A DNA stretch of 64,000 bases from NCBI RefSeq assembly GCF_030317205.1, contig NZ_JASZYB010000001.1, forward strand, positions 1,612,001-1,676,000, given 5' to 3'. Under the pieces are notes generated by a model. It worked only from the letters and a program-made list of their open reading frames with translations. It ran no database searches and was not told the origin of the DNA. The translations under genes and the position numbers were made by a program. The DNA is from Variovorax sp. J2L1-78. GTDB taxonomy: Bacteria; Pseudomonadota; Gammaproteobacteria; Burkholderiales; Burkholderiaceae_C. This document shows, piece by piece, positions 1 through 64,000 of this stretch (position 1 is its first letter; each line of letters opens with the position of its first letter).

Positions 1-529
1 CGTGGTGCACGTCGAAGTCCACCACCGCCACCCGATCGAGCCCGTGCACCTCCAGCGCATGCCGCGCCGCGATGGCGACGTTGTTCAGGAAGCAGAAACC
101 CATGGCCTGCTCGCGGCAGGCATGGTGCCCGGGCGGGCGGACGGCGCAGAAGGCGTTCTCGATGTCGCCGGCCATCACGGCGTCGGTCGCGGCGATGGCG
201 GCACCGGCCGCCCGGCGCGCCGCCAGCACGGTGTAGCGCATGAGCACGGTGTCGGGGTCGAGCAGGGCCTGGGCCGGGCCGCCGGCGGGGGCGTCCTCGA
301 TCAGCCGCTGGCTCAGCGATTCGAGGTGCTCGAGGTGGGCCTCGCTGTGGGCGCGGACGATCTGTGGCAGCGTGGCAAGCGGCACGTCGCCGCGCTCGAG
401 CGCGTCGCCTACGCCGGTGACCAGCAACCGGTCTTCGATGGCATCGAGCCGTTGGGGACACTCCGGGTGCCCCTCGCCCATGTCGTGTTTCCAGCAGTCA
501 CGGTGAGTGAAGTAGCCCGTTTTACCCAT
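1..529 (-). CDS. Histone deacetylase family protein (C-terminus cut by window edge)
   Basis: This is the N-terminal 176 residues of a class II HDAC / acetylpolyamine amidohydrolase-type zinc hydrolase, which removes acetyl groups from amines (polyamines, acetyl-lysine or related compounds). The start (ATG at 529) is followed by the family signature HPECPQRL near residue 20. PPGHHA supplies the catalytic histidine pair (H135, H136), and DFDVHH at 171-176 carries the first zinc ligands. A purine-rich GAGAGAC lies just upstream of the ATG. The rest of the protein lies left of the window, so completeness cannot be judged. It is divergent from the MoxR operon across about 75 bases. The family call is firm; the substrate is unknown. 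Confidence 0.9.
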   Translation of the reverse strand, partial: MGKTGYFTHRDCWKHDMGEGHPECPQRLDAIEDRLLVTGVGDALERGDVPLATLPQIVRAHSEAHLEHLESLSQRLIEDAPAGGPAQALLDPDTVLMRYTVLAARRAAGAAIAATDAVMAGDIENAFCAVRPPGHHACREQAMGFCFLNNVAIAARHALEVHGLDRVAVVDFDVHH

Positions 530-603
530 GTCTCTCTTGCCGACGCCGCGTTGGGCGACCTCACGCCGCGTGGGGCCGAGGGGCCTTGCGGTATTGTTTG
601 CAT

Positions 604-1532
<929 letters not shown>

Positions 1533-1536
<4 letters not shown>

Positions 1537-2510
1537 ACCCGCTGGCCGCCACGCGCCGACGCATCGACGGCTGGTTCCTGTCGCGCCGGCCGCCGAGCGA
1601 TACGCTGGCGCTGACGCAGCGCAATGTCTACATCGTCCCGACGCCGGCCGGCTGGATGCTGGCCGCCACGCTGCTCGTGCTGCTGGTCGCGTCGATCAAC
1701 TACCAGCTCAACCTCGGCTACCTGCTGACCTTCATGCTGGCCGGCTGCGTGGCGGTCGGCATGCACGTGAGCCACGCGACGCTGCGCGGCCTCTCGATGC
1801 ACCTGATGCCGCCGGACCCGCAGTACGCCGGCAGCGCGGCCGTCTTCCGCGTGGTGCTGCACAACGCGCGCCGCAGCGTGCGCTACGGCATCGGCCTGGC
1901 GGCGCGTGGCAGCGGGCACTGGGCCTGGTGCGACGTGCCAGCGCAGGGGAGCGAGACGGTCGAGATCGCCTTCCAACCCGTACGGCGCGGCCTGCATGCC
2001 GTGCCGCCGCTCACGGCCGAGACGCGCTTTCCGCTCGGAGCCTTCCGCGTCTGGACCGTGTGGCGCCCCGCCTCGTCGTTGCTGGTGTACCCGGCGCCGG
2101 AGCCACACCCGCCCGCGTTGCCGGCCGGCGAGCCGCTGGCCAGCGACGCCAGCGCGTCGGTCGCGCGTGCCGCCAGCGCTGGCGAGTACGACGGCGTGCG
2201 GGCCTACCGCCGCGGCGACCCGCTCAAGCTCGTGGTCTGGAAGAAGGCGGCGCGCGCGCAGGCGGCCGGCTCCGACGAACTGTTCAGCCGCGACACCCAG
2301 CAGGCGCAGCGCCAGGAACTCTGGCTCGATGCGCAGAACGCCGCCTTGCCCGATCCTGAAGCCCGCATCTCGCGCCTGTGCGCCTGGGTGCTGATGGCCG
2401 ACCGGCTGAACATCGACTACGGCCTGCGCGTGGCTGGCCAGCAGGTGCCGCCGTCGCAGGGCGAAGCGCACCGCCGCCGCTGCCTGGAGGTGCTCGCCAC
2501 ATGCGCATGA
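1533..2510 (+). CDS. DUF58 domain-containing membrane protein
   Basis: A 325-residue protein of the DUF58 family, the usual partner of MoxR ATPases. Two hydrophobic segments near residues 45-75 anchor it. The DUF58 core follows, with the family signature YDGVRAYRRGDPLKLVVWKK near residues 219-238. The GTG start overlaps the MoxR stop (GTGA), which implies translational coupling, and its own stop overlaps the start of the transglutaminase gene. No enzymatic residues are evident. In homologous operons it is thought to be a substrate-holding or scaffold partner of MoxR; that role is inferred. Confidence 0.9.
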
Positions 2511-4498
2511 CAGCCTGGCTCGGCGCCCTGCCGCGCGACGCCCGCGACACGCTGTTCCTGCTCGGCGTGATCGGCATCGTGCTGCTGCCGCAGGTGCCCG
2601 AGCTGCCGTGGTGGTGCACCGGGCTGACGGCCATCATGCTGGCCTGGCGCGGCACGCTGGCCGTGCAGTCGCGGCCCCTGCCCGGCCGCTGGTGGCTGGT
2701 GGCATTGCTGGCCGTGGCGCTGGCCGCCACCTTCGCCACCTACCGCACCGTGCTGGGCCGCGAGGCCGGCGTCACGCTCGTCGTCGTGCTGCTCGCGCTC
2801 AAGACGCTGGAGCTGCGCGCGCGGCGCGACGCCTTCGTCATCTTCTTCCTCGGCTTCTTCGCGATGCTGACGAACTTCTTCAGCTCGCAGTCGCTGCTCA
2901 CCGCCGTGGCGATGCTGCTCGCGCTGCTGGGCCTGCTGACGGCGCTGGTCAACGCCCACATGCCGGTCGGCCGGCCGCCGCTGGCTCAGGCCGCGCGCAC
3001 AGCAGGATGGATGGCACTGCTGGGCGCGCCGATCATGCTGGCGCTTTTCATGCTGTTCCCGCGCATGGCGCCGCTGTGGGGCACGCCGAACGACCAGATG
3101 ACCGGGCGCAGCGGGCTGTCGGCCACGATGCGCGTGGGCAGCATCGCGCAGCTCGCGCTCGACGACGGCATCGCCGCCCGCGTCAAGTTCGACGGCGGCC
3201 GCGCGCCGCCGCAGCGCGACCTGTATTTCCGCGGTCCGGTGCTGTCGGACTTCGACGGCCGTGAATGGAGCGCGCCGCCGCCCTGGGAACGTGCCTTCCT
3301 CATCGCCGACCTGCGCGTGCAGGGCGAGCCGGTGGGCTACGAAGTCACGCTGGAGCCGAGCAACCGCCCCTGGCTGCTGGCGCTCGACGCGCCGGTGAAG
3401 CCGCCCGAGATTCCCGGCCTGCGCGTCATGGCCACGCCCGACCTGCAATGGATGGCCAACCGCGCGATCGGCGACCTGCTGCGCTACCGCGCCGAAAGCT
3501 ACCCGCAGTTCCAGAGCGGCCCGCTGCGGCGCACCGGCGCCCTGCAGCGCTACGTCGCACTGCCGCCGGGCGCCAACCCGCGGACGGTCGCCCTGGCCGC
3601 ACAGATGAAGGCCGACCCGACGCTCGCCGGCGCCGCCACGCCGGCTTTCGTCAACGCCGCGCTCGAACGCCTGCGCACCGGCGGCTACAGCTACACGCTG
3701 GAACCCGGCCTGTACGGCAATGAGACCGCCGACGAGTTCTGGTTCGACCGCAAGGTCGGCTTCTGCGAGCACATCGCCTCGGCCTTCGTCGTGCTGATGC
3801 GTGCGCTCGACATCCCGGCGCGCATCGTCACGGGCTACCAGGGTGGCGAGCTCAACGGCGTAGACGGCTACTGGGTGCTGCGGCAGGCCGATGCACATGC
3901 CTGGGCCGAGGTGTGGGAAGCCGGCAAGGGCTGGACCCGCGTCGACCCGACCGCCTCCGTCTCGCCCGGCCGCATCGGCGCCTTCCAGCGCCTGGCGGCG
4001 CAGCCCGGCCTCTTCGCCGGCGCCATCGGCACCATGAGCCCGACGCTGGCGCAGAACCTGCGCGCGGCCTGGGAAGCGGTCAACAACGGCTGGAACCAGT
4101 GGGTGCTCAACTACACACAGAGCCGCCAGCTCGACCTCTTGAAGAACATCGGTTTCGAGGCGCCCAGCCTGCAGGACCTGGCAACCGTGCTGCTGTGGGT
4201 ACTGATCGCGGCCAGCCTCGCCGGCGCGGGCTGGACCCTGTGGGAACGCAGCCAGCACGACCCTTGGCTGCGCCTGCTGGGCCGGGCGCGGCAGCGGCTG
4301 GAGAAGGCTGGCCTGGCGTTGCCCGAGGCCGCACCGCCGCGGCAGATCGCGACGCAGGCGGTCGCGCATTTCGGCGCAGCCGGCCAGCCGGTGCACGACT
4401 GGCTGCTTCGGCTGGAAGCCCAGCGCTACGCGAAGACGCCCGAGGCGGGGCTGCCGGCCCTGCGTGCGGAATTCCGCACCCTCGCCTGGCCGCGTTGA
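2501..4498 (+). CDS. DUF3488/transglutaminase-like integral membrane protein (TgpA-type)
   Basis: A 665-residue protein. Several N-terminal membrane helices (about residues 15-185, DUF3488) precede a periplasmic transglutaminase-like core, and another transmembrane helix lies near 560-580 ahead of a cytoplasmic DUF4129-like tail. The Cys-His-Asp triad is complete: Cys422 (KVGFCEHIA), His466 (DAHAWAEVW) and Asp482 (RVDPTA). P. aeruginosa TgpA, the best-known relative, is an essential periplasmic transglutaminase. ATG 2501 was chosen; ATG 2507 overlaps the DUF58 stop as ATGA and is an equally good alternative. It completes the MoxR-DUF58-transglutaminase operon. Confidence 0.92.
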   Translation: MRMTAWLGALPRDARDTLFLLGVIGIVLLPQVPELPWWCTGLTAIMLAWRGTLAVQSRPLPGRWWLVALLAVALAATFATYRTVLGREAGVTLVVVLLALKTLELRARRDAFVIFFLGFFAMLTNFFSSQSLLTAVAMLLALLGLLTALVNAHMPVGRPPLAQAARTAGWMALLGAPIMLALFMLFPRMAPLWGTPNDQMTGRSGLSATMRVGSIAQLALDDGIAARVKFDGGRAPPQRDLYFRGPVLSDFDGREWSAPPPWERAFLIADLRVQGEPVGYEVTLEPSNRPWLLALDAPVKPPEIPGLRVMATPDLQWMANRAIGDLLRYRAESYPQFQSGPLRRTGALQRYVALPPGANPRTVALAAQMKADPTLAGAATPAFVNAALERLRTGGYSYTLEPGLYGNETADEFWFDRKVGFCEHIASAFVVLMRALDIPARIVTGYQGGELNGVDGYWVLRQADAHAWAEVWEAGKGWTRVDPTASVSPGRIGAFQRLAAQPGLFAGAIGTMSPTLAQNLRAAWEAVNNGWNQWVLNYTQSRQLDLLKNIGFEAPSLQDLATVLLWVLIAASLAGAGWTLWERSQHDPWLRLLGRARQRLEKAGLALPEAAPPRQIATQAVAHFGAAGQPVHDWLLRLEAQRYAKTPEAGLPALRAEFRTLAWPR

Positions 4499-4551
4499 AA
4501 CCATCGGCGCCGGTCGGCGGATGCGCACCGGCCGCACGTCACAATCGACCG

Positions 4552-5637
4552 ATGCGACCTTCCTCCCCGATGGCCCCTGCGCTCCTGGCCGCCCTCCTCG
4601 CCTTCGGCGCGCTCTCCGCCACTCCGGCTTCGGCACAGGCGAGCGGCGAGCGCCGCGCCGTCACCGCCGTACGCGGCACCATCCCCTACGCCACGCGCGA
4701 CGATGCGATGCGTTTCGCCGACGACGTAGCGGCCCGGCGCAACCTCGACCGCAACTGGGTACGCGCGACCATCGGCGCGGCGCGCCTGCTGCCCAACGTG
4801 CCGCGCCTGATGCTGCCGGCGCCTGTCGGCACCGCGAAGAACTGGCGGGTTTACCGCAGCCGCTTCATCGACCCGGTGCGCATCGCCGCCGGCGCGCGCT
4901 TCTGGCGCGACAACGCAGCGACGCTCGCACGCGCGGAGGCCGAGTACGGTGTGCCGCCGGAGATCGTCGTGGGCATCATCGGCGTGGAGACCATCTACGG
5001 CCGCAACATGGGCAACTTCCGCGTGATCGACGCACTGGCCACGCTGTCCTTCGACTTCCCGCAGGCGCACCCGCGCGCCGCCGAGCGCGTCGCCTTCTTC
5101 CGCGGCGAACTCGAGAGCTTCCTCAGCACCGAAAGCCGCACGGCCGAAGATCCGATGGTACCGCTCGGCAGCTACGCCGGCGCCATGGGCATGCCGCAGT
5201 TCATGCCAAGCAGCATGGCCAAGTACGCCGTCGACTTCGACGGCGACGGCCGCATCGACCTGGTCAACAACCCGGCCGACGTGATCGGCTCGGTGGCCAG
5301 CTACTTCAAGGGCTTCGGCTGGCAGCGCGGCATGCCGTCGACCTTCCCGGTGCGCTTCGACACGACCCGCCTGCAAATGCCCATCCTCATGGCGCCCGAC
5401 ATCAAGCCGACCTTCAGCACCGACAGCTTCATGGCGGCCGGCGCGGTGCTCGAGCCCGAGGCCCAACCGTTCCCCGGCCTGCTCGCGCTCATCGAACTGC
5501 AGAACGGCGCGGAGTCGCCCAGCTATGTCGCGGGCACGCAGAACTTCTACGTGATCACCCGCTACAACTGGAGCAGCTACTACGCGATGTCGGTGCTGGA
5601 CCTGGGCAACGAGGTCAAGGCGGCGATGGCGCAATGA
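4552..5637 (+). CDS. mltB: Lytic murein transglycosylase B
   Basis: A 361-residue secreted peptidoglycan lytic transglycosylase that cleaves the MurNAc-GlcNAc bond with 1,6-anhydro product formation. The N-terminus is a signal peptide (hydrophobic run then TPASAQA). The catalytic acid is Glu146 in GVETIYG. MltB-family motifs include GAMGMPQFMPSS and the metal-loop-like DFDGDGRIDL. There is no lipobox, so it is probably soluble in the periplasm (SltB/MltB type). It starts 53 bases after the transglutaminase gene, and its stop overlaps the next ATG by ATGA. Confidence 0.92.
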   Translation: MRPSSPMAPALLAALLAFGALSATPASAQASGERRAVTAVRGTIPYATRDDAMRFADDVAARRNLDRNWVRATIGAARLLPNVPRLMLPAPVGTAKNWRVYRSRFIDPVRIAAGARFWRDNAATLARAEAEYGVPPEIVVGIIGVETIYGRNMGNFRVIDALATLSFDFPQAHPRAAERVAFFRGELESFLSTESRTAEDPMVPLGSYAGAMGMPQFMPSSMAKYAVDFDGDGRIDLVNNPADVIGSVASYFKGFGWQRGMPSTFPVRFDTTRLQMPILMAPDIKPTFSTDSFMAAGAVLEPEAQPFPGLLALIELQNGAESPSYVAGTQNFYVITRYNWSSYYAMSVLDLGNEVKAAMAQ

Positions 5638-6257
5638 ACGCGCGGGCGGCCTTCGACGCCCACTGGCGGGCGGCCTGGTCGGCGATGGGCATCGACACGC
5701 CGCCGAACGCCCTGCGCGACGCGCTCCTGGTCCGCTACGCCGAACCGCATCGCCGCTACCACACGCTGCAGCATCTGGGCGAGTGCCTCGACGCCATCGA
5801 GCGCGAACGCGCCCACGCGCAGCGGCCCGGCGAAGTCGCGCTGGGCCTGTGGTTCCACGACGCCATCTACGACCTGCAGGCCCACGACAACGAAGCGCAG
5901 AGTGCCGACTGGGCCCGCGATGCGCTGCGCACCGCAGGCGTTGATGCGGACGCCTCACAGCGCGTGCACGACCTGATCATGGCGACGAAGCACGACGCGC
6001 AGCCGACCGATGCGGATGCGCGACTGCTGGTCGACATCGACCTGGCGATCCTCGGCGCGCCGCCCGAGCGCTTCGCCGAGTACGAAGCGCAGATCCGCGC
6101 CGAATACGCGCACGTGCCGCCCGATGTCTTCGAGCCGCGGCGGCGGCTGATCCTGGCTCGCTTCCTGGCGCGCGATCCGCTCTACCAGACCCCCGGCATG
6201 CGGGCGTGCTGCGAAACGCAGGCGCGCATCAACCTCCGCGGCGCCATCGGCGACTGA
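5634..6257 (+). CDS. HD-superfamily predicted metal-dependent phosphohydrolase
   Basis: A 207-residue cytoplasmic protein of the COG4339 type (predicted metal-dependent HD phosphohydrolase). Metal-binding candidates are His43 and His47 (RRYHTLQHL), the His75-Asp76 pair in WFHDAIYD, and a distal H-x-x-D in MATKHD. The substrate is unknown for the family. The ATG overlaps the mltB stop (ATGA), so it is the last gene of that operon, and it converges on the phosphatase gene with six bases between the stops. The cellular link to the transglycosylase is unknown. Confidence 0.87.
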   Translation: MNARAAFDAHWRAAWSAMGIDTPPNALRDALLVRYAEPHRRYHTLQHLGECLDAIERERAHAQRPGEVALGLWFHDAIYDLQAHDNEAQSADWARDALRTAGVDADASQRVHDLIMATKHDAQPTDADARLLVDIDLAILGAPPERFAEYEAQIRAEYAHVPPDVFEPRRRLILARFLARDPLYQTPGMRACCETQARINLRGAIGD

Positions 6258-6263
6258 AGCCGC

Positions 6264-6824
6264 TCAGTCGAAGCGGCTGCGGCCTCGCACCGCGCCCGCA
6301 GCATCGACCAGCAGGCCTTCGCCCATCTGGACGAATTCGCCGGTCAGCGCGGTGATGTTCACCTGGTGCGTCACCCAGACGTCGAAGCGTCCGGCCGGAA
6401 TCGCCCCCAGCGCGGCACGCAGCGCCGCCGTGCCCTCGGCCGCAGCGGCCGAGCGGCGGGTGTCGTCGAAGGTGGAGTTGAGCGGTTCCCAGACGACATG
6501 CCGGCCGAAGGCCAGGTCGGCCGTGTCCTTGCAGCGGCACCATGCGCTGGAACGTACCGCCTGCGGCGCCAGGCCGCGCTGCCGAAACCAGGCGCCGAGG
6601 CGACGCGACGCGGCCTGCCCTTCTTCGCTCAGGTTGCGCTGCGTACTGCAGGCGCCCAGCTGAAAGCCGGGTGGATCGCCGACGCCCGGCGTGGTCTGGC
6701 CATGCCGCAGCAACACGGCGCAGCGGCCCTCGCGCAGGCGAGGCACCAACAGGTCGTCGGCACGGGCGGTGCCACCCGACAGGGCCGCGAGGAAGGCGAA
6801 GGCCTGGAACTGTCGACGCTGCAT
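6264..6824 (-). CDS. Exported histidine phosphatase family protein
   Basis: A 186-residue member of the histidine phosphatase (phosphoglycerate-mutase-like) superfamily. The signal peptide ends around GTARA. The phosphohistidine motif LLRHGQTT has Arg40 and His41; RSSAW provides the second arginine (Arg91) and VTHQVN the second histidine (His153), so all four core residues are present. At this length it belongs to the small exported family of unknown substrate. It is the last gene of the D-amino-acid-derivative operon direction, 64 bases behind the deacylase, and may be co-transcribed or independent. Confidence 0.85.
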   Translation of the reverse strand: MQRRQFQAFAFLAALSGGTARADDLLVPRLREGRCAVLLRHGQTTPGVGDPPGFQLGACSTQRNLSEEGQAASRRLGAWFRQRGLAPQAVRSSAWCRCKDTADLAFGRHVVWEPLNSTFDDTRRSAAAAEGTAALRAALGAIPAGRFDVWVTHQVNITALTGEFVQMGEGLLVDAAGAVRGRSRFD

Positions 6825-6888
6825 GAAGAAGACCTCGCTGAATCCGGATGGCGGGTTCGACCATCATCCGGCGCGGAGGTTCACGCCG

Positions 6889-8352
6889 TCAACGCGGCAA
6901 CCCCGCATCGGTCAGCCGCACCACCCGTCCGGAGCGCACGCCGAGCGCCCGGCCATCCTGCCAGGCAGGCCGTCCATTGACGATGACGGTGTCGATGCCC
7001 TCGGCCCGCAGCGTGGGCGCATCCCAGGTCGCGCGGTCGGCAACGCGGTCGGCATCGAAGACGGTGATGTCGGCGAAGGCGCCTTCGCGCAGCACGCCAC
7101 GGCCCGGTAGCCGGAAGTGGCGCGCGGTGAGCCCGGTCATCTTGTGCACCGCCTCTTCGAGCGAGAACAGGCCGACGTCGCGGCAGTAGTGGCCCAGCAC
7201 CCGCGGGAAGGTGCCCCACAGGCGCGGATGCGGCGCGGTGTCGTGCGGCATGCCATCGGAGCCGATCATGGTCTGCGGAAAGGCCAGCACGCGCCGCACG
7301 TCGGCCTCGTCCATCAGGAAATAGATGGCGCCGGCGGGCAGCAGCCGGTCGACCGCGTCCTCCATCGACACGCCCAGGCGCTGCGCGATCACGTCGAGGT
7401 CCATGCCGGCGAACTCGGGGTGCGGCTGCGACGTGGTGACGATGATGCGGCTCGACACGGGGATGCGGTCCTTGCGCAGGATGGTGGAGCCCGCGCAGTA
7501 CGGGTAGCAGTCGAGCGCGATCGACTGGTGCGCCATGGCCGCGCGCACGTGCGCCAGCGTATGGACCGAGCGGCCGTGGTTGCGCGGGCCGATCAGCTTG
7601 TGGTGCGAGACCACCACCGGCGCGTCGACGGCACGGCCGATCGCGAAAGCCTCGTCGAGCGCGGCGAAGACGTGGTCGCCCTCGTCGCGGATGTGGCTCG
7701 CATACACGCCGCCGTAGGCGCCGATCACCTCGGCCACCTGCGCCATCTCGTCGGTGGTAGCCGGCATCGCCGTGGGGTAGGCGGCGCCGGTCGACAGGCC
7801 GATGGCGCCGCTGGCCATCGCCTCGTCGAGCAATGCGCGCATGTGCGCGATCTCCTCGGGCGTGGCGGCGCAGTCGAGCTGCGGCATGGTGGCTGCACGC
7901 AGCGTGGTGTGGCCGACGAGGCAGGCCGCGTTGACCGCCGCAGGTGCGGCTTCCAGACGCGCCAGGTAGGCCGCGAAGGTGGCGTCGCCGAACAGCGCCG
8001 GATCGTGACCGAGCAGGTTCAGCGGCGGCGGCACGGTGGCACCTGCCGGTGCGCCCCAAGGCGCGAGGCTGATGCCGCAGTTGCCGGTGACGACCGTCGT
8101 CACGCCCTGGCTCAGCTTGGCCGGCATGTCCGGGTCGAGCAGCAGGTAACGGTCGTCGTGGGTGTGCGAGTCGATGAAGCCCGGTGCGACGATGCGGCCG
8201 GCGGCATCGATCTCGGCGGCGCCGCGCTGGCCCGACAGATCGCCGATCGCAGCCACGCGCGCACCGCGGATGCCGACGTCGGCGGAGCGCCGCGCGGCGC
8301 CCGTGCCGTCGATCAGCGTGCCATGGCGCAGCAGCAGGTCGAAGTCGGCCAT
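6889..8352 (-). CDS. N-acyl-D-amino-acid deacylase (D-aminoacylase)
   Basis: A 487-residue amidohydrolase that releases free D-amino acids from N-acyl-D-amino acids. The metal-site residues fall at exactly the positions I recall for the Alcaligenes D-aminoacylase: His63 and His65 (DSHTHDD), Cys92 (GNCGIS), His220, His250 and Asp366 (IGSDGMPHD). The cysteine ligand separates this group from ordinary dihydroorotase-like enzymes. It follows the Bug binding protein by 10 bases, in an operon with an N-carbamoyl-D-amino-acid hydrolase, which supports D-stereospecificity. The exact acyl group and side chain are not predictable. Confidence 0.9.
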   Translation of the reverse strand: MADFDLLLRHGTLIDGTGAARRSADVGIRGARVAAIGDLSGQRGAAEIDAAGRIVAPGFIDSHTHDDRYLLLDPDMPAKLSQGVTTVVTGNCGISLAPWGAPAGATVPPPLNLLGHDPALFGDATFAAYLARLEAAPAAVNAACLVGHTTLRAATMPQLDCAATPEEIAHMRALLDEAMASGAIGLSTGAAYPTAMPATTDEMAQVAEVIGAYGGVYASHIRDEGDHVFAALDEAFAIGRAVDAPVVVSHHKLIGPRNHGRSVHTLAHVRAAMAHQSIALDCYPYCAGSTILRKDRIPVSSRIIVTTSQPHPEFAGMDLDVIAQRLGVSMEDAVDRLLPAGAIYFLMDEADVRRVLAFPQTMIGSDGMPHDTAPHPRLWGTFPRVLGHYCRDVGLFSLEEAVHKMTGLTARHFRLPGRGVLREGAFADITVFDADRVADRATWDAPTLRAEGIDTVIVNGRPAWQDGRALGVRSGRVVRLTDAGLPR

Positions 8353-8362
8353 GTGCGAACGC

Positions 8363-9364
8363 TCAATCGATCTTGGCGCCCGAGCGCTTGATCACGTCGG
8401 CCCACAGCGGGCGTTCCTTCTTCGCGAGGTCGAACAGGTCCTGGCGCGGGCCGGTGTGGATCTCGTAGGCCTGCGTGGCCAGCTGCTGCTTCACCGCCGG
8501 CGAATTCAGTGCCTTGTTGAAGGCGGCGTTGAGCGTGTCGAGGATCTTCGGGTCGACGCCGGCCGCGGCCACGTAGCCGGTCCAGGCCACGGCCTGGTAG
8601 TTCTTCAGGCCGGTCTCGGCGATGGTGGGCAGCTCGGGCAGGCGGCTGTCGCGCGTGGCGCCGGTCACGGCCAGCGCGGTGATCTTGCCGCTCTTGAGGT
8701 GCGGCGCGATGGACGTGATGTTCTCGAACACCAGGTCGACCTCGCCGCGCATCAGCGCCAGGTCAGCTTCCAGGCCCCCCTTGTACGGGATGTGCACGAT
8801 CGACACGCCCGCCATCGTCTTGAACATCTCCGCGCTCAGGTGGCCGGTGGTGCCGTTGCCGCCCGAGGCCACGGTCAGCTTGCCCGGCGCCTTCTTGGCC
8901 ATGGCGATGAGGCCGGCCACGTCCTTCACGCCGAGGTCGCTGCGCACGGCCAGCACGTTCTGCACCGAGCCGGTGAGCGCCACGGGCGCGAGCTGCGTGT
9001 CGGCGTCGTAGGGCAGCTTTTGGTAGAGCGACTGGTTGATCGCCAGCGTCGCCACGTTGGCGTAGGCGATGGTGTAGCCATCCGCCGGGGCGGCGATGGT
9101 GGCTTGCGTGCCGATGATGCCGGACGCGCCGACGCGGTTCATCACCACCACCGACTGGCCGAGCTCGCGGCCCACCGCATCGGCCAGCAGGCGCGAGACG
9201 ATGTCGGGCGTGGTGCCGGCGTTGAAAGGCACGATCAGCGTGATCGGCTTGTCGGGGTACGCGGCCTGCGCATGGCCGTACAGGGCCAGCGCGACGAGGG
9301 GTGCGGCCAGCGCCTGGAGCAGCCAGCGGCGAGAGGATGGAAAAGAAACGTTGAAGCGCGACAT
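8363..9364 (-). CDS. Bug/TctC-family tripartite tricarboxylate transporter substrate-binding protein
   Basis: A 333-residue periplasmic solute-binding protein with an N-terminal signal peptide (twin Arg followed by a hydrophobic stretch, cleavage near AQA). Bug signatures are YPDKPITLIVPF at the mature N-terminus and HIPYKGG in the middle. No TctA/TctB membrane genes lie nearby, as is usual for Bug proteins in Comamonadaceae and Bordetella. It sits between the dehydratase and the deacylase, so it may bind an acyl- or carbamoyl-amino acid; that is an inference from context. Confidence 0.92.
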   Translation of the reverse strand: MSRFNVSFPSSRRWLLQALAAPLVALALYGHAQAAYPDKPITLIVPFNAGTTPDIVSRLLADAVGRELGQSVVVMNRVGASGIIGTQATIAAPADGYTIAYANVATLAINQSLYQKLPYDADTQLAPVALTGSVQNVLAVRSDLGVKDVAGLIAMAKKAPGKLTVASGGNGTTGHLSAEMFKTMAGVSIVHIPYKGGLEADLALMRGEVDLVFENITSIAPHLKSGKITALAVTGATRDSRLPELPTIAETGLKNYQAVAWTGYVAAAGVDPKILDTLNAAFNKALNSPAVKQQLATQAYEIHTGPRQDLFDLAKKERPLWADVIKRSGAKID

Positions 9365-9477
9365 GGACAGGACTTTCTGAAGATCGAATGGAAGGGCTTG
9401 CGGTCTCCTGGGCCTCGCTGCACCGGAACGGCGGCGTCGGCCTCATTGCTATGAAAACGGTGCGTGGGATGCGGCGG

Positions 9478-10521
9478 CTAGCGCTCGGCCCGCACCATCG
9501 CGGCCTGCAGCACCGGCAGGTCGACGTTGCCGCCCGACAGCACGATGACGGCGCCCTGCCCGTCGAGCGACAGGTGGCCGGCCAGCAGCGCGGCGAGCGC
9601 GACGCTGCCGCCGGGCTCGACGACCAGGTGCAGTTCTTCCAGCGCGAAGCGCATCGCATGCGCGACCTCGTCGTCGGTCACCGACACGGCCTGGCTCAGC
9701 AGCGGCTGGTTGATGGCGAAGGGCAGCTCGGCGGGCGTCGCGGCCTGCAGGGCGTCGCACAGGGTGCGGGCGCCCGGGGCGTTGGTCTCGCGTCGGCCGC
9801 TCTGCAGCGAGCGCACGGTGTCGTCGAAGCTCGCCGGCTCGACCGCCACGCGCCGCGCCTGCGGGCTCAGCGCATCGAGCACCAGGCAGCAGCCCGCCAT
9901 CAGGCCGCCACCGCCGCACGGCGCGGCGAACAGGCCGAGCTTCTCGCGCTCGCCGGGCGGCAGGTCTTCGAGCGCCTCGAGCGCCACCGTGCCTTGTGCC
10001 GCGAGCACATCAGGGTGGTCGCCCGGCGGGACCAGTGTGCCGCCGGTCTCGGCCAGCAAGCGCATGCCGATGTCCTCGCGGCTTTCCTTCTCGCGGTCGT
10101 AGTGCACGACCTGCGCGCCCTGCGCGATGGCGCGCGCCACCTTGTTCTTCGGCGCATCGACCGGCATCACGATGGTGGCCGACACGCCCAGTTGCCGCGC
10201 CGCCCAGGCGATGGCCTGGCCGTGGTTGCCGGTCGAATAGGCGACGACGCCGCGCTGGCGCTCGGCCGGGGTGAGCGCCAGCAAGGCATTGAAGGCACCA
10301 CGGGCCTTGAACGAGCCGGTGACCTGCAGGCTCTCGGGCTTGAGCCAGACGGCGCCGCCCGCCAGCGCATCGAGCCGCGGCGAACGCAGCAGCTGCGTGC
10401 GGCGCACGTGCGGGGCGATGGCCTGCGCGGCGCGCTGCACGTCGTCGAAGCGCGGCACGCGCATCGTGCCGAGCATCGCGTGTTCGATGTGGGCGGGAAG
10501 CGAGGTGGCATTGATCGTCAT
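9478..10521 (-). CDS. PLP-dependent threonine/serine dehydratase-like enzyme
   Basis: A 347-residue fold-type II PLP enzyme. The Schiff-base lysine is Lys72 in GSFKARGA, the phosphate-binding loop is CGGGGL, and STGNHGQA is the usual substrate-carboxylate loop. There is no C-terminal ACT domain, so it is the catabolic, unregulated type (threonine/serine dehydratase, serine racemase or hydroxyaspartate dehydratase). The ATG at 10521 follows a clear AAGGAG. Placed between two enzymes releasing D-amino acids, it could deaminate or racemise the product; the substrate is uncertain. Confidence 0.85.
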   Translation of the reverse strand: MTINATSLPAHIEHAMLGTMRVPRFDDVQRAAQAIAPHVRRTQLLRSPRLDALAGGAVWLKPESLQVTGSFKARGAFNALLALTPAERQRGVVAYSTGNHGQAIAWAARQLGVSATIVMPVDAPKNKVARAIAQGAQVVHYDREKESREDIGMRLLAETGGTLVPPGDHPDVLAAQGTVALEALEDLPPGEREKLGLFAAPCGGGGLMAGCCLVLDALSPQARRVAVEPASFDDTVRSLQSGRRETNAPGARTLCDALQAATPAELPFAINQPLLSQAVSVTDDEVAHAMRFALEELHLVVEPGGSVALAALLAGHLSLDGQGAVIVLSGGNVDLPVLQAAMVRAER

Positions 10522-10532
10522 CGCGCGCTCCT

Positions 10533-11519
10533 TCACGCCGGGTTCCACACGGGCGGCTCGGTGCTGCCGGTCTGGGTCGTGAGGTGGGTGTAGGCCTCGA
10601 GGCGGCGATGCTGGGCGAAGTTGAAGATGGTGGTGCGGCCCAACTGGCACATGTCGAGGTGGCAGTCAGCCACCAGCAGCTCGTCGTCCCAGGTGGAGGC
10701 CATGGCCATCACTTCGCCCTGCGGGTTGACGATGACCGAGTGGCCCATCAGTTCGAAGCCGTCTTCGTTGCCGGCCTTGGCCACGCCCACGCCGAAGGTG
10801 GCGTTCTGGTAGCAGCCGGCCTGGATGGACAGCTGCGAATGGAACTGGCGCTGGTACGGCGCCTCGAAGCCGCGGTTCTCCTGGTTCACGGCCGGCGTGT
10901 TGTAGCCCAGCATGACCAGCTCGACCTGCTGCAGGCCCAGCTCGCGCCAGGCTTCGGGCCAGCGGCGGTCGTTGCAGATCAGCATGCCGAGGTTCACGCC
11001 ATCGACCGGGCCGACCGGTGCGCGCACGACCGGAAAACCGAGGTTGCCCACCTCGAAATAGCGCTTCTCCAGGTGCTGCACCTTGCGGATGGTCGAGAAC
11101 TCCTTGTGCCCTGGCAGGTGGACCTTGCGGTACTTGAGCACGATCTCGCCCGACGGCGCGATCACCACCGAGGTGTTGAAGCGGCGCTTGCGCACCACGC
11201 CGGTCTCATCGGCCTCGTGCGCGATCTCGGCATAGCCCAGGTAGCAGGTGATGCCGTAGCGGCGGATGGCGTCGAAGATCGGCTGCGTGGCGGGCGACGG
11301 CAACGCCTCTTCGTACCAGGCGTCCGCTTCGTCCAGGTTCTCGACGTACCAGCGCGGGAAGAAGGTGGTGAGCGCCAGTTCGGGAAACACCACGACGTTC
11401 GCGCCGCGTTGATGCGCGCGCTCGAGCAGGCGCACCATGCGGGCGACGACGGCATCGCGGCCCTCGGCCCTCTGGATGGGCCCGAGCTGGGCGGCGGCGA
11501 CGGTGATGAGGCGGGTCAT
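10533..11519 (-). CDS. N-carbamoyl-D-amino-acid hydrolase
   Basis: A 328-residue nitrilase-superfamily amidohydrolase that converts N-carbamoyl-D-amino acids to D-amino acid, CO2 and ammonia. The Glu-Lys-Cys triad is Glu47 (VFPELALTTFFP), Lys132 (RKVHLPGHKE) and Cys182 (ICNDRRWPEA). These motifs, with HLEKRYFE and IFNFAQHR, match the well-studied D-carbamoylases closely. I chose ATG 11519; earlier in-frame starts would add 88 arginine-rich residues with no family match. It is the first gene of the operon and 12 bases precede the dehydratase. No hydantoinase is present in the window. Confidence 0.9.
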   Translation of the reverse strand: MTRLITVAAAQLGPIQRAEGRDAVVARMVRLLERAHQRGANVVVFPELALTTFFPRWYVENLDEADAWYEEALPSPATQPIFDAIRRYGITCYLGYAEIAHEADETGVVRKRRFNTSVVIAPSGEIVLKYRKVHLPGHKEFSTIRKVQHLEKRYFEVGNLGFPVVRAPVGPVDGVNLGMLICNDRRWPEAWRELGLQQVELVMLGYNTPAVNQENRGFEAPYQRQFHSQLSIQAGCYQNATFGVGVAKAGNEDGFELMGHSVIVNPQGEVMAMASTWDDELLVADCHLDMCQLGRTTIFNFAQHRRLEAYTHLTTQTGSTEPPVWNPA

Positions 11520-12221
11520 GAGGGCGGGGCGTGGAGTGGGTCTGGGCCGGATGATCCGGCCTGTAGCAGCCACGGCCAATCGCGCTGGAACCACCCTGGC
11601 AGGCCGTGCGGATACCCGCAGGATGCGCACAAGTGGTTGATTCACAAAGAAAACATTACCGTCACCGACCGACCGACGCACCCTAATCAATAACCGCGCG
11701 TTATGGCTGCGGGACAAAAGGTGATGGGCATGTGCGCGCCGATGTCGACCGGTCACAACGACAGGTGCCGGTACTCCCAACACCGTGAAAGTCTTGCAGC
11801 TTGGTTTGCATTCGCGCCTCAGCCGCTTGGAGAGCCGGGGTCAGTGGTCACACACCCGGGCGTCCGTCAGAGTCTCCGGCTACCCCCCCGCTGCTTACGA
11901 TGAAAGAGGCGGAGCGCAGTAAAAGGCAGACAGAATGCGGCCGGCGGCCACCACACGAGGACAAAGGGCGGGCGACTCAGACTACCTTCCGCGTGACCAA
12001 GCAGCATTCTTTGGGTACACAGCAGCAGGCAGCCACTCTCAGCGTCGCCGGAGCGAACGTGCCACGCAACCGACAGCAAGCCGAGCCATTCGACACAGTG
12101 ACTAAGCAGACCAGCGTCAACCCAGGAACTTGACCCTGCTTCGGCTGACATGGTTTCCAAGCGCAACAGGGGCTCGTCCGCTTTAGACTCCAAAACTTAC
12201 ACGCACGTAGTCCGGGACCTC
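11520..12221. other. Long intergenic region upstream of the D-amino-acid operon
   Basis: About 700 bases without a convincing gene. The left part (to about 11705) should hold the leader and promoter of the minus-strand operon starting at 11519 and contains a LysR-type box (11690-11704). A GACC tetranucleotide is tandemly repeated near 11666-11677. From about 11705 rightwards the composition falls toward that of the orphan gene at 12222. I found no tRNA, transposase or clear direct repeats that would mark an insertion boundary. A 110-codon open frame here lacks any protein-like pattern. Confidence 0.6.
11690..11704. promoter_or_regulatory. LysR-type operator candidate (T-N11-A dyad)
   Basis: The sequence ATAAC-CGCGC-GTTAT is a perfect five-base inverted repeat containing T-N11-A, the classical LysR recognition pattern. 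It lies 171 bases upstream of the first gene of the D-amino-acid operon. The only LysR genes in the window are at 13646-14641 and 55900-56823, and the former is the nearest. Such short dyads occur by chance, so this is suggestive only. Confidence 0.35.
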
Positions 12222-13364
12222 ATGAGCTTGATCGTTGGCCGCGTCGTTGGCGAGCAAGTATTTCTGTTCGCCGATACCGAGATTACCTATTCGAATGTTG
12301 CACGTCGACCCGTTACCAGTGGCTGCCTAAAGCTTTACCGGATTACTCCAAGCGTCGCCCTTGGCTTCGCGGGCGATGTCGCCGATTTCGCGGCTTTCCT
12401 TCCGATGGTCAGAGGACTCACCGACGCCGAAGAAATACTCGCCAGAGCGGAGGCAGCCTTTGAGGCCGGCTCTCGATTCGATGTTCTAGTGGCCCAAGCG
12501 GGAGCAGGAGAAATTCAACTCCTCAAGAACGGGAAACGCGAAGTTAGTGGTGCTGGTTTTGTGGGAGATGCACCAGCATATGGGCATTTTCAGCAGTCCT
12601 TCCATGCACACTCCAACACTGGTGCGATGCTGGAGCAACGCGTATCGCTCACCATGCGTCGCTTGCCGGAGCCTCTGAACGGGCGAGATGAGTACTTGCG
12701 CATGTTCGACAGTTTGGTTGACGTGATCGAATCGAGGGCGTTCCCAACAGTCGGTGGTCTTGCAACGTCCCTGTGCACGGACCGCGGGGTGTTCACGTAC
12801 ATGAACTATGCGGCCGCCGTCTCAGATCGGTTGAGCCTAGAACGTTTTACAGAAGTACCTCAACGAATCGACTTTGGCACCGCGGAAGGCGGTGGATACG
12901 CGCTTGAAGTCTGGCCAGCGGCCAGTGATCCCAGCCTACTAGCGTTCTACATCCCTCCGGGTGGCTTCGGCGGCGTATTCGAGGAGGACGATTCCGGCAT
13001 GAGGTGGGCGCGTCTCGTTGTTGCACCGACGCCTGCCCATTGGTCACTCCAGACCAAGTCATTGGGATATGACATTCAGTCCAGCTTTCTATCCGCCCAC
13101 CATTGCGGCCCATTGGCCGAGGATCTGCTTGGACAGAATAAGTTCGACGACGCCGTATTCGTCTATGAGCTTACTCGTGACACAAACGAACTGGATGAAC
13201 GTCCGCCGCTGCGCGACCGCTTTTCCGCCGGATACGCCCATGCCCTTATCGGTGCAGGTCGCCGACAGAACGCGATCGAGATGCTTCGGGGGCTGCAGCG
13301 GACTGGCCGCCTGGGGCAGAGTTGCTCTGCGCTCCTTCAGGAGTTATCAAGAGGCAACGACTGA
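12222..13364 (+). CDS. Orphan proteasome-like Ntn hydrolase (predicted)
   Basis: With the start at ATG 12222 the protein has 380 residues and begins Met-Ser. Removing Met leaves Ser1, and Asp17 (FLFADTEIT) and Lys36 then line up with proteasome beta-subunit Thr1, Asp17 and Lys33. The segment KLYRITPSVALGFAG aligns without gaps to the Lys33-Gly47 stretch of beta subunits. An ATG at 12150 would add 24 residues and bury the nucleophile. The C-terminal 150 residues look like alpha-helical hairpins and match nothing I know. Codon use and G+C (often near half) are unlike the neighbours. No partner gene (HslU-like ATPase, Anbu operon) is adjacent. The fold assignment is a pattern-based inference; activity and target are unknown. 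Confidence 0.65.
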   Translation: MSLIVGRVVGEQVFLFADTEITYSNVARRPVTSGCLKLYRITPSVALGFAGDVADFAAFLPMVRGLTDAEEILARAEAAFEAGSRFDVLVAQAGAGEIQLLKNGKREVSGAGFVGDAPAYGHFQQSFHAHSNTGAMLEQRVSLTMRRLPEPLNGRDEYLRMFDSLVDVIESRAFPTVGGLATSLCTDRGVFTYMNYAAAVSDRLSLERFTEVPQRIDFGTAEGGGYALEVWPAASDPSLLAFYIPPGGFGGVFEEDDSGMRWARLVVAPTPAHWSLQTKSLGYDIQSSFLSAHHCGPLAEDLLGQNKFDDAVFVYELTRDTNELDERPPLRDRFSAGYAHALIGAGRRQNAIEMLRGLQRTGRLGQSCSALLQELSRGND

Positions 13365-13645
13365 TCCCCCGAGCCCCACGTCCATGATCCGCGTTCCGGC
13401 AGCCTCGGCAGCGAACGGCGATGAAGGCCTCAACAATGGAATACGGCTGCTGTGACTTAGCCAGTTCACATGAGGATCATGATTGCCTCGCTGACCTCAT
13501 CGCGTTTCCTGTGGGCGCCAATTTTTGGCCCAAAGCCGGTTCGTATTTGCGTAAACGGCCGTTCGCCGCATGGTTGCCAACGGCTCGTGACCGAGACACG
13601 CGCCCCGCAAATCCCAGGCAGTGACGGCAGCGCCGACGTCTCAGC

Positions 13646-14641
13646 TCAGGAAGACAACGCACGCGCGGGCGCATGCTCGCCCGGGTGCTCGGTCAGCGTC
13701 GGGGCGATCGCGGTGTCGCGGCCCTCTTCCTTGAGCACGCGCTTGACCACGGCCAGGAATTCCTTCGCCATGGCCGACAGCGGGCTGACGTTGGTGTGGA
13801 TCAGGTAGATGCGGTGCGACAGCGGCGGCGACAGCGGCTTAAGCACCACGCCGTCGTGCGCCGAGCGCCGCGCGCCGAAGGCCTCGATCAGCGCCACGCC
13901 GACGCCTTCTCGCACCAGGCCCATCGCCTCGGGCGTGGAGCGGATCTCGATGTCGGCGCGCAGCGGCAGGCCCGCCGCCGCGAAGAAATCGGCCGACAGC
14001 CGGCCGAAGGGCGTCTCGCGCCCGTAGCTGATGAAGGTCTGGCCCACCAGGTCGGCGGCGCCGACGGCGTCGGCCTGCGCCAGCGGGTGCGACTCGGGCA
14101 CCGCGCATTCGATGAAGCTGTGGCCGATCGCGCGCGCCGCCGCGTTGGCGCTCGGTGGCGGCGGCATCGACGAGATCGCCAGGTCGGCATGCCCCAGCAG
14201 CACGTGCGGCAGCAGTGAATCAAAGGGCAACGGCCGGTACTTGATGCGCACGTCGGGGAAGCGGGCCCGGAAGCGCCGGATGGCCACGGGAATCAGCCAC
14301 TCGCTGTAACTCGGGCTCGACACCAGGGACAGTTCGCCGTGGGCGCCACCGGCCAGGTCGGCGGCCAGCGCATTGAAGCGGCGCACGCCCTCCAGGATGC
14401 TTTCCACCTCCGAGAACAGCCGACGCGCCTCGGGCGTGGGCTGCAGGCGGCCCCGCACACGCTCGAACATCAGCATGCGCAGCCGGCTTTCGACCGTCGC
14501 CAGCACGCGGCTGACGGCAGGCTGCGACACCGACAGCATGCGCGCCGCCCCGCTGAGCGAGCCGGCGATCATGATGGCGTGGAAGACTTCGATCTGCCGC
14601 AGGTTCAGCGGCACGGGCGGGGTCGGGAGCTTGGCAGGCAT
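13646..14641 (-). CDS. LysR-family transcriptional regulator
   Basis: A 331-residue LysR regulator. The winged HTH covers about residues 13-72 (LRQIEVFHAIMIAGSLSGAA then SVSQPAVSRVL), followed by a periplasmic-binding-fold effector domain. The HTH style resembles the OccR/NocR-like group that often controls amino-acid catabolism. ATG 14641 was chosen; the upstream frame adds 13 residues of no family match. It lies 66 bases downstream of the glycerol-binding-protein stop on the same strand and converges with the orphan Ntn-hydrolase gene. The target may be the D-amino-acid operon; that is inferred only from proximity. Confidence 0.9.
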   Translation of the reverse strand: MPAKLPTPPVPLNLRQIEVFHAIMIAGSLSGAARMLSVSQPAVSRVLATVESRLRMLMFERVRGRLQPTPEARRLFSEVESILEGVRRFNALAADLAGGAHGELSLVSSPSYSEWLIPVAIRRFRARFPDVRIKYRPLPFDSLLPHVLLGHADLAISSMPPPPSANAAARAIGHSFIECAVPESHPLAQADAVGAADLVGQTFISYGRETPFGRLSADFFAAAGLPLRADIEIRSTPEAMGLVREGVGVALIEAFGARRSAHDGVVLKPLSPPLSHRIYLIHTNVSPLSAMAKEFLAVVKRVLKEEGRDTAIAPTLTEHPGEHAPARALSS

Positions 14642-14707
14642 GGAGCGAGAGACGGACTGCCCTCCCCATGCAAGGACCACGCCACCGTGGCCGCCCGTGG
14701 CTGGCGA

Positions 14708-16438
<1,731 letters not shown>

Positions 16439-16463
16439 GAGTTTGTCTCCTCAGTGGTTGCTT

Positions 16464-16506
16464 CCCCGGTGTTGTCTGATCGCGGCTCCGGGGAAACGGA
16501 GAGCCG
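16464..16506 (-). promoter_or_regulatory. Overlapping alternative hairpins between glpU and glpV
   Basis: Two mutually exclusive stems can form in the minus-strand RNA. CCGGGG at 16488-16493 can pair with CCCCGG at 16464-16469. CGGCTCCG at 16483-16490 can pair with CGGAGAGCCG at 16497-16506 with a two-base bulge. They share 16488-16490. Neither is followed by a U-tract, so a processing or mRNA-stability role ahead of the binding-protein gene is likelier than termination. Confidence 0.4.
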
Positions 16507-16527
16507 GATTCCTGAAGGCGTGCGTGC

Positions 16528-16836
16528 TCAGCCCTTTCGCATCACCAATGCGAGCAAGCCCATCGACAGCACGAAGCTGATCCAGATCGACGGCTCGGCC
16601 TCGAGCGACATCCACTCCTGGAACTTCCCGGCGAGGCCGATGAAGACCAGGTTGAGGTACGCCGCGGACAGCAGGCCGATGAAGAGCCGGTCGCCGCGGG
16701 TGGTTTCCATCGGCAGCCAGCCGCGCCGCAGCGTGGTGGGCGACTTGTATTCCCACACCGTCATGCCCACGAGCATGAGCGCGATGCAGGTGAAGAACAC
16801 GGCCACCGGGGTGGTCCAGACCATCCAGTCGAACAT
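16528..16836 (-). CDS. glpU: DUF2160 small membrane protein of the glycerol transporter
   Basis: A 102-residue protein with three hydrophobic segments (about residues 8-30, 48-70 and 80-98) and the DUF2160 pattern WEYKSPTTLRRGWLP. It is found consistently in GlpSTPQUV glycerol operons, where it is an accessory membrane component of unclear function. The ATG at 16836 follows GAGGAGACAAGC, which fixes the start; 10 bases separate it from the glpQ stop. Confidence 0.88.
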   Translation of the reverse strand: MFDWMVWTTPVAVFFTCIALMLVGMTVWEYKSPTTLRRGWLPMETTRGDRLFIGLLSAAYLNLVFIGLAGKFQEWMSLEAEPSIWISFVLSMGLLALVMRKG

Positions 16837-16846
16837 GCTTGTCTCC

Positions 16847-17655
16847 TCAGACGCGGCCCATCGCAAAGCCTTTTGCGATGTAGTGGCGGACGAACCAGAT
16901 CACGATCGCGCCGGGCACGATGGTCAGCACGCCGGCCGCGGCCAGCGTGGCCCAGTCCATGCCCGAGGCGCTCACGGTGCGCGTCATCGTCGCCACGATC
17001 GGCTTCGCATTCACGCTGGTGAGCGTGCGGGCCAGCAGCAGCTCGACCCAGCTGAACATGAAGCAGAAGAACGCCGCCACGCCGACGCCCGCCTTGATGA
17101 GTGGCAGGAAGATCGTGAGGAAGAAGCGCGGGAACGAGTAGCCGTCGATGTAGGCCGTCTCGTCGATCTCGCGCGGGATGCCGCTCATGAAGCCTTCGAG
17201 GATCCACACCGCCAGCGGCACGTTGAACAGCAGGTGCGCCAGCGCCACGCCCAGGTGCGTGTCCATCAGCCCCACCGTGCTGTAGAGCTGGAAGAAAGGC
17301 AGCAGGAAGACCGCCGGCGGCGTCATGCGGTTGGTCAGCAGCCAGAAGAACACGTGCTTGTCGCCGAGGAAGGAGTAGCGCGAGAAGGCATAGGCCGCCG
17401 GCAGGGCCACGGTGAGCGAGATCACCGTGTTGATGCCCACGTAGATCAGGCTGTTGATGTAGCCCGAGTACCACGACTCGTCGGTGAAGATGCGCGCGTA
17501 GTTGGCCCAGGTGAGCTGCTGCGGAAAGAACGAGAAGCTCGAGAGGATCTCCTCGTTCGTCTTGAAGCTCATGTTGATCATCCAGTAGATGGGCAACAGC
17601 GCGAAGACGATGTACAGCACCAGGAAGATGCTGCGCTTGTGAAAACGTCGGTCGT

Positions 17656-17659
<4 letters not shown>
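16847..17659 (-). CDS. glpQ: Glycerol ABC transporter permease GlpQ
   Basis: A 270-residue inner-membrane permease of the binding-protein-dependent (MalG-like) type with about six transmembrane helices. The cytoplasmic EAA-type coupling loop is EIDETAYIDGYSFPRFF (around residues 172-188), which contacts the ATPase subunits. The ATG at 17659 overlaps the glpP stop (ATGA), so the two permeases are translationally coupled and presumably form the heterodimeric channel. Confidence 0.92.
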
Positions 17660-18542
<883 letters not shown>

Positions 18543-18546
<4 letters not shown>

Positions 18547-19613
18547 GCCACGAGCTCCTCGTCGCGGTAGTAGCAGGTGTGCGGGTCCAGCACCTTGAGC
18601 CACACGATGTCGCCGGCGGTCGGCATCAGCGCGTCGGACGACAGCCGGGCCTTCAGCTTCGTGCCACCGGCATCGGCGCTGAGCATGGCGTGGGTGCCGA
18701 CGTCTTGCACCTGCGTCACGGTCGCAGGAATCGCGCCAGGCGCCTGGGGGTCGGCGATGCGAAGGTACTCGGGGCGGATGCCGAGCTTGAGCGCCCCGTC
18801 GGGCAGTTCGCGCAAGCCGGCCAGCCGGACACCCGCGACCTCGAGCGCCCCGCCCTGGCTCTGCGCAGGGACGAAGTTCATGCCCGGCGAGCCGATGAAG
18901 TGCCCGACGAAGGTGTGGGCCGGCCGTTCGAACAGCGCCTCTGCACTGCCGACCTGCACCGCCTTGCCGCGCGTCATCACCACCACCTCTTCGGCGAAGG
19001 TCAGGGCCTCGACCTGGTCGTGCGTGACATAGATCAGCGTGAGCTTGAGTTCGCGGTGGATCTGCTTGAGCTTGCGCCGCAGCTGCCACTTGAGGTGCGG
19101 GTCGATCACGGTGAGCGGTTCGTCGAACAGCACCGCCGACACGTCCGAGCGCACCAGGCCACGGCCCAGCGAGATCTTCTGCTTGGCGTCGGCCGCCAGC
19201 CCGGCGGCGCGCTGGTTGAGCTGCCCGCTCATGTCGAGCATCTCCGCGATCTCGCCGACGCGCTTCCTGATCTGTTCGGCCGGCACCTTGCGGTTGCGCA
19301 GCGGAAAAGCGAGGTTCTCGGCCACCGTCATGGTGTCGTAGATGACCGGGAACTGGAACACCTGCGCGATGTTGCGTTCCTGCGGCGTGGCACGCGTCAT
19401 GTCGCGGCCGTCGAAGGTCACCGTGCCCTGCGACGGCACCAGCAGGCCCGAGATGATGTTGAGCATGGTGGTCTTGCCGCAGCCGGAGGGGCCGAGCAAC
19501 GCATAGGCGCCGCCGTCGCGGAAGCTCATCTTCAACGGCAGCAGCGCGTAGTCGCTGTCCTGCGTGGGGTTGGCGCGGTAGGCGTGCGCCAGGTCGAGGT
19601 CGATGCGGGCCAT
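18543..19613 (-). CDS. glpT: Glycerol ABC transporter ATP-binding protein GlpT (degenerate signature motif)
   Basis: A 356-residue MalK-like ATPase. Walker A is GPSGCGKTT (Lys47), the Q-loop FQFPV, Walker B VLFDEP (Asp164, Glu165), and the switch histidine is His198 in YVTHDQ. The ABC signature is degenerate: LAADA at 139-143 in place of LSGGQ. A C-terminal TOBE-type beta domain covers about 250-350. In the heterodimer its Walker site would be completed by the canonical LSGGQ of GlpS, giving one consensus ATP site. The stop is two bases upstream of the glpS-side neighbour arrangement described under glpS. Confidence 0.92.
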
Positions 19614-19615
19614 GG

Positions 19616-20689
<1,074 letters not shown>

Positions 20690-22356
20690 CGGTGTGTCTC
20701 TCGTCGTTGTTGTCGTCGAACCATCGCGCGACCGCGGCACGCTCTTGTGGCGTGTAGCGCAGGCCGAGCTTCGAGCGGCGCCACAAGGCGTCGTCCGCCG
20801 TGCGCACCCATTCCTGCGCATGCAGGTAACGCAGTTCGGCATCGTGCAGGCCGGGGGCCACTTCGACGCCCAGGTCGGCCAGCGCGGTCGCATTGCCCAG
20901 CACCTCGGCGATGCGCGCGCCGTAGGCGTGGGCCAGTCGGCGCGCGAGCGGCGCGGGCAGCCAGGCATGTCGCTTCTGCACGGCAGCGACGAAGCGCTCG
21001 AAGTCCTCGTCGGGGCGCTTCGGCGCACCGATCCAGCCCGACAAGTCGCCGCCCGCGAGGAAGGCGCCCTCCGTCCAGGCCGGACGCTTGTCGCCGAGCA
21101 TGCGGCCGACCTCGTCCGCTGCGTCTTCCGCCAGCTTGCGGAAGGTGGTGATCTTGCCGCCCCACACCGACAGCAGCGGTGCGGCGGTGGTGTTGGCTTC
21201 GAGCAGGTAGTCACGCGTGACGGCCGACGGGTCGCCCGACGCATCGTCCAGCAGCGGGCGCACGCCGGAGTAGGTCCACACGACATCGGCGGGGACGACC
21301 GGCTTCTCGAAGTAGCGGCTGGCCTGGGCGCAGAGGTAGTCGATCTCTTCGGGCGAGATGCGCGCCGCGCCCGGGTCGTCGGAACCGATCTCGACGTCGG
21401 TGGTGCCGATCAGCGTGTAGTCGTCCTGGTAGGGGATCGCGAAGATGATCCGCTTGTCCGGGTTCTGGAAGATGTAGGCATGGTCGTGTTCGAAGATGCG
21501 CTTGACCACGATGTGGCTGCCCTTGACCAGGCGCAGGCTCTTGGTCGCGAGCGACTCGCCGTTGGCCGCCTTCGCCGTGTTGCGCAGGAAGGACTCGGCC
21601 CAGGGGCCGGCCGCATTGACCACCGCGCGAGCCCGCACAGTGCGGATGCCGTCCGGGCCATCGAGCGCGGCGGTCCAGCCGTCGGCGTCGCGCTGCACCG
21701 CCGTGCAGCGGGTGCGCGTGAGGATCTGTGCGCCGCGCGCGCGGGCGTCGACCGCGTTGAGCACCACCAGACGCGCGTCGTCGACCCAGCCGTCGGAATA
21801 CACGAAGCCGCGCTTGTACTGCGGCTTGAGCGGCTGGCCGGCCTTGTGCTTGCGCAGATCGACGGTGCGCGAACCCGGCAGCACCTCGCGCTTGGCGAGG
21901 TGGTCGTACAGGAACAGGCCCATGCGCACCATCCAGGCCGGTCGCATCGACGGGTCGTGCGGCATCACGAAGCGCAGCGGCCACATGATGTGCGGCGCGC
22001 TCTTGAGCAGCACCTCGCGCTCCTGCAGCGCCTTGCGCACCAGCGAGAACTCGTAGTACTCCAGGTAGCGCAGGCCCCCGTGGATCAGCTTGGTCGACGA
22101 CGACGAGGTGTGGGCGGCCAGGTCGTCCTTCTCGCACAGCACCACCTGGAAACCACGCCCCGCCAGGTCACGCGCGATGCCGCAGCCGTTGATGCCGCCA
22201 CCGACGACGAGCACGTCGCATTCGGTCGCCGTGGCCACAACGGGAGAGAACAAATCGTTCACGAGGGAGGACCGCTCTGAAGTAACTGCTGGGTTGCCGG
22301 AGGGGAGCGAAGGACTTTCGCCTTGGTTCATTTTGGTTCCTTATGACGCGCATAAG

Positions 22357-22362
22357 ATTGTA
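22357..22362 (-). promoter_or_regulatory. Candidate -10 box of the glpD operon
   Basis: Minus-strand TACAAT, five of six matches to TATAAT, lies 26 bases upstream of the glpD start. At 17-base spacing the -35 would be AAACGA (22380-22385), a poor match that falls inside the GTTCG repeat taken as the GlpR operator. A weak -35 overlapping an operator fits a repressed catabolic promoter. Confidence 0.4.
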
Positions 22363-22377
22363 GTTTTCCCCTAGACA

Positions 22378-22392
22378 GTTCGTTTTTGTTCG
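22378..22392. promoter_or_regulatory. GlpR operator candidate (GTTCG direct repeat)
   Basis: GTTCG is repeated with a 10-base period around a TTTTT spacer, placing both copies on the same DNA face. DeoR-family GlpR operators typically contain TTCG half-sites. The repeat lies in the only intergenic region between the divergent glpD and glpR genes, over the presumed -35 of glpD. The identification rests on position and the TTCG core. Confidence 0.5.
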
Positions 22393-22420
22393 ATTTAGAG
22401 TGTTGCATCCCTCCCACCCC

Positions 22421-23200
22421 ATGCCACGCTTGAACCCCAACCCCCGCCAGCTGCGCCTGCTCGACACGGTGCGGGCCCGCGGCACGGTGATGGTGGAAGA
22501 GCTGGCCGAGATGCTCGGCGTCACCCTGCAGACGGTGCGGCGCGACGTTCAGCGGCTGGCCGACGAAGGGCTGCTCACGCGCTTCCACGGCGGCGTGCGG
22601 GTGCCCAGTTCGACGACCGAGAACATCGGCTACCCGCAACGGGCGTCGCTGCACGCCGAAGGCAAGGCGCGCATCGCCCGTGCCGTGGCGGCGCGCGTGC
22701 CCAACGACTGCTCGCTGATCCTCAACGTCGGCACCACCACCGAAGCCATCGCGCAGGCATTGATGCGGCACACCGGCCTGCGCGTGATCACCAACAACCT
22801 CAACGTGGCGACGATCCTCAGCGGCAACCCGGCGTGCGAAGTGATCGTCGCGGGCGGCTCGGTGCGCGCGCGCGACCGCGCCATCGTGGGTGAGGCGACC
22901 ATCGATTTCATCCGCCAGTTCAAGGTCGACATCGCGCTGATCGGCGTGTCCAGCATCGAGGCCGACGGGTCGCTCCGCGACTTCGACCTGCGGGAGGTCA
23001 AGGTCGCGCAGACCATCATCGCGCAGGCGCGCGAGGTGTGGCTCGCCGCCGATGCCAGCAAGTTCAACCGGCCGGCCATGATCCAGCTCGGGACGCTGTC
23101 GGACATCGACCGGCTCTTCACCGACGCCGAACCGCCGGCCCCCTTTCCCGCCCTGCTCGACAGCGCCCAGGTGCGCTGCGAGATCGCAAGCGACCATTGA
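22421..23200 (+). CDS. glpR: DeoR-family glycerol-3-phosphate regulon repressor
   Basis: A 259-residue DeoR regulator. The N-terminal HTH (about residues 8-60) has [20 protein letters not shown] and [19 protein letters not shown]; the C-terminal sugar-phosphate-binding domain has the [13 protein letters not shown] loop. It is expected to repress glpDSTPQUV and glpRK and to be released by glycerol-3-phosphate. I chose ATG 22421; a GTG at 22400 is in frame, and neither has a good Shine-Dalgarno. It precedes glpK by 16 bases in the same operon. Confidence 0.9.
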
Positions 23201-23216
23201 CGACGAAGGCGCGCCC

Positions 23217-24710
23217 ATGACCCACATCCTCGCCCTCGACCAGGGCACCTCCAGCTCGCGCAGCATCGTGTTCAACGGCGAGGGCCGCATCGTCGCGGTC
23301 GCGCAGCGCGAACTGCCGCAGATCTACCCCCAGCCCGGCTGGGTCGAGCACGACCCGATGGAAATCTGGCGCGGCCAGTTGGCCACCGCGCGCGAGGTGC
23401 TCGCCAAGGCGAAGCTGCAGCCGATGGACATCCACGCCATCGGCATCACCAACCAGCGCGAGACCACGCTGCTGTGGAACCGCCGGACCGGCCAACCGGT
23501 GCACCACGCCATCGTCTGGCAGGACCGCCGCGCCGAGCCTCTGTGCGCGAAACTGCGCGACGAAGGCCTGACCGACACCATCCGCGACAAGACCGGCCTG
23601 GTCATCGACGCGTATTTCTCCGGCACCAAGCTGCGCTGGCTGCTCGACAACGTGCCCGGCGCGCGCGAACAGGCCGAGCGCGGCGAGCTGGCCTTCGGCA
23701 CGGTCGACAGCTGGCTCATGTGGCAGCTCACCGGCGGCAAGGTGCATGTCACCGACGTGAGCAACGCGTCGCGCACGATGCTCTTCAACGTGCACGACAA
23801 CACCTGGGACGCCGACCTGCTGAAGGCGCTCGACATCCCCGCCGCGCTCATGCCGGAGGTGAAGCCGTCGAGCGCGCACTTCTGCGACACCGACGCTGCC
23901 TTGCTCGGCCGCTCGCTGCCCGTCGGCGGCGTGGCCGGCGACCAGCAGGCGGCCCTATTCGGCCAGGCCTGCTTCGGCCCCGGCATGGCCAAGAACACCT
24001 ACGGCACCGGCTGCTTCCTGTTGATGCACACCGGCGACGCGTTCCAGCCCTCGTCCAACGGCCTGCTCGTGACCAGCGCCGCGCAGACCAGCGCGCAGCC
24101 GCAGTACGCGATGGAAGGCAGCGTGTTCGTCGGCGGCGCCGTCGTGCAATGGCTGCGCGACGGCCTGCAGGCCATCAAGGGAAGTGCCGAGGTACAGGGG
24201 CTGGCCGAGAGCGTGCCCGACTCGGGCGGCGTGATGATGGTGCCGGCCTTCACGGGCCTGGGCGCGCCCTACTGGAACGCCGAGGCGCGCGGCACGATCA
24301 CCGGACTGACCCGCGGCACGACCGTCGCGCACATCGCCCGCGCCGCATTGGAAAGCATCGCCTACCAAAGCGCCGCCCTGCTCCAGGCGATGAGCCGCGA
24401 TGCCGTTGCCGCCGGCGGCGCACCCGTCGCCGAGCTGCGCGTGGACGGCGGCGCCTGCGTGAACGACCTGCTGATGCAGTTCCAGGCCGACCTGCTCGGC
24501 ATCCCGGTGCTGCGGCCGGAGGTCACGGAGACCACGGCGCTGGGCGCCGCCTACCTCGCGGGCCTGTCGACCGGTTTCTTCAAGGACATCGAACAGCTGT
24601 CGACGCTTTGGCGCGTGGAGCGGCGCTTCATGCCGACGATGGGGCGCCCGCAGGCGGGCGAGGCGATGGCCCGGTGGGAGCGCGCCGTTCGCCAGGCCAC
24701 GGCCCTCTGA
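23217..24710 (+). CDS. glpK: Glycerol kinase
   Basis: A 497-residue FGGY-family kinase phosphorylating glycerol to glycerol-3-phosphate, the substrate of GlpD and likely inducer of GlpR. Motifs are [12 protein letters not shown] at the N-terminus, [20 protein letters not shown] (family signature), [10 protein letters not shown] with the catalytic Asp, and the second-domain [19 protein letters not shown]. Length is typical. GAAGG seven bases upstream sets the start. It closes the glycerol locus and converges with the alpha-E gene 15 bases away. Confidence 0.96.
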
Positions 24711-24725
24711 GGGGCCGCGACGCGC

Positions 24726-25682
24726 TCAGTGCGCCGGCACCAAAAAGTCCTGGCTGATCCGCCACCCGAGCTCGTTCACCCGATCGAGAAACTGCGTCAG
24801 GTACGCATGCAGCCCGGTCGCGAGGATCTCGTCGACGCGCGCGTACTGCAGGTCGGCCAGCAGCTTGCCGGCGCGGCGTTGCGTTTCGGCGCTCTGGTCG
24901 TTCTGCACCTTGGCGAGGTTGGCCACGACCTCGGCCAGGCTGGCATGCAGCGAACGCGGCATGTCGGGGCGCAGGATGAGCAGTTCGGCGACGCGCTCGG
25001 GCTTGATCACGTCGCGGTAGACCTTGCGGTACACCTCGAAGGCCGAGACGCTGCGCAGGATCGCGCTCCAGTGATAGAAGTCGTACTCCTGGTCCTCCTC
25101 GGTGGCGGCGCCGAAGAACTCGCTGTTGAGCGCGTGGAACTTGACGTCGACCAGGCGCGCCGTGTTGTCGGCGCGTTCGAGGAAGGTGCCCAGGCGCGAG
25201 AAGTAGAAGGCCTCGTCCTGCAGCATGGTGCCCAGCGTGACGCCGCGCGACAGGTGCGAGCGGAACTTCACCCACTCGAAGAACTGCGCCGGGTCGCGCT
25301 CGAACTCGCCAGCGCGCAGCATGCGGTTGACGTCGAGCCAGGTGGTGTTCTGCGTCTCCCAGGCCTCGGTGGTGAGCGCGCCGCGCACGGCGCGGGCGTT
25401 CTCGCGCGCGGCCTTCAGGCAGGAGATGATCGAGGACGGGTTCGACTCGTCCTTGACCATGAATTCCATCACCTCGTCGGGCACGATCTGGTCGTGCTTC
25501 TCGTTGTAGGCCGGCAGCAGTTCGCTGATGGACAAGAGGCCTTGCCAGCCGTACTTGGCGACTTCGGCCGACTGCGGCAGCAGCGAGGTCTGGTAGTTGA
25601 CGTCGAGCATGCGAGCGGTGTTTTCCGCCCGCTCGGTGTAGCGCGACATCCAGTAGAGGTGGTCGGCGGTGCGTGACAGCAT
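24726..25682 (-). CDS. Alpha-E domain protein (DUF403)
   Basis: A 318-residue all-helical protein. It opens with the alpha-E hallmark MLSRTADHLYWMSRYTERAE and carries further conserved glutamate-rich helices (FYFSRLGTFLERADNTARL). Alpha-E proteins occur next to, or fused to, circularly permuted type 2 ATP-grasp enzymes and are thought to work with them in peptide or amide ligation. Here it directly follows the ATP-grasp gene with 18 bases between. No catalytic residues are established. A fused version of the same pair lies at 42978-45674. Confidence 0.9.
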   Translation of the reverse strand: MLSRTADHLYWMSRYTERAENTARMLDVNYQTSLLPQSAEVAKYGWQGLLSISELLPAYNEKHDQIVPDEVMEFMVKDESNPSSIISCLKAARENARAVRGALTTEAWETQNTTWLDVNRMLRAGEFERDPAQFFEWVKFRSHLSRGVTLGTMLQDEAFYFSRLGTFLERADNTARLVDVKFHALNSEFFGAATEEDQEYDFYHWSAILRSVSAFEVYRKVYRDVIKPERVAELLILRPDMPRSLHASLAEVVANLAKVQNDQSAETQRRAGKLLADLQYARVDEILATGLHAYLTQFLDRVNELGWRISQDFLVPAH

Positions 25683-25700
25683 GTGGTCGTTCTCCTCGCT

Positions 25701-27215
25701 TCAGGCCGACTGGGTTTGTGTTTGGGTTTGCGACGGGGCGGCGGCCGGGGCGGCTGCCTTGGGGCGCCGGTCAGCCTCGAGGATCCAGGTGTCCTTGGTG
25801 CCACCGCCCTGCGACGAGTTGACAACCAGCGACCCTTCCTTGAGCGCCACGCGGGTCAGGCCGCCCGGCACCATCTGCACCTCCTTGGCCGACAGCACGA
25901 AGGGTCGCAGGTCGATGTGGCGCGGCGCGATGCCGGCGTCGACGAAGGTCGGCGAGGTCGACAGGCTGAGCGTGGGCTGCGCGATGTAGCCGTCGGGCTT
26001 GGCGATCACGGCCTGCTTGAATTCCTCGATCTCGGCCTGCGTCGCGGCCGGGCCGATGAGCATGCCGTAGCCGCCGGCGCCGTGCACTTCCTTCACGACC
26101 AGGTCCTTCATGTTGTCGAGCGTGTACTGCAGCTCGTCCTTGTTGCGGCACATGTAGGTCGGTACGTTCTTCAGGATCGGTTTCTCGCCAAGGTAGAACT
26201 CGATCATCTTCGGCACGTAGGGGTAGATCGACTTGTCGTCGGCCACGCCGGTGCCCACCGCATTGCTGATGGCGACGTTGCCGGCGCGGTAGGCGCGCAT
26301 CAGGCCGGCGCAACCCAGCGTCGAGGTCGGGCGGAACACCTCGGGGTCGAGGAAGTCGTCGTCGACGCGGCGGTAGATCACGTCGACCCGCTTCGGGCCG
26401 CGCGTGGTGCGCATGTAGACGAAGTCGTCCTTGACGAACAGGTCCTGCCCCTCGACCAATTCGACGCCCATCTGCTGCGCCAGGAAGGCGTGCTCGAAAT
26501 AGGCGCTGTTGTACATGCCGGGCGTGAGCACCACGACCGTCGGCTCGGCGGTGGCCGGCGGCGCGCTGGCGCGCAGAGTTTCCAGCAGCAAGTCGGGGTA
26601 ATGGGCGACCGGCGCGATGCGGTTCTGCGCGAACAGGTCCGGGAAGAGCCGCATCATCATCTTGCGGTTTTCCAGCATGTAGCTCACGCCGCTGGGCACC
26701 CGCAGATTGTCTTCGAGCACGTAGTACTCGCCGTTGCCGTCGGCATCGGGCGCGCGGACGATGTCGATGCCCGAGATGTTCGAGTAGACATTGTTCGGCA
26801 CCGTCACGCCCATCATCTCGGGGCGGAACTGCGCGTTGTCACGGATCTGCTCGATCGGGATGATGCCGGCCTTGACGATCTCCTGGTCGTGGTAGACGTC
26901 GTGGATGAAGCGGTTGAGCGCATTCACCCGTTGCACCAGGCCCTTTTCCATCGACTCCCACTCGTGCGCGGGAATGATGCGCGGCAACAGGTCGAAGGGG
27001 ATCAGGCGCTCGGTGCCCGAACCGTCCTCGTCCTTGGCGCCGTACACCGCAAAGGTGATGCCGACACGGCGGAAGATCATCTCGGCTTCTTCCCGCCGGG
27101 ATTTCATCAACTCGCCGGGCTGTTTGGACAGCCATTGGTCGTAGCGCTTGTAGTGACCCCGGATCGCAGCACCCGCATAGGGCAACTGCTCGTACATCTC
27201 ATCGAATTTGTGCAT
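25701..27215 (-). CDS. Circularly permuted type 2 ATP-grasp protein
   Basis: A 504-residue predicted ATP-dependent carboxylate-amine/thiol ligase of the permuted ATP-grasp type (DUF404/407 region). Conserved stretches include DNLRVPSGVSYMLENR, LTPGMYNSAYFEHAFLA and VKEVHGAGGYGM. I chose ATG 27215 because AAGGAG lies 12 bases upstream of it, between it and the earlier in-frame ATG (27239), which has no ribosome-binding site. The C-terminus is a low-complexity QTQTQTQ tail after an Ala/Pro stretch. It forms a two-gene operon with the alpha-E protein. The substrate is unknown. Confidence 0.9.
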   Translation of the reverse strand: MHKFDEMYEQLPYAGAAIRGHYKRYDQWLSKQPGELMKSRREEAEMIFRRVGITFAVYGAKDEDGSGTERLIPFDLLPRIIPAHEWESMEKGLVQRVNALNRFIHDVYHDQEIVKAGIIPIEQIRDNAQFRPEMMGVTVPNNVYSNISGIDIVRAPDADGNGEYYVLEDNLRVPSGVSYMLENRKMMMRLFPDLFAQNRIAPVAHYPDLLLETLRASAPPATAEPTVVVLTPGMYNSAYFEHAFLAQQMGVELVEGQDLFVKDDFVYMRTTRGPKRVDVIYRRVDDDFLDPEVFRPTSTLGCAGLMRAYRAGNVAISNAVGTGVADDKSIYPYVPKMIEFYLGEKPILKNVPTYMCRNKDELQYTLDNMKDLVVKEVHGAGGYGMLIGPAATQAEIEEFKQAVIAKPDGYIAQPTLSLSTSPTFVDAGIAPRHIDLRPFVLSAKEVQMVPGGLTRVALKEGSLVVNSSQGGGTKDTWILEADRRPKAAAPAAAPSQTQTQTQSA

Positions 27216-27298
27216 GGAACGACCAATCTCCTTCGACATAGCTTAGCAAGTTCAAGGCCAAGCTTCGGGCGATCTTTGCACAAGCGCGGCTCGGCCGC

Positions 27299-29386
27299 TC
27301 AGTCTCCCCGCTCGACCAGGGCGTCCAAGACGACCGCGCCCTGTCCCCGGGCCGCGACCAGCACCGGGTTGACGTCGATCGAGGCGATGGCCCCGCCCGC
27401 CCCCACGATGAGCTGGCCGACGGCGACCACCACGGCCGCCAGCGCATCGATGTCCAGCGGCGGATCGCCCCGCACGCCCTCGAGCAGCGGCGCGATGCGC
27501 AGGGTGCGCAGGGCGGCCGTCACGTCGGCCGCAGCGAAGGGCGGCACAAGGACCGCGACGTCCTGCAGCGCCTCGACGTACTTGCCGCCGTCGCCCACCA
27601 GCACCACCGGGCCGAAGACCGGATCGATGCGCGCGCCGACCATGAATTCGTGCTGCCCACGGCGCATGGCCGCGACGATCACGCCTTCTTGCGCGGCGCC
27701 CAGTGCGGCCAGCTCGGCCCATTGCCGGTCGAACAGCGCGGCGGCCTCTGCGGCCGTGCCGACGTTCAGCGCCACCAGGCCATGCTCCGACTTGTGCGGC
27801 ACGTCGCCCGAGCAGGCCTTGACCACGGCCGGTGCGCCCACGGCGGCCAGCGCGTCCGCCGCCTCCTTCGCGCTGCGGCACAGCCGGTGCGCCACCACCG
27901 GCACGCCGGCCGCGGCCAGCACCGCCAGGCTCTGTGCCTCGTTCAGGAACCGGCCGGTGCCCGGCGGCAGCGCAGGCGCCGCACCCGCAGCAGGCCAAGG
28001 CACGATCGCCTTGCGCATCAGCGCGGTGTGCGAGGCCAGCTGCGCCAGCGTGCCCAACGCATCGTTCTCGTTGGCATAGGTCGGGATGCCCTGCGCCTTG
28101 AAGGGCGCGGCCACCGAGTCCTGCCAGGCCGCCACCACCACCGGCTTGCCGGTGCTGCGCTCGAAGGCGGCGGTGTCGCGCGCGAAGGCCTCGACGTCGT
28201 AGCCCGCGCCCGCCACCGGGATGTTGATGAAGAACAGGTCGGCCGCCGGGTCCTGGGCCACCGCGGGCAACACATCGCCGAACAGGCCGCTGTTCGACAG
28301 CAGCGCCGCGGTGATGTCGATCGGGTTCACCGCCGTCGCGAAGCCCGGCAGCCGGCTCGCCACGTCGGCGCGCGTGGCGGGCGACAGCTCGGCCAGCGGC
28401 AGGCCGAGTTCTTCCGAGGCGTCGGCGCCCATCACGCAACTCGCGCCCGAGTTGCTGATGATCACCAGCCGTCGGCCCTCGGGACGCCAGCCCTTCAGAT
28501 AGGCCTCGGCCGCGAGCGCCTGCGCATGCGGATCGCGCACCCGCCAGATGCCGTGGTGGCGGAAGAAGGCGTCGACCGCACGGTCCTCGTTGGCCAGCGA
28601 GCCGGTGTGCGACGACGCGGCCTTCTGCCCGCTTTCCGATCGCCCGGCCTTCACCGCGACGATCGGCAGGTCACGCTCGCGCGCATAGGCCGCGGTACGC
28701 GCCAGCAATTCGGGGTTGGCGATGTTCTCGAGGTACAGCAGCAGCAGCTTCACGTCGGGGTCGTGCGCCACCGCCCAGGCCAGGTCGGACACGGTGATGT
28801 CGGCCTCGTTGCCGGTGGCGTGCACATGGCGCACACCCAGGCCGCGGCCGCGCAGCAGGCCGTAGGCCATGGCGCTCATGCCGCCGCTCTGGCTCACGAT
28901 GCCGACCGGGCCGTCGGCCGGCGGCACCTCCACGAACATGGTCGAGAAGCCGGCGAGCGCGCCGGTGCCGAAGTTGGCCAGCCCCTGCGTGTTGGGGCCA
29001 TAGAGGCGCATGCCCGCGGCGCGCGCGGTGTCGACCATGGCGCGCTGCACGGCACGCCCCTCTTCACCCGTCTCACCGAAGCCCGACGCCACCACCACCA
29101 CCGACTTCACGCCGCGCGCCGCGCATTGCGAGACCGCATCGACCGCCTTGTCGCCGCCGACGATGACCATCGCCAGGTCGGGCGCCTCCGGCAGCGCCGC
29201 GAGCGATGCGTAGCTCTTGAGCCCCTGCACCTCCTCGCGCGACGGATTGATCGGGTAGATGCGCCCGCCGAACCCGTGCTTGCGCATGTAGTAGATCGGC
29301 CGGCCGCCGATCTTGTGGATGTTCTCGGAGGCACCGATGACGGCAACGGACTGCGGGTTGAGGGCGGATTCGAGCAGGTCGGACAT
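27299..29386 (-). CDS. ADP-forming acyl-CoA synthetase (acetate--CoA ligase family)
   Basis: A 695-residue fusion of the alpha and beta halves of NDP-forming acyl-CoA synthetase: CoA-binding domain (about 8-135, AVIGASENIHKIGGRPIYY), two succinyl-CoA-ligase-like domains (about 160-450) and a C-terminal ATP-grasp domain (about 475-690). The phosphoryl-carrying His260 sits in ASSHTGSLA. It links ATP and CoA reversibly to an acid, so it could activate the substrate or recover ATP from a product CoA ester of the operon. It is the last gene of the IclR-headed operon, 36 bases after the crotonase. Confidence 0.9.
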   Translation of the reverse strand: MSDLLESALNPQSVAVIGASENIHKIGGRPIYYMRKHGFGGRIYPINPSREEVQGLKSYASLAALPEAPDLAMVIVGGDKAVDAVSQCAARGVKSVVVVASGFGETGEEGRAVQRAMVDTARAAGMRLYGPNTQGLANFGTGALAGFSTMFVEVPPADGPVGIVSQSGGMSAMAYGLLRGRGLGVRHVHATGNEADITVSDLAWAVAHDPDVKLLLLYLENIANPELLARTAAYARERDLPIVAVKAGRSESGQKAASSHTGSLANEDRAVDAFFRHHGIWRVRDPHAQALAAEAYLKGWRPEGRRLVIISNSGASCVMGADASEELGLPLAELSPATRADVASRLPGFATAVNPIDITAALLSNSGLFGDVLPAVAQDPAADLFFINIPVAGAGYDVEAFARDTAAFERSTGKPVVVAAWQDSVAAPFKAQGIPTYANENDALGTLAQLASHTALMRKAIVPWPAAGAAPALPPGTGRFLNEAQSLAVLAAAGVPVVAHRLCRSAKEAADALAAVGAPAVVKACSGDVPHKSEHGLVALNVGTAAEAAALFDRQWAELAALGAAQEGVIVAAMRRGQHEFMVGARIDPVFGPVVLVGDGGKYVEALQDVAVLVPPFAAADVTAALRTLRIAPLLEGVRGDPPLDIDALAAVVVAVGQLIVGAGGAIASIDVNPVLVAARGQGAVVLDALVERGD

Positions 29387-29422
29387 GGGAGGCTTCGCAG
29401 AAAAGAAAAGGAAGCGCCGGAC

Positions 29423-30217
29423 TCAGCCGCGGCGCGCGTTGTTCAGGAAGGATGCGATGCCCTCGCCGCAGGCCTCGCTGTAGAGGCTGTCGACGAAGGC
29501 GTCGCGCTCGGCATCGAGCTGGGCCCGGCGCGAACGGCCGCGGGCCGCGTGCACCAGCCGCTTGATGCGCGCCTGCGCGTCGGCGGGGCCGGCGGCCAGC
29601 CGCTGCGCCCAGGCCATGGCGGTGGCGAAGGCCTCGCCGTGCGGCACCACGCGGTTCACCACGCCCAGCGCGTGCAGGCGCTCTGCCGTGCACACGCCAC
29701 CATCGAGCAGCAGTTCCAGCGCCATCTGCGGCGGCAGCGCGCGCGCCAGCGAATCGGAGCCGCCACCGTCGGGCGTGAGCGCGAGCTTGACATACGACAT
29801 GACGAACTTGGCGTCGTCGGCCGCGACGATCAGGTCGCAGCCGAGGCACACCGAGAAGCCGCCGCCCGCGGCCGCGCCTTCGACCGCCGCGATGACCGGC
29901 TGCGGCGCGTCGTGCATCGCCATCACCCAGTCGTGCAGCACGTCGAGGTGCGCGGCCTGCGTCTCGCGCGGCAAGCCGCGCTGGGCCGCGAGGCGCTTCA
30001 GGTCGCCGCCGCCGCAGAAGTGATCGCCTTCGCCCGTCAGCACGATGGCGCGCACCGTGCGGTCGTCCGCCGCGCGGCGCAGGGTGTCGACCGCGGCCCG
30101 GTAGAGCGACGGATGCATCGCGTTGCGCACCGCGGGGTTGCTGATGGTCAGCACCAGCACCGGTCCGTCCTGCCGGACGATCAGGCGCGCGCTGGTTTCA
30201 GGGTCGGGCATCTGCAT
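29423..30217 (-). CDS. Crotonase-fold enoyl-CoA hydratase/isomerase lacking both hydratase glutamates
   Basis: A 264-residue crotonase. The oxyanion-hole segments FCGGGDL and GAAAGGGF are present, so CoA-ester binding is secure. The two catalytic glutamates of classical enoyl-CoA hydratase are not: by alignment they are Ser122 (GGFSVCLGCD) and Tyr142 (FVMSYVK). Asp150 in LTPDGGG matches the aspartate seen in many isomerase-type crotonases such as PaaG relatives. I therefore favour an isomerase or other crotonase reaction over hydration. The ATG 30217 overlaps the stop of the Bug gene by one base; ATG 30211 is an alternative. Confidence 0.85.
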   Translation of the reverse strand: MQMPDPETSARLIVRQDGPVLVLTISNPAVRNAMHPSLYRAAVDTLRRAADDRTVRAIVLTGEGDHFCGGGDLKRLAAQRGLPRETQAAHLDVLHDWVMAMHDAPQPVIAAVEGAAAGGGFSVCLGCDLIVAADDAKFVMSYVKLALTPDGGGSDSLARALPPQMALELLLDGGVCTAERLHALGVVNRVVPHGEAFATAMAWAQRLAAGPADAQARIKRLVHAARGRSRRAQLDAERDAFVDSLYSEACGEGIASFLNNARRG

Positions 30218-31239
30218 CAGTCCACCTTGATGTCCGCCGTGCGCACCACCTTCGTCCACTTGGCGATCTCGGTGTGCAGCATCTTGGCGAAGGCCTCGGG
30301 CGTGGTCGGTGCCGCCTCGGCGCCGGCGTCGTACAGGCGCTGCTTGACCTGCGGGTCGCTCAGCGCCTTGCCGATGTCGGCGCTCAGGCGCTGCACCACG
30401 TCCTTCGGCGTGCCGGCCGGCGCCAGGAAGCCGGCCCACGAATACGCCTCGTAGCCGGGCAGGCCCGACTCGACCACGGTCGGTACGTCGGGCAGCAGGG
30501 CCGAGCGCTTGGCGCTGGCCACCGCGATGGCGCGCACCTTGCCGGCCTTGATCTGCGGCAGCGCGGTCGGCGCATCGCTGAACATGAACTGCACCTGGCC
30601 GCCGAGCAGGTCGGTCATGGCCGGCGCGCTGCCCTTGTACGGCACATGCAGCAGCTTCGTGCCGGCCTGCATGTTGAACAGTTCGCCCGCCAGGTGCGTG
30701 CCGCCACCGCTGCCGGAGGAACCGAAGCTCAGCTTGCCGGGCGAGCGCTTGTCGAGCGCGATGATGTCGGCCACCGTCTTCACGGGCACGTCCGGGTGCG
30801 CCACCAGCACCACCGGGAACATCGCGCCGAAGCTCACCGGCACGAAGTCTTTTTCGATGTCGTAGGTCAGCCGCGGCTTGAGGCTCGGCAACACCGAATG
30901 GTGGATGCTGCAGACGAACACGTTGTAGCCGTCGGCCGGCAGCTTGGCCGCGATCTCGGCCCCGACGATGCCGCCGGCGCCCGCGCGGTTGTCGACGATG
31001 GCCTGCTGGCCCCACATCTCCGACAGCTTCTGCGCCACGGCGCGGCCGGTGGTGTCGACCGGGCCACCGGCCGGGAACGGCACCACGAACTTCACCGGGC
31101 GGCTGGGGTACGCGCTCTGCGCGAAGGCAGGCACGGCGAGCGTGCCCATGGCTGCGGCCGCTACCGCGCCACCCAGCAGGGTGCGGCGGGTGATCGCGGG
31201 TTCCTGGATATCTGGGATATCTGTGGTCAGCATCGTCAT
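30217..31239 (-). CDS. Bug/TctC-family solute-binding protein
   Basis: A 340-residue periplasmic binding protein. The N-terminus has ITRRTLLGGAVAAAAMG, a twin-arginine-like export signal. The mature part starts around YPSRPVKFVVPFPAGGPVD and has the Bug motif HVPYKGSAPA. It is the second of two Bug genes in this operon and follows MaoC by 28 bases, with GAGGAGACAAG as ribosome-binding site. No TctAB genes are near. Presumably it binds the carboxylate feeding this CoA pathway; that is context only. Confidence 0.92.
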   Translation of the reverse strand: MTMLTTDIPDIQEPAITRRTLLGGAVAAAAMGTLAVPAFAQSAYPSRPVKFVVPFPAGGPVDTTGRAVAQKLSEMWGQQAIVDNRAGAGGIVGAEIAAKLPADGYNVFVCSIHHSVLPSLKPRLTYDIEKDFVPVSFGAMFPVVLVAHPDVPVKTVADIIALDKRSPGKLSFGSSGSGGGTHLAGELFNMQAGTKLLHVPYKGSAPAMTDLLGGQVQFMFSDAPTALPQIKAGKVRAIAVASAKRSALLPDVPTVVESGLPGYEAYSWAGFLAPAGTPKDVVQRLSADIGKALSDPQVKQRLYDAGAEAAPTTPEAFAKMLHTEIAKWTKVVRTADIKVD

Positions 31240-31267
31240 CTTGTCTCCTCGTTGTAGGTCTGAAAAC

Positions 31268-32143
31268 TCAAGCCGCGAACACGGCATGGCCGTGGTCGAG
31301 CACCACCTTGTCGCGCGCCGGCACGCGGACGCGAAAGCGCACGTCGTTGCCCTGGCGGAACAGCTCGAGCCGCAGCGTCTCACCCGGAAACACCGGGGCC
31401 GAGAAGCGCGCGTACAGGCTGCGCAGCCGCGTCGGGTCGCTGCCGGCGCACTGCGCCAGCAATGCATGCGCCGCGATGCCCCAGGTGCAGAGCCCGTGCA
31501 GGATCGGCCGGTCGAAGCCCGCCGCCCGCGCGGTTGGGGGGTCGGAATGCAGCGGGTTGCGGTCGCCGCACAGGCGGTAGAGCAAGGCCTGCTGCGGCAG
31601 CGTCGGGATGTCGACGATGGCCTCCGGCTCGCCCGTGGGCACCGGCACGGGCGGCGGCGGCGCGGCATCGCCGGGCACGTCGGCTGTCGCGAAGCCGCCG
31701 TTGCCGCGTGCGAAGGTGGTGTGGGTCACGGTCGCGAGCAGCGCGTCGCTGTCGGCGTCGTGCAGCGCCTTGTCGTAGGTGATGGTGGCGCCACGGCCCG
31801 GCCCCTTGTCGACGATGCGGGTCACGCGGTGGCGCGTGCGCACGGCGCCGGCCGCCGGCAAGGGCCGGTGCCACACGACCTGCTCCTCGCCATGCACGAT
31901 CTGCGCGAAATCGATGCCGGTGGCCGGGTCCTGCATCCACGAGCCGGGGAAGCCCAGTACCACCGCCATGGTCGGCAGCGCCAGCGGCACATTCGGGACG
32001 TCGTTGACGAACTGCAACTGCCCGGGGTCGGTCGGGTCGCTGCCCAGGCCGAGCGCGAGGGCGTAGCGCATCGTGTCGTCGTTGCCGTAGCGCTGCACGA
32101 TCTCGTCGAAGCGCCAGGCCTTGAGCCGATGGAAGTCGATCAC
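31268..32143 (-). CDS. MaoC-family double hot-dog dehydratase
   Basis: A 291-residue protein of two hot-dog domains, like the hydratase part of multifunctional enzyme type 2. The hydratase-2 motif YRLCGDRNPLHSDP gives catalytic Asp194 and His199, with GFDRPILHGLCTWG behind it. It adds water to a trans-2-enoyl-CoA, giving an (R)-3-hydroxyacyl-CoA, or runs the reverse. The start is GTG at 32143, one base from the stop of the upstream Bug gene. In this operon it would supply a 3-hydroxyacyl-CoA to the thiolase-fold/DUF35 pair. Confidence 0.9.
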   Translation of the reverse strand: MIDFHRLKAWRFDEIVQRYGNDDTMRYALALGLGSDPTDPGQLQFVNDVPNVPLALPTMAVVLGFPGSWMQDPATGIDFAQIVHGEEQVVWHRPLPAAGAVRTRHRVTRIVDKGPGRGATITYDKALHDADSDALLATVTHTTFARGNGGFATADVPGDAAPPPPVPVPTGEPEAIVDIPTLPQQALLYRLCGDRNPLHSDPPTARAAGFDRPILHGLCTWGIAAHALLAQCAGSDPTRLRSLYARFSAPVFPGETLRLELFRQGNDVRFRVRVPARDKVVLDHGHAVFAA

Positions 32144-32144
32144 C

Positions 32145-33134
32145 TCAATCCACCTTCGCGCCCGAAACCTTCACGACCTTCGCCCACTTATCGACCTCGG
32201 CGCTCATGAAGCGGCCGAAGTCCTCCGGCGAATTCCAGCTCGCGGCGAAGCCCTGCGCCTCGAACTTGTCCTTCACGTCGGGTGCGGCCAGCACCTTCTT
32301 CAGCTCGGCGCTGAGCCGGGCCAGCACCTCGGGCGGCGTGCCCGCCGGTGCGAGCAGCCCGTTCCACGCGATGGCCTCGTAGCCCGGCAGGCCGGACTCG
32401 GCCACCGTGGGCAGGTCGGGCGCGACCGGCGAGCGCGTGGCGCTCGTCACCGCCAGCGCCTTCAGCTTGCCGGCCTTCACATGCGGCATGGCCGACAGCA
32501 TGGTGTCGAACATCAGCTGCGTCTGGCCACCCATGGTGTCGGTGAGCGCGGGGGCACTGCCCTTGTACGGGATGTGGTTCATCTTCACGCCGGCCATCGC
32601 CGCGAAGAGTTCGGCCGACAGGTGCGTCGACTGCCCGTTGCCCGAGGACGCGAAGTTGAGCTCGCCCGGCCTGGCCTTGGCCAGCGCGATGAGTTCGGCC
32701 ACGTTCTTCGCCGGCAGCTGCGGGTTGGCCACGATCACCAGCGGCCCGCTGGTCAGCTGCGACACCGGCGCGAAGTCCTTCGACAGCGAGTAGCCGAGGT
32801 TCTTGAAGAGCGAGGGGTTGATGGCGTGCGCCGTGGTCGCGACCACCAGCGTGTAGCCGTCGGCCGGGCTGCGCGCCACCAGCTCGGCACCGGGGTTGCC
32901 GCCCGCGCCGGGGCGGTTGTCGACGATGAACTGCTGGCCCATCGCGTCCGACAGCTTCTGCGCGACCAGTCGCGCGACGATGTCGGTCGGCCCGCCCGGC
33001 GGGTACGGCACCACCAGCTTGACCGGCTTGGTCGGGTAGGCCTGCGTCTGCGCGAAGGCGGGCACGGCGAGGCACAGCGCGGCACCGGCCGCGGCGAGCA
33101 GGCGGCGGCGTGAGGGGAAGCGGATCGCATGCAT
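32145..33134 (-). CDS. Bug/TctC-family solute-binding protein
   Basis: A 329-residue periplasmic binding protein with an arginine-rich signal peptide ending at VPAFAQ. Mature motifs are YPTKPVKLVVPYPPGGPTD and HIPYKGSAPAL. It shares the SGLPGYEA segment with the other Bug protein of the same operon, so the two are probably a duplicated pair with different ligands. It sits between the DUF35 gene and MaoC. The start ATG at 33134 has GGAG 12 bases upstream; ATG 33122-ward alternatives would truncate the signal peptide. Confidence 0.92.
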   Translation of the reverse strand: MHAIRFPSRRRLLAAAGAALCLAVPAFAQTQAYPTKPVKLVVPYPPGGPTDIVARLVAQKLSDAMGQQFIVDNRPGAGGNPGAELVARSPADGYTLVVATTAHAINPSLFKNLGYSLSKDFAPVSQLTSGPLVIVANPQLPAKNVAELIALAKARPGELNFASSGNGQSTHLSAELFAAMAGVKMNHIPYKGSAPALTDTMGGQTQLMFDTMLSAMPHVKAGKLKALAVTSATRSPVAPDLPTVAESGLPGYEAIAWNGLLAPAGTPPEVLARLSAELKKVLAAPDVKDKFEAQGFAASWNSPEDFGRFMSAEVDKWAKVVKVSGAKVD

Positions 33135-33189
33135 GTCTTTGTCTCCAGTCGTTTTGTTCTCGTTGACGGATGCCCCGATGCGCCACGCG

Positions 33190-33573
33190 CTACCCGGTGG
33201 CGGGCGAAAAGCGGACCAGCGTGTGGCCGTCGTGCGCGAAGAAGCCGGCGGCCACGCGGTCGCCGATGCGCACGCCCGGGTCGGCGTGCGCCATCAGGCG
33301 CGGTCCTTCGTCGAGTTGCGCGATGACCAGCGTGTACGGCGCGAGCGCACGGAAGGCATCGGACGGCGCGCGCGACACCACGGTCACCGCATGCAGCGTG
33401 GCGGTGCCGCGTGCCGTCTCCCATGCAAGCGCATCGCTGCCGCAGTGCGCGCAGGCGTAGCGCGCCAGCGTCTGCGCGGTGCCGCACGCGGTGCAGCGCT
33501 GGAAGCGCAGCTCGTGCCGCGCCAGGCCGTCGACGAAGGGCGCTGCGAGCGCGCTGGAAGACGTGGCGGTCAT
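33190..33573 (-). CDS. Zn-ribbon OB-fold protein (DUF35)
   Basis: A 127-residue protein with an N-terminal rubredoxin-like zinc ribbon (Cys27, Cys30, Cys41, Cys44) and a C-terminal OB fold (about 55-125). DUF35 proteins bind acyl-CoA and pair with thiolase-fold partners; in steroid side-chain degradation the pair is a retro-aldolase. Its ATG overlaps the stop of the thiolase-fold gene (ATGA), so the two chains are likely made in equal amounts and form a complex. Confidence 0.92.
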   Translation of the reverse strand: MTATSSSALAAPFVDGLARHELRFQRCTACGTAQTLARYACAHCGSDALAWETARGTATLHAVTVVSRAPSDAFRALAPYTLVIAQLDEGPRLMAHADPGVRIGDRVAAGFFAHDGHTLVRFSPATG

Positions 33574-34730
33574 GGCGAAGGTTCCTGCGAAAGAATCAGG
33601 CTCACATGCGAGGACATCACGCCGCCATCCGCGTGGACGAAGGCATGGCGCGGCCGGGCGACCTGGCGCTCGCCGGCCTGGCCGGTCATCTGCCGGAACA
33701 CCTCGACCGCGTGTGCCATGCCGCCCGCCACCCCGCAGTGGCCGAAGGACAGCAGGCCGCCGTGCGTGTTCAGCGGCATCGCGCCGCCCGGCGCGAAGTC
33801 GCCGTTGCGCACGCGGTCGGCCGCACCGCCGCGCGGTGCGAAGCCAATCTCCTCCAGCAGCATGGTCAGCGTGATCGTGAAGGAGTCGTAGATGCCGAGA
33901 TGGTCGATGTCGGCCACACCCAAGCCGGCGTCGGTGAAGGCGCGCTGCGCCGCGATGGCCGCGCCGCACTGCATCACGTCGGCCATCGCGCTCAGGTGCT
34001 GATGCCGATGCGCCTGGCCGGCGCCCGCCATCGCGACGCGCGGACCGTCACCGGGCACGGACGACACCACCAGCGCCATCGCACCGTCGGAGATCGGACA
34101 GCAGTCCATCAGCTTGAGCGGCGCGGCGATGGGCTTGGAGGCCAGCACGTCGGCCACCGTGATCGGCGCGGTGAGATGCGCGCCGGGGTGGCGTCGCGCA
34201 TTGGCGCGCATCAGCACCGCGAACTCGGCGAGGTCGGCTTCGGTGGTGCCGGTCTCGTGCAGGTAGCGCGAGGCCATCAGGCCGTAGTACGCCGGCACGG
34301 ACGCACCGTTGGGCACTTCGTAGTCGGGGTCGCCGACCTGCGCCAGCGTCTGGATGGCGCTGTCGCGCGACTGGCCGCTCAGGCGGTTCTCGCCGGCCAC
34401 CACCAGCACGTGGCGGCAGCGACCGCTGCGCACCAGCTCGCACGCCAGCATGAGCATCGCGGCGCCCGTTGCGCCGCCCAGCTGCAGGCTGTGCGCGTAG
34501 GCCGGGTCGAGCGAGAAGCGCTCGCAGAACAGCGTCGAGAGCATCAGGTGCGGCAGCGTGGTGGCGTAGCCGCACAGCACGCCGTCGATGTCCGCGCGCT
34601 GCAGGCCGGCGCCCTGCAGCGCCTGCTGCGCGGCCTGCGCCATCAGGTCGAGCGCGCCCTGCCCTTCATGGCGGCCGAAGGCGGTGCCGCCGACGCCGGT
34701 GATCCATGCCGTCGTGGGGTTCGTCGCCAT
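33570..34730 (-). CDS. Thiolase-fold protein without nucleophilic cysteine (Ltp aldolase-like)
   Basis: A 386-residue thiolase-superfamily protein close to the SCP-x/Ltp group. At the place of the nucleophilic Cys of true thiolases it reads LGGATGAA (84-91), so acyl transfer by the usual mechanism is unlikely. The later Ltp-type motifs are intact: DCCPISDGA, YDSFTITL, NTHGGLLSFGHCG. With its overlapping DUF35 partner it resembles Ltp2-ChsH2-type retro-aldolases, which cleave a 3-hydroxyacyl-CoA into a carbonyl compound and a shorter acyl-CoA. Its start overlaps the IclR stop by one base. Confidence 0.87.
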   Translation of the reverse strand: MATNPTTAWITGVGGTAFGRHEGQGALDLMAQAAQQALQGAGLQRADIDGVLCGYATTLPHLMLSTLFCERFSLDPAYAHSLQLGGATGAAMLMLACELVRSGRCRHVLVVAGENRLSGQSRDSAIQTLAQVGDPDYEVPNGASVPAYYGLMASRYLHETGTTEADLAEFAVLMRANARRHPGAHLTAPITVADVLASKPIAAPLKLMDCCPISDGAMALVVSSVPGDGPRVAMAGAGQAHRHQHLSAMADVMQCGAAIAAQRAFTDAGLGVADIDHLGIYDSFTITLTMLLEEIGFAPRGGAADRVRNGDFAPGGAMPLNTHGGLLSFGHCGVAGGMAHAVEVFRQMTGQAGERQVARPRHAFVHADGGVMSSHVSLILSQEPSP

Positions 34731-35575
34731 CAGTGCATCCTCCCGCGACGTGCGCCGGTGGCCGTCGCGCCGGTGTGGGCGGCGCGGCTCCACAGCACCT
34801 CGCAGGTGGCGGCCTCGCGCCGCAGCGCCTGCGCCAACTCGGCTTCGCGCGAGGTGATGCGGTCGTTGAGCGCCGCGATGCTGATGGCCGCGACCGGCCG
34901 GCCGTCGGCCCCGAGGATCGGCACCGCGATGCCGCCCATGCGCTCGACCACCACGTCGAGCAGCACCGCGTAGCCGCGCTCGCGCGCCACCCGGGCGTGG
35001 TCCTCCAGCAGCTGCGCCGTGATGCGTGGGTAGCGCTGCAGCTGTGGTGCGATCACCGCCAGCGCGGCTTGCCGTTCGGCCTCGGGCATCCAGGCCAGCA
35101 GCGCCAGGCTGCCGGCACCCACGCCTAATGGACGGCGGCTGCCGATGGACAGGTAGTTGGCGCGGATCGGGTAGCGGCCCTCTTCCACGTCGACGCAGAG
35201 CGACTCGATGCCACTCGGGATCGACAGGATCACGCTGTCCTCGAACTGACCGGTGAGCCGCAGCAGCGCCGGCCGCACCAGCGGGCGCGGGTCGAAGCGG
35301 GCCAACGCGGCGGCGCCCAGCACCAGCAGCTCGGCGCCCAGGCTGTAGTGCTTGCTGTGCGGGTCGCGCACGACGAAGCCGTCGTGCATCAGCACCTCGA
35401 GCAGGCGCAGCACCGTGGTCTTGTCCAGGCCGGTGGCGATCGCGATGTCGGTCAGGCGTGTGACGCCGGGGTCGGACAGCGCACGCAGGATGCGGCAGGC
35501 GCGTTCGACCGACGACGTGGGCTCCACGGCCCGCTGGGCCAGCAGGGAGGCAGGGGTGCGCGTTCTTCCGGGCAT
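34730..35575 (-). CDS. IclR-family transcriptional regulator
   Basis: A 281-residue IclR regulator with an N-terminal winged helix (about 22-85: SSVERACRILRALSDPGVTR, GLDKTTVLRLLEVL) and a GAF-like effector domain. It is the first gene of the CoA operon and overlaps the thiolase-fold gene, so it is autoregulated with its targets if it acts on its own promoter. I chose ATG 35575 (AGAGAC upstream); a longer frame to 35758 adds 61 residues with no family match. Confidence 0.9.
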   Translation of the reverse strand: MPGRTRTPASLLAQRAVEPTSSVERACRILRALSDPGVTRLTDIAIATGLDKTTVLRLLEVLMHDGFVVRDPHSKHYSLGAELLVLGAAALARFDPRPLVRPALLRLTGQFEDSVILSIPSGIESLCVDVEEGRYPIRANYLSIGSRRPLGVGAGSLALLAWMPEAERQAALAVIAPQLQRYPRITAQLLEDHARVARERGYAVLLDVVVERMGGIAVPILGADGRPVAAISIAALNDRITSREAELAQALRREAATCEVLWSRAAHTGATATGARRGRMH

Positions 35576-35762
35576 GTTGTCTCTTGTTTCGTTCAGCGGA
35601 ACACCGCGAAGGCGTTCCGCATTGAACGCGGCGCGACTTTCCGGCGTCAAGCAAAGCCGCGAAAGTTGCTGCAGGCGAAACTTTTCAAGGGAAAACCCGG
35701 AGCGGTTCGGTCGCAGTCGCGTGACGCTGGAGCCCAAGCGCAGCGCGGCGTGCAGCACGCAT

Positions 35763-36704
35763 TCAGGCTGGAACGGGCAAGGACCTGTACACCAATACCT
35801 TCAATGACCGTTCGTTGGACACGTCCGAGAAGCTGCTCGGGTTCGCCAGCCGCTCGACGAAAACCAGCTCTGGCGCCATGTCGCTCACGTGCTGCCGCAA
35901 AAAGTCTGGGCCCAGTTCCGGCGCGTTCAGGCACAGCAGGACATGGCCATTGGGCTCGAGCAGGTCCGGTATGCGTTTGATCAGCCGGGCGTAGTCCTTG
36001 GTGGCGACGAAGCTGCCCTTCTGATAGCTGGGCGGGTCCACGACGATCAGCGAGTAGGGACCGCCGCGTGTGATCTTCCCCCACGAACTGAAGATGTCGT
36101 GGGGAAGAAAACTGGCGTTGTCGAGCACGCCGTTCGCGCGGTGGTTCTGCTGCCCGATCGCCAGCGCACCCTTGCTCATGTCGAGGTTGGTGACGTGCCG
36201 CGCCCCCGCCTGCAATGCGACGACCGAGAACGCGCAGGTGTACGCAAACAGATTGAGCACCCTGACCCGTGACCGGGGCGTCGTGCGCGCTTTCACAAAT
36301 GCCTGGACCCAGCGCCGGCCTTCGGCCATGTCCAGGAACAGCCCATGATTCTGGCCCCGACCCACATTGACCCGATAGCGAGCCCCCTCCTCGCTCACCC
36401 AGTGCGGGTCCGGCACGGAACCGGCCATCACCTGGGTGCTGCTCTGGCCTTCATGCCGGCACTGAACCACCCAGTTGAACGTCTCACTTGGCGCCAACTG
36501 CTCCCAGCGACGCGCCAGCGCGGAACCGATCGCAGCCAGTTCTTCGTCGGTCACCGGCTGGAAGCTGGTCAACACCCAGACCGGCGGGAAGAAGTCGAGC
36601 GACAGGTGCGCGCAGTCGGAGTGAAGCCCGCCGCGGCCGTGGAAGATGCGCTGCGCATCCACAGGCAGGTGGGTCGAAGCGATGGCGTCCAACAAGGGCT
36701 GCAT
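35763..36704 (-). CDS. Class I SAM-dependent methyltransferase (RlmI/RlmK-like core)
   Basis: A 313-residue methyltransferase. The SAM-binding motif I is LNLFAYTCAFSVVAL, motif II NLDMSKGAL, and motif IV DPPSYQKGSF resembles the DPP(S/A) motif of 23S rRNA cytosine/guanine methyltransferases of the RlmI/RlmK-type fold (PF10672). It lacks the N-terminal PUA domain of RlmI, so RNA targeting is uncertain. ATG 36704 is the first start within the family-like region. No operon partners; the gene stands alone between IclR and comEC. Confidence 0.85.
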   Translation of the reverse strand: MQPLLDAIASTHLPVDAQRIFHGRGGLHSDCAHLSLDFFPPVWVLTSFQPVTDEELAAIGSALARRWEQLAPSETFNWVVQCRHEGQSSTQVMAGSVPDPHWVSEEGARYRVNVGRGQNHGLFLDMAEGRRWVQAFVKARTTPRSRVRVLNLFAYTCAFSVVALQAGARHVTNLDMSKGALAIGQQNHRANGVLDNASFLPHDIFSSWGKITRGGPYSLIVVDPPSYQKGSFVATKDYARLIKRIPDLLEPNGHVLLCLNAPELGPDFLRQHVSDMAPELVFVERLANPSSFSDVSNERSLKVLVYRSLPVPA

Positions 36705-36787
36705 AGGCGTGATTCGGAGCGAAGAGAGAGACGCTGATTCTGGCGGTAGCGCTGGGGATGCCACAGACGTTCGGGCGGTCGTTCCAC

Positions 36788-39241
36788 TCAAGGCACGCGG
36801 TGGTGCCAGTAGCGCGCCTGGGTCTCGCGCGCGCAGCGCACCGCGCCAGGCGCGCGGCTCGACCACTGCGCCGCGCCGCAATGCGGGCTGTCGACGAGCG
36901 TCGTGCCGCGCGCGGCATAGGCCTCGCGCACCGGCAGCGCCGGGTGGCCGAAGCGGTTGCGGTAGCCCGCCTGCACCAGCGCCAGCCGCGGCTGGACCGC
37001 CTCGAGCAACGGCGGGCTCGACGAGGTCTTGCTGCCGTGGTGCGGCACCAGCAGCACGTCGGCGCGCAGGGCGCCGTCGGCGCTTCGGGTGACCAGTGCG
37101 ACCTCCTGCGCGCGCTCGATGTCACCGGCCAGCAGCGCGGTGGCGCGTCCGTTGCCGATGCGCAGCACGCAGGAGACGGTGTTGGGCTTGGCCGACGGAA
37201 CGGCGTAGTCGGCGGCGACCGGGTGCAGCACTTCGAAGTCGACGCCGTCCCAGGTCCAGCGCTGGCCGGCGATGCAACGTTGCGCCGGCCGCAGCGCTTG
37301 CAGCGGATGACTTGCCTCGATCGAACTCAGCAGCGCGGCCTGCGGCTGCATGGCGAGCACGGCCGGCGCGCCGCCGGTGTGGTCGCTGTCGCGGTGGCTC
37401 AGCACGACGGTGTCGAGCCGCTCGCCCAGCGCGCGCAGCAGCGGCACCAGCACGCGGTGGCCGGCATCACTCTCCAGGCTGTAGCGCGGGCCGGCGTCGT
37501 ACAGCAGGCTGTGGCTGGCGGTGCGCACCAGCACCGCATTGCCCTGGCCGATGTCGGCGGCCAACAGCTCGAACTCGCCGACGGGCGGGCGTGGCGCCTG
37601 CCACAGCAACACGGGCAACAACAGGGGCAGGCCCAGCACGCGCATCGACCAGGGCAGTCGCATCACCAGCAGCACGCCGCCCGCCACCCCGCCGACGGCG
37701 GCCCACAGCGGCGGCGCCGCCATCGACACGGTCGCGAACGGCCACGCCGCGAGCCACTGGAGCCACCACGACAGGCCCTGCACGGCCCACGCCGCCGCAT
37801 CCCAGGCCCACGGCAGCAACACGCCGAGCATGGCCAGCGGCGTGACGACCAGCGTGACCCAGGGGATGGCCAGCGCATTGGCGATCAGCCCGACCACCGA
37901 CACCTGCTGGAACAGCAGGAGCGTGAGCGGCGTGAGCGCCAGCGTGACGACGGCCTGCTCGCGCGCCAGCCGGCCGAGGCGATGTCGCCAGGTCATCGCC
38001 TGGCCGGCCTCGGCCATGGCATCGGTTGCGAACAGCGCCGCCACGGCCACGAAGCTGAGCCAGAAGCCGGCCTGCATCAAGGCCCACGGGTCGACCGTCA
38101 CCACCACTGCGCAGGCCAGCAGCCACACGCAGGGCCACGGCCAGCGCCGACCGGCGATGCGCAGCAGGGCGATGGTCGCCAGCATCCACACCGTGCGCTG
38201 CGAGGGCACGCCCCAACCGCTGAAGAGCGCGTACAGCCCGGCCAGTGCGACGCCGACGACGAGGGCGGCCTGCTGCGCCGGCCAGCGCAGCATCAGGCGC
38301 GTGCTGCGCCGCCACAGCGCCCCGACGAGCAAGGCCGCGAGCCACGCGAACATGGTGATGTGCAGACCCGAGATCGCCATCAGGTGGGCCACGCCCGTCG
38401 CGCGGTAGACGTCCCAGTCGGCGCGGTCGATGGCGCCCTGGTCGCCGGTCACCAGCGCGGCGATCACACCGGCCAGGCGCCGGTCGGTCACGCGCTCGAA
38501 GACCGCGTCGCGCACGGCTTCGCGGGCGCGCTCGACCGGGCGTTGCCAGGTGGCGGCGAGGCGTTCCGGCGGCGCATCGCGGGCGCCGGTGCGCACGTAG
38601 CCGGTCGCCTGCACGCCCTGCTCCCACATCTGCAGTTCTTGATCAAAGCCATGCGGGTTCAGGTTGCCGTGCGGCGCCTTGAGGCGGACGGTCAGCCGCC
38701 AGCGCTCGCCGGCGTGCAGTGCATCGGGGCGCCGAAGCGGCGGCGGCGCGACCGACGCCTCTTCCGCCCCGCGGCCCCAGAGGCCGGTGCCTTCGGCATA
38801 CCAGCCCAGCGCGATGCGGCGCGGCACGCGCGGCGGCGGTGGCTCGCCGGCCGACCCGGCCCACTGCGCCGACTCGACATCGAGCCGGAAGCGCGTGCCG
38901 CCGTCGTCGTGTTGCGGCATCTGGGCGATCACGCCCGTCACCTGAAGGTCGTGACCCTCGAGCGACGGGTCCAGCGCGTCGTCGGCATGGACCGCCGCGC
39001 GCCATCCCGTGAGGCCGGCACTGGCGAGCGCCGCGACCACCAGCAACGCGGCCAGCGCGCCTCGGCCGTGGCGGCGGGCGCGCCCCATGGCGTACAGCAC
39101 CAGGCTCGCTGCACCGGCCATCACCCCATAGCGCCAGGCTGGCCACAAGGCCGCCTGCTGCAGTTGCAGGGCGGCGCCCACGATCGCGCCGGCCATGGCC
39201 ACAAAGGGCGCCCAGCCGCGCAGGTCGTGCTGCGCCCTCAC
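36788..39241 (-). CDS. comEC: DNA internalisation competence protein ComEC/Rec2
   Basis: An 817-residue inner-membrane channel for single-stranded DNA uptake. Layout: an N-terminal membrane/OB-like region (DUF4131, about 1-215), the competence domain with many helices (about 220-500), and a C-terminal metallo-beta-lactamase-like domain whose metal motif LSHRDSDHTGG lies near residue 614. All three parts are present, so the gene looks functional. The start is GTG 39241. It is divergent from the DUF2126 operon. Confidence 0.93.
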   Translation of the reverse strand: MRAQHDLRGWAPFVAMAGAIVGAALQLQQAALWPAWRYGVMAGAASLVLYAMGRARRHGRGALAALLVVAALASAGLTGWRAAVHADDALDPSLEGHDLQVTGVIAQMPQHDDGGTRFRLDVESAQWAGSAGEPPPPRVPRRIALGWYAEGTGLWGRGAEEASVAPPPLRRPDALHAGERWRLTVRLKAPHGNLNPHGFDQELQMWEQGVQATGYVRTGARDAPPERLAATWQRPVERAREAVRDAVFERVTDRRLAGVIAALVTGDQGAIDRADWDVYRATGVAHLMAISGLHITMFAWLAALLVGALWRRSTRLMLRWPAQQAALVVGVALAGLYALFSGWGVPSQRTVWMLATIALLRIAGRRWPWPCVWLLACAVVVTVDPWALMQAGFWLSFVAVAALFATDAMAEAGQAMTWRHRLGRLAREQAVVTLALTPLTLLLFQQVSVVGLIANALAIPWVTLVVTPLAMLGVLLPWAWDAAAWAVQGLSWWLQWLAAWPFATVSMAAPPLWAAVGGVAGGVLLVMRLPWSMRVLGLPLLLPVLLWQAPRPPVGEFELLAADIGQGNAVLVRTASHSLLYDAGPRYSLESDAGHRVLVPLLRALGERLDTVVLSHRDSDHTGGAPAVLAMQPQAALLSSIEASHPLQALRPAQRCIAGQRWTWDGVDFEVLHPVAADYAVPSAKPNTVSCVLRIGNGRATALLAGDIERAQEVALVTRSADGALRADVLLVPHHGSKTSSSPPLLEAVQPRLALVQAGYRNRFGHPALPVREAYAARGTTLVDSPHCGAAQWSSRAPGAVRCARETQARYWHHRVP

Positions 39242-39319
39242 GAAATCGCTTCCTGATCCATGCGGCAGGCCCTCCCTCTACACGCTTTTCGTGGCGCGTT
39301 AATTGCTTTGCCGGTGGGC

Positions 39320-39325
39320 TAGTAT
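39320..39325 (+). promoter_or_regulatory. Weak -10 candidate upstream of the DUF2126 operon
   Basis: TAGTAT (four of six matches to TATAAT) lies 40 bases before the DUF2126 start, in the 124-base divergent region with comEC. The best -35 (GTTAAT at 39298-39303) is a poor match at 16-base spacing. This is the only AT-rich patch in the region; weak evidence. Confidence 0.25.
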
Positions 39326-39365
39326 GCGTCTCACCCGAGGCCCGTCGCCGCTCCGAGAAAAACCG

Positions 39366-42300
39366 ATGTCCATTCACGCCGCACTCCACCACGTCACCCA
39401 CTACAAGTACGACCGTCCGGTGCAGCTCGGCCCGCAGGTGGTCCGCCTGCGTCCGGCACCGCACTGCCGCAGCAACGTCATCTCCTATTCGCTGCGCATC
39501 GAGCCCGAACAGCACTTCATCAACTGGCAGCAGGACCCGTTCGCGAACTACCAGGCCCGCCTGGTCTTCCCCGAGAAGACGCGCGAATTCAAGGTCACGG
39601 TCGACCTCGTGGTCGAGATGGCGGTCTACAACCCCTTCGACTTCTTCCTCGAGCCGCAGGCCGAGAACTTCCCCTTCAAGTACACGGCCGAGCAGGCCGA
39701 CGAGCTCGCGCCCTACCTGGTCGTGGAACCGGCCACGCCACTGGTCCAGGCCTACCTCGACAAGATCGACCGCACCGAGAAGCGCACCATCGACTTCCTG
39801 GTCGGCATCAACCAGCAGGTGCAGGGCGACGTCGACTACCTGATCCGCATGGAGCCCGGCGTGCAGACGCCGGAAGAAACGCTCACCAACGGCAGCGGCT
39901 CCTGCCGCGACTCGGGCTGGCTGCTGGTGCAGCTGCTGCGCCACATGGGCCTGGCCGCGCGCTTCGTCTCGGGCTACCTGATCCAGCTGACGCCCGACGT
40001 GAAGGCGCTCGACGGCCCGAGCGGCACGACGGTCGACTTCACCGACCTGCACGCCTGGTGCGAGGTCTACCTGCCCGGCGCCGGCTGGATCGGCCTCGAT
40101 GCCACCTCCGGCCTGCTCGCCGGCGAAGGCCACATCCCGCTGGCCTGCACGCCCACGCCCTCGAGCGCCGCGCCGATCGAAGGCGTGGTCGACGAGGCCG
40201 AGGTCGAGTTCGGCCACGAGATGGTCGTCACGCGCATCCATGAATCGCCCCGCGTCACCAAGCCCTATACCGACGAGCAGTGGGCCGAAGTGCTGGCCCT
40301 GGGCGACGCCGTCGACAAGCGCCTGGCCGCCGGCGACGTGCGCCTGACGATGGGCGGCGAGCCGACCTACGTGGCCACCAGCGACCGCGACGCCGCCGAA
40401 TGGAACACCGACGCGCTCGGCCCGACCAAGCGCGGCTACGCCACCGAGCTGGTGCAGAAGCTGCGCGCCGAATACGGCAACGGCGGCTTCCTGCACTTCG
40501 GCCAGGGCAAGTGGTACCCGGGCGAGCAATTGCCGCGCTGGGCGCTGTCGATCTTCTGGCGCGCCGACGGCCAGACCATCTGGCACAACCCGGAACTCTT
40601 CGCCGACGAGCGCGTGCCGACGCACTACACCAGCGAAGACGCGCGCCGCTTCACCACCGTGCTGGCGCACCGCCTCGGCCTGACCGAGCGCTACATCCAG
40701 CCCGGCTACGAAGACACCTACTACTACCTCTGGCGTGAGCGCCGCCTGCCGGTCAACGTCGACCCCTTCGACTCGAAGCTCGACGACGAGATGGAACGCG
40801 TGCGCCTGCGCCGCGTGTTCACGCAGAAGCTCGACGCCGTCATCGGCTACATGCTGCCGATCGAGCCGGGCAACGCCGACCGGGACGCACCGGCGCTCGA
40901 AGGCCCCGGCTGGAAGACCGGGCCCTGGTTCCTGCGCGACGACCGCATGTACCTGATCCCCGGCGACTCGCCCATGGGCTACCGCCTGCCGCTCGACTCG
41001 CAGCCCTGGGCCAGCAAGGGCGACTACCCCTACCTGGTCGACCGCGACCCGACCGCGCCGCTGGCCGACCTGCCGAACTACGCCGACTACCGCACGCGCT
41101 ACGCCGGCCTGCCGACCGGCCCGAAGGACGACCTGGGTGCCGTGCCCTACGCCTTCGGCACGCCGCCGCAGACGCCGGCCGCCCTGCGCATGCAAGGCCC
41201 GGGTACCGCGACGGCGACCAGCGCCGCGACAGGCCCGGGCGCGGCTTCAGCGGACGGCACCGACCCCACCACCCCGCGCCAGCCGCGCCGCGGCGAGTCG
41301 GCCCACTGGATCACCCGCACCGCGCTGTGCGTCGAGGTGCGCGACCCGCGCCGCGCCAACGGGCCGGCGGCCGAGAAGGTCGGCAGCTCGTCGGGCGTGC
41401 TCTACGTCTTCATGCCGCCGCTGCGTCGCCTGGAGGACTACCTCGACCTGGTCGCCGCCATCGAGGCCACGTCGCAGCAGCTCGGCCTGCAGATCGTGAT
41501 CGAGGGCTACCCGCCGCCGCGCGATCCGCGCCTGAAGATGCTGGCCGTCACGCCCGACCCGGGCGTGATCGAGGTCAACATCCACCCGGCCAACAACTGG
41601 AAGGAACTGGTCGCGCACACCGAGTTCCTGTACGACGCGGCCTTCGAAACCCGCCTGTCGGCCGAGAAGTTCATGACCGACGGCCGCCACACCGGCACCG
41701 GCGGCGGCAACCACTTCGTGATGGGCGGCGCCACGCCCGCCGACAGCCCCTTTCTGCGCCGGCCCGAGCTGCTGGCCAGCCTGCTGCTGTACTGGCACAA
41801 CCACCCGTCGCTCAGCTACCTGTTTTCGGGCATGTTCATCGGCCCGACGAGCCAGGCGCCGCGCGTCGACGAGGCCCGTAACGACCAGGTCTACGAGTTG
41901 GAGATCGCGCTCAAGGAGATCGCGAAGAACCGCGAGATCTACGGCCAGAACATGCCCGCCTGGCTGGTCGACCGCACGCTGCGCAACATCCTGGTCGACG
42001 TGACCGGCAACACGCACCGCAGCGAGTTCTGCATCGACAAGCTGTACTCGCCCGACTCCTCCACCGGCCGCCTCGGCCTGCTGGAACTGCGCGCCTTCGA
42101 GATGCCGCCGCATGCGCGCATGAGCATCGCGCAGCAACTGCTGCTGCGCGCCTTCATCGCGCGCTTCTGGGACGAGCCCTACCAGGCGCCGGCCACCCGC
42201 TGGGGCACCGAGCTGCACGACCGCTTCCTCCTGCCGACCTTCGTCAAGATGGACTTCGAGGACGTCATCAGCGAGATGCGCCAGGCCGGCTTCCCCTTCG

Positions 42301-42884
42301 ACCCGAACTGGTTCGCGCCGCACCTCGAATTCCGCTTCCCGCTGGTCGGCCAGGTGCAGGCGATGGGCGTGGAGCTCTCGCTGCGCAATGCGCTCGAACC
42401 GTGGCACGTGATGGGCGAGGAAGGCTCGGCCGGCGGCACGGTGCGCTATGTCGATTCGTCGCTCGAACGCATCGAGGTGCGCGTGACCGGCCTCAACGAA
42501 AGCCGCCACGTCATCACGGTCAACGGCAAGGTGCTGCCGCTGCAGCCCACCGGCACCGTCGGCGAATTCGTCGCCGGCGTGCGCTACAAGGCCTGGAACC
42601 CGCCGTCGGCGCTGCACCCGAGCATCGGCGCGCACGCGCCGCTGACCTTCGACATCGTCGACACGTGGATGAAGCGCTCGCTGGGCGGCTGCCAGTACTT
42701 CGTCGCCCACCCGGGCGGGCGCAACTACGACACCTTCCCAGTCAACGCCTACGAGGCCGAGAGCCGGCGCATGGCGCGCTTCACCCGCATGGGCCACACG
42801 CCGGGGCTGATGAAGGTGCCGCCAGCGACGATCGAGCTGGCCGGCAGCCGCGAGTTCCCGTTCACGCTCGACCTGCGACGATGA
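39366..42884 (+). CDS. Transglutaminase-like/DUF2126 protein
   Basis: A 1172-residue protein with two parts: an N-terminal transglutaminase module (beta N-domain about 1-85, catalytic core about 160-260) and a very long DUF2126 region (about 320-1172). The triad is complete: Cys180 (GSGSCRDSG), His229 (DLHAWCEVY) and Asp245 (WIGLDATSG). DUF2126 includes MGGEPTYVA, FGQGKWYPGEQLPRWAL and GNHFVMGG, motifs suggesting an amidoligase-type active site in comparative proposals. An Ala/Pro/Thr-rich linker occupies about 600-640. It is first in an operon with a fused ATP-grasp/alpha-E protein and a second transglutaminase. Substrate unknown. Confidence 0.9.
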   Translation: MSIHAALHHVTHYKYDRPVQLGPQVVRLRPAPHCRSNVISYSLRIEPEQHFINWQQDPFANYQARLVFPEKTREFKVTVDLVVEMAVYNPFDFFLEPQAENFPFKYTAEQADELAPYLVVEPATPLVQAYLDKIDRTEKRTIDFLVGINQQVQGDVDYLIRMEPGVQTPEETLTNGSGSCRDSGWLLVQLLRHMGLAARFVSGYLIQLTPDVKALDGPSGTTVDFTDLHAWCEVYLPGAGWIGLDATSGLLAGEGHIPLACTPTPSSAAPIEGVVDEAEVEFGHEMVVTRIHESPRVTKPYTDEQWAEVLALGDAVDKRLAAGDVRLTMGGEPTYVATSDRDAAEWNTDALGPTKRGYATELVQKLRAEYGNGGFLHFGQGKWYPGEQLPRWALSIFWRADGQTIWHNPELFADERVPTHYTSEDARRFTTVLAHRLGLTERYIQPGYEDTYYYLWRERRLPVNVDPFDSKLDDEMERVRLRRVFTQKLDAVIGYMLPIEPGNADRDAPALEGPGWKTGPWFLRDDRMYLIPGDSPMGYRLPLDSQPWASKGDYPYLVDRDPTAPLADLPNYADYRTRYAGLPTGPKDDLGAVPYAFGTPPQTPAALRMQGPGTATATSAATGPGAASADGTDPTTPRQPRRGESAHWITRTALCVEVRDPRRANGPAAEKVGSSSGVLYVFMPPLRRLEDYLDLVAAIEATSQQLGLQIVIEGYPPPRDPRLKMLAVTPDPGVIEVNIHPANNWKELVAHTEFLYDAAFETRLSAEKFMTDGRHTGTGGGNHFVMGGATPADSPFLRRPELLASLLLYWHNHPSLSYLFSGMFIGPTSQAPRVDEARNDQVYELEIALKEIAKNREIYGQNMPAWLVDRTLRNILVDVTGNTHRSEFCIDKLYSPDSSTGRLGLLELRAFEMPPHARMSIAQQLLLRAFIARFWDEPYQAPATRWGTELHDRFLLPTFVKMDFEDVISEMRQAGFPFDPNWFAPHLEFRFPLVGQVQAMGVELSLRNALEPWHVMGEEGSAGGTVRYVDSSLERIEVRVTGLNESRHVITVNGKVLPLQPTGTVGEFVAGVRYKAWNPPSALHPSIGAHAPLTFDIVDTWMKRSLGGCQYFVAHPGGRNYDTFPVNAYEAESRRMARFTRMGHTPGLMKVPPATIELAGSREFPFTLDLRR

Positions 42885-42977
42885 GGCTGCCCACGCGGCC
42901 GTATGGCGCAGGTGCCGGCGTTTTATCGTGGGGCGGCTGCCGCGCGCGCATGACCACGGTGTGACAATCGGCGCACC

Positions 42978-45674
42978 GTGGAACCGTTGAACGACTCCCT
43001 TTTCGGCGCGCAATCGCTCGAATCTCCCGCCGCGCTGGCCTCGGCGCTGGCGCCGCCGGCTGCGCCCGGCCATTTCGACGAACTCCGGGGGGCCGCCACC
43101 CCGGCGGCTGCGCCCCGCCAGCAGCCCGCGCCGGCCGGTACGCCCCTGCACGACGCCGCGCTGCCGCCACCCGCCGCCCCCGAATCGCCCGGCCCGGCAA
43201 CGGCCACCCCCGAACTGACGCCGCCCTGGGCGCGCTTCTTCGAACACCTGGGCAGCGGCGGCTTCACCGACCTCCCGCGGCGCGCCATCAACCTGGAGCG
43301 GCAGATCCGCGACAACGGCGTCACCTACAACGTCTATGCCGATGCCGATGGTCCGCAGCGGCCGTGGTCGCTCGACCTGTTCCCCCTGATCGTCTCGCCC
43401 GAGAGCTGGACGCAGATCGAGGCCGGCGTGCTCCAGCGCGTGCGCGTGCTCGACCGGGTGATGGCCGACGTCTACGGCCCGCAGCAGCTGCTGGCCGAAG
43501 GCCTGCTGCCCGACGCGCTGGTGCGCGGGCATCCCGGCTACCTGCGCCCGATGCATGGCGTGAAGCCGCCCGGCGACACCTGGCTGCACATCGCCGCCTT
43601 CGACCTGGCGCGCGGCCCCGACGGCAACTGGTGGGTGGTGTCGCAGCGCACGCAGGCTCCCTCGGGCCTGGGCTACCTGCTGGAAAACCGGCTGGCGGTG
43701 TCGCGCCAGTTCCCGCAGGCCTTCGAGGAGTTGCAGGTGCAGCGCCTGGCCGCCACCTACAGCGCCATGATGGAAGGCCTGCAGCGCATGTGCCCGGCCG
43801 GTTCGCCACCGCACATCGCCCTGCTCACCCCCGGCCCCTACAACGAGACCTACTTCGAGCACGCCTACCTGGCGCGCTACCTGGGCATCACGCTGGTCGA
43901 GGGCAACGACCTCACGGTGCGCGACCAGCGCGTCTACCTCAAGACGCTGCAGGGCCTGCGGCCGGTGCACGGGCTCATCAAGCGCCTGGACGACCAGTTC
44001 CTCGACCCGCTCGAGCTGCGGCCCGATTCCACGCTGGGCGTGCCCGGCCTGCTGCAGGCCATTCGCGCCGGCAACCTGCTGGTCGCCAACATGCCGGGCT
44101 CGGCCTTCCTCGAATCGCCGGCGCTGCTGGGCTTCCTGCCCGCGCTGGCGCGGCGCCTGATCGGCGAGAAGCTGCAGTTGCCCGCGCTGCCGACCTGGTG
44201 GTGCGGCGAGCGCGCGGCACTCGAGTCGGCCCTGCCACAACTGGGCGACTGCGCCATCAAGGCGACCTACCCCGGCTACGACTCGCACACCAGCTTCGAG
44301 GCCGTGCTGGGCAGCCGCATGAGCCGCCGCGAACTCGACGAATGGGCCGGCCGCATCGTGCGGCAGGGCGACGAGCACACGGTGCAGAGCTACCTGCCGC
44401 TGTCGCAGATGCCGACCTGGGCGCCGAACTTCGGCCGCGGCCACATCGCACCGCGCGCCGTGATGCTGCGCGTGTTCGCGGTGAGCGACGGCCCGCAGTC
44501 GTGGCGCGTGCTGCCCGGCGGGCTGGCGCGGCTGGCCGGTGCCGACGCGCAGATCGCCTCGATGCAGCGCGGCGGCAGCAGCGCCGACGTCTGGGTGCAG
44601 ACGCACGGCGAGGTCGACCGCACCACCCTGCTGCAGCCGCATGCCACACCGGCCTCGCTGGCACGGCACCGGGCCCCGGTGACCAGCCGTGCGGCCGAGA
44701 ACATGTTCTGGCTGGGCCGCTACACCGAGCGCGCCGAGAACGCCGTGCGCCTGGCGCGCCTGGTGCTCGACCGGCTCGGAGGCGAGGAGCCCTCGTCGCG
44801 CCCGCTGCTCGAGTGGCTGCACGGGCTGTCCACGCGCAACACGCTGATCGCGCCCGAGGTGCCGATCGGCACCAAGGCCCGTCGTGTGTTCGAGCGCGCA
44901 CTGATCGCCGACCTCGGCAACGTCGAGACCGGGGGCAGCGTCGGCTACAACCTGCGCTGCGTGCGGCAGGCCGCCGCCGCGGTGCGCGAGCGCCTGTCGC
45001 AGGACCACTGGAACCAGATCGTGCGCGCCGAGGAGGAATTCCTGCGCCGCACGGCCGAGCAGGAGGGCGAGGAGCGCGATGGCAGCTTCGCGGCCGGCGC
45101 CGCGCTGCACTCGCTCGAAGCCGCCAGCGCCGCACTGTCGGCCATGACCGGCGCCCAGACCGATCGCATGACGCGCGACGACGCGTGGCGGCTGCTGTCC
45201 ATCGGCCGCCACATCGAGCGCCTGGCCTTCCTCTCGAGCGCGCTGGCCGCGGGATTCAAGGGCGGCGCGGTGCACGAGGTCAACGGCTTCGAGGCGATGG
45301 TCGCGCTGTTCGACAGCACCATCACCTTCCATGCGCGCTACCAGCAGCGCCGCGACGTTGCCACGCTGGTCGACCTGCTGGTGCTCGACGGCGACAACCC
45401 GCGCTCCCTGGCCTGGGTCACGCAGACCCTGCGCGGGCGCATCGCCCGGCTCGCGGGCAGCGCCCCGGGCAAGCTCACCGCGCTGTCGTACGAACTGCCC
45501 GACCCGGCGATGTGGACGCTGGAGAACCTCTGCGAGGTCGACGCCGACGGCCAGTACCCGGCGCTGGTCCAGCTCTTCGAATTCTGCGAGACCGCCGCCT
45601 ACCACGTGTCCGACGCGATCGGCATCCGCTACTTCACGCTCACCTCCGAGTCGCTGCGCTCGGTAGGCGTCTGA
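42978..45674 (+). CDS. Fused circularly permuted ATP-grasp / alpha-E protein
   Basis: An 898-residue fusion of the two proteins encoded separately at 24726-27215. An Ala/Pro-rich N-terminal extension (about 1-80) leads into a permuted ATP-grasp domain (about 85-555, with LTPGPYNETYFEHAYLARYL and IKATYPGYDSHTSFE). The alpha-E domain (about 568-890) begins TSRAAENMFWLGRYTERAEN. The start is GTG at 42978. It is followed after two bases by a transglutaminase gene. Fusion implies that ligase and alpha-E act as one unit. Function and substrate unknown. Confidence 0.9.
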   Translation: MEPLNDSLFGAQSLESPAALASALAPPAAPGHFDELRGAATPAAAPRQQPAPAGTPLHDAALPPPAAPESPGPATATPELTPPWARFFEHLGSGGFTDLPRRAINLERQIRDNGVTYNVYADADGPQRPWSLDLFPLIVSPESWTQIEAGVLQRVRVLDRVMADVYGPQQLLAEGLLPDALVRGHPGYLRPMHGVKPPGDTWLHIAAFDLARGPDGNWWVVSQRTQAPSGLGYLLENRLAVSRQFPQAFEELQVQRLAATYSAMMEGLQRMCPAGSPPHIALLTPGPYNETYFEHAYLARYLGITLVEGNDLTVRDQRVYLKTLQGLRPVHGLIKRLDDQFLDPLELRPDSTLGVPGLLQAIRAGNLLVANMPGSAFLESPALLGFLPALARRLIGEKLQLPALPTWWCGERAALESALPQLGDCAIKATYPGYDSHTSFEAVLGSRMSRRELDEWAGRIVRQGDEHTVQSYLPLSQMPTWAPNFGRGHIAPRAVMLRVFAVSDGPQSWRVLPGGLARLAGADAQIASMQRGGSSADVWVQTHGEVDRTTLLQPHATPASLARHRAPVTSRAAENMFWLGRYTERAENAVRLARLVLDRLGGEEPSSRPLLEWLHGLSTRNTLIAPEVPIGTKARRVFERALIADLGNVETGGSVGYNLRCVRQAAAAVRERLSQDHWNQIVRAEEEFLRRTAEQEGEERDGSFAAGAALHSLEAASAALSAMTGAQTDRMTRDDAWRLLSIGRHIERLAFLSSALAAGFKGGAVHEVNGFEAMVALFDSTITFHARYQQRRDVATLVDLLVLDGDNPRSLAWVTQTLRGRIARLAGSAPGKLTALSYELPDPAMWTLENLCEVDADGQYPALVQLFEFCETAAYHVSDAIGIRYFTLTSESLRSVGV

Positions 45675-45676
45675 CC

Positions 45677-46657
45677 ATGCTGCTGCACGTCACCCACGAA
45701 ACACGCTACGACTACGCGCCGCCGGTCGAGACGGCGCAGCACCTGGCGCACCTCAAGCCGCGCGAGACGCCGTCGCAGCGGCTGGTGAGCCATGCGCTGT
45801 CGATCACGCCCGCGCCGGCGCAGCAGAACGAATCGCCCGACCTGTACGGCAACACCCGCGCCTTCTTCGCGCTCGAATCGACGCACGAGGAACTGGTGGT
45901 CACGGCCGAGAGCGTGGTCGAGACCTCCACGCCCGTGCTGGCCGCCAGCATCGCGCGCGAGCTGCCCTGGGAAGAGGTGCGCGAGCGCTTCCGCTACCGC
46001 AAGGGCTCGCGCTTCGATGCCGCGTCCGACTTCGTCTTCCCGTCGCGCTACGTGCCGCGCCACGACGACTTCGCCACCTATGCGCGGCCCAGCTTCGCGC
46101 CCGGCCGGCCGACCTTCGACGTCGCCACCGACCTCATGCAACGCATGTACCGCGACTTCGACTACGACGCGGGCAGCACCGAGATCAGCACCCCGGCCGT
46201 CGAGGCGCTGGCGCAGCGCAAGGGCGTGTGCCAGGACTTCGCGCACATCCTCATCGCCTGCTTCCGCACCATGGGCCTGCCGGCGCGCTACGTCAGCGGC
46301 TACCTGCTGACGCAGCCGCCCCCCGGCCAGCCACGGCTGGTGGGCGCCGATGCCTCGCATGCATGGGTGTCGGTCTACCTGCCCGGCGCCGACGGCCCCG
46401 GCGACTGGGCCGACTTCGACCCGACCAACGGCCGCCAGCCCGGCGAGGACTACGTGACCCTCGCCATCGGGCGCGACTACGCCGACGTGTCGCCGATGCG
46501 CGGCGTGCTGCATGGCGGCGCGCGCCACACGCTGGACGTCGGCGTCACCGTGCGGCCGCTCGAGGAACTGCGGGCTGAGGCGGCCGCTGCGGCACTCGCC
46601 GCCGGCAGCTCGCAAACTCAAGCGCAGTCGCAAAGCCAGTCGCAATCGTCATCCTGA
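45677..46657 (+). CDS. Transglutaminase family protein (bacterial N-terminal domain type)
   Basis: A 326-residue cytoplasmic-looking transglutaminase/protease-fold protein without signal peptide: an N-terminal beta domain (about 1-90) and a core with Cys185 (KGVCQDFAH), His228 (DASHAWVSVY) and Asp248 (DFDPTNG). It may cleave or transfer amide bonds made by the adjacent ATP-grasp ligase; that is inference from conserved neighbourhood. The C-terminus is a low-complexity tail, SSQTQAQSQSQSQSSS, like the tail on the ATP-grasp protein ending at 25701. It is last in the operon. Confidence 0.9.
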   Translation: MLLHVTHETRYDYAPPVETAQHLAHLKPRETPSQRLVSHALSITPAPAQQNESPDLYGNTRAFFALESTHEELVVTAESVVETSTPVLAASIARELPWEEVRERFRYRKGSRFDAASDFVFPSRYVPRHDDFATYARPSFAPGRPTFDVATDLMQRMYRDFDYDAGSTEISTPAVEALAQRKGVCQDFAHILIACFRTMGLPARYVSGYLLTQPPPGQPRLVGADASHAWVSVYLPGADGPGDWADFDPTNGRQPGEDYVTLAIGRDYADVSPMRGVLHGGARHTLDVGVTVRPLEELRAEAAAAALAAGSSQTQAQSQSQSQSSS

Positions 46658-46661
46658 TTCT

Positions 46662-46678
46662 GCGCGGGGCCGCCGCGC
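46662..46678 (+). terminator. GC hairpin after the transglutaminase operon
   Basis: GCGCGG / CCGCGC form a perfect six-base stem around a GGCCG loop, four bases after the stop at 46657. No U-tract follows, so it is at best a weak or factor-assisted terminator, or a stabilising 3' structure. Confidence 0.3.
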
Positions 46679-46718
46679 GTCCGTTAACCTCGGACACTTT
46701 TCATCCGGAGCGATTTCC

Positions 46719-47177
46719 ATGAGCGTTTACGACAAACTCACCCAACTCGGCATCGAACTGCCACCCGTCTCGGTGCCCGCCGCGGCCTATGTGCCCTTCG
46801 CCAAGACCGGCAACCTGGTCTTCCTGTCGGGCCACGTCGCGAAGAAGGACGGCAAGCCCTGGGTCGGCAAGCTGGGCGAGAACATCACGACCGAAGAAGG
46901 CAAGCTGGCCGCCCGCGCCGTCGCCGTCGACCTGCTCGGCACGCTGCACGCGGCCACCGGCGACCTGAACAAGATCACCCGCATCGTCAAGGTAATGAGC
47001 CTGGTCAACTCGACCCTCGCCTTCACCGAACAGCACCTGGTGACCAACGGCGCGAGCGAGCTGCTGGCCGAAGTGTTCGGCACCGACAAGGGTGCGCACG
47101 CGCGCAGCGCCTTCGGCGTGGCGCAGATCCCGATGGGGTGCTGCGTCGAGATCGAGTTGATCGCCGAAGTGGCCTGA
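46719..47177 (+). CDS. RidA/YjgF-family protein
   Basis: A 152-residue member of the YjgF/YER057c/UK114 family (the longer subgroup with PPVSVPAAAYVPF near the N-terminus and a C-terminal GAHARSAFGVAQIPMG). RidA proteins hydrolyse reactive enamine/imine products of PLP dehydratases to keto acids. The conserved Arg of RidA proper is replaced in context by ARSAFG, so imine deaminase activity is plausible but not certain. GGAG nine bases upstream fixes the start. It stands alone or pairs with the next gene. Confidence 0.9.
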   Translation: MSVYDKLTQLGIELPPVSVPAAAYVPFAKTGNLVFLSGHVAKKDGKPWVGKLGENITTEEGKLAARAVAVDLLGTLHAATGDLNKITRIVKVMSLVNSTLAFTEQHLVTNGASELLAEVFGTDKGAHARSAFGVAQIPMGCCVEIELIAEVA

Positions 47178-47197
47178 CGCGTGCGCTACCGTCGGCC

Positions 47198-47875
47198 ATG
47201 AGCGAGTCGGCCCATGCCATCCGCACGATCGACATCGATGCTGACGCGCTGACGCTCGCACTGAGCGACGGGCGCGTGCTGCGCGAGCCATTGAAACGGC
47301 ACGTCCGCCTCGAGAAAGCCACACCCGCACAGCGACTGCAGTGGGTGTTGGTCGACGATGGCCACGGGCTCGATTGGCCCGCGCTGTGGCCCTCCTCCGA
47401 CGAGGGCATGGTGAACGTTTTCACCCTGTGCTGGGAGCAACTGCAGGACGAAGGCATTGCGGCGCTGAAAGCCGCCGATTGGCAACTCGACGCCTTGCCG
47501 TTGCGCGAGCAGCAGCTTTCGGCACTGTGGCGCCTCGAGGCCGACGTCAACAACGGCGGCTTCCTTCAATTCTTCTGCAACTGGGGCGAAGCCACTTGCC
47601 GCACGGCCATCGCCGCGCTGGCCGACATCGGCGCGCTGCAGATGCATTCCCTCGTGCAACGAATGCGCGCCGTGCTCGACCGTCTCGATGGATCACCACA
47701 GATCCAGGCGTTGATGGATCTCTATCAGCGACTGACGCCTGCCGAGCAGGACGCGCTTGAAGCGCTCGACGAAGCCTTCTGGGAGTACCCCGACCGGCTG
47801 TCGAAGCTCGGGGTCTTGCATTACGGTCGAGCTTCTCCGCCTGGCCCTGACAGCCTGTCGGGAACAGGCGCCTAA
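47198..47875 (+). CDS. DUF2442-DUF4375 two-domain protein
   Basis: A 225-residue protein. The N-terminal 75 residues have the DUF2442 pattern (TLALSDGRVLREPL ... HGLDWPAL), a small beta fold common in toxin-antitoxin and regulatory settings. The C-terminal part (about 105-205) resembles DUF4375/DMP19 (LEADVNNGGFLQFFCNWG). I do not know a function for the combination. The ATG at 47198 lies 20 bases after the RidA-like stop. Its stop overlaps the M20 peptidase gene of the other strand by four bases. Confidence 0.75.
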   Translation: MSESAHAIRTIDIDADALTLALSDGRVLREPLKRHVRLEKATPAQRLQWVLVDDGHGLDWPALWPSSDEGMVNVFTLCWEQLQDEGIAALKAADWQLDALPLREQQLSALWRLEADVNNGGFLQFFCNWGEATCRTAIAALADIGALQMHSLVQRMRAVLDRLDGSPQIQALMDLYQRLTPAEQDALEALDEAFWEYPDRLSKLGVLHYGRASPPGPDSLSGTGA

Positions 47876-49026
47876 GCCAACCCCGCAATCGTCCCCAGCA
47901 GCGCCTGCGCACGCGGCACCAGCGTATCGAGGCAGCAGTATTCCTGGTCGGTGTGCGCCTTGGCGCCAACCGGGCCGACGCCGCACAGCGTCGGGATGCC
48001 GAGCGAGGCGGTGAAGCCGGCGTCGGAGCAGCCGCCGGTGAACTCGCCCTCCACCGCGAAGCCGATCTGCGCGGCGCTTGCCTGGTAGCGCGTCAGGAGC
48101 TCTTCACTCCACTTCGGCTCGAGCGGCAGGAACTCCGAGGTCTGCGTGACCGTGGCCTCGGTCCCCGGCACACCCGGCTCGGCGACGATCTCGCGGATGC
48201 GCGCGAAGAGCGTCTCGCGCTGTTCCAGCGTGCAGAAGCGCACGTCGAGCTTGCCCTGCGCCGACGGCGCCACGGTGTTGCTCGACATGCCCCCGCTGAC
48301 GAGGCCGACGTTGGCGGTGATGCCCGCGTCGTAGTCGGTCAGCGCATGCAGCGCCTGGATCTTGCGCGCCAGGGTCTCGATGGCGCTGGCGCCGTCGGCG
48401 TGGTTCATGCCGGCATGCGCCGCGCGGCCGGTGACATCGACGACGAAGTTGGCGCCGCCCTTGCGCGAAGTCACGAGGTTGCCGCTGACCCGTCCCGGCT
48501 CGGCGTTGAAGGCGGCCCGCGCGCCGCGCGCATGCGCCTCGATGGCGACGCGGCCGCGCTGCGAGCCGATCTCCTCGTCGGCGGTGAACAGCCCGAGCAC
48601 CGGGAACGGCAAGGGCGCCATGCGGCGCAGCGCCATCAGCACGAAACACTGCAGCACCAGGCCGGACTTCATGTCCGACACACCGGGGCCGTAGCCGCGA
48701 TCACCCTCGACGCGCCACGGGCGCTGCAGCACCGTGCCCGTCGGGAACACCGTGTCGCGGTGGCCCATCAGCACCACGGGTGCCTGCGACGCGTCGATGC
48801 CCGGCAGTCGCGCGAGCAGCACGTCGCCCTCGGCCGGGTCGGCGTGGTGCGTCGCCTCGATGTCGTCGGCCAGCAGCCAGCCGCGCATGGCGTCGGCGAC
48901 GCGGTCGGTGCCGGCCTTGTCGTGGCTGTTGGAGTCGATGTCGACCAGGTCGGCCAGCGCGGTCTGCATCGCGCCACGCTGCTCGGCAAGCCAGGCGATG
49001 GCCGATTCGAGGTTATGCGCGCTCAT
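47872..49026 (-). CDS. M20-family metallopeptidase (carboxypeptidase G2/ArgE-like)
   Basis: A 384-residue dizinc amidase. Metal and catalytic residues are visible: His89 and Asp91 (GHRDTVFP), Asp118 bridging (GVSDMKSG), Glu151 and Glu152 (TADEEIGS), with a late His in GAKAHTDQE. The dimerisation domain sits between about 180 and 290. No signal peptide, so it acts in the cytoplasm on imported peptides or N-acyl amino acids. The start overlaps the stop of the second M20 gene (ATGA), in the operon of a dipeptide-type ABC transporter. Confidence 0.92.
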   Translation of the reverse strand: MSAHNLESAIAWLAEQRGAMQTALADLVDIDSNSHDKAGTDRVADAMRGWLLADDIEATHHADPAEGDVLLARLPGIDASQAPVVLMGHRDTVFPTGTVLQRPWRVEGDRGYGPGVSDMKSGLVLQCFVLMALRRMAPLPFPVLGLFTADEEIGSQRGRVAIEAHARGARAAFNAEPGRVSGNLVTSRKGGANFVVDVTGRAAHAGMNHADGASAIETLARKIQALHALTDYDAGITANVGLVSGGMSSNTVAPSAQGKLDVRFCTLEQRETLFARIREIVAEPGVPGTEATVTQTSEFLPLEPKWSEELLTRYQASAAQIGFAVEGEFTGGCSDAGFTASLGIPTLCGVGPVGAKAHTDQEYCCLDTLVPRAQALLGTIAGLA

Positions 49027-50426
49027 CGGCGTTCCTTGAAGACGCCGGGCCCTTCTTCGGCCAGGTCCCAGAACAGGCCCGCCATGATGTGCAGCGACTC
49101 GCGCGTCACGTCGGCCAGGATGTGTTCGTTGGGCGCATGCTGCGAACACGCCGGGTAGGAATGCGGCACCCACAGCGTCGGCAGGCCCAGCGTTTCGGAG
49201 AAGACCTCGTTGGGCAGCGAGCCGCCCAGGTTGGGCAACAGCGCGGGGCGCTGGCCGGTGCTGCGCTCGATGGAGGCGAGGCCCCAGCGCACCCAGGCAT
49301 CGTCGGGGTCGAGGCGCGTCGCGGCCATGCGCACGTCGGTCTTGCGCAGCTCGACATCGTCGAAGCCGTGTGCATCCAGGTGCGCGCGGATGTGGTCGAG
49401 GAAGTGGGTATGGTCGCTGCCGACGACGTAGCGCATGTGGCAGTGCGCACGCGCCTCCGACGGGATCGCATGCACCGGCATGGCCGGGTTGCCGGTGGTG
49501 AAGGCCAGCACCTCGAAGCTGTTCCAGCCGAGCACCCGCTCGGCGGCCGACAGGCCGGGCTCGCCCCAGTCCGGATCGATCTCGGGGTCGTTCACGTCGC
49601 CGCCGACCGCGATGTCCTTCAGCGCGGCGCGCACGCTCTCGGGCAGTTCCTTGGGCAGCAGGCCGGGCACGAGGATGCGGCCCTTGGCATCGACCAGGCT
49701 GGCAATGGCATGCGCCAGGCGGATGCCGGGGTTGCGGAGCAGCCCGCCCCAGTTGCCCGAATGGTGGCCGCCCTCGCGCAGTTTCAGGTGCAGGTCGAAG
49801 TTGAAGACGCCGCGCGAGCCGAGGAACATGGTGGCGCGGGACGCGGAGACGCGCGGGCCGTCGGACGCGATGAACAGGTCGGCCGCGAGCAGCTCGCTGT
49901 TCGCCGCGCAGACCTCGTTGAGGCCCGGCGAACCGTCCTCTTCGCCCATCTCCAGGATGATCTTCACGTTGTAGCCGAGCTTGCCGCTGCGCACCGCGAG
50001 CACCTGCTCCAGCGCCGTGAGGTTGATGGTGTGCTGGCCCTTGTTGTCGGCGGTGCCGCGGCCGTACCAGCGGTTGCCTTCGACCACGATCTCCCACGGC
50101 TTCAGCCCGTCGCGCCACTGGGCGTCGTAGCCGCGCACCACGTCGCCGTGGCCATAGGTGAGCAGCGTGAAGGCCGCACCGGGCTCGATGCGCTCGGCCA
50201 GCAGGAACGGGCTCTTGCCGGCGATGGGGTTGTCGACCACGCGGCAGCTGAAGCCCAGCGCTTCGAGCTGCGGCGCGATCTCGTCGTCCAGGTAGGACCG
50301 CAGGATGGGCCCGCTGGCAGCGTCCTGGCTTTCGGTGCGGAAGGCGACCCGGCGCGCCAGCGTCTGCTGGAAGCGCCCGTCGTCGAAGCGGGCCAGTGTC
50401 TGGTCGATGGCTTGTTGGCGGCTCAT
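49023..50426 (-). CDS. M20-family dipeptidase-like metallopeptidase
   Basis: A 467-residue M20 peptidase of the longer (dipeptidase/CNDP-like) type. Dizinc residues are His93 and Asp95 (YGHGDVV), Asp127 (GTADNKG), Glu162 and Glu163 (EMGEEDGS). Two M20 enzymes of different subgroups in one operon suggest sequential cleavage or two substrates. 34 bases separate it from the ABC ATPase gene. Cytoplasmic; substrate unknown. Confidence 0.92.
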   Translation of the reverse strand: MSRQQAIDQTLARFDDGRFQQTLARRVAFRTESQDAASGPILRSYLDDEIAPQLEALGFSCRVVDNPIAGKSPFLLAERIEPGAAFTLLTYGHGDVVRGYDAQWRDGLKPWEIVVEGNRWYGRGTADNKGQHTINLTALEQVLAVRSGKLGYNVKIILEMGEEDGSPGLNEVCAANSELLAADLFIASDGPRVSASRATMFLGSRGVFNFDLHLKLREGGHHSGNWGGLLRNPGIRLAHAIASLVDAKGRILVPGLLPKELPESVRAALKDIAVGGDVNDPEIDPDWGEPGLSAAERVLGWNSFEVLAFTTGNPAMPVHAIPSEARAHCHMRYVVGSDHTHFLDHIRAHLDAHGFDDVELRKTDVRMAATRLDPDDAWVRWGLASIERSTGQRPALLPNLGGSLPNEVFSETLGLPTLWVPHSYPACSQHAPNEHILADVTRESLHIMAGLFWDLAEEGPGVFKERR

Positions 50427-50460
50427 GGCGATGTCTCGAAGGTAGAGGTGGAGGGAAAGA

Positions 50461-51323
50461 TCATGCGACGGCGAGCGGAAGCTCGCGCTCGATGTCGGGA
50501 ATGCCCAGGCCCGGCTCGGGCGTGAGCGCCGAGGCCAGCAGCATGCGGGTGTAGGCATGTTCGGGCCGCGCGAAGATCTGCTCGCGGGCGCCGTGCTCGA
50601 CGATCCGGCCGCGGTGCATCACCGCCACGCGGTCGACCAGGTGCTCGACCACGCCGAGGTCGTGGCTGATGAAGAGATAGGTCAGGCCGAACTCCGCCTT
50701 CAGGTCGAGCAGCAGGTTCAGGATCTGCGCCTGCACCGACACGTCCAGCGCCGAGGTCGGTTCGTCGCAGATCAGGATCTCGGGCCGCAGCACCAACGCA
50801 CGCGCGATGGCCACGCGCTGGCGCTGCCCGCCCGAGAGCTGGTTCGGGTACTGGCTGTGCGTGCGCTCGGGCATGCCGACCAGGTCGAGCATGTCCTTGA
50901 CGCGCTTCTTCTGCTCCGCATGCGTGCCGACCTGGTGCAGCCGCAGCGGCACGCCCACGATGTCGGCCACGGTGCGGCGCGGGTTCAGCGACGAATACGG
51001 GTCCTGGAAGATCGGCTGCACCGAGCGCGCCAGCGCCTTGCGCCGGGTCGGGTCGATCTCGCGGCCGTTGATCAGCACGTTACCCGAGGTCGGGGCCAGC
51101 AGGCCCAGCAGCATCTTGGCCAGCGTGCTCTTGCCACAGCCGGACTCGCCGACCAGGCCCAGCGTCTCGCCCTTGCGGATGCGCAGCGACACATCGTCGA
51201 CCGCTTTGATCTGGCCGGGCGCGCGGAACAGGCCGCGCTTGAGTTGGTAGACGCGGGTCAGCGCGCACAACTCCAGCGCGATGTCGTCGCCGGGCGATGT
51301 CTGAGTGGGATTGATCACCGCGC

Positions 51324-51327
<4 letters not shown>
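50461..51327 (-). CDS. dppF: Oligopeptide/dipeptide ABC transporter ATPase (DppF-like)
   Basis: A 288-residue peptide-transporter ATPase with Walker A GESGCGKST, Q-loop FQDPYSSLNP, signature LSGGQRQR, Walker B ILICDEP and switch His in FISHDLG. It pairs with the neighbouring DppD-like ATPase. The C-terminus is short and ends without the long Cys-containing tail of DppD, so it may lack the [4Fe-4S]-type motif. Overlap ATGA with the upstream ATPase gene. Confidence 0.93.
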
Positions 51328-52313
<986 letters not shown>

Positions 52314-52324
52314 GGCGATGCCTT

Positions 52325-53242
52325 TCAGTTGCGGCCGTCGGGCGCGGTCAGGTCGCGGATGCCGTCGCCCACGAGGTTGATGGCCAGCACGAGCAGCGCC
52401 AGCACCACGCCGGGGATCAGGATCACCCAGGGCTGGAAGAACATGTAGGCCTTGCCTTCGGCCACCATCAGCCCCCACGACGGCGTGGGCGGCTGCACGC
52501 CCAGGCCGAGGAAGGACAGCGTGGATTCGAGCAGGATGGCATGCGCCATCTCCAGCGTGGCGACCACCGTGAGCGCGCTCATCAGGTTGGGCAGCAGTTC
52601 GCGCAGCAGGATGTACGGCGTGGACGCGCCCAGCGCCTTCGCCGCGGCGATGAACTCGGCGTCGCGCAACTGCTGCGTGGCCGAGCGCGTGACGATGGCG
52701 AAGCGGTCCCACAGCAGCAGGCCGAGCAGCAGGATCACCACCTGCAGCGAACCGCCGACGAGCGAGGCCATGGCCAGCGCCACCAGCACCACCGGCATGG
52801 CCAGGCGCGTGGTGATGATGTAGCTGATGACCGCATCGACCCGGCCGCCGTAGTAGCCGGCCAACACGCCCAGCGTGGTGCCGATGACGCCGGCGATCAC
52901 CGCCGTGACGAGGCCGATGATCAGCGACACGCGGGCGCCGAACAGCAGCCGGCTGAGGTAGTCGCGGCCGAGCTTGTCGGTGCCGAGCAGGTGCTCCCAC
53001 GAGCCCTTGTCGTGCCAGATCGGCGGGATGAGGCGGCGCGTGACGTCCTGCGCATACGGGTCGTGCGGCGCAAGCCAGGGGGCGAACAGCGCCGCGAGCG
53101 CGATCAGGCCGAGGATGACCACGCCGAGGGTGAGCCCGTGCTGTCCGAGCACGCGGCGCAGCAGGCGTCGCCAGGCGGGTGTGGGCGGCAACGTCAGCGT
53201 GGGTGCTGCCATCGCGGGAGATGACAGTGCGGATGCGTTCAT
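52325..53242 (-). CDS. dppC: Dipeptide-type ABC transporter permease DppC
   Basis: A 305-residue permease with six transmembrane helices. The OppC/DppC N-terminal segment has LFAPWLAPHDPYAQD, and the EAA-like loop is DAEFIAAAKALGASTPYILL. GAGGAGATGA lies just upstream of the start. Forms the channel with DppB encoded nine bases before it. Confidence 0.94.
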   Translation of the reverse strand: MNASALSSPAMAAPTLTLPPTPAWRRLLRRVLGQHGLTLGVVILGLIALAALFAPWLAPHDPYAQDVTRRLIPPIWHDKGSWEHLLGTDKLGRDYLSRLLFGARVSLIIGLVTAVIAGVIGTTLGVLAGYYGGRVDAVISYIITTRLAMPVVLVALAMASLVGGSLQVVILLLGLLLWDRFAIVTRSATQQLRDAEFIAAAKALGASTPYILLRELLPNLMSALTVVATLEMAHAILLESTLSFLGLGVQPPTPSWGLMVAEGKAYMFFQPWVILIPGVVLALLVLAINLVGDGIRDLTAPDGRN

Positions 53243-53251
53243 GTCATCTCC

Positions 53252-54169
53252 TCAGCGGGTGCGCATGCGCGGGTCGAGCGCGGCGTTGAGCACGTCGGCC
53301 ACGAAGGTCAGGCCGATATAGAACACCGCGATGATCAGCACCACCGCCTGCACCACCGGGTAGTCGTTGCGCGAGATCGAGTCCCATGCCAGCTGGCCCA
53401 ACCCCTGCATCGAATACACCGATTCGATGACCACCGAGCCGCCGAGCATGAAGCCCAGTTCCACCGCGGCCAGCGCCACCACCGGGATGATCGCGTTGCG
53501 CAGCGCATGCTTGAAGACCACGCGCGCCGGGCTCAGGCCCTTGGCGCGGGCAGTGCGGATGTAGTCGGAGCCGAGCACGTCGAGCATGCCGGCGCGCGTG
53601 AGCCGCATCATGGCGGGCATCGCGTAGTAGCCCAGCGCCACGGCCGGCAGCACGAAGTGTTGCCAGCTCGTGTTGCCCGACACCGGCAGCCACTTGAGCC
53701 CGACCGAGAACACGATGATCAGCGTCAGCGCGAACCAGAAGGTCGGCATGGCCTGGCCGATCACCGCCACCGCCAGCGACAGCCGATCGATCCAGGTGTC
53801 GCGGTAGATGGCGGCCAGCACCCCCAGCGGGATCGCCACCACCACCGCCAGCAGCAGCGCCACGCCACCGAGCTTCAGCGTGATCGGCAGGCGTTCGCCG
53901 ATGAGTTCGACCACCGTGTTCTGGAAGTAGAACGAGCGCCCGAAGTCCAGCCGCGCCGCCGCGCCGAGCCAGTCGAAGAACTGTGCGGTGATCGGCCGGT
54001 CGAGGCCGTACTGCACGCGGATCTTCTCCACGTCGGCCGCGGTCGATTCGGGCCCGGCGATGGCCGTGGCCAGGTCACCCGACAGGTGCAGCAGCATGAA
54101 GCTGACGACGGCCACGGTCAGCATGACCGAGAGCGCCACCAGCAGCCGGCGGAAGATGTAGATCAGCAT
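53252..54169 (-). CDS. dppB: Dipeptide-type ABC transporter permease DppB
   Basis: A 305-residue permease with six transmembrane helices; it opens MLIYIFRRLLVALSVMLTVA as DppB/OppB proteins do. The coupling loop is SDYIRTARAKGLSPARVVF. 27 bases separate it from the binding-protein gene. It sits second in the operon dppABCDF followed by two M20 peptidase genes. Confidence 0.94.
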   Translation of the reverse strand: MLIYIFRRLLVALSVMLTVAVVSFMLLHLSGDLATAIAGPESTAADVEKIRVQYGLDRPITAQFFDWLGAAARLDFGRSFYFQNTVVELIGERLPITLKLGGVALLLAVVVAIPLGVLAAIYRDTWIDRLSLAVAVIGQAMPTFWFALTLIIVFSVGLKWLPVSGNTSWQHFVLPAVALGYYAMPAMMRLTRAGMLDVLGSDYIRTARAKGLSPARVVFKHALRNAIIPVVALAAVELGFMLGGSVVIESVYSMQGLGQLAWDSISRNDYPVVQAVVLIIAVFYIGLTFVADVLNAALDPRMRTR

Positions 54170-54196
54170 GGCAACGGGCCTCGCTATGCGGGTGCC

Positions 54197-55726
54197 TTAC
54201 TTCCAGCTGGCCGCGAAGAAGCGCGGCAACTCGTCGGGCTGGGCGTCGAATTTCAGGTCCGACGTGAACGCGTAGTTGGTCGAGTACGAGAAGAGCGGCG
54301 CCCACATGGCCTGCTCCGAGATGCGCTGCAGCGCCTGCGCGTACTTGGCGGTGCGTTCGGCCTTGTCGACGGTGGCGTCCGCCGTCTGCAAGAGCGCGAT
54401 GGTCTGCGGGTCCTTGGCGGTGTCGTCCGGGCCGCCCTTGAAGAAGTTGCCGGCGAAGGCCGAGGCGTCGTTGATCGAGAACGAACCCCAGGCCTGGAAG
54501 GTCAGCGGTGCCCGGCCGGAGCGGACCTCGTTGCGCAGCGCCGGGTACTGCACGAAATGCAGCCGTGCGCGGATGCCGATCTTGCGCAGGTCGCCGATCA
54601 TGGCTTCCGCATAGTCGCGCTCGCGGTAGGCCCAGAGGTCGGTGTCGAAGCCGTTGGGGAAGCCGGCTTCGGCCAGCAGCGCCTTCGCCTTGGCCGGGTC
54701 GTACGGGTACTTCACCACCTTGCCGGTTTCGCAGCCGTACTGCGTACGGAAACAGGTCGCATACACCGGCTGGCTGCCGCCGCGCACCAGGCTGTCGGCC
54801 AGGCCCTTGCGGTTGATCGCCATGTTCACCGCCTGGCGAACGCGCACGTCCTTGAAGGGCGTGGACTCGGGCGTGGTGCCGTTGTTGTTCATGCTGACGA
54901 AGCCGACGCGCATGGTCTCGCCGCTGAGCACGGAGAGGTTGGGCGCGGCCTTGAGCGACTCGGCCTGGTCGGCCGGTACGCGCCAGATCCAGTCGACCGC
55001 ACCGGTCATCAGCTGGGCCATGCGCGCCTCGGGGTCGCGGATGACGACGAACTTCACGTTACCGATCTTCGGCTGGCCGATCGGGCTGTCCTTGAAGTAG
55101 GCGGTGTTCTTGACCATCGTCACGCCCTGGCCCGGCGTGACGGCCGTGATCTTGTACGGGCCGGTGCCAATCGGCGCCTTGCTGTAGCCCTCGAGCCCCA
55201 CCTTCTTGAAGTACGCCGCAGGGTAGATCGGCGTCGGGCCCGAGAGGTATTCGAGCGCGGCCGGGAACGGTGTCTTGAGGTGGATGCGCACCTGGTAGTC
55301 GCCCAGTTTCTCGACGTTCTTGATCCAGTCGGTGTTCTGCCGTGTGGCGATCTTCGCGTCGGGACCGGTGACTTCATTAAAGGTATAGGCCACATCGTCC
55401 GCCGTGAACTTGTCGCCGTTCTGGAAGGTCACGCCCTGGCGCAGCGTGACGTTCAGCGCAGTGGGCGAATCCCACTTCCACGCGGTGGCGAGCTGCGGCT
55501 TGAATTCGCCGGTCTTCGTGTCGCGGTAGATCAGCGTGTCCCAGGCCATCGCGGCCAGGATCACGCCTTCGCGCATGTTGTTGTGGTACGGGCTCACGTT
55601 GTCGACCTCACTGTCGGACGCGTAGGTGAGGGTGTCGTTGGCCTTGCCGGCGTGCGCGGCCGCTGTGGCGGCCAGCGCGATCGACAGAAGTGCGCGTCGC
55701 ACCAGCGTGGTGGATAGATGCCCCAT
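54197..55726 (-). CDS. dppA: Peptide ABC transporter substrate-binding protein (SBP_bac_5)
   Basis: A 509-residue periplasmic binding protein with signal peptide (ALLSIALAATAAAHA). Family 5 features are VSPYHNNMREG early in the mature protein, VTFQNGDKFTADDV and GTGPYKI. Two cysteines (ATCFRTQYGCETG) could form a disulfide in the periplasm. It is the first gene of the operon; the ribosome site AAGGAG sits eight bases before ATG and partly inside a stem that the leader can form (55736-55786). Ligand: peptides or similar amides, inferred from the two M20 enzymes downstream. Confidence 0.93.
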   Translation of the reverse strand: MGHLSTTLVRRALLSIALAATAAAHAGKANDTLTYASDSEVDNVSPYHNNMREGVILAAMAWDTLIYRDTKTGEFKPQLATAWKWDSPTALNVTLRQGVTFQNGDKFTADDVAYTFNEVTGPDAKIATRQNTDWIKNVEKLGDYQVRIHLKTPFPAALEYLSGPTPIYPAAYFKKVGLEGYSKAPIGTGPYKITAVTPGQGVTMVKNTAYFKDSPIGQPKIGNVKFVVIRDPEARMAQLMTGAVDWIWRVPADQAESLKAAPNLSVLSGETMRVGFVSMNNNGTTPESTPFKDVRVRQAVNMAINRKGLADSLVRGGSQPVYATCFRTQYGCETGKVVKYPYDPAKAKALLAEAGFPNGFDTDLWAYRERDYAEAMIGDLRKIGIRARLHFVQYPALRNEVRSGRAPLTFQAWGSFSINDASAFAGNFFKGGPDDTAKDPQTIALLQTADATVDKAERTAKYAQALQRISEQAMWAPLFSYSTNYAFTSDLKFDAQPDELPRFFAASWK

Positions 55727-55735
55727 GACAAGCTC

Positions 55736-55786
55736 CTTGCAATACGTTGACGAAAAGTTGAACCGGATCGCTCGAACAATTGCAAG
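55736..55786. promoter_or_regulatory. Perfect 8-base inverted repeat in the dppA leader
   Basis: CTTGCAAT (55736-55743) and ATTGCAAG (55779-55786) are exact inverted copies 35 bases apart in the divergent region between dppA and the LysR gene. In a dppA transcript the downstream half reads ATTGCAAG and its last bases are part of the AAGGAG ribosome site. It could be a pair of LysR half-sites on DNA or an RNA stem limiting ribosome access. Confidence 0.45.
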
Positions 55787-55899
55787 AATGGCGCCTCGAC
55801 AGCGTTTCAGGCCTTACAGAATTTCGACGTGAGCGATCCAGAAAAGGCAACGCTCGACCATCGCTCCGAAGACCAGGCACCGACACACTTCCTTCTCCC

Positions 55900-56823
55900 A
55901 TGGCCACCTCCCAACTCGTCGCCCGCCAACTGCAGGACACCGCCCTGCGCTACTTCCTGGAAGTCGTCCGCTGCGGTTCGATCAGCGAGGCCTCGACGCG
56001 GCTCAACGTCGCCAGCTCGGCCATCAGCCGGCACATCGCGCAGCTGGAAGCGCTGCTGGAGGTGAGCCTGTTCGACCGCCATGCGCGCGGCATGGTGCCG
56101 AGCGCGGCGGGCGAACTGCTCGCGGTGCATGCGATCCGCTCGGCGCACGACGCAGAGCGGGTGGTGGGCGACGTGCAGGCCTTGCAGGGCATGCAGCGCG
56201 GCCGCGTGCGCCTCGTGGCCACGGAAGGCTTTTCGATGGAGTTCCTGCCGCGCGTGATCAGCGACTTCGTGGCGCAGCATCCCGGCATCCAGTTCCACCT
56301 GGGCGTGCACCCGCCGGCCGACTGCACCCGGCGCATCCTGATGGGCGATGCCGACATCGGCTTCGTCATGAGCCGCGGCGCGGAGAAGGACATCAAGGTC
56401 GAACACCTGCAGCCTTCGCCCGTGATGGCGGTGATGCAGCCCACGCACCCGCTGGTGCGCTTCAAGCAGATCAGCCTGCGGCAGCTGGTGCCCTACCCGC
56501 TCGCCCTGCCGGAGCCGGACACGACGGTGCGCCAGCTGTTCGACATCGCCTGTCATCGGCAGCGGCTGCCCGTCGAGCCGGTGCTCACCAGCAGCTACAT
56601 CGCCAGCCTGCTGGGCTTCCTGCGCCATGCGCCCCTGGGCATCACGATCTGTGGCGAGATATCGGTGCGCGAACCGATCGAGCGCGGCGAACTGGTGGCC
56701 ATGCCGCTGAAGGACCGTGGCCTGGACCTGCGCAACATCGAGGTACAGACGCTCGTGGGCCGCACGCTGTCACGCACGGCGCAGGCCTTTCTGGATTACC
56801 TCCGAACACAGCTCGCGGGATAG
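55900..56823 (+). CDS. LysR-family transcriptional regulator of the peptide operon
   Basis: A 307-residue LysR regulator. HTH about residues 12-65 (YFLEVVRCGSISEASTRLNV, SSAISRHIAQLEALL), then an effector domain. Its gene is divergent from dppA across 173 bases, the classic arrangement of a LysR activator and its target. I chose ATG 55900; an in-frame start at 55780 adds 40 residues unlike the family. It ends 12 bases before the convergent small gene at 56836. Confidence 0.92.
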   Translation: MATSQLVARQLQDTALRYFLEVVRCGSISEASTRLNVASSAISRHIAQLEALLEVSLFDRHARGMVPSAAGELLAVHAIRSAHDAERVVGDVQALQGMQRGRVRLVATEGFSMEFLPRVISDFVAQHPGIQFHLGVHPPADCTRRILMGDADIGFVMSRGAEKDIKVEHLQPSPVMAVMQPTHPLVRFKQISLRQLVPYPLALPEPDTTVRQLFDIACHRQRLPVEPVLTSSYIASLLGFLRHAPLGITICGEISVREPIERGELVAMPLKDRGLDLRNIEVQTLVGRTLSRTAQAFLDYLRTQLAG

Positions 56824-56835
56824 CGACAACAGGCC

Positions 56836-57267
56836 CTAGATGGAGGCGAGCTTCGCCCACTCGATGTCGGTCTCGACGTCCAGGCGCAGCGCGGTCGCGC
56901 GCAGTGCGTCGACGTCCGACCCGGTCAGGCTGAGATAGCGCCGCCCCGCGGGTGCGAAGGCGCGCAGCATTTCGGGCAGGTCACGCGGACCGCGCGTGAT
57001 GGCGAGGATCGGGCCCTGCGTCGGCGCCATCAGTTGCTCGAAGCGGCTGACGACCGCGGCGCCGTCGCCTTCCCGCCAGCGCCGCTCGCAGGCGATGCCG
57101 TCCTGCGCCATGCCCGCCCAGTCGTCGATGCGCCAGAGATCGACGCCGATGCCGTACGAGCGCGCCAGCTCGGCCGCAACGGCCAAGGCCTCGTCGACGA
57201 CCTCGGTGCCACAGACCCACTGCATGCGCCGACCCGACGCGATGGGGGCGTGCTGCAGCAGGTTCAT
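56836..57267 (-). CDS. Stand-alone transketolase C-terminal-like domain (pyruvate dehydrogenase E1 C-terminus-like)
   Basis: A 143-residue protein resembling only the last domain of homodimeric pyruvate dehydrogenase E1 (AceE). The segment LARSYGIGVDLWRIDDWAGM followed by QDGIACERRW corresponds to AceE LAKDYGVGSDVYSVTSFTEL and RDGQDCERWN. No ThDP-binding or Pyr domain is present, so it cannot be an E1 enzyme alone. It starts 10 bases after the acdS stop, so it is co-transcribed with ACC deaminase, whose product 2-oxobutyrate is a known side substrate of pyruvate dehydrogenase. It may be a decayed or regulatory domain; GTG 57273 is an alternative start. Confidence 0.65.
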   Translation of the reverse strand: MNLLQHAPIASGRRMQWVCGTEVVDEALAVAAELARSYGIGVDLWRIDDWAGMAQDGIACERRWREGDGAAVVSRFEQLMAPTQGPILAITRGPRDLPEMLRAFAPAGRRYLSLTGSDVDALRATALRLDVETDIEWAKLASI

Positions 57268-57277
57268 TCGCACGTTC

Positions 57278-58294
57278 TCAGCCGTTGCGGAAGATGAAGC
57301 TGTAGGCGCTCAGTGCCGGCACGCCGCCCAGGTGCGCATACAGCACCTTCGAGCCCGGCGGGAACTCGCCGAGGCGCACCTTCTCGATCATCCCGTGCAT
57401 CGACTTGCCCTCGTAAACGGGATCGGTCAGCATGGCTTCGAAGCGCGCACTCAGGCGGATCGCCTCCAAGGTGCCCTCGCTGGGCAGGCCGTACTCCGGG
57501 CCGCCGAAGCGGGTGTCGAGCACCACGTCCTTCTCGGTGATGTCGCGCCCGAGCTCGACCAGCTCGGCCGTGTTCTTCGCGATGCGCAGCACCTGCTCGT
57601 AGGTCTTCTCCGGCTTGGCCGAGGCATCGATGCCGATCACGCGGTCGGCGCGGCCGTCGGCGGCGAAGCCAACCACCATGCCGGCCTGCGTGCTGCCGGT
57701 GACGGCACAGACCACGATGTAGTCGAACTTGAAACCGAGCTCGGCCTCCTGCTGGCGCACCTCTTCGGCGAAGGCCACGAAGCCCAGGCCGCCCCTCGGA
57801 TGCTCGGAGCAGCCCGCCGGAATCGGGAAGGGCTTGCCGCCGGCCTGGCGCACGCTTTCCATCGCGTCCTCCCAGCTCTTGCGGATGCCGATGTCGAAGC
57901 CCGCGGCGTCCAGGCGCACGTCGGCGCCCATGATGCGGGACATCTCGATGTTGCCGACCCGGTCGTACACCGCATCGGAATAGTTCACCCAGTTCTCCTG
58001 CACCAGCACGCACTTGAGGCCCAGGTGCGCCGCCACCGCCGCGACCTGGCGCGTCTGGTTCGACTGGATGCCGCCGATCGACACCAGCGTGTCGTAGCCG
58101 CCTTCGAGCGCCTCGGGGATGAGGTACTCGAGCTTGCGCGTCTTGTTGCCGCCGAAGGCCAGGCCGCTGTTGCAGTCCTCGCGCTTGGCATAGAGATCGA
58201 CCTTGCCGCCGAGGTGGGCGCTCAGCCGCTTGAGCGGCTGGATGGGCGTCGGGCCGAAGGTCAACGGATAGCGGGGGAATTTCTGCAGATTCAT
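57278..58294 (-). CDS. acdS: 1-Aminocyclopropane-1-carboxylate deaminase
   Basis: A 338-residue PLP enzyme that opens the ring of ACC, the plant ethylene precursor, giving 2-oxobutyrate and ammonia. Lys51 (GGNKTRK) binds PLP and Ser78 (QSNQTRQ) is the ring-opening residue region. Tyr294, Glu295 (DPVYEGKSM) and Leu322 (YAHLGGVP), the positions that separate true ACC deaminases from D-cysteine desulfhydrases, all carry the deaminase residues. Length is typical. Divergent from the Lrp-type acdR; followed by the transketolase-C-like gene. Confidence 0.96.
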
Positions 58295-58443
58295 GGCGTG
58301 TGGTCCTCGGTGCGTTCAACAGCAAATGTGTGAATCGATCTTAGGAAATAGGCCGCGCCACAGGGTTGCAAAATGAGTCGCCTTCACCGAACGGATCTGC
58401 CGTCAGAATCCATCTCTCGTCTTTTAATTTCAAGGTTTCGACG

Positions 58444-58956
58444 ATGCGCGCAACAAAACGCCAAACCCAAAGCGCCACCACCGCGGCGTCCCTGAAAGAC
58501 ACGCTGGACCGCACCGACCGGGCCATCCTGCGTGCGCTGCAGCGCGACGCATCGGTCTCCAACGTCGCGCTGGCGGCCAAGGTCAACCTGAGTGCGCCGG
58601 CCTGCCTGCGCCGCGTGGAGCGCCTCAAGGCCATGGGCATGATCCGCGGCATCGTCGCGCTGCTGGAGCCGCGCGCGCTCGACGCCGGCATGCTGGTGAT
58701 GATCGGCGTGGTGCTCGACCGCTCCACGCCCGAGTCCTTCGCCGACTTCGAGAAGGCCGTGCAGAAGGTCTCCGGCTGCCTCGAATGCCATGTGGTGACC
58801 GGCGAGTTCGACTACTTCATGATGCTGCGCACGCGCGACCACGAGAGCTTCAACCGGCTGCATGCCGAGCAGTTGCTCTACCTGCCGGGCGTGCGGCAGG
58901 TGCGCAGCTTCATGGTGCTCAAGGAGGTGCTGTCGACCACGCAACTGACGGTGTAG
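58444..58956 (+). CDS. acdR: Lrp/AsnC-family regulator of ACC deaminase
   Basis: A 170-residue Lrp/AsnC protein: HTH about 20-65 (RTDRAILRALQRDASVSNVA, LSAPACLRRVERL) and a RAM/ligand domain about 75-160. Proteins of this type (AcdR) divergently transcribed from acdS activate it in response to ACC. The 149-base region between contains the presumed shared promoters. I chose ATG 58444; a TTG at 58366 would add 26 residues unlike the family. About 18 extra residues precede the HTH. Confidence 0.92.
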   Translation: MRATKRQTQSATTAASLKDTLDRTDRAILRALQRDASVSNVALAAKVNLSAPACLRRVERLKAMGMIRGIVALLEPRALDAGMLVMIGVVLDRSTPESFADFEKAVQKVSGCLECHVVTGEFDYFMMLRTRDHESFNRLHAEQLLYLPGVRQVRSFMVLKEVLSTTQLTV

Positions 58957-59132
58957 CGCGCACGGTTCCATGCACCACGCTCACGTCGATCGGCCGTACG
59001 ACAAGCGCCGTACCTCAGCGGCCATAGGCCTTCCGTGGTCTGGTGGAGGCCACGTGCTTCGCGGACCATCGGCGCCCGGCCCCGCACCGTATCCAACTTG
59101 TCTCGCAGGGCCACGCAAACCTGGTAGCCCTC

Positions 59133-59369
59133 ATGTCCAATCGCTCTTTCCCCATGGCCCTGTCCATCCTCGCGTTCGGCGCCGCACTCGCCGCCTGCGG
59201 CCCGCAGAACAAGCCGCCGACCTCGCTGTTCTGGGATGTCCCGCCGCCGATCGCCAGCACCGAAGCCGTGCTGGTGGCGAGCGCCGCCTACATCGGGGAC
59301 GTGTTCGCCGAGGCGGAGCAGCGGCTCAAGAATACCGGCGAAGCGTCCGCCCCTGCGCCGAGTTTCTGA
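59133..59369 (+). CDS. Small lipoprotein
   Basis: A 78-residue protein with a lipoprotein signal: a hydrophobic run ending LAAC (Cys22). The mature part has about 55 residues and no family I recognise; its C-terminal half (AEAEQRLKNTG) looks helical. It lies alone between acdR and the convergent LacI gene, with 176 bases upstream. Export to the outer or inner membrane is expected; function unknown. Confidence 0.6.
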   Translation: MSNRSFPMALSILAFGAALAACGPQNKPPTSLFWDVPPPIASTEAVLVASAAYIGDVFAEAEQRLKNTGEASAPAPSF

Positions 59370-59393
59370 TGCCGGCGGCGCGATGGCGCGACG

Positions 59394-60452
59394 CTATGTC
59401 GCGTGCAAGGAAGACGACCCACGCACCACGAGTTCGCCGGGCAACAGCCGCTGGCGCGCTGCGCCTTCGAGCCCGCGGAGGCGCTCGATCAGGCAGCCGG
59501 CCGCAGCGCGCCCGATCTCGTCGGTCGGCTGCGCCAGCGTCGTGAGGCCGGGGCCGATGAGCGGTGCCCATTCGGGATCGTCGAAGCCGACGAAGCCCAG
59601 CTCGCGGCCGAAGTGCCAGCCCAGTTGCGTCATCGCTGCCGCCACGCGCAAGGTCACCACCGCATTGCCCGCGATCACCGCCGCCTGGCGCCGCCCGCGC
59701 CTGGCGCGCTGGTGCAGGGCCCGCAGCGCTGCTTCCAGGCCCGCGGTGTCGCCCTCTTCGCTCTCGAAGACGTCGCCCTTGACCTGCGGTGCGTGGGCGG
59801 CCACGCAGTCGTGGAAGGCGGCAGTCCGCTCGCGGCGGGTGCTCACGCCCTTCTGCGGTTCGGTGATGTAGAGCAGCTCGTGCCAGCCGCCGTCGAGAAG
59901 ATGCTCGCAGACCTGCGCCATCGCGCCGGCGTTGTCGAGCGAGACGAAGTCCGCATGCATGCCGGCATGGCGCCGGTCGACCAGCACCGCGGGCTTGCCG
60001 TGCAGCGCCACCGCATCGACCACGCCGGCACCGCGGCCCAGCGTGTTGAGGATGAAGCCGTCGACCTGGTAGCCGGCCAGCGCATCGATGGCCTCGCGCT
60101 CGCGCCCGCTCTCGTTGCCGAGGTTGAACAGCATCACGAGGTAGCCAGCGTCCTGGCAGGCCTTCTCGGCACCGCGCAGCACGGCCACCGAATAGGGGTT
60201 GGTGATGTCCGCGACGATGAGGCCGATGAGGCGCGACTTGCCGCGGCTGAGCGCCTGCGCCATGGGGCTCGGCGAGTAGCCCAGCATGGCGATGGCCGCT
60301 TCGACGCGCGCCGCGATGTCGGGGCTCAGCAGGCGCTCGCGGTGGTTGAAGAAACGCGACACCGTCGCCTTCGACACGCCCGCGGCCGCCGCCACGTCGG
60401 CGATGGTGGCCCGCTGGCCGGCGGGCTTGGGGCGCGGCGCGCGGGTGCTCAC
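59394..60452 (-). CDS. LacI-family regulator (PtxS-like)
   Basis: A 352-residue LacI repressor. HTH about 16-40 (ATIADVAAAAGVSKATVSRF), then a periplasmic-binding-type effector domain. The start is GTG 60452, which overlaps the stop of the reductase gene by four bases (GTGTGA context), so it is coupled to the operon. In Pseudomonas the kgu genes for 2-ketogluconate are governed by the LacI-type PtxS, and this gene occupies the equivalent place. Effector is inferred, not visible. Confidence 0.88.
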   Translation of the reverse strand: MSTRAPRPKPAGQRATIADVAAAAGVSKATVSRFFNHRERLLSPDIAARVEAAIAMLGYSPSPMAQALSRGKSRLIGLIVADITNPYSVAVLRGAEKACQDAGYLVMLFNLGNESGREREAIDALAGYQVDGFILNTLGRGAGVVDAVALHGKPAVLVDRRHAGMHADFVSLDNAGAMAQVCEHLLDGGWHELLYITEPQKGVSTRRERTAAFHDCVAAHAPQVKGDVFESEEGDTAGLEAALRALHQRARRGRRQAAVIAGNAVVTLRVAAAMTQLGWHFGRELGFVGFDDPEWAPLIGPGLTTLAQPTDEIGRAAAGCLIERLRGLEGAARQRLLPGELVVRGSSSLHAT

Positions 60453-61438
60453 ACGGCCGCCGTGTCGTAGACGGCGGCCGGCCTTTCGCCGGCCAGCGCC
60501 TGCAGCAGGTTGGTGGTGGCCAGCTCGGCCATCGCATGGCGCGTCTCGTGCGTCGCGGAGCCGATGTGCGGCAACGGCGTGACGCGCGGGTGCGTGCGCA
60601 ACGCCGAGTCCATCGGCAGCGGCTCCTTGGCGAACACGTCGAGGCCGGCGGCGCGCAGGTGGCCGCTGTCGAGCGCGGCGAGCAGCGCGGCTTCGTTCAC
60701 CGTGGCGCCGCGGCCGCCGTTGATGAAGACGGCGCCGGGCTTCATCGCGGCGAAGAGTTGGGCATCGATCATCCCGCGCGTCGCATCGGACAAGGGCAGC
60801 ATCGCGACCACGAAGTCGGCGCGTGCCAGCAGGTCGTTCAGCGGGGTGTGGGTTGCGTGGCCCTGCAGTTCCGGCGCTTGCGCGGCCAGGTCGACCGGCC
60901 GGCGCGCGTGGTACAGCACCGGCATGCCGAAGCCGAGCGCCGCACGGCGGGCAATTGCCTGCCCGATGCGGCCGAAGCCCAGCAGGCCGATGGTCTTGCC
61001 ATGCACGTCGAAGCCGAACAGGTCTTCGCCGATGTTCTTGTCCCAGCGGCCTTCGCGCACGAGGTTGGCGAGCTCGACGACGCGGCGGCTGGTCGCCATC
61101 AGCAACGCGAACACCGTGTCGGCCACCGTCTCGTCGAGCACGCCGGGCGTGTGGCACAGCACGATGCCACGCGTGTGAAGCTCGGCCAGCGCGTAGTTGT
61201 CGACGCCGACCGACACGCTGGAGATCACTTCCAACTGCGGCGCGCGGTCGAGCAGCGCGGCATCGACCGGGTAGCTCGAACCGATGAGCCCGTGCGCGGT
61301 CGGCAGCGCCGCCTGGAAGGCCGCGAGGTCGCGCTTCGGGTCGGCCACGACCACATGGTGCGCGGCCTGCAGGCGCGCCAGCTGGTCGGGCGGAAGTTCG
61401 CGAAAGACGACGACGTTCTTCTTGCTCGATGCGGTCAC
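60449..61438 (-). CDS. D-2-hydroxyacid dehydrogenase (2-ketogluconate-6-phosphate reductase-like, KguD)
   Basis: A 329-residue NAD(P)-dependent dehydrogenase of the D-isomer-specific 2-hydroxyacid family. Nucleotide motif GFGRIG (154-159); catalytic Arg243 (NGGRGATVNE), Glu272 (AKEPLP) and His291 (PHIGSATH). The closest-looking groups are glyoxylate/hydroxypyruvate reductase B and 2-ketogluconate reductase. Because the flanking genes resemble kguE, kguK and ptxS, KguD (reducing 2-keto-6-phosphogluconate) is my preferred reading. Confidence 0.85.
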   Translation of the reverse strand: MTASSKKNVVVFRELPPDQLARLQAAHHVVVADPKRDLAAFQAALPTAHGLIGSSYPVDAALLDRAPQLEVISSVSVGVDNYALAELHTRGIVLCHTPGVLDETVADTVFALLMATSRRVVELANLVREGRWDKNIGEDLFGFDVHGKTIGLLGFGRIGQAIARRAALGFGMPVLYHARRPVDLAAQAPELQGHATHTPLNDLLARADFVVAMLPLSDATRGMIDAQLFAAMKPGAVFINGGRGATVNEAALLAALDSGHLRAAGLDVFAKEPLPMDSALRTHPRVTPLPHIGSATHETRHAMAELATTNLLQALAGERPAAVYDTAAV

Positions 61439-62385
61439 AGCCCGGCCTCCTCCAGTTGCGCCCGCGTCGGCAGGCCTTCGGTGTCCCCCAGCACCTGAAC
61501 GGCGCGCGCGCCGATCCAGCTGCCGCGGCGCACCGCGTCGGGCACGCTGCGGCCCTCCAGCAGGGCGCTGACCACGCCGGCTGCGAAACCGTCGCCGGCG
61601 CCCACGGTGTCGATGACTTCCTTCACCGGAAAGCCCGGCACGCGGCCGGTGCCGGCCGTGTCGCTGTCGTAGTACGCGCCCTCGGCACCGAGCTTGACGA
61701 CGACCAGCTTGGCGCCGAGCTTTCGGTAGAACTGCGCGACGCCTTCGGGCGTGGTCTCACCGGTGAGCAGCAGGCCCTCTTCCATGCCCGGCAGCACCCA
61801 GTCGGCACGCGAGGCGAGGTCGTTGATGGCGGTGCGCATGGCGTCGGTGGATGCCCACAGCGTCGGGCGCAGGTTGGGGTCGAAGGAGATGGTGCGGCCG
61901 GCGGCGCGCATCACGTCCATGGTCTTGATCGCGGCCGGCAACGTGGTCGCCGAGATGGCCGCGAACACGCCGGTGGCGTGCAGGTGGCGCGCGGACGTGA
62001 GCCACCCCACGTCGACGTCGTCGACCGTCATCTGGCTCGCGGCCGAGCCCTTGCGGTGGTATTCGACCGGCGGGTCGCTGCCGTCGGTGACGCGGCCCTT
62101 GAACTGGAAGCCGGTCTTCTGCGTCGCGTCGCAGATGACGTGCGAGCAGTCGATGCCCTCGGCCTTCATCGTGGCAAGCAGGCAGCGGCCCATCGAGTCG
62201 GTGCCCAGCCGGCTGGCCCAACCCACCTTGAGGCCGAGACGCGACAGGCCGATGGCCACGTTGGTCTCGGCACCGGCGGTGCGCTTGTGGAAGGACTGCG
62301 CGTCCTCCAGCGGGCCGGGCCGGTCGGCCACCAGCAGCAGCATGGCTTCGCCGAACAGGGCGACGTCAAAAGTGATATTCGTCAT
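61435..62385 (-). CDS. PfkB-family 2-ketogluconokinase/KDG kinase
   Basis: A 316-residue ribokinase-family sugar kinase. Substrate-side motif FGEAMLLL then AGAETNVAIGLSRLG; the ATP-side motif DTVGAGDGFAAG has catalytic Asp265. Whole-length pattern FHKR...AG..(T/S)NVAIGL and SDPPVEYHRKGSAAS matches Pseudomonas KguK and KDG kinase KdgK, which cannot be separated by eye. The operon context favours KguK. I chose ATG 62385; a GTG at 62412 is in frame, and the sequence before the ATG is CCTCCT rather than a ribosome-binding site. The stop overlaps the reductase start (ATGA). Confidence 0.85.
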   Translation of the reverse strand: MTNITFDVALFGEAMLLLVADRPGPLEDAQSFHKRTAGAETNVAIGLSRLGLKVGWASRLGTDSMGRCLLATMKAEGIDCSHVICDATQKTGFQFKGRVTDGSDPPVEYHRKGSAASQMTVDDVDVGWLTSARHLHATGVFAAISATTLPAAIKTMDVMRAAGRTISFDPNLRPTLWASTDAMRTAINDLASRADWVLPGMEEGLLLTGETTPEGVAQFYRKLGAKLVVVKLGAEGAYYDSDTAGTGRVPGFPVKEVIDTVGAGDGFAAGVVSALLEGRSVPDAVRRGSWIGARAVQVLGDTEGLPTRAQLEEAGL

Positions 62386-62439
62386 AGGAGGGCCTGTCTT
62401 GTTCGCGGACACCCGACGAACCGGCTCCGCCGGGCGTCT

Positions 62440-62498
62440 GGGTGTGCCCCCTTGAGGGGGAGACGACCCACACGCAGTGGGGGAGTTTCGGGGGTGGT
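62440..62498. repeat. REP-like palindromic element between kguE and kinase genes
   Basis: Within the 112-base gap between the epimerase and kinase genes lies a G-tract palindrome: CCCCC-TTGA-GGGGG (62447-62460), followed by two more G-runs (62479-62484, 62491-62495). Elements with a CCCCCTTGAGGGGG core are, in my recollection, common dispersed repeats in Comamonadaceae genomes. It may act as an mRNA-stabilising hairpin or as a target for insertion events; no copies elsewhere in this window. Confidence 0.5.
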
Positions 62499-63241
62499 CA
62501 TCGAGCGGCGCGGATGATGTCGATCTGCTGCCGCGTGACGGCCAGCAGGTCGTCGCCGATCAGCGGGTACTCGATGGCGTGCGGCACATCGGCCGGCAGC
62601 GCGCGCAGCACGGCGCGCCAGGGCGCCGCCGACTCGGCGAGCGGCACGGCCACCCACTTGGCGGGCAGCCGCTGCACGCCCTTGCAGTGCACATAGCGCA
62701 CGCGGTGGCCCAGCGCCTTGGCCGCTTCGAGCGGGCACTCGCCCAACCAATGCCAGTTGCCCATGTCGAAGGTCATGCCCAGGTTCACGCCGGCGCGGTC
62801 GGCCACGTCGAAGAAGGTCTGCAGCGCAGGCAGGGTGCCGGCGGAAACGGTCTGGTCGTTCTCGATCAGCAGCTCGATGCGGGTTTCGGCCAGCGCCACC
62901 TTCAGGCCCCACAGCGAGCCGTGCGAGGACGCGCGGAAGTCGCCGATCGCCATCTTCAGCCGTTTGGCGCCGAGCGTCGTCGCTGCGGCGATGCCGCGCT
63001 GCAGGGCCGCGTTGTCGAGCCAGCCGCCTTCGGCCCACAGGCCCTCGGGGCTGCTGTAGACCGAGGCGTGGCCAGCGAGTGCAGGCAGTTCGGCCACCGG
63101 GTCACGCAGCAGCTCGCCGCGCACCTCGACCGAATCGGCACCGGCGGCCCGCGCCAGTTCGGCGCACCAGAGTTGGCCGTGCCGGCCCACCTCGGCCGCG
63201 CCGAAGGACGACAGCGAGATCAATACGGGAATCGAAGCCAT
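62498..63241 (-). CDS. Sugar-phosphate isomerase/epimerase TIM-barrel protein (KguE-like)
   Basis: A 247-residue xylose-isomerase-like TIM barrel (AP_endonuc_2 fold). Acidic metal-ligand candidates are in ELLIENDQ, MTFDMGNWHW and AIEYPLIGDD. The start resembles KguE proteins of the 2-ketogluconate operon of Pseudomonas, a putative epimerase. It overlaps the upstream ABC ATPase stop by one base, and the REP-like element separates it from the kinase gene. Confidence 0.82.
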   Translation of the reverse strand: MASIPVLISLSSFGAAEVGRHGQLWCAELARAAGADSVEVRGELLRDPVAELPALAGHASVYSSPEGLWAEGGWLDNAALQRGIAAATTLGAKRLKMAIGDFRASSHGSLWGLKVALAETRIELLIENDQTVSAGTLPALQTFFDVADRAGVNLGMTFDMGNWHWLGECPLEAAKALGHRVRYVHCKGVQRLPAKWVAVPLAESAAPWRAVLRALPADVPHAIEYPLIGDDLLAVTRQQIDIIRAAR

Positions 63242-64000
63242 CAGTGCGCCTGGTGCGACGACAGGATCTGGCCGAGGAACTGCCGGGTCTTCTCGTTCTT
63301 CGGGTTGCCGAAGAACTCGGTCGGCGGCGCCTGCTCGACGATCTTGCCGTCGGCCATGAAGATCACGCGGTCGGCCACGCTGCGGGCGAAGCCCATCTCG
63401 TGCGTCACGCACAGCATGGTCATGCCGTCTTCGGCCAGCGAGATCATGGTGTCGAGCACTTCCTTGACCATTTCGGGGTCGAGCGCCGACGTGGGCTCGT
63501 CGAACAGCATGATCTTGGGCGTCATGCACAGCGCGCGCGCGATCGCCACGCGCTGCTGCTGGCCGCCGGACAACTGGCTCGGGTACTTCTTCGCCTGCTC
63601 CGGAATGCGCACGCGCGTGAGGTACTTCATCGCCACCTCTTCGGCCTCTGCCTTCGTCATGCCGCGCGAACGCATTGGCGCCAGCGTGCAGTTCTCCAGG
63701 ATCGTGAGGTGCGGGAACAGGTTGAACTGCTGGAACACCATGCCGACCTCGGCACGCACCGCGTCGACGTTCTTGCCGCCCGCGGTGAGGTCGATGCCGT
63801 CGACCACGATGCGGCCCTTCTGCACCGTCTCGAGCCGGTTGATGCAGCGGATGAGCGTCGACTTGCCGGAGCCCGACGGGCCGCAGATCACGATGCGCTC
63901 GCCCGCGCGCACCGCGAGGTCGATGCCGGTCAGCACCTGGAATTCGCCGTACCACTTGTTCACCGCCTCGAGGCGGATGATGGGCTCGGCGCCGTTCGTC
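63241..64000 (-). CDS. Polar amino-acid-type ABC transporter ATPase (N-terminus beyond window)
   Basis: At least 253 residues; the reading frame continues through the right edge with [18 protein letters not shown], a typical N-terminus, so only a few residues are missing. Walker [11 protein letters not shown]-loop FQQFNLFPH, signature LSGGQQQR, Walker B MLFDEP and switch His in CVTHEMG place it in the GlnQ/HisP class. It is the upstream neighbour of the kguE-like gene and overlaps it, so in this organism an amino-acid-class ABC transporter may import the sugar acid. The permease and binding-protein genes would lie to the right. Confidence 0.92.

What the first reader, a model, noticed from the sequence alone, without database searches (positions are those of the whole stretch)
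12222..13364. Orphan proteasome-like Ntn hydrolase with predicted Ser1 nucleophile
With start 12222 the processed N-terminus is Ser1, followed by Asp17, with Lys36 in the place of proteasome Lys33. The stretch from Lys36 to Gly50 aligns to beta-subunit Lys33-Gly47 without gaps. Known self-compartmentalising relatives (HslV, Anbu, BPH, 20S) use Thr or Ser nucleophiles. This one carries about 150 extra C-terminal residues and no ATPase partner. It could be a new class of proteasome-fold hydrolase or a non-proteolytic amidase.
Basis: partly seen in the sequence, partly recalled or inferred. Interest (0 to 1): 0.66.

Follow-up and report, generated by a model that had tools for sequence, protein, structure and literature searches.

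The report
Stray proteasome-like enzyme with added tail
A bacterium has picked up a lone gene for a distant cousin of the proteasome, the cell's protein shredder, with the same kind of cutting residues and an unusual extra tail; what it cuts is unknown, so it is a sensible candidate for a bench test rather than a breakthrough.

Summary
The frame at 12222-13364 is a real, foreign-looking gene for a remote proteasome relative. Four relatives (three intact, one cut short; 23-39% identical) from genomes of the same phylum begin at the same Met-Ser/Thr-Leu; in three the frame leaves almost no room upstream, so Ser1 by Met removal is well supported. Nucleophile (Ser or Thr), Asp17, Thr21 and Lys36 are kept in 5 of 5. 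The pooled family profile matches HslV from residue 1 (hhalign probability 90; reversed and 30 shuffled controls score under half as much), though its parts alone match weakly. A low-confidence AlphaFold model still finds only proteasome entries among the 50 listed PDB hits. Corrections: the oxyanion glycine is Gly47, not Gly50, and varies in the family (G/A/S). The ~180 extra residues are a conserved family-specific stretch (about 200-265) and a weakly TPR-like tail (285-380) seen only here. The gene lies alone in 1.9 kb that one same-genus genome lacks. Most likely it is a narrow-specificity hydrolase or transferase carried as cargo. Activity, assembly, substrate and subfamily (22 are in print) are untested. 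Verdict: new variant of a known kind.

The parts
12222..13364 (+). Coding sequence of the proteasome-like protein, 380 aa plus stop
   Evidence: relatives; pairwise matches
12225..12227 (+). Ser1, predicted nucleophile after Met removal (Ser in 2, Thr in 3 of 5 members)
12273..12275 (+). Asp17, conserved in 5 of 5 members
12285..12287 (+). Thr21, conserved in 5 of 5 members (substrate-backbone contact in proteasomes, recalled)
12330..12332 (+). Lys36, equivalent of Lys33, conserved in 5 of 5 members
12363..12365 (+). Gly47 of GFAG, equivalent of the oxyanion-hole glycine; G/A/S in the family
12558..12581 (+). FVGDAPAY motif (W/F-I/V-G-D-x-x-A-Y/F), where HslV has IGSG
12744..12758 (+). PTVGG motif, kept as P/A-T/S-x-G-G in 4 of 4 members that reach it
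12822..13019 (+). Family-specific extension shared with the three intact relatives (I-x-F ... A-x-Y)
   Evidence: no Pfam match for residues 201-290
13074..13361 (+). C-terminal helical, weakly TPR-like tail, not aligned in the three intact relatives
   Evidence: TPR_19 E=0.032 on residues 280-380, below cut-off; helices with block pLDDT 54-80 over residues 331-380
12150..12221 (+). Possible 24-codon upstream extension, judged not translated
11732..13665 (.). Low-GC segment absent from same-genus genome G1530, which has 95 bp here

Best explanation
The gene encodes a remote member of the proteasome-like branch of the Ntn hydrolases. Met aminopeptidase removes Met, freeing Ser1; Ser1 attacks an amide, assisted by its own amino group with Lys36 and Asp17, and the Gly47 backbone holds the oxyanion. 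With no ATPase partner beside it, a family-specific extension after the core and a helical tail, it most likely acts on one or a few specific protein or peptide substrates, perhaps recruited by the tail, as protease, amidase or transferase. It is an accessory gene, probably acquired horizontally. Shown by sequence: gene, start, conserved active-site residues, relatedness to HslV, foreign composition. Inferred: fold of the second half, catalysis, specificity, role of the tail.
For: Profile of 5 family members against 26 HslV sequences: probability 89.9, score 48.9, aligned from residue 1 with nucleophile, Asp17 and Lys33 positions in register; reversed control 18.4, best of 30 shuffles 24.0. 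Window protein alone against three intact relatives: probability 97.6 over 240 columns, score 89.7 against 19.0 reversed and 20.5 for the best of 30 shuffles. PF00227 is its best Pfam match, E=9.6e-4. The 3 PDB sequences matched by the family profile at E<=10 are all HslV, E=0.05-0.07. 50 of 50 listed PDB structure matches are proteasome entries, probability 0.96-1.00 (463 had E<=10, 50 shown). Parts of residues 1-118 align with proteasomes at Z up to 7.8. The same model finds nothing above probability 0.11 in the 50 listed viral models. Nucleophile is Ser or Thr in 5 of 5; Asp17, Thr21, Lys36 in 5 of 5. GC3 0.596 against 0.86-0.95 in five neighbouring frames.
Against: PF00227 score 19.3 is below its cut-off of 22.4. 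AlphaFold confidence is low (mean pLDDT 40, pTM 0.34; core alone 44 and 0.47), residues 1-38 included, and no structure match reaches E<=0.001. The VIA-align note calls Z of this size middling. The window protein alone reaches only 24% probability with HslV (residues 1-56) and the three intact relatives only 11%. The oxyanion glycine is Ala or Ser in 4 of 4 relatives, and the GSG serine of HslV is Asp in 4 of 4 members that reach it. Nothing shows catalysis.
Confidence: 0.72

Rival explanations
1. It is a proteasome-like protein that is catalytically dead or nearly so, used as a binding or regulatory module, like proteasome alpha subunits.
For: Oxyanion glycine not conserved in the family and the GSG serine replaced by Asp in 4 of 4. 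One relative is a truncated fragment.
Against: Ser/Thr is the only variation at the nucleophile in 5 of 5, and Asp17, Thr21 and Lys36 do not vary in these 5; an idle site would be expected to drift. The start lies exactly one residue before the nucleophile.
Confidence: 0.17
2. It is an island-borne defence or toxin-like effector: the tail senses or binds something and the Ntn site then cuts a host or phage protein. Not exclusive of the best explanation; it concerns the role.
For: Sparse, patchy distribution. The gene lies in foreign-looking DNA. L007 is the second frame after a tRNA-Ser in what looks like an island, after a HEPN-like gene (E=6.7e-6, just below cut-off) and before a gene with an RNKLTH motif seen by eye, with a serine recombinase and a Panacea-domain gene further on.
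Against: No PADLOC match for the window protein (E<=10) or the three intact relatives (E<=0.1). The window gene and L012 stand alone among what look by eye like housekeeping genes; the HEPN link rests on one locus. Three literature searches pairing Ntn or proteasome-like terms with phage defence or HEPN found nothing.
Confidence: 0.22
3. It is a self-compartmentalising ring protease like HslV or BPH working on unfolded proteins.
For: Closest sequence matches are HslV and beta subunits.
Against: About 180 residues beyond the core and no ATPase gene adjacent; the genome already has HslVU and a second PF00227 protein.
Confidence: 0.08
4. The resemblance is chance and the protein has another fold.
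For: Sub-threshold Pfam match, low model confidence, weak match to HslV without pooling the family.
Against: Agreement of profile comparison with controls, conserved catalytic residues and structure search.
Confidence: 0.03

Closest known systems
HslV (ATP-dependent protease subunit)
   Same: Nucleophile at residue 1, Asp17, Lys33 and the GFAG loop align in register
   Different: About twice as long; GSG serine replaced by Asp; no HslU beside it; no NCBIfam HslV model listed for it at E<=10
20S proteasome beta subunit (PF00227, TIGR03634)
   Same: Best Pfam and NCBIfam matches; predicted N-terminal part overlays on proteasome subunits
   Different: 19.3 bits against a cut-off of 22.4 (Pfam) and 16.6 against 224 (NCBIfam); the PF00227 search of the genome lists only HslV and L002
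Proteasome-like families of Fuchs et al. 2021 (RPC, DPH, GPH, DAH and others)
   Same: Several are rare, divergent and mainly proteobacterial; no AAA+ partner reported; RPC and DAH carry C-terminal domains without known match (PMC8665760, parts 1-5 of 6 read)
   Different: Their sequences could not be fetched, so identity with any of the 22 is untested; the main text has no occurrence of TPR or tetratricopeptide
Connectase
   Same: Proteasome-like, no unfoldase; shows that this fold can be a specific ligase (PMC8665760)
   Different: Archaeal and without helices H1-H2 (PMC8665760), which the window model has (H53-63, H69-81)
Anbu
   Same: Proteasome-like with a C-terminal extension
   Different: Anbu's extension is a coiled-coil helix (PMC8665760); no direct comparison was made. 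L002 in the same genome looks Anbu-like (label recalled)

Membership tests
Proteasome-like family in the wide sense of Fuchs et al. 2021 (evolutionary relatedness plus active-site residues) | Significant relatedness to a known member | tested here: met
   Family profile against HslV: probability 89.9, score 48.9, controls at most 24.0. Weaker when the window protein (24%) or the three intact relatives (11%) are used alone
Proteasome-like family in the wide sense of Fuchs et al. 2021 (evolutionary relatedness plus active-site residues) | Thr/Ser at residue 1 of the mature chain, Asp17, Lys33 | tested here: met
   5 of 5 members; start supported by relatives. Met removal itself is inferred
Proteasome-like family in the wide sense of Fuchs et al. 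2021 (evolutionary relatedness plus active-site residues) | Oxyanion-hole glycine (Gly47) | tested here: inconclusive
   Present in the window protein; Ala or Ser in 4 of 4 relatives
Proteasome-like family in the wide sense of Fuchs et al. 2021 (evolutionary relatedness plus active-site residues) | Four-layer Ntn fold over the whole core | tested here: inconclusive
   Parts of residues 1-118 overlay on proteasomes but mean pLDDT is 40-44 and the second half is not modelled with confidence
Pfam PF00227 as curated | Score above the gathering cut-off of 22.4 | tested here: not met
   19.3 bits
HslV | Match to the HslV equivalog models | tested here: not met
   Not listed at E<=10 (filters drop most matches above about 0.1); the genome's HslV scores 302 bits
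HslV | HslU ATPase gene adjacent | tested here: not met
   Neighbours are nitrilase-like and LysR-like genes (by eye)
20S proteasome beta subunit | Score above the TIGR03634 cut-off of 224 | tested here: not met
   16.6 bits
RPC, DPH, GPH, DAH, PMI and the other 2021 families | Clusters with the named representative sequences | not testable with these tools
   Representatives are given by accession only; no tool here fetches proteins by accession
Anbu | Clusters with Anbu; split-ring assembly | not tested
   No Anbu profile was built; assembly needs experiment
Self-compartmentalising protease | Ring assembly | not testable with these tools
   Needs purification and microscopy

The most novel reading that the evidence does not exclude
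A further proteasome-like subfamily, not among the 22 published, in which a Ser1/Thr1 Ntn core is joined to a conserved post-core module and, in the window protein, a TPR-like sensor tail. It would work without any unfoldase as a mobile, single-gene, target-specific protease or protein ligase, possibly in anti-phage conflict.
Probability: 0.2. Interest if true: 0.68.

Novelty: new variant of a known kind. Interest (0 to 1): 0.42.

Why it matters
Most of the recently described proteasome-like proteins of bacteria have no known function (PMC8665760). A lone, probably mobile copy that keeps the catalytic residues but has no unfoldase beside it and an added tail is a tractable case for asking what such enzymes do outside bulk protein degradation; connectase, from the same family, turned out to be a useful ligase.

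Tried and rejected
Searches for relatives that found none: genome contigs with the protein alone (76 pattern matches, none confirmed); viral contigs five times; plasmids; phages; PHROGs (nothing better than E=0.2). PADLOC: no match except two weak ones for the HEPN neighbour of L007. A paper search for Panacea, antitoxin and proteasome gave one unrelated paper (listing only).

Rows dropped before counting relatives: L005 (two stops inside, residues 56-126), L006 (residues 16-94, E=0.005, but it lies in the C-terminal part of a protein that looks by eye like a secretion protein with a PDZ-like end), L008 (residues 104-159), L009 (residues 231-289) and L013 (E=0.007, within a 1,132-residue frame). 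L005, L008, L009 and L013 were not read further, so a remote relative among them is not excluded. L016 is a proteasome-like protein of a different kind (PF00227 E=3.1e-7) and was not counted. L010 repeats L007; L014, L083 and L015 repeat L004, judged by contig, contig length and sequence.

HslV profile: 26 of the 30 loci L053-L082 passed my text pattern for the HslV start; 4 were dropped. I set Met before Thr1 in each, and wrote Met for the TTG/GTG starts of relatives.

Rejected: start at 12150 (relatives); gapless Lys36-Gly50 pairing; transposon insertion (no terminal repeats or target duplication found; no transposase-like frame noticed by eye). A match to the proteasome Asp166/Ser169 pair (recalled) was considered; spacing differs and I call it unresolved. 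VIA-align lists only proteasome and HslV entries in its 50 rows; other Ntn families not being listed says nothing about them.

Full report
What is there. The frame 12222-13364 on the + strand codes for 380 residues beginning Met-Ser-Leu-Ile-Val-Gly-Arg. Its 420-codon open frame is longer than the longest found in each of 500 base shuffles of the surrounding 1,934-bp segment (maximum 381). Neighbours by eye are a nitrilase-like gene and a dehydratase-like gene on the left and a LysR-like regulator, then a carbohydrate-type ABC transporter, on the right; DNA similar to the right-hand region on plasmids of Sphaerotilus and Comamonas (81-85% identical) is annotated as ABC transporter and glycerol kinase or dehydrogenase genes. 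No ATPase gene adjoins it.

Relatives. The whole-genome searches gave: 1 of 250 genomes of the family, the own genome only; 4 of 369 of the class, one of them, besides the own genome, a true relative (L004); 4 of 398 of the phylum, besides the own genome one true (L007); 4 of 149 in the family of L007's genome, of which L007 itself, L011 and L012 are true; 1 of 1 in the order of L004's genome, L004 again; 2 of 240 in the class of L007's genome, L007 again and L016, a different proteasome-like protein; 1 of 200 of the order, own; 2 of 203 of the class with the profile, own and L004 again. Genomes overlap between calls, and groups were sampled, not exhausted. The second genome-contig scan confirmed 1 of 4 pattern matches, a contig of a gammaproteobacterial MAG of the same length as L004's contig. 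So four relatives are in hand: three intact (329-357 aa; L007 and L011 are 68% identical to each other) and one truncated (90 aa). BLASTP with the window protein as query gives E=8e-15 (L004), 7e-13 (L012), 3e-7 (L011) and 0.004 (L007; 5e-9 with L007 as query), at 23-39% identity (search space is these five sequences only).

Start and nucleophile. L004, L007 and L011 have only 8, 14 and 5 open codons upstream of Met-Ser/Thr-Leu, and each of the four relatives has a Shine-Dalgarno-like sequence right before it. The start therefore lies one residue before the Ser/Thr, as in enzymes whose nucleophile is exposed by Met removal. Ser at position 2 is a good Met-aminopeptidase substrate (established knowledge).

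Proteasome relatedness. PF00227 is the best Pfam match, but below cut-off (E=9.6e-4, 19.3 against 22.4 bits). The family profile run over PDB sequences matches three at E<=10, all HslV. Profile against profile with HslV gives probability 89.9 and score 48.9 over residues 1-121, against 18.4 for the reversed profile and at most 24.0 in 30 shuffles. This strength needs the pooled family: the window protein alone gives 24% (residues 1-56) and the three intact relatives alone 11%. AlphaFold with a two-row alignment is poor (mean pLDDT 40, pTM 0.34), but blocks of ten over residues 41-110 average 58-85, with strand, helix-helix and strand order as in a beta subunit; residues 1-38 are below 50. The 50 PDB structures listed for that model are all proteasome entries (best E=0.005, none at or below 0.001; 463 at E<=10). 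VIA-align places parts of residues 1-118 on proteasomes at Z up to 7.8, a size its note calls middling. For the core-only model, 45 of the 50 listed are proteasome entries, including the first 20. As a contrast, the viral library gives nothing above probability 0.11 in the 50 listed.

Active site. Nucleophile Ser (window, L004) or Thr (L007, L011, L012), and Asp17, Thr18, Thr21 and Lys36 in 5 of 5. The HslV IGSG stretch is I/V-G-D in the four members that reach it. The core catalytic residues are thus kept while the second shell has changed, which fits altered substrate preference better than loss of function, though loss is not excluded.

Beyond the core. Residues about 200-265 are shared with the three intact relatives, and residues 201-290 match no Pfam family. 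Residues 285-380 are not aligned in them; the best hits of fragment 280-380 are BTAD (E=0.029) and TPR_19 (E=0.032), both below cut-off, and AlphaFold gives helices over 330-376 with moderate confidence. I call it TPR-like, weakly.

Origin. GC at third codon positions is 0.596 against 0.86-0.95 in five neighbouring frames. GC in 500-base windows falls to 0.56-0.59 within the gene, against 0.66-0.75 over 8000-11749 and 0.69-0.72 over 13500-14749; it also dips to 0.58 near 17,500, so low GC alone is not unique. Of 20 other genomes of the genus examined, one (G1530) has both flanking genes next to each other; there 95 bp stand in place of window 11732-13665. A second (G1526) has the left gene at 88% identity, without the right flank listed on that contig; three of the 21 genomes gave no match and the rest partial or weaker ones, with at most 14 candidates scored per genome. 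So this is one clean comparison. No repeats or target duplication mark the ends. Gain in this lineage is likelier than loss in G1530, given the foreign composition.

Context of relatives. L007 is the second frame after a tRNA-Ser, after a HEPN-like gene and before a gene with an RNKLTH motif noticed by eye, with a serine recombinase and a Panacea-domain gene within 9 kb. The truncated L015 lies on a contig whose neighbours include a gene resembling a type IV secretion coupling protein by eye. L012 lies alone between a transcription-regulator-like gene and a lytic-transglycosylase-like gene (by eye). The listing for L011's surroundings was cut in the output and was seen in part; three of its neighbours had no Pfam match above cut-off. 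This fits mobile cargo; defence is a guess resting mainly on one locus.

Known or new. Fuchs, Alva and Lupas 2021 (PMC8665760; parts 1-5 of 6 read, plus a term search) described 22 proteasome-like families, several rare and proteobacterial, some with unexplained C-terminal domains, with no AAA+ partner or function identified. They expected more to be found. Their sequences could not be compared here. Literature searches for proteasome-like or Ntn enzymes together with conflict systems, phage defence, HEPN or TPR returned no paper; the library is open-access only. Hence new variant of a known kind, of moderate interest.

Noticed in passing
L016:1070-2262: A 254-aa proteasome-like protein (PF00227 E=3.1e-7) of another kind, whose start overlaps the end of a gene with a sub-threshold Panacea antitoxin match (E=1.5e-4); the overlap suggests an operon.
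   Followed up: partly
L049:7456-18099: Apparent island beside tRNA-Ser in the genome of L007 with a HEPN-like gene, the proteasome-like gene, an RNKLTH-motif gene, a serine recombinase and a Panacea-domain gene.
   Followed up: partly
L002:1198-2040: Second PF00227 protein of the window's genome (280 aa, Anbu-like by recall), after a mutS-like gene and before an alpha/beta-hydrolase-like gene by eye.
   Followed up: partly
L049:7961-8971: HEPN-like protein (match just below cut-off) whose C-terminal part matches the lysozyme-inhibitor family LprI above cut-off (26.4 against 22 bits), an odd pairing.
   Followed up: no
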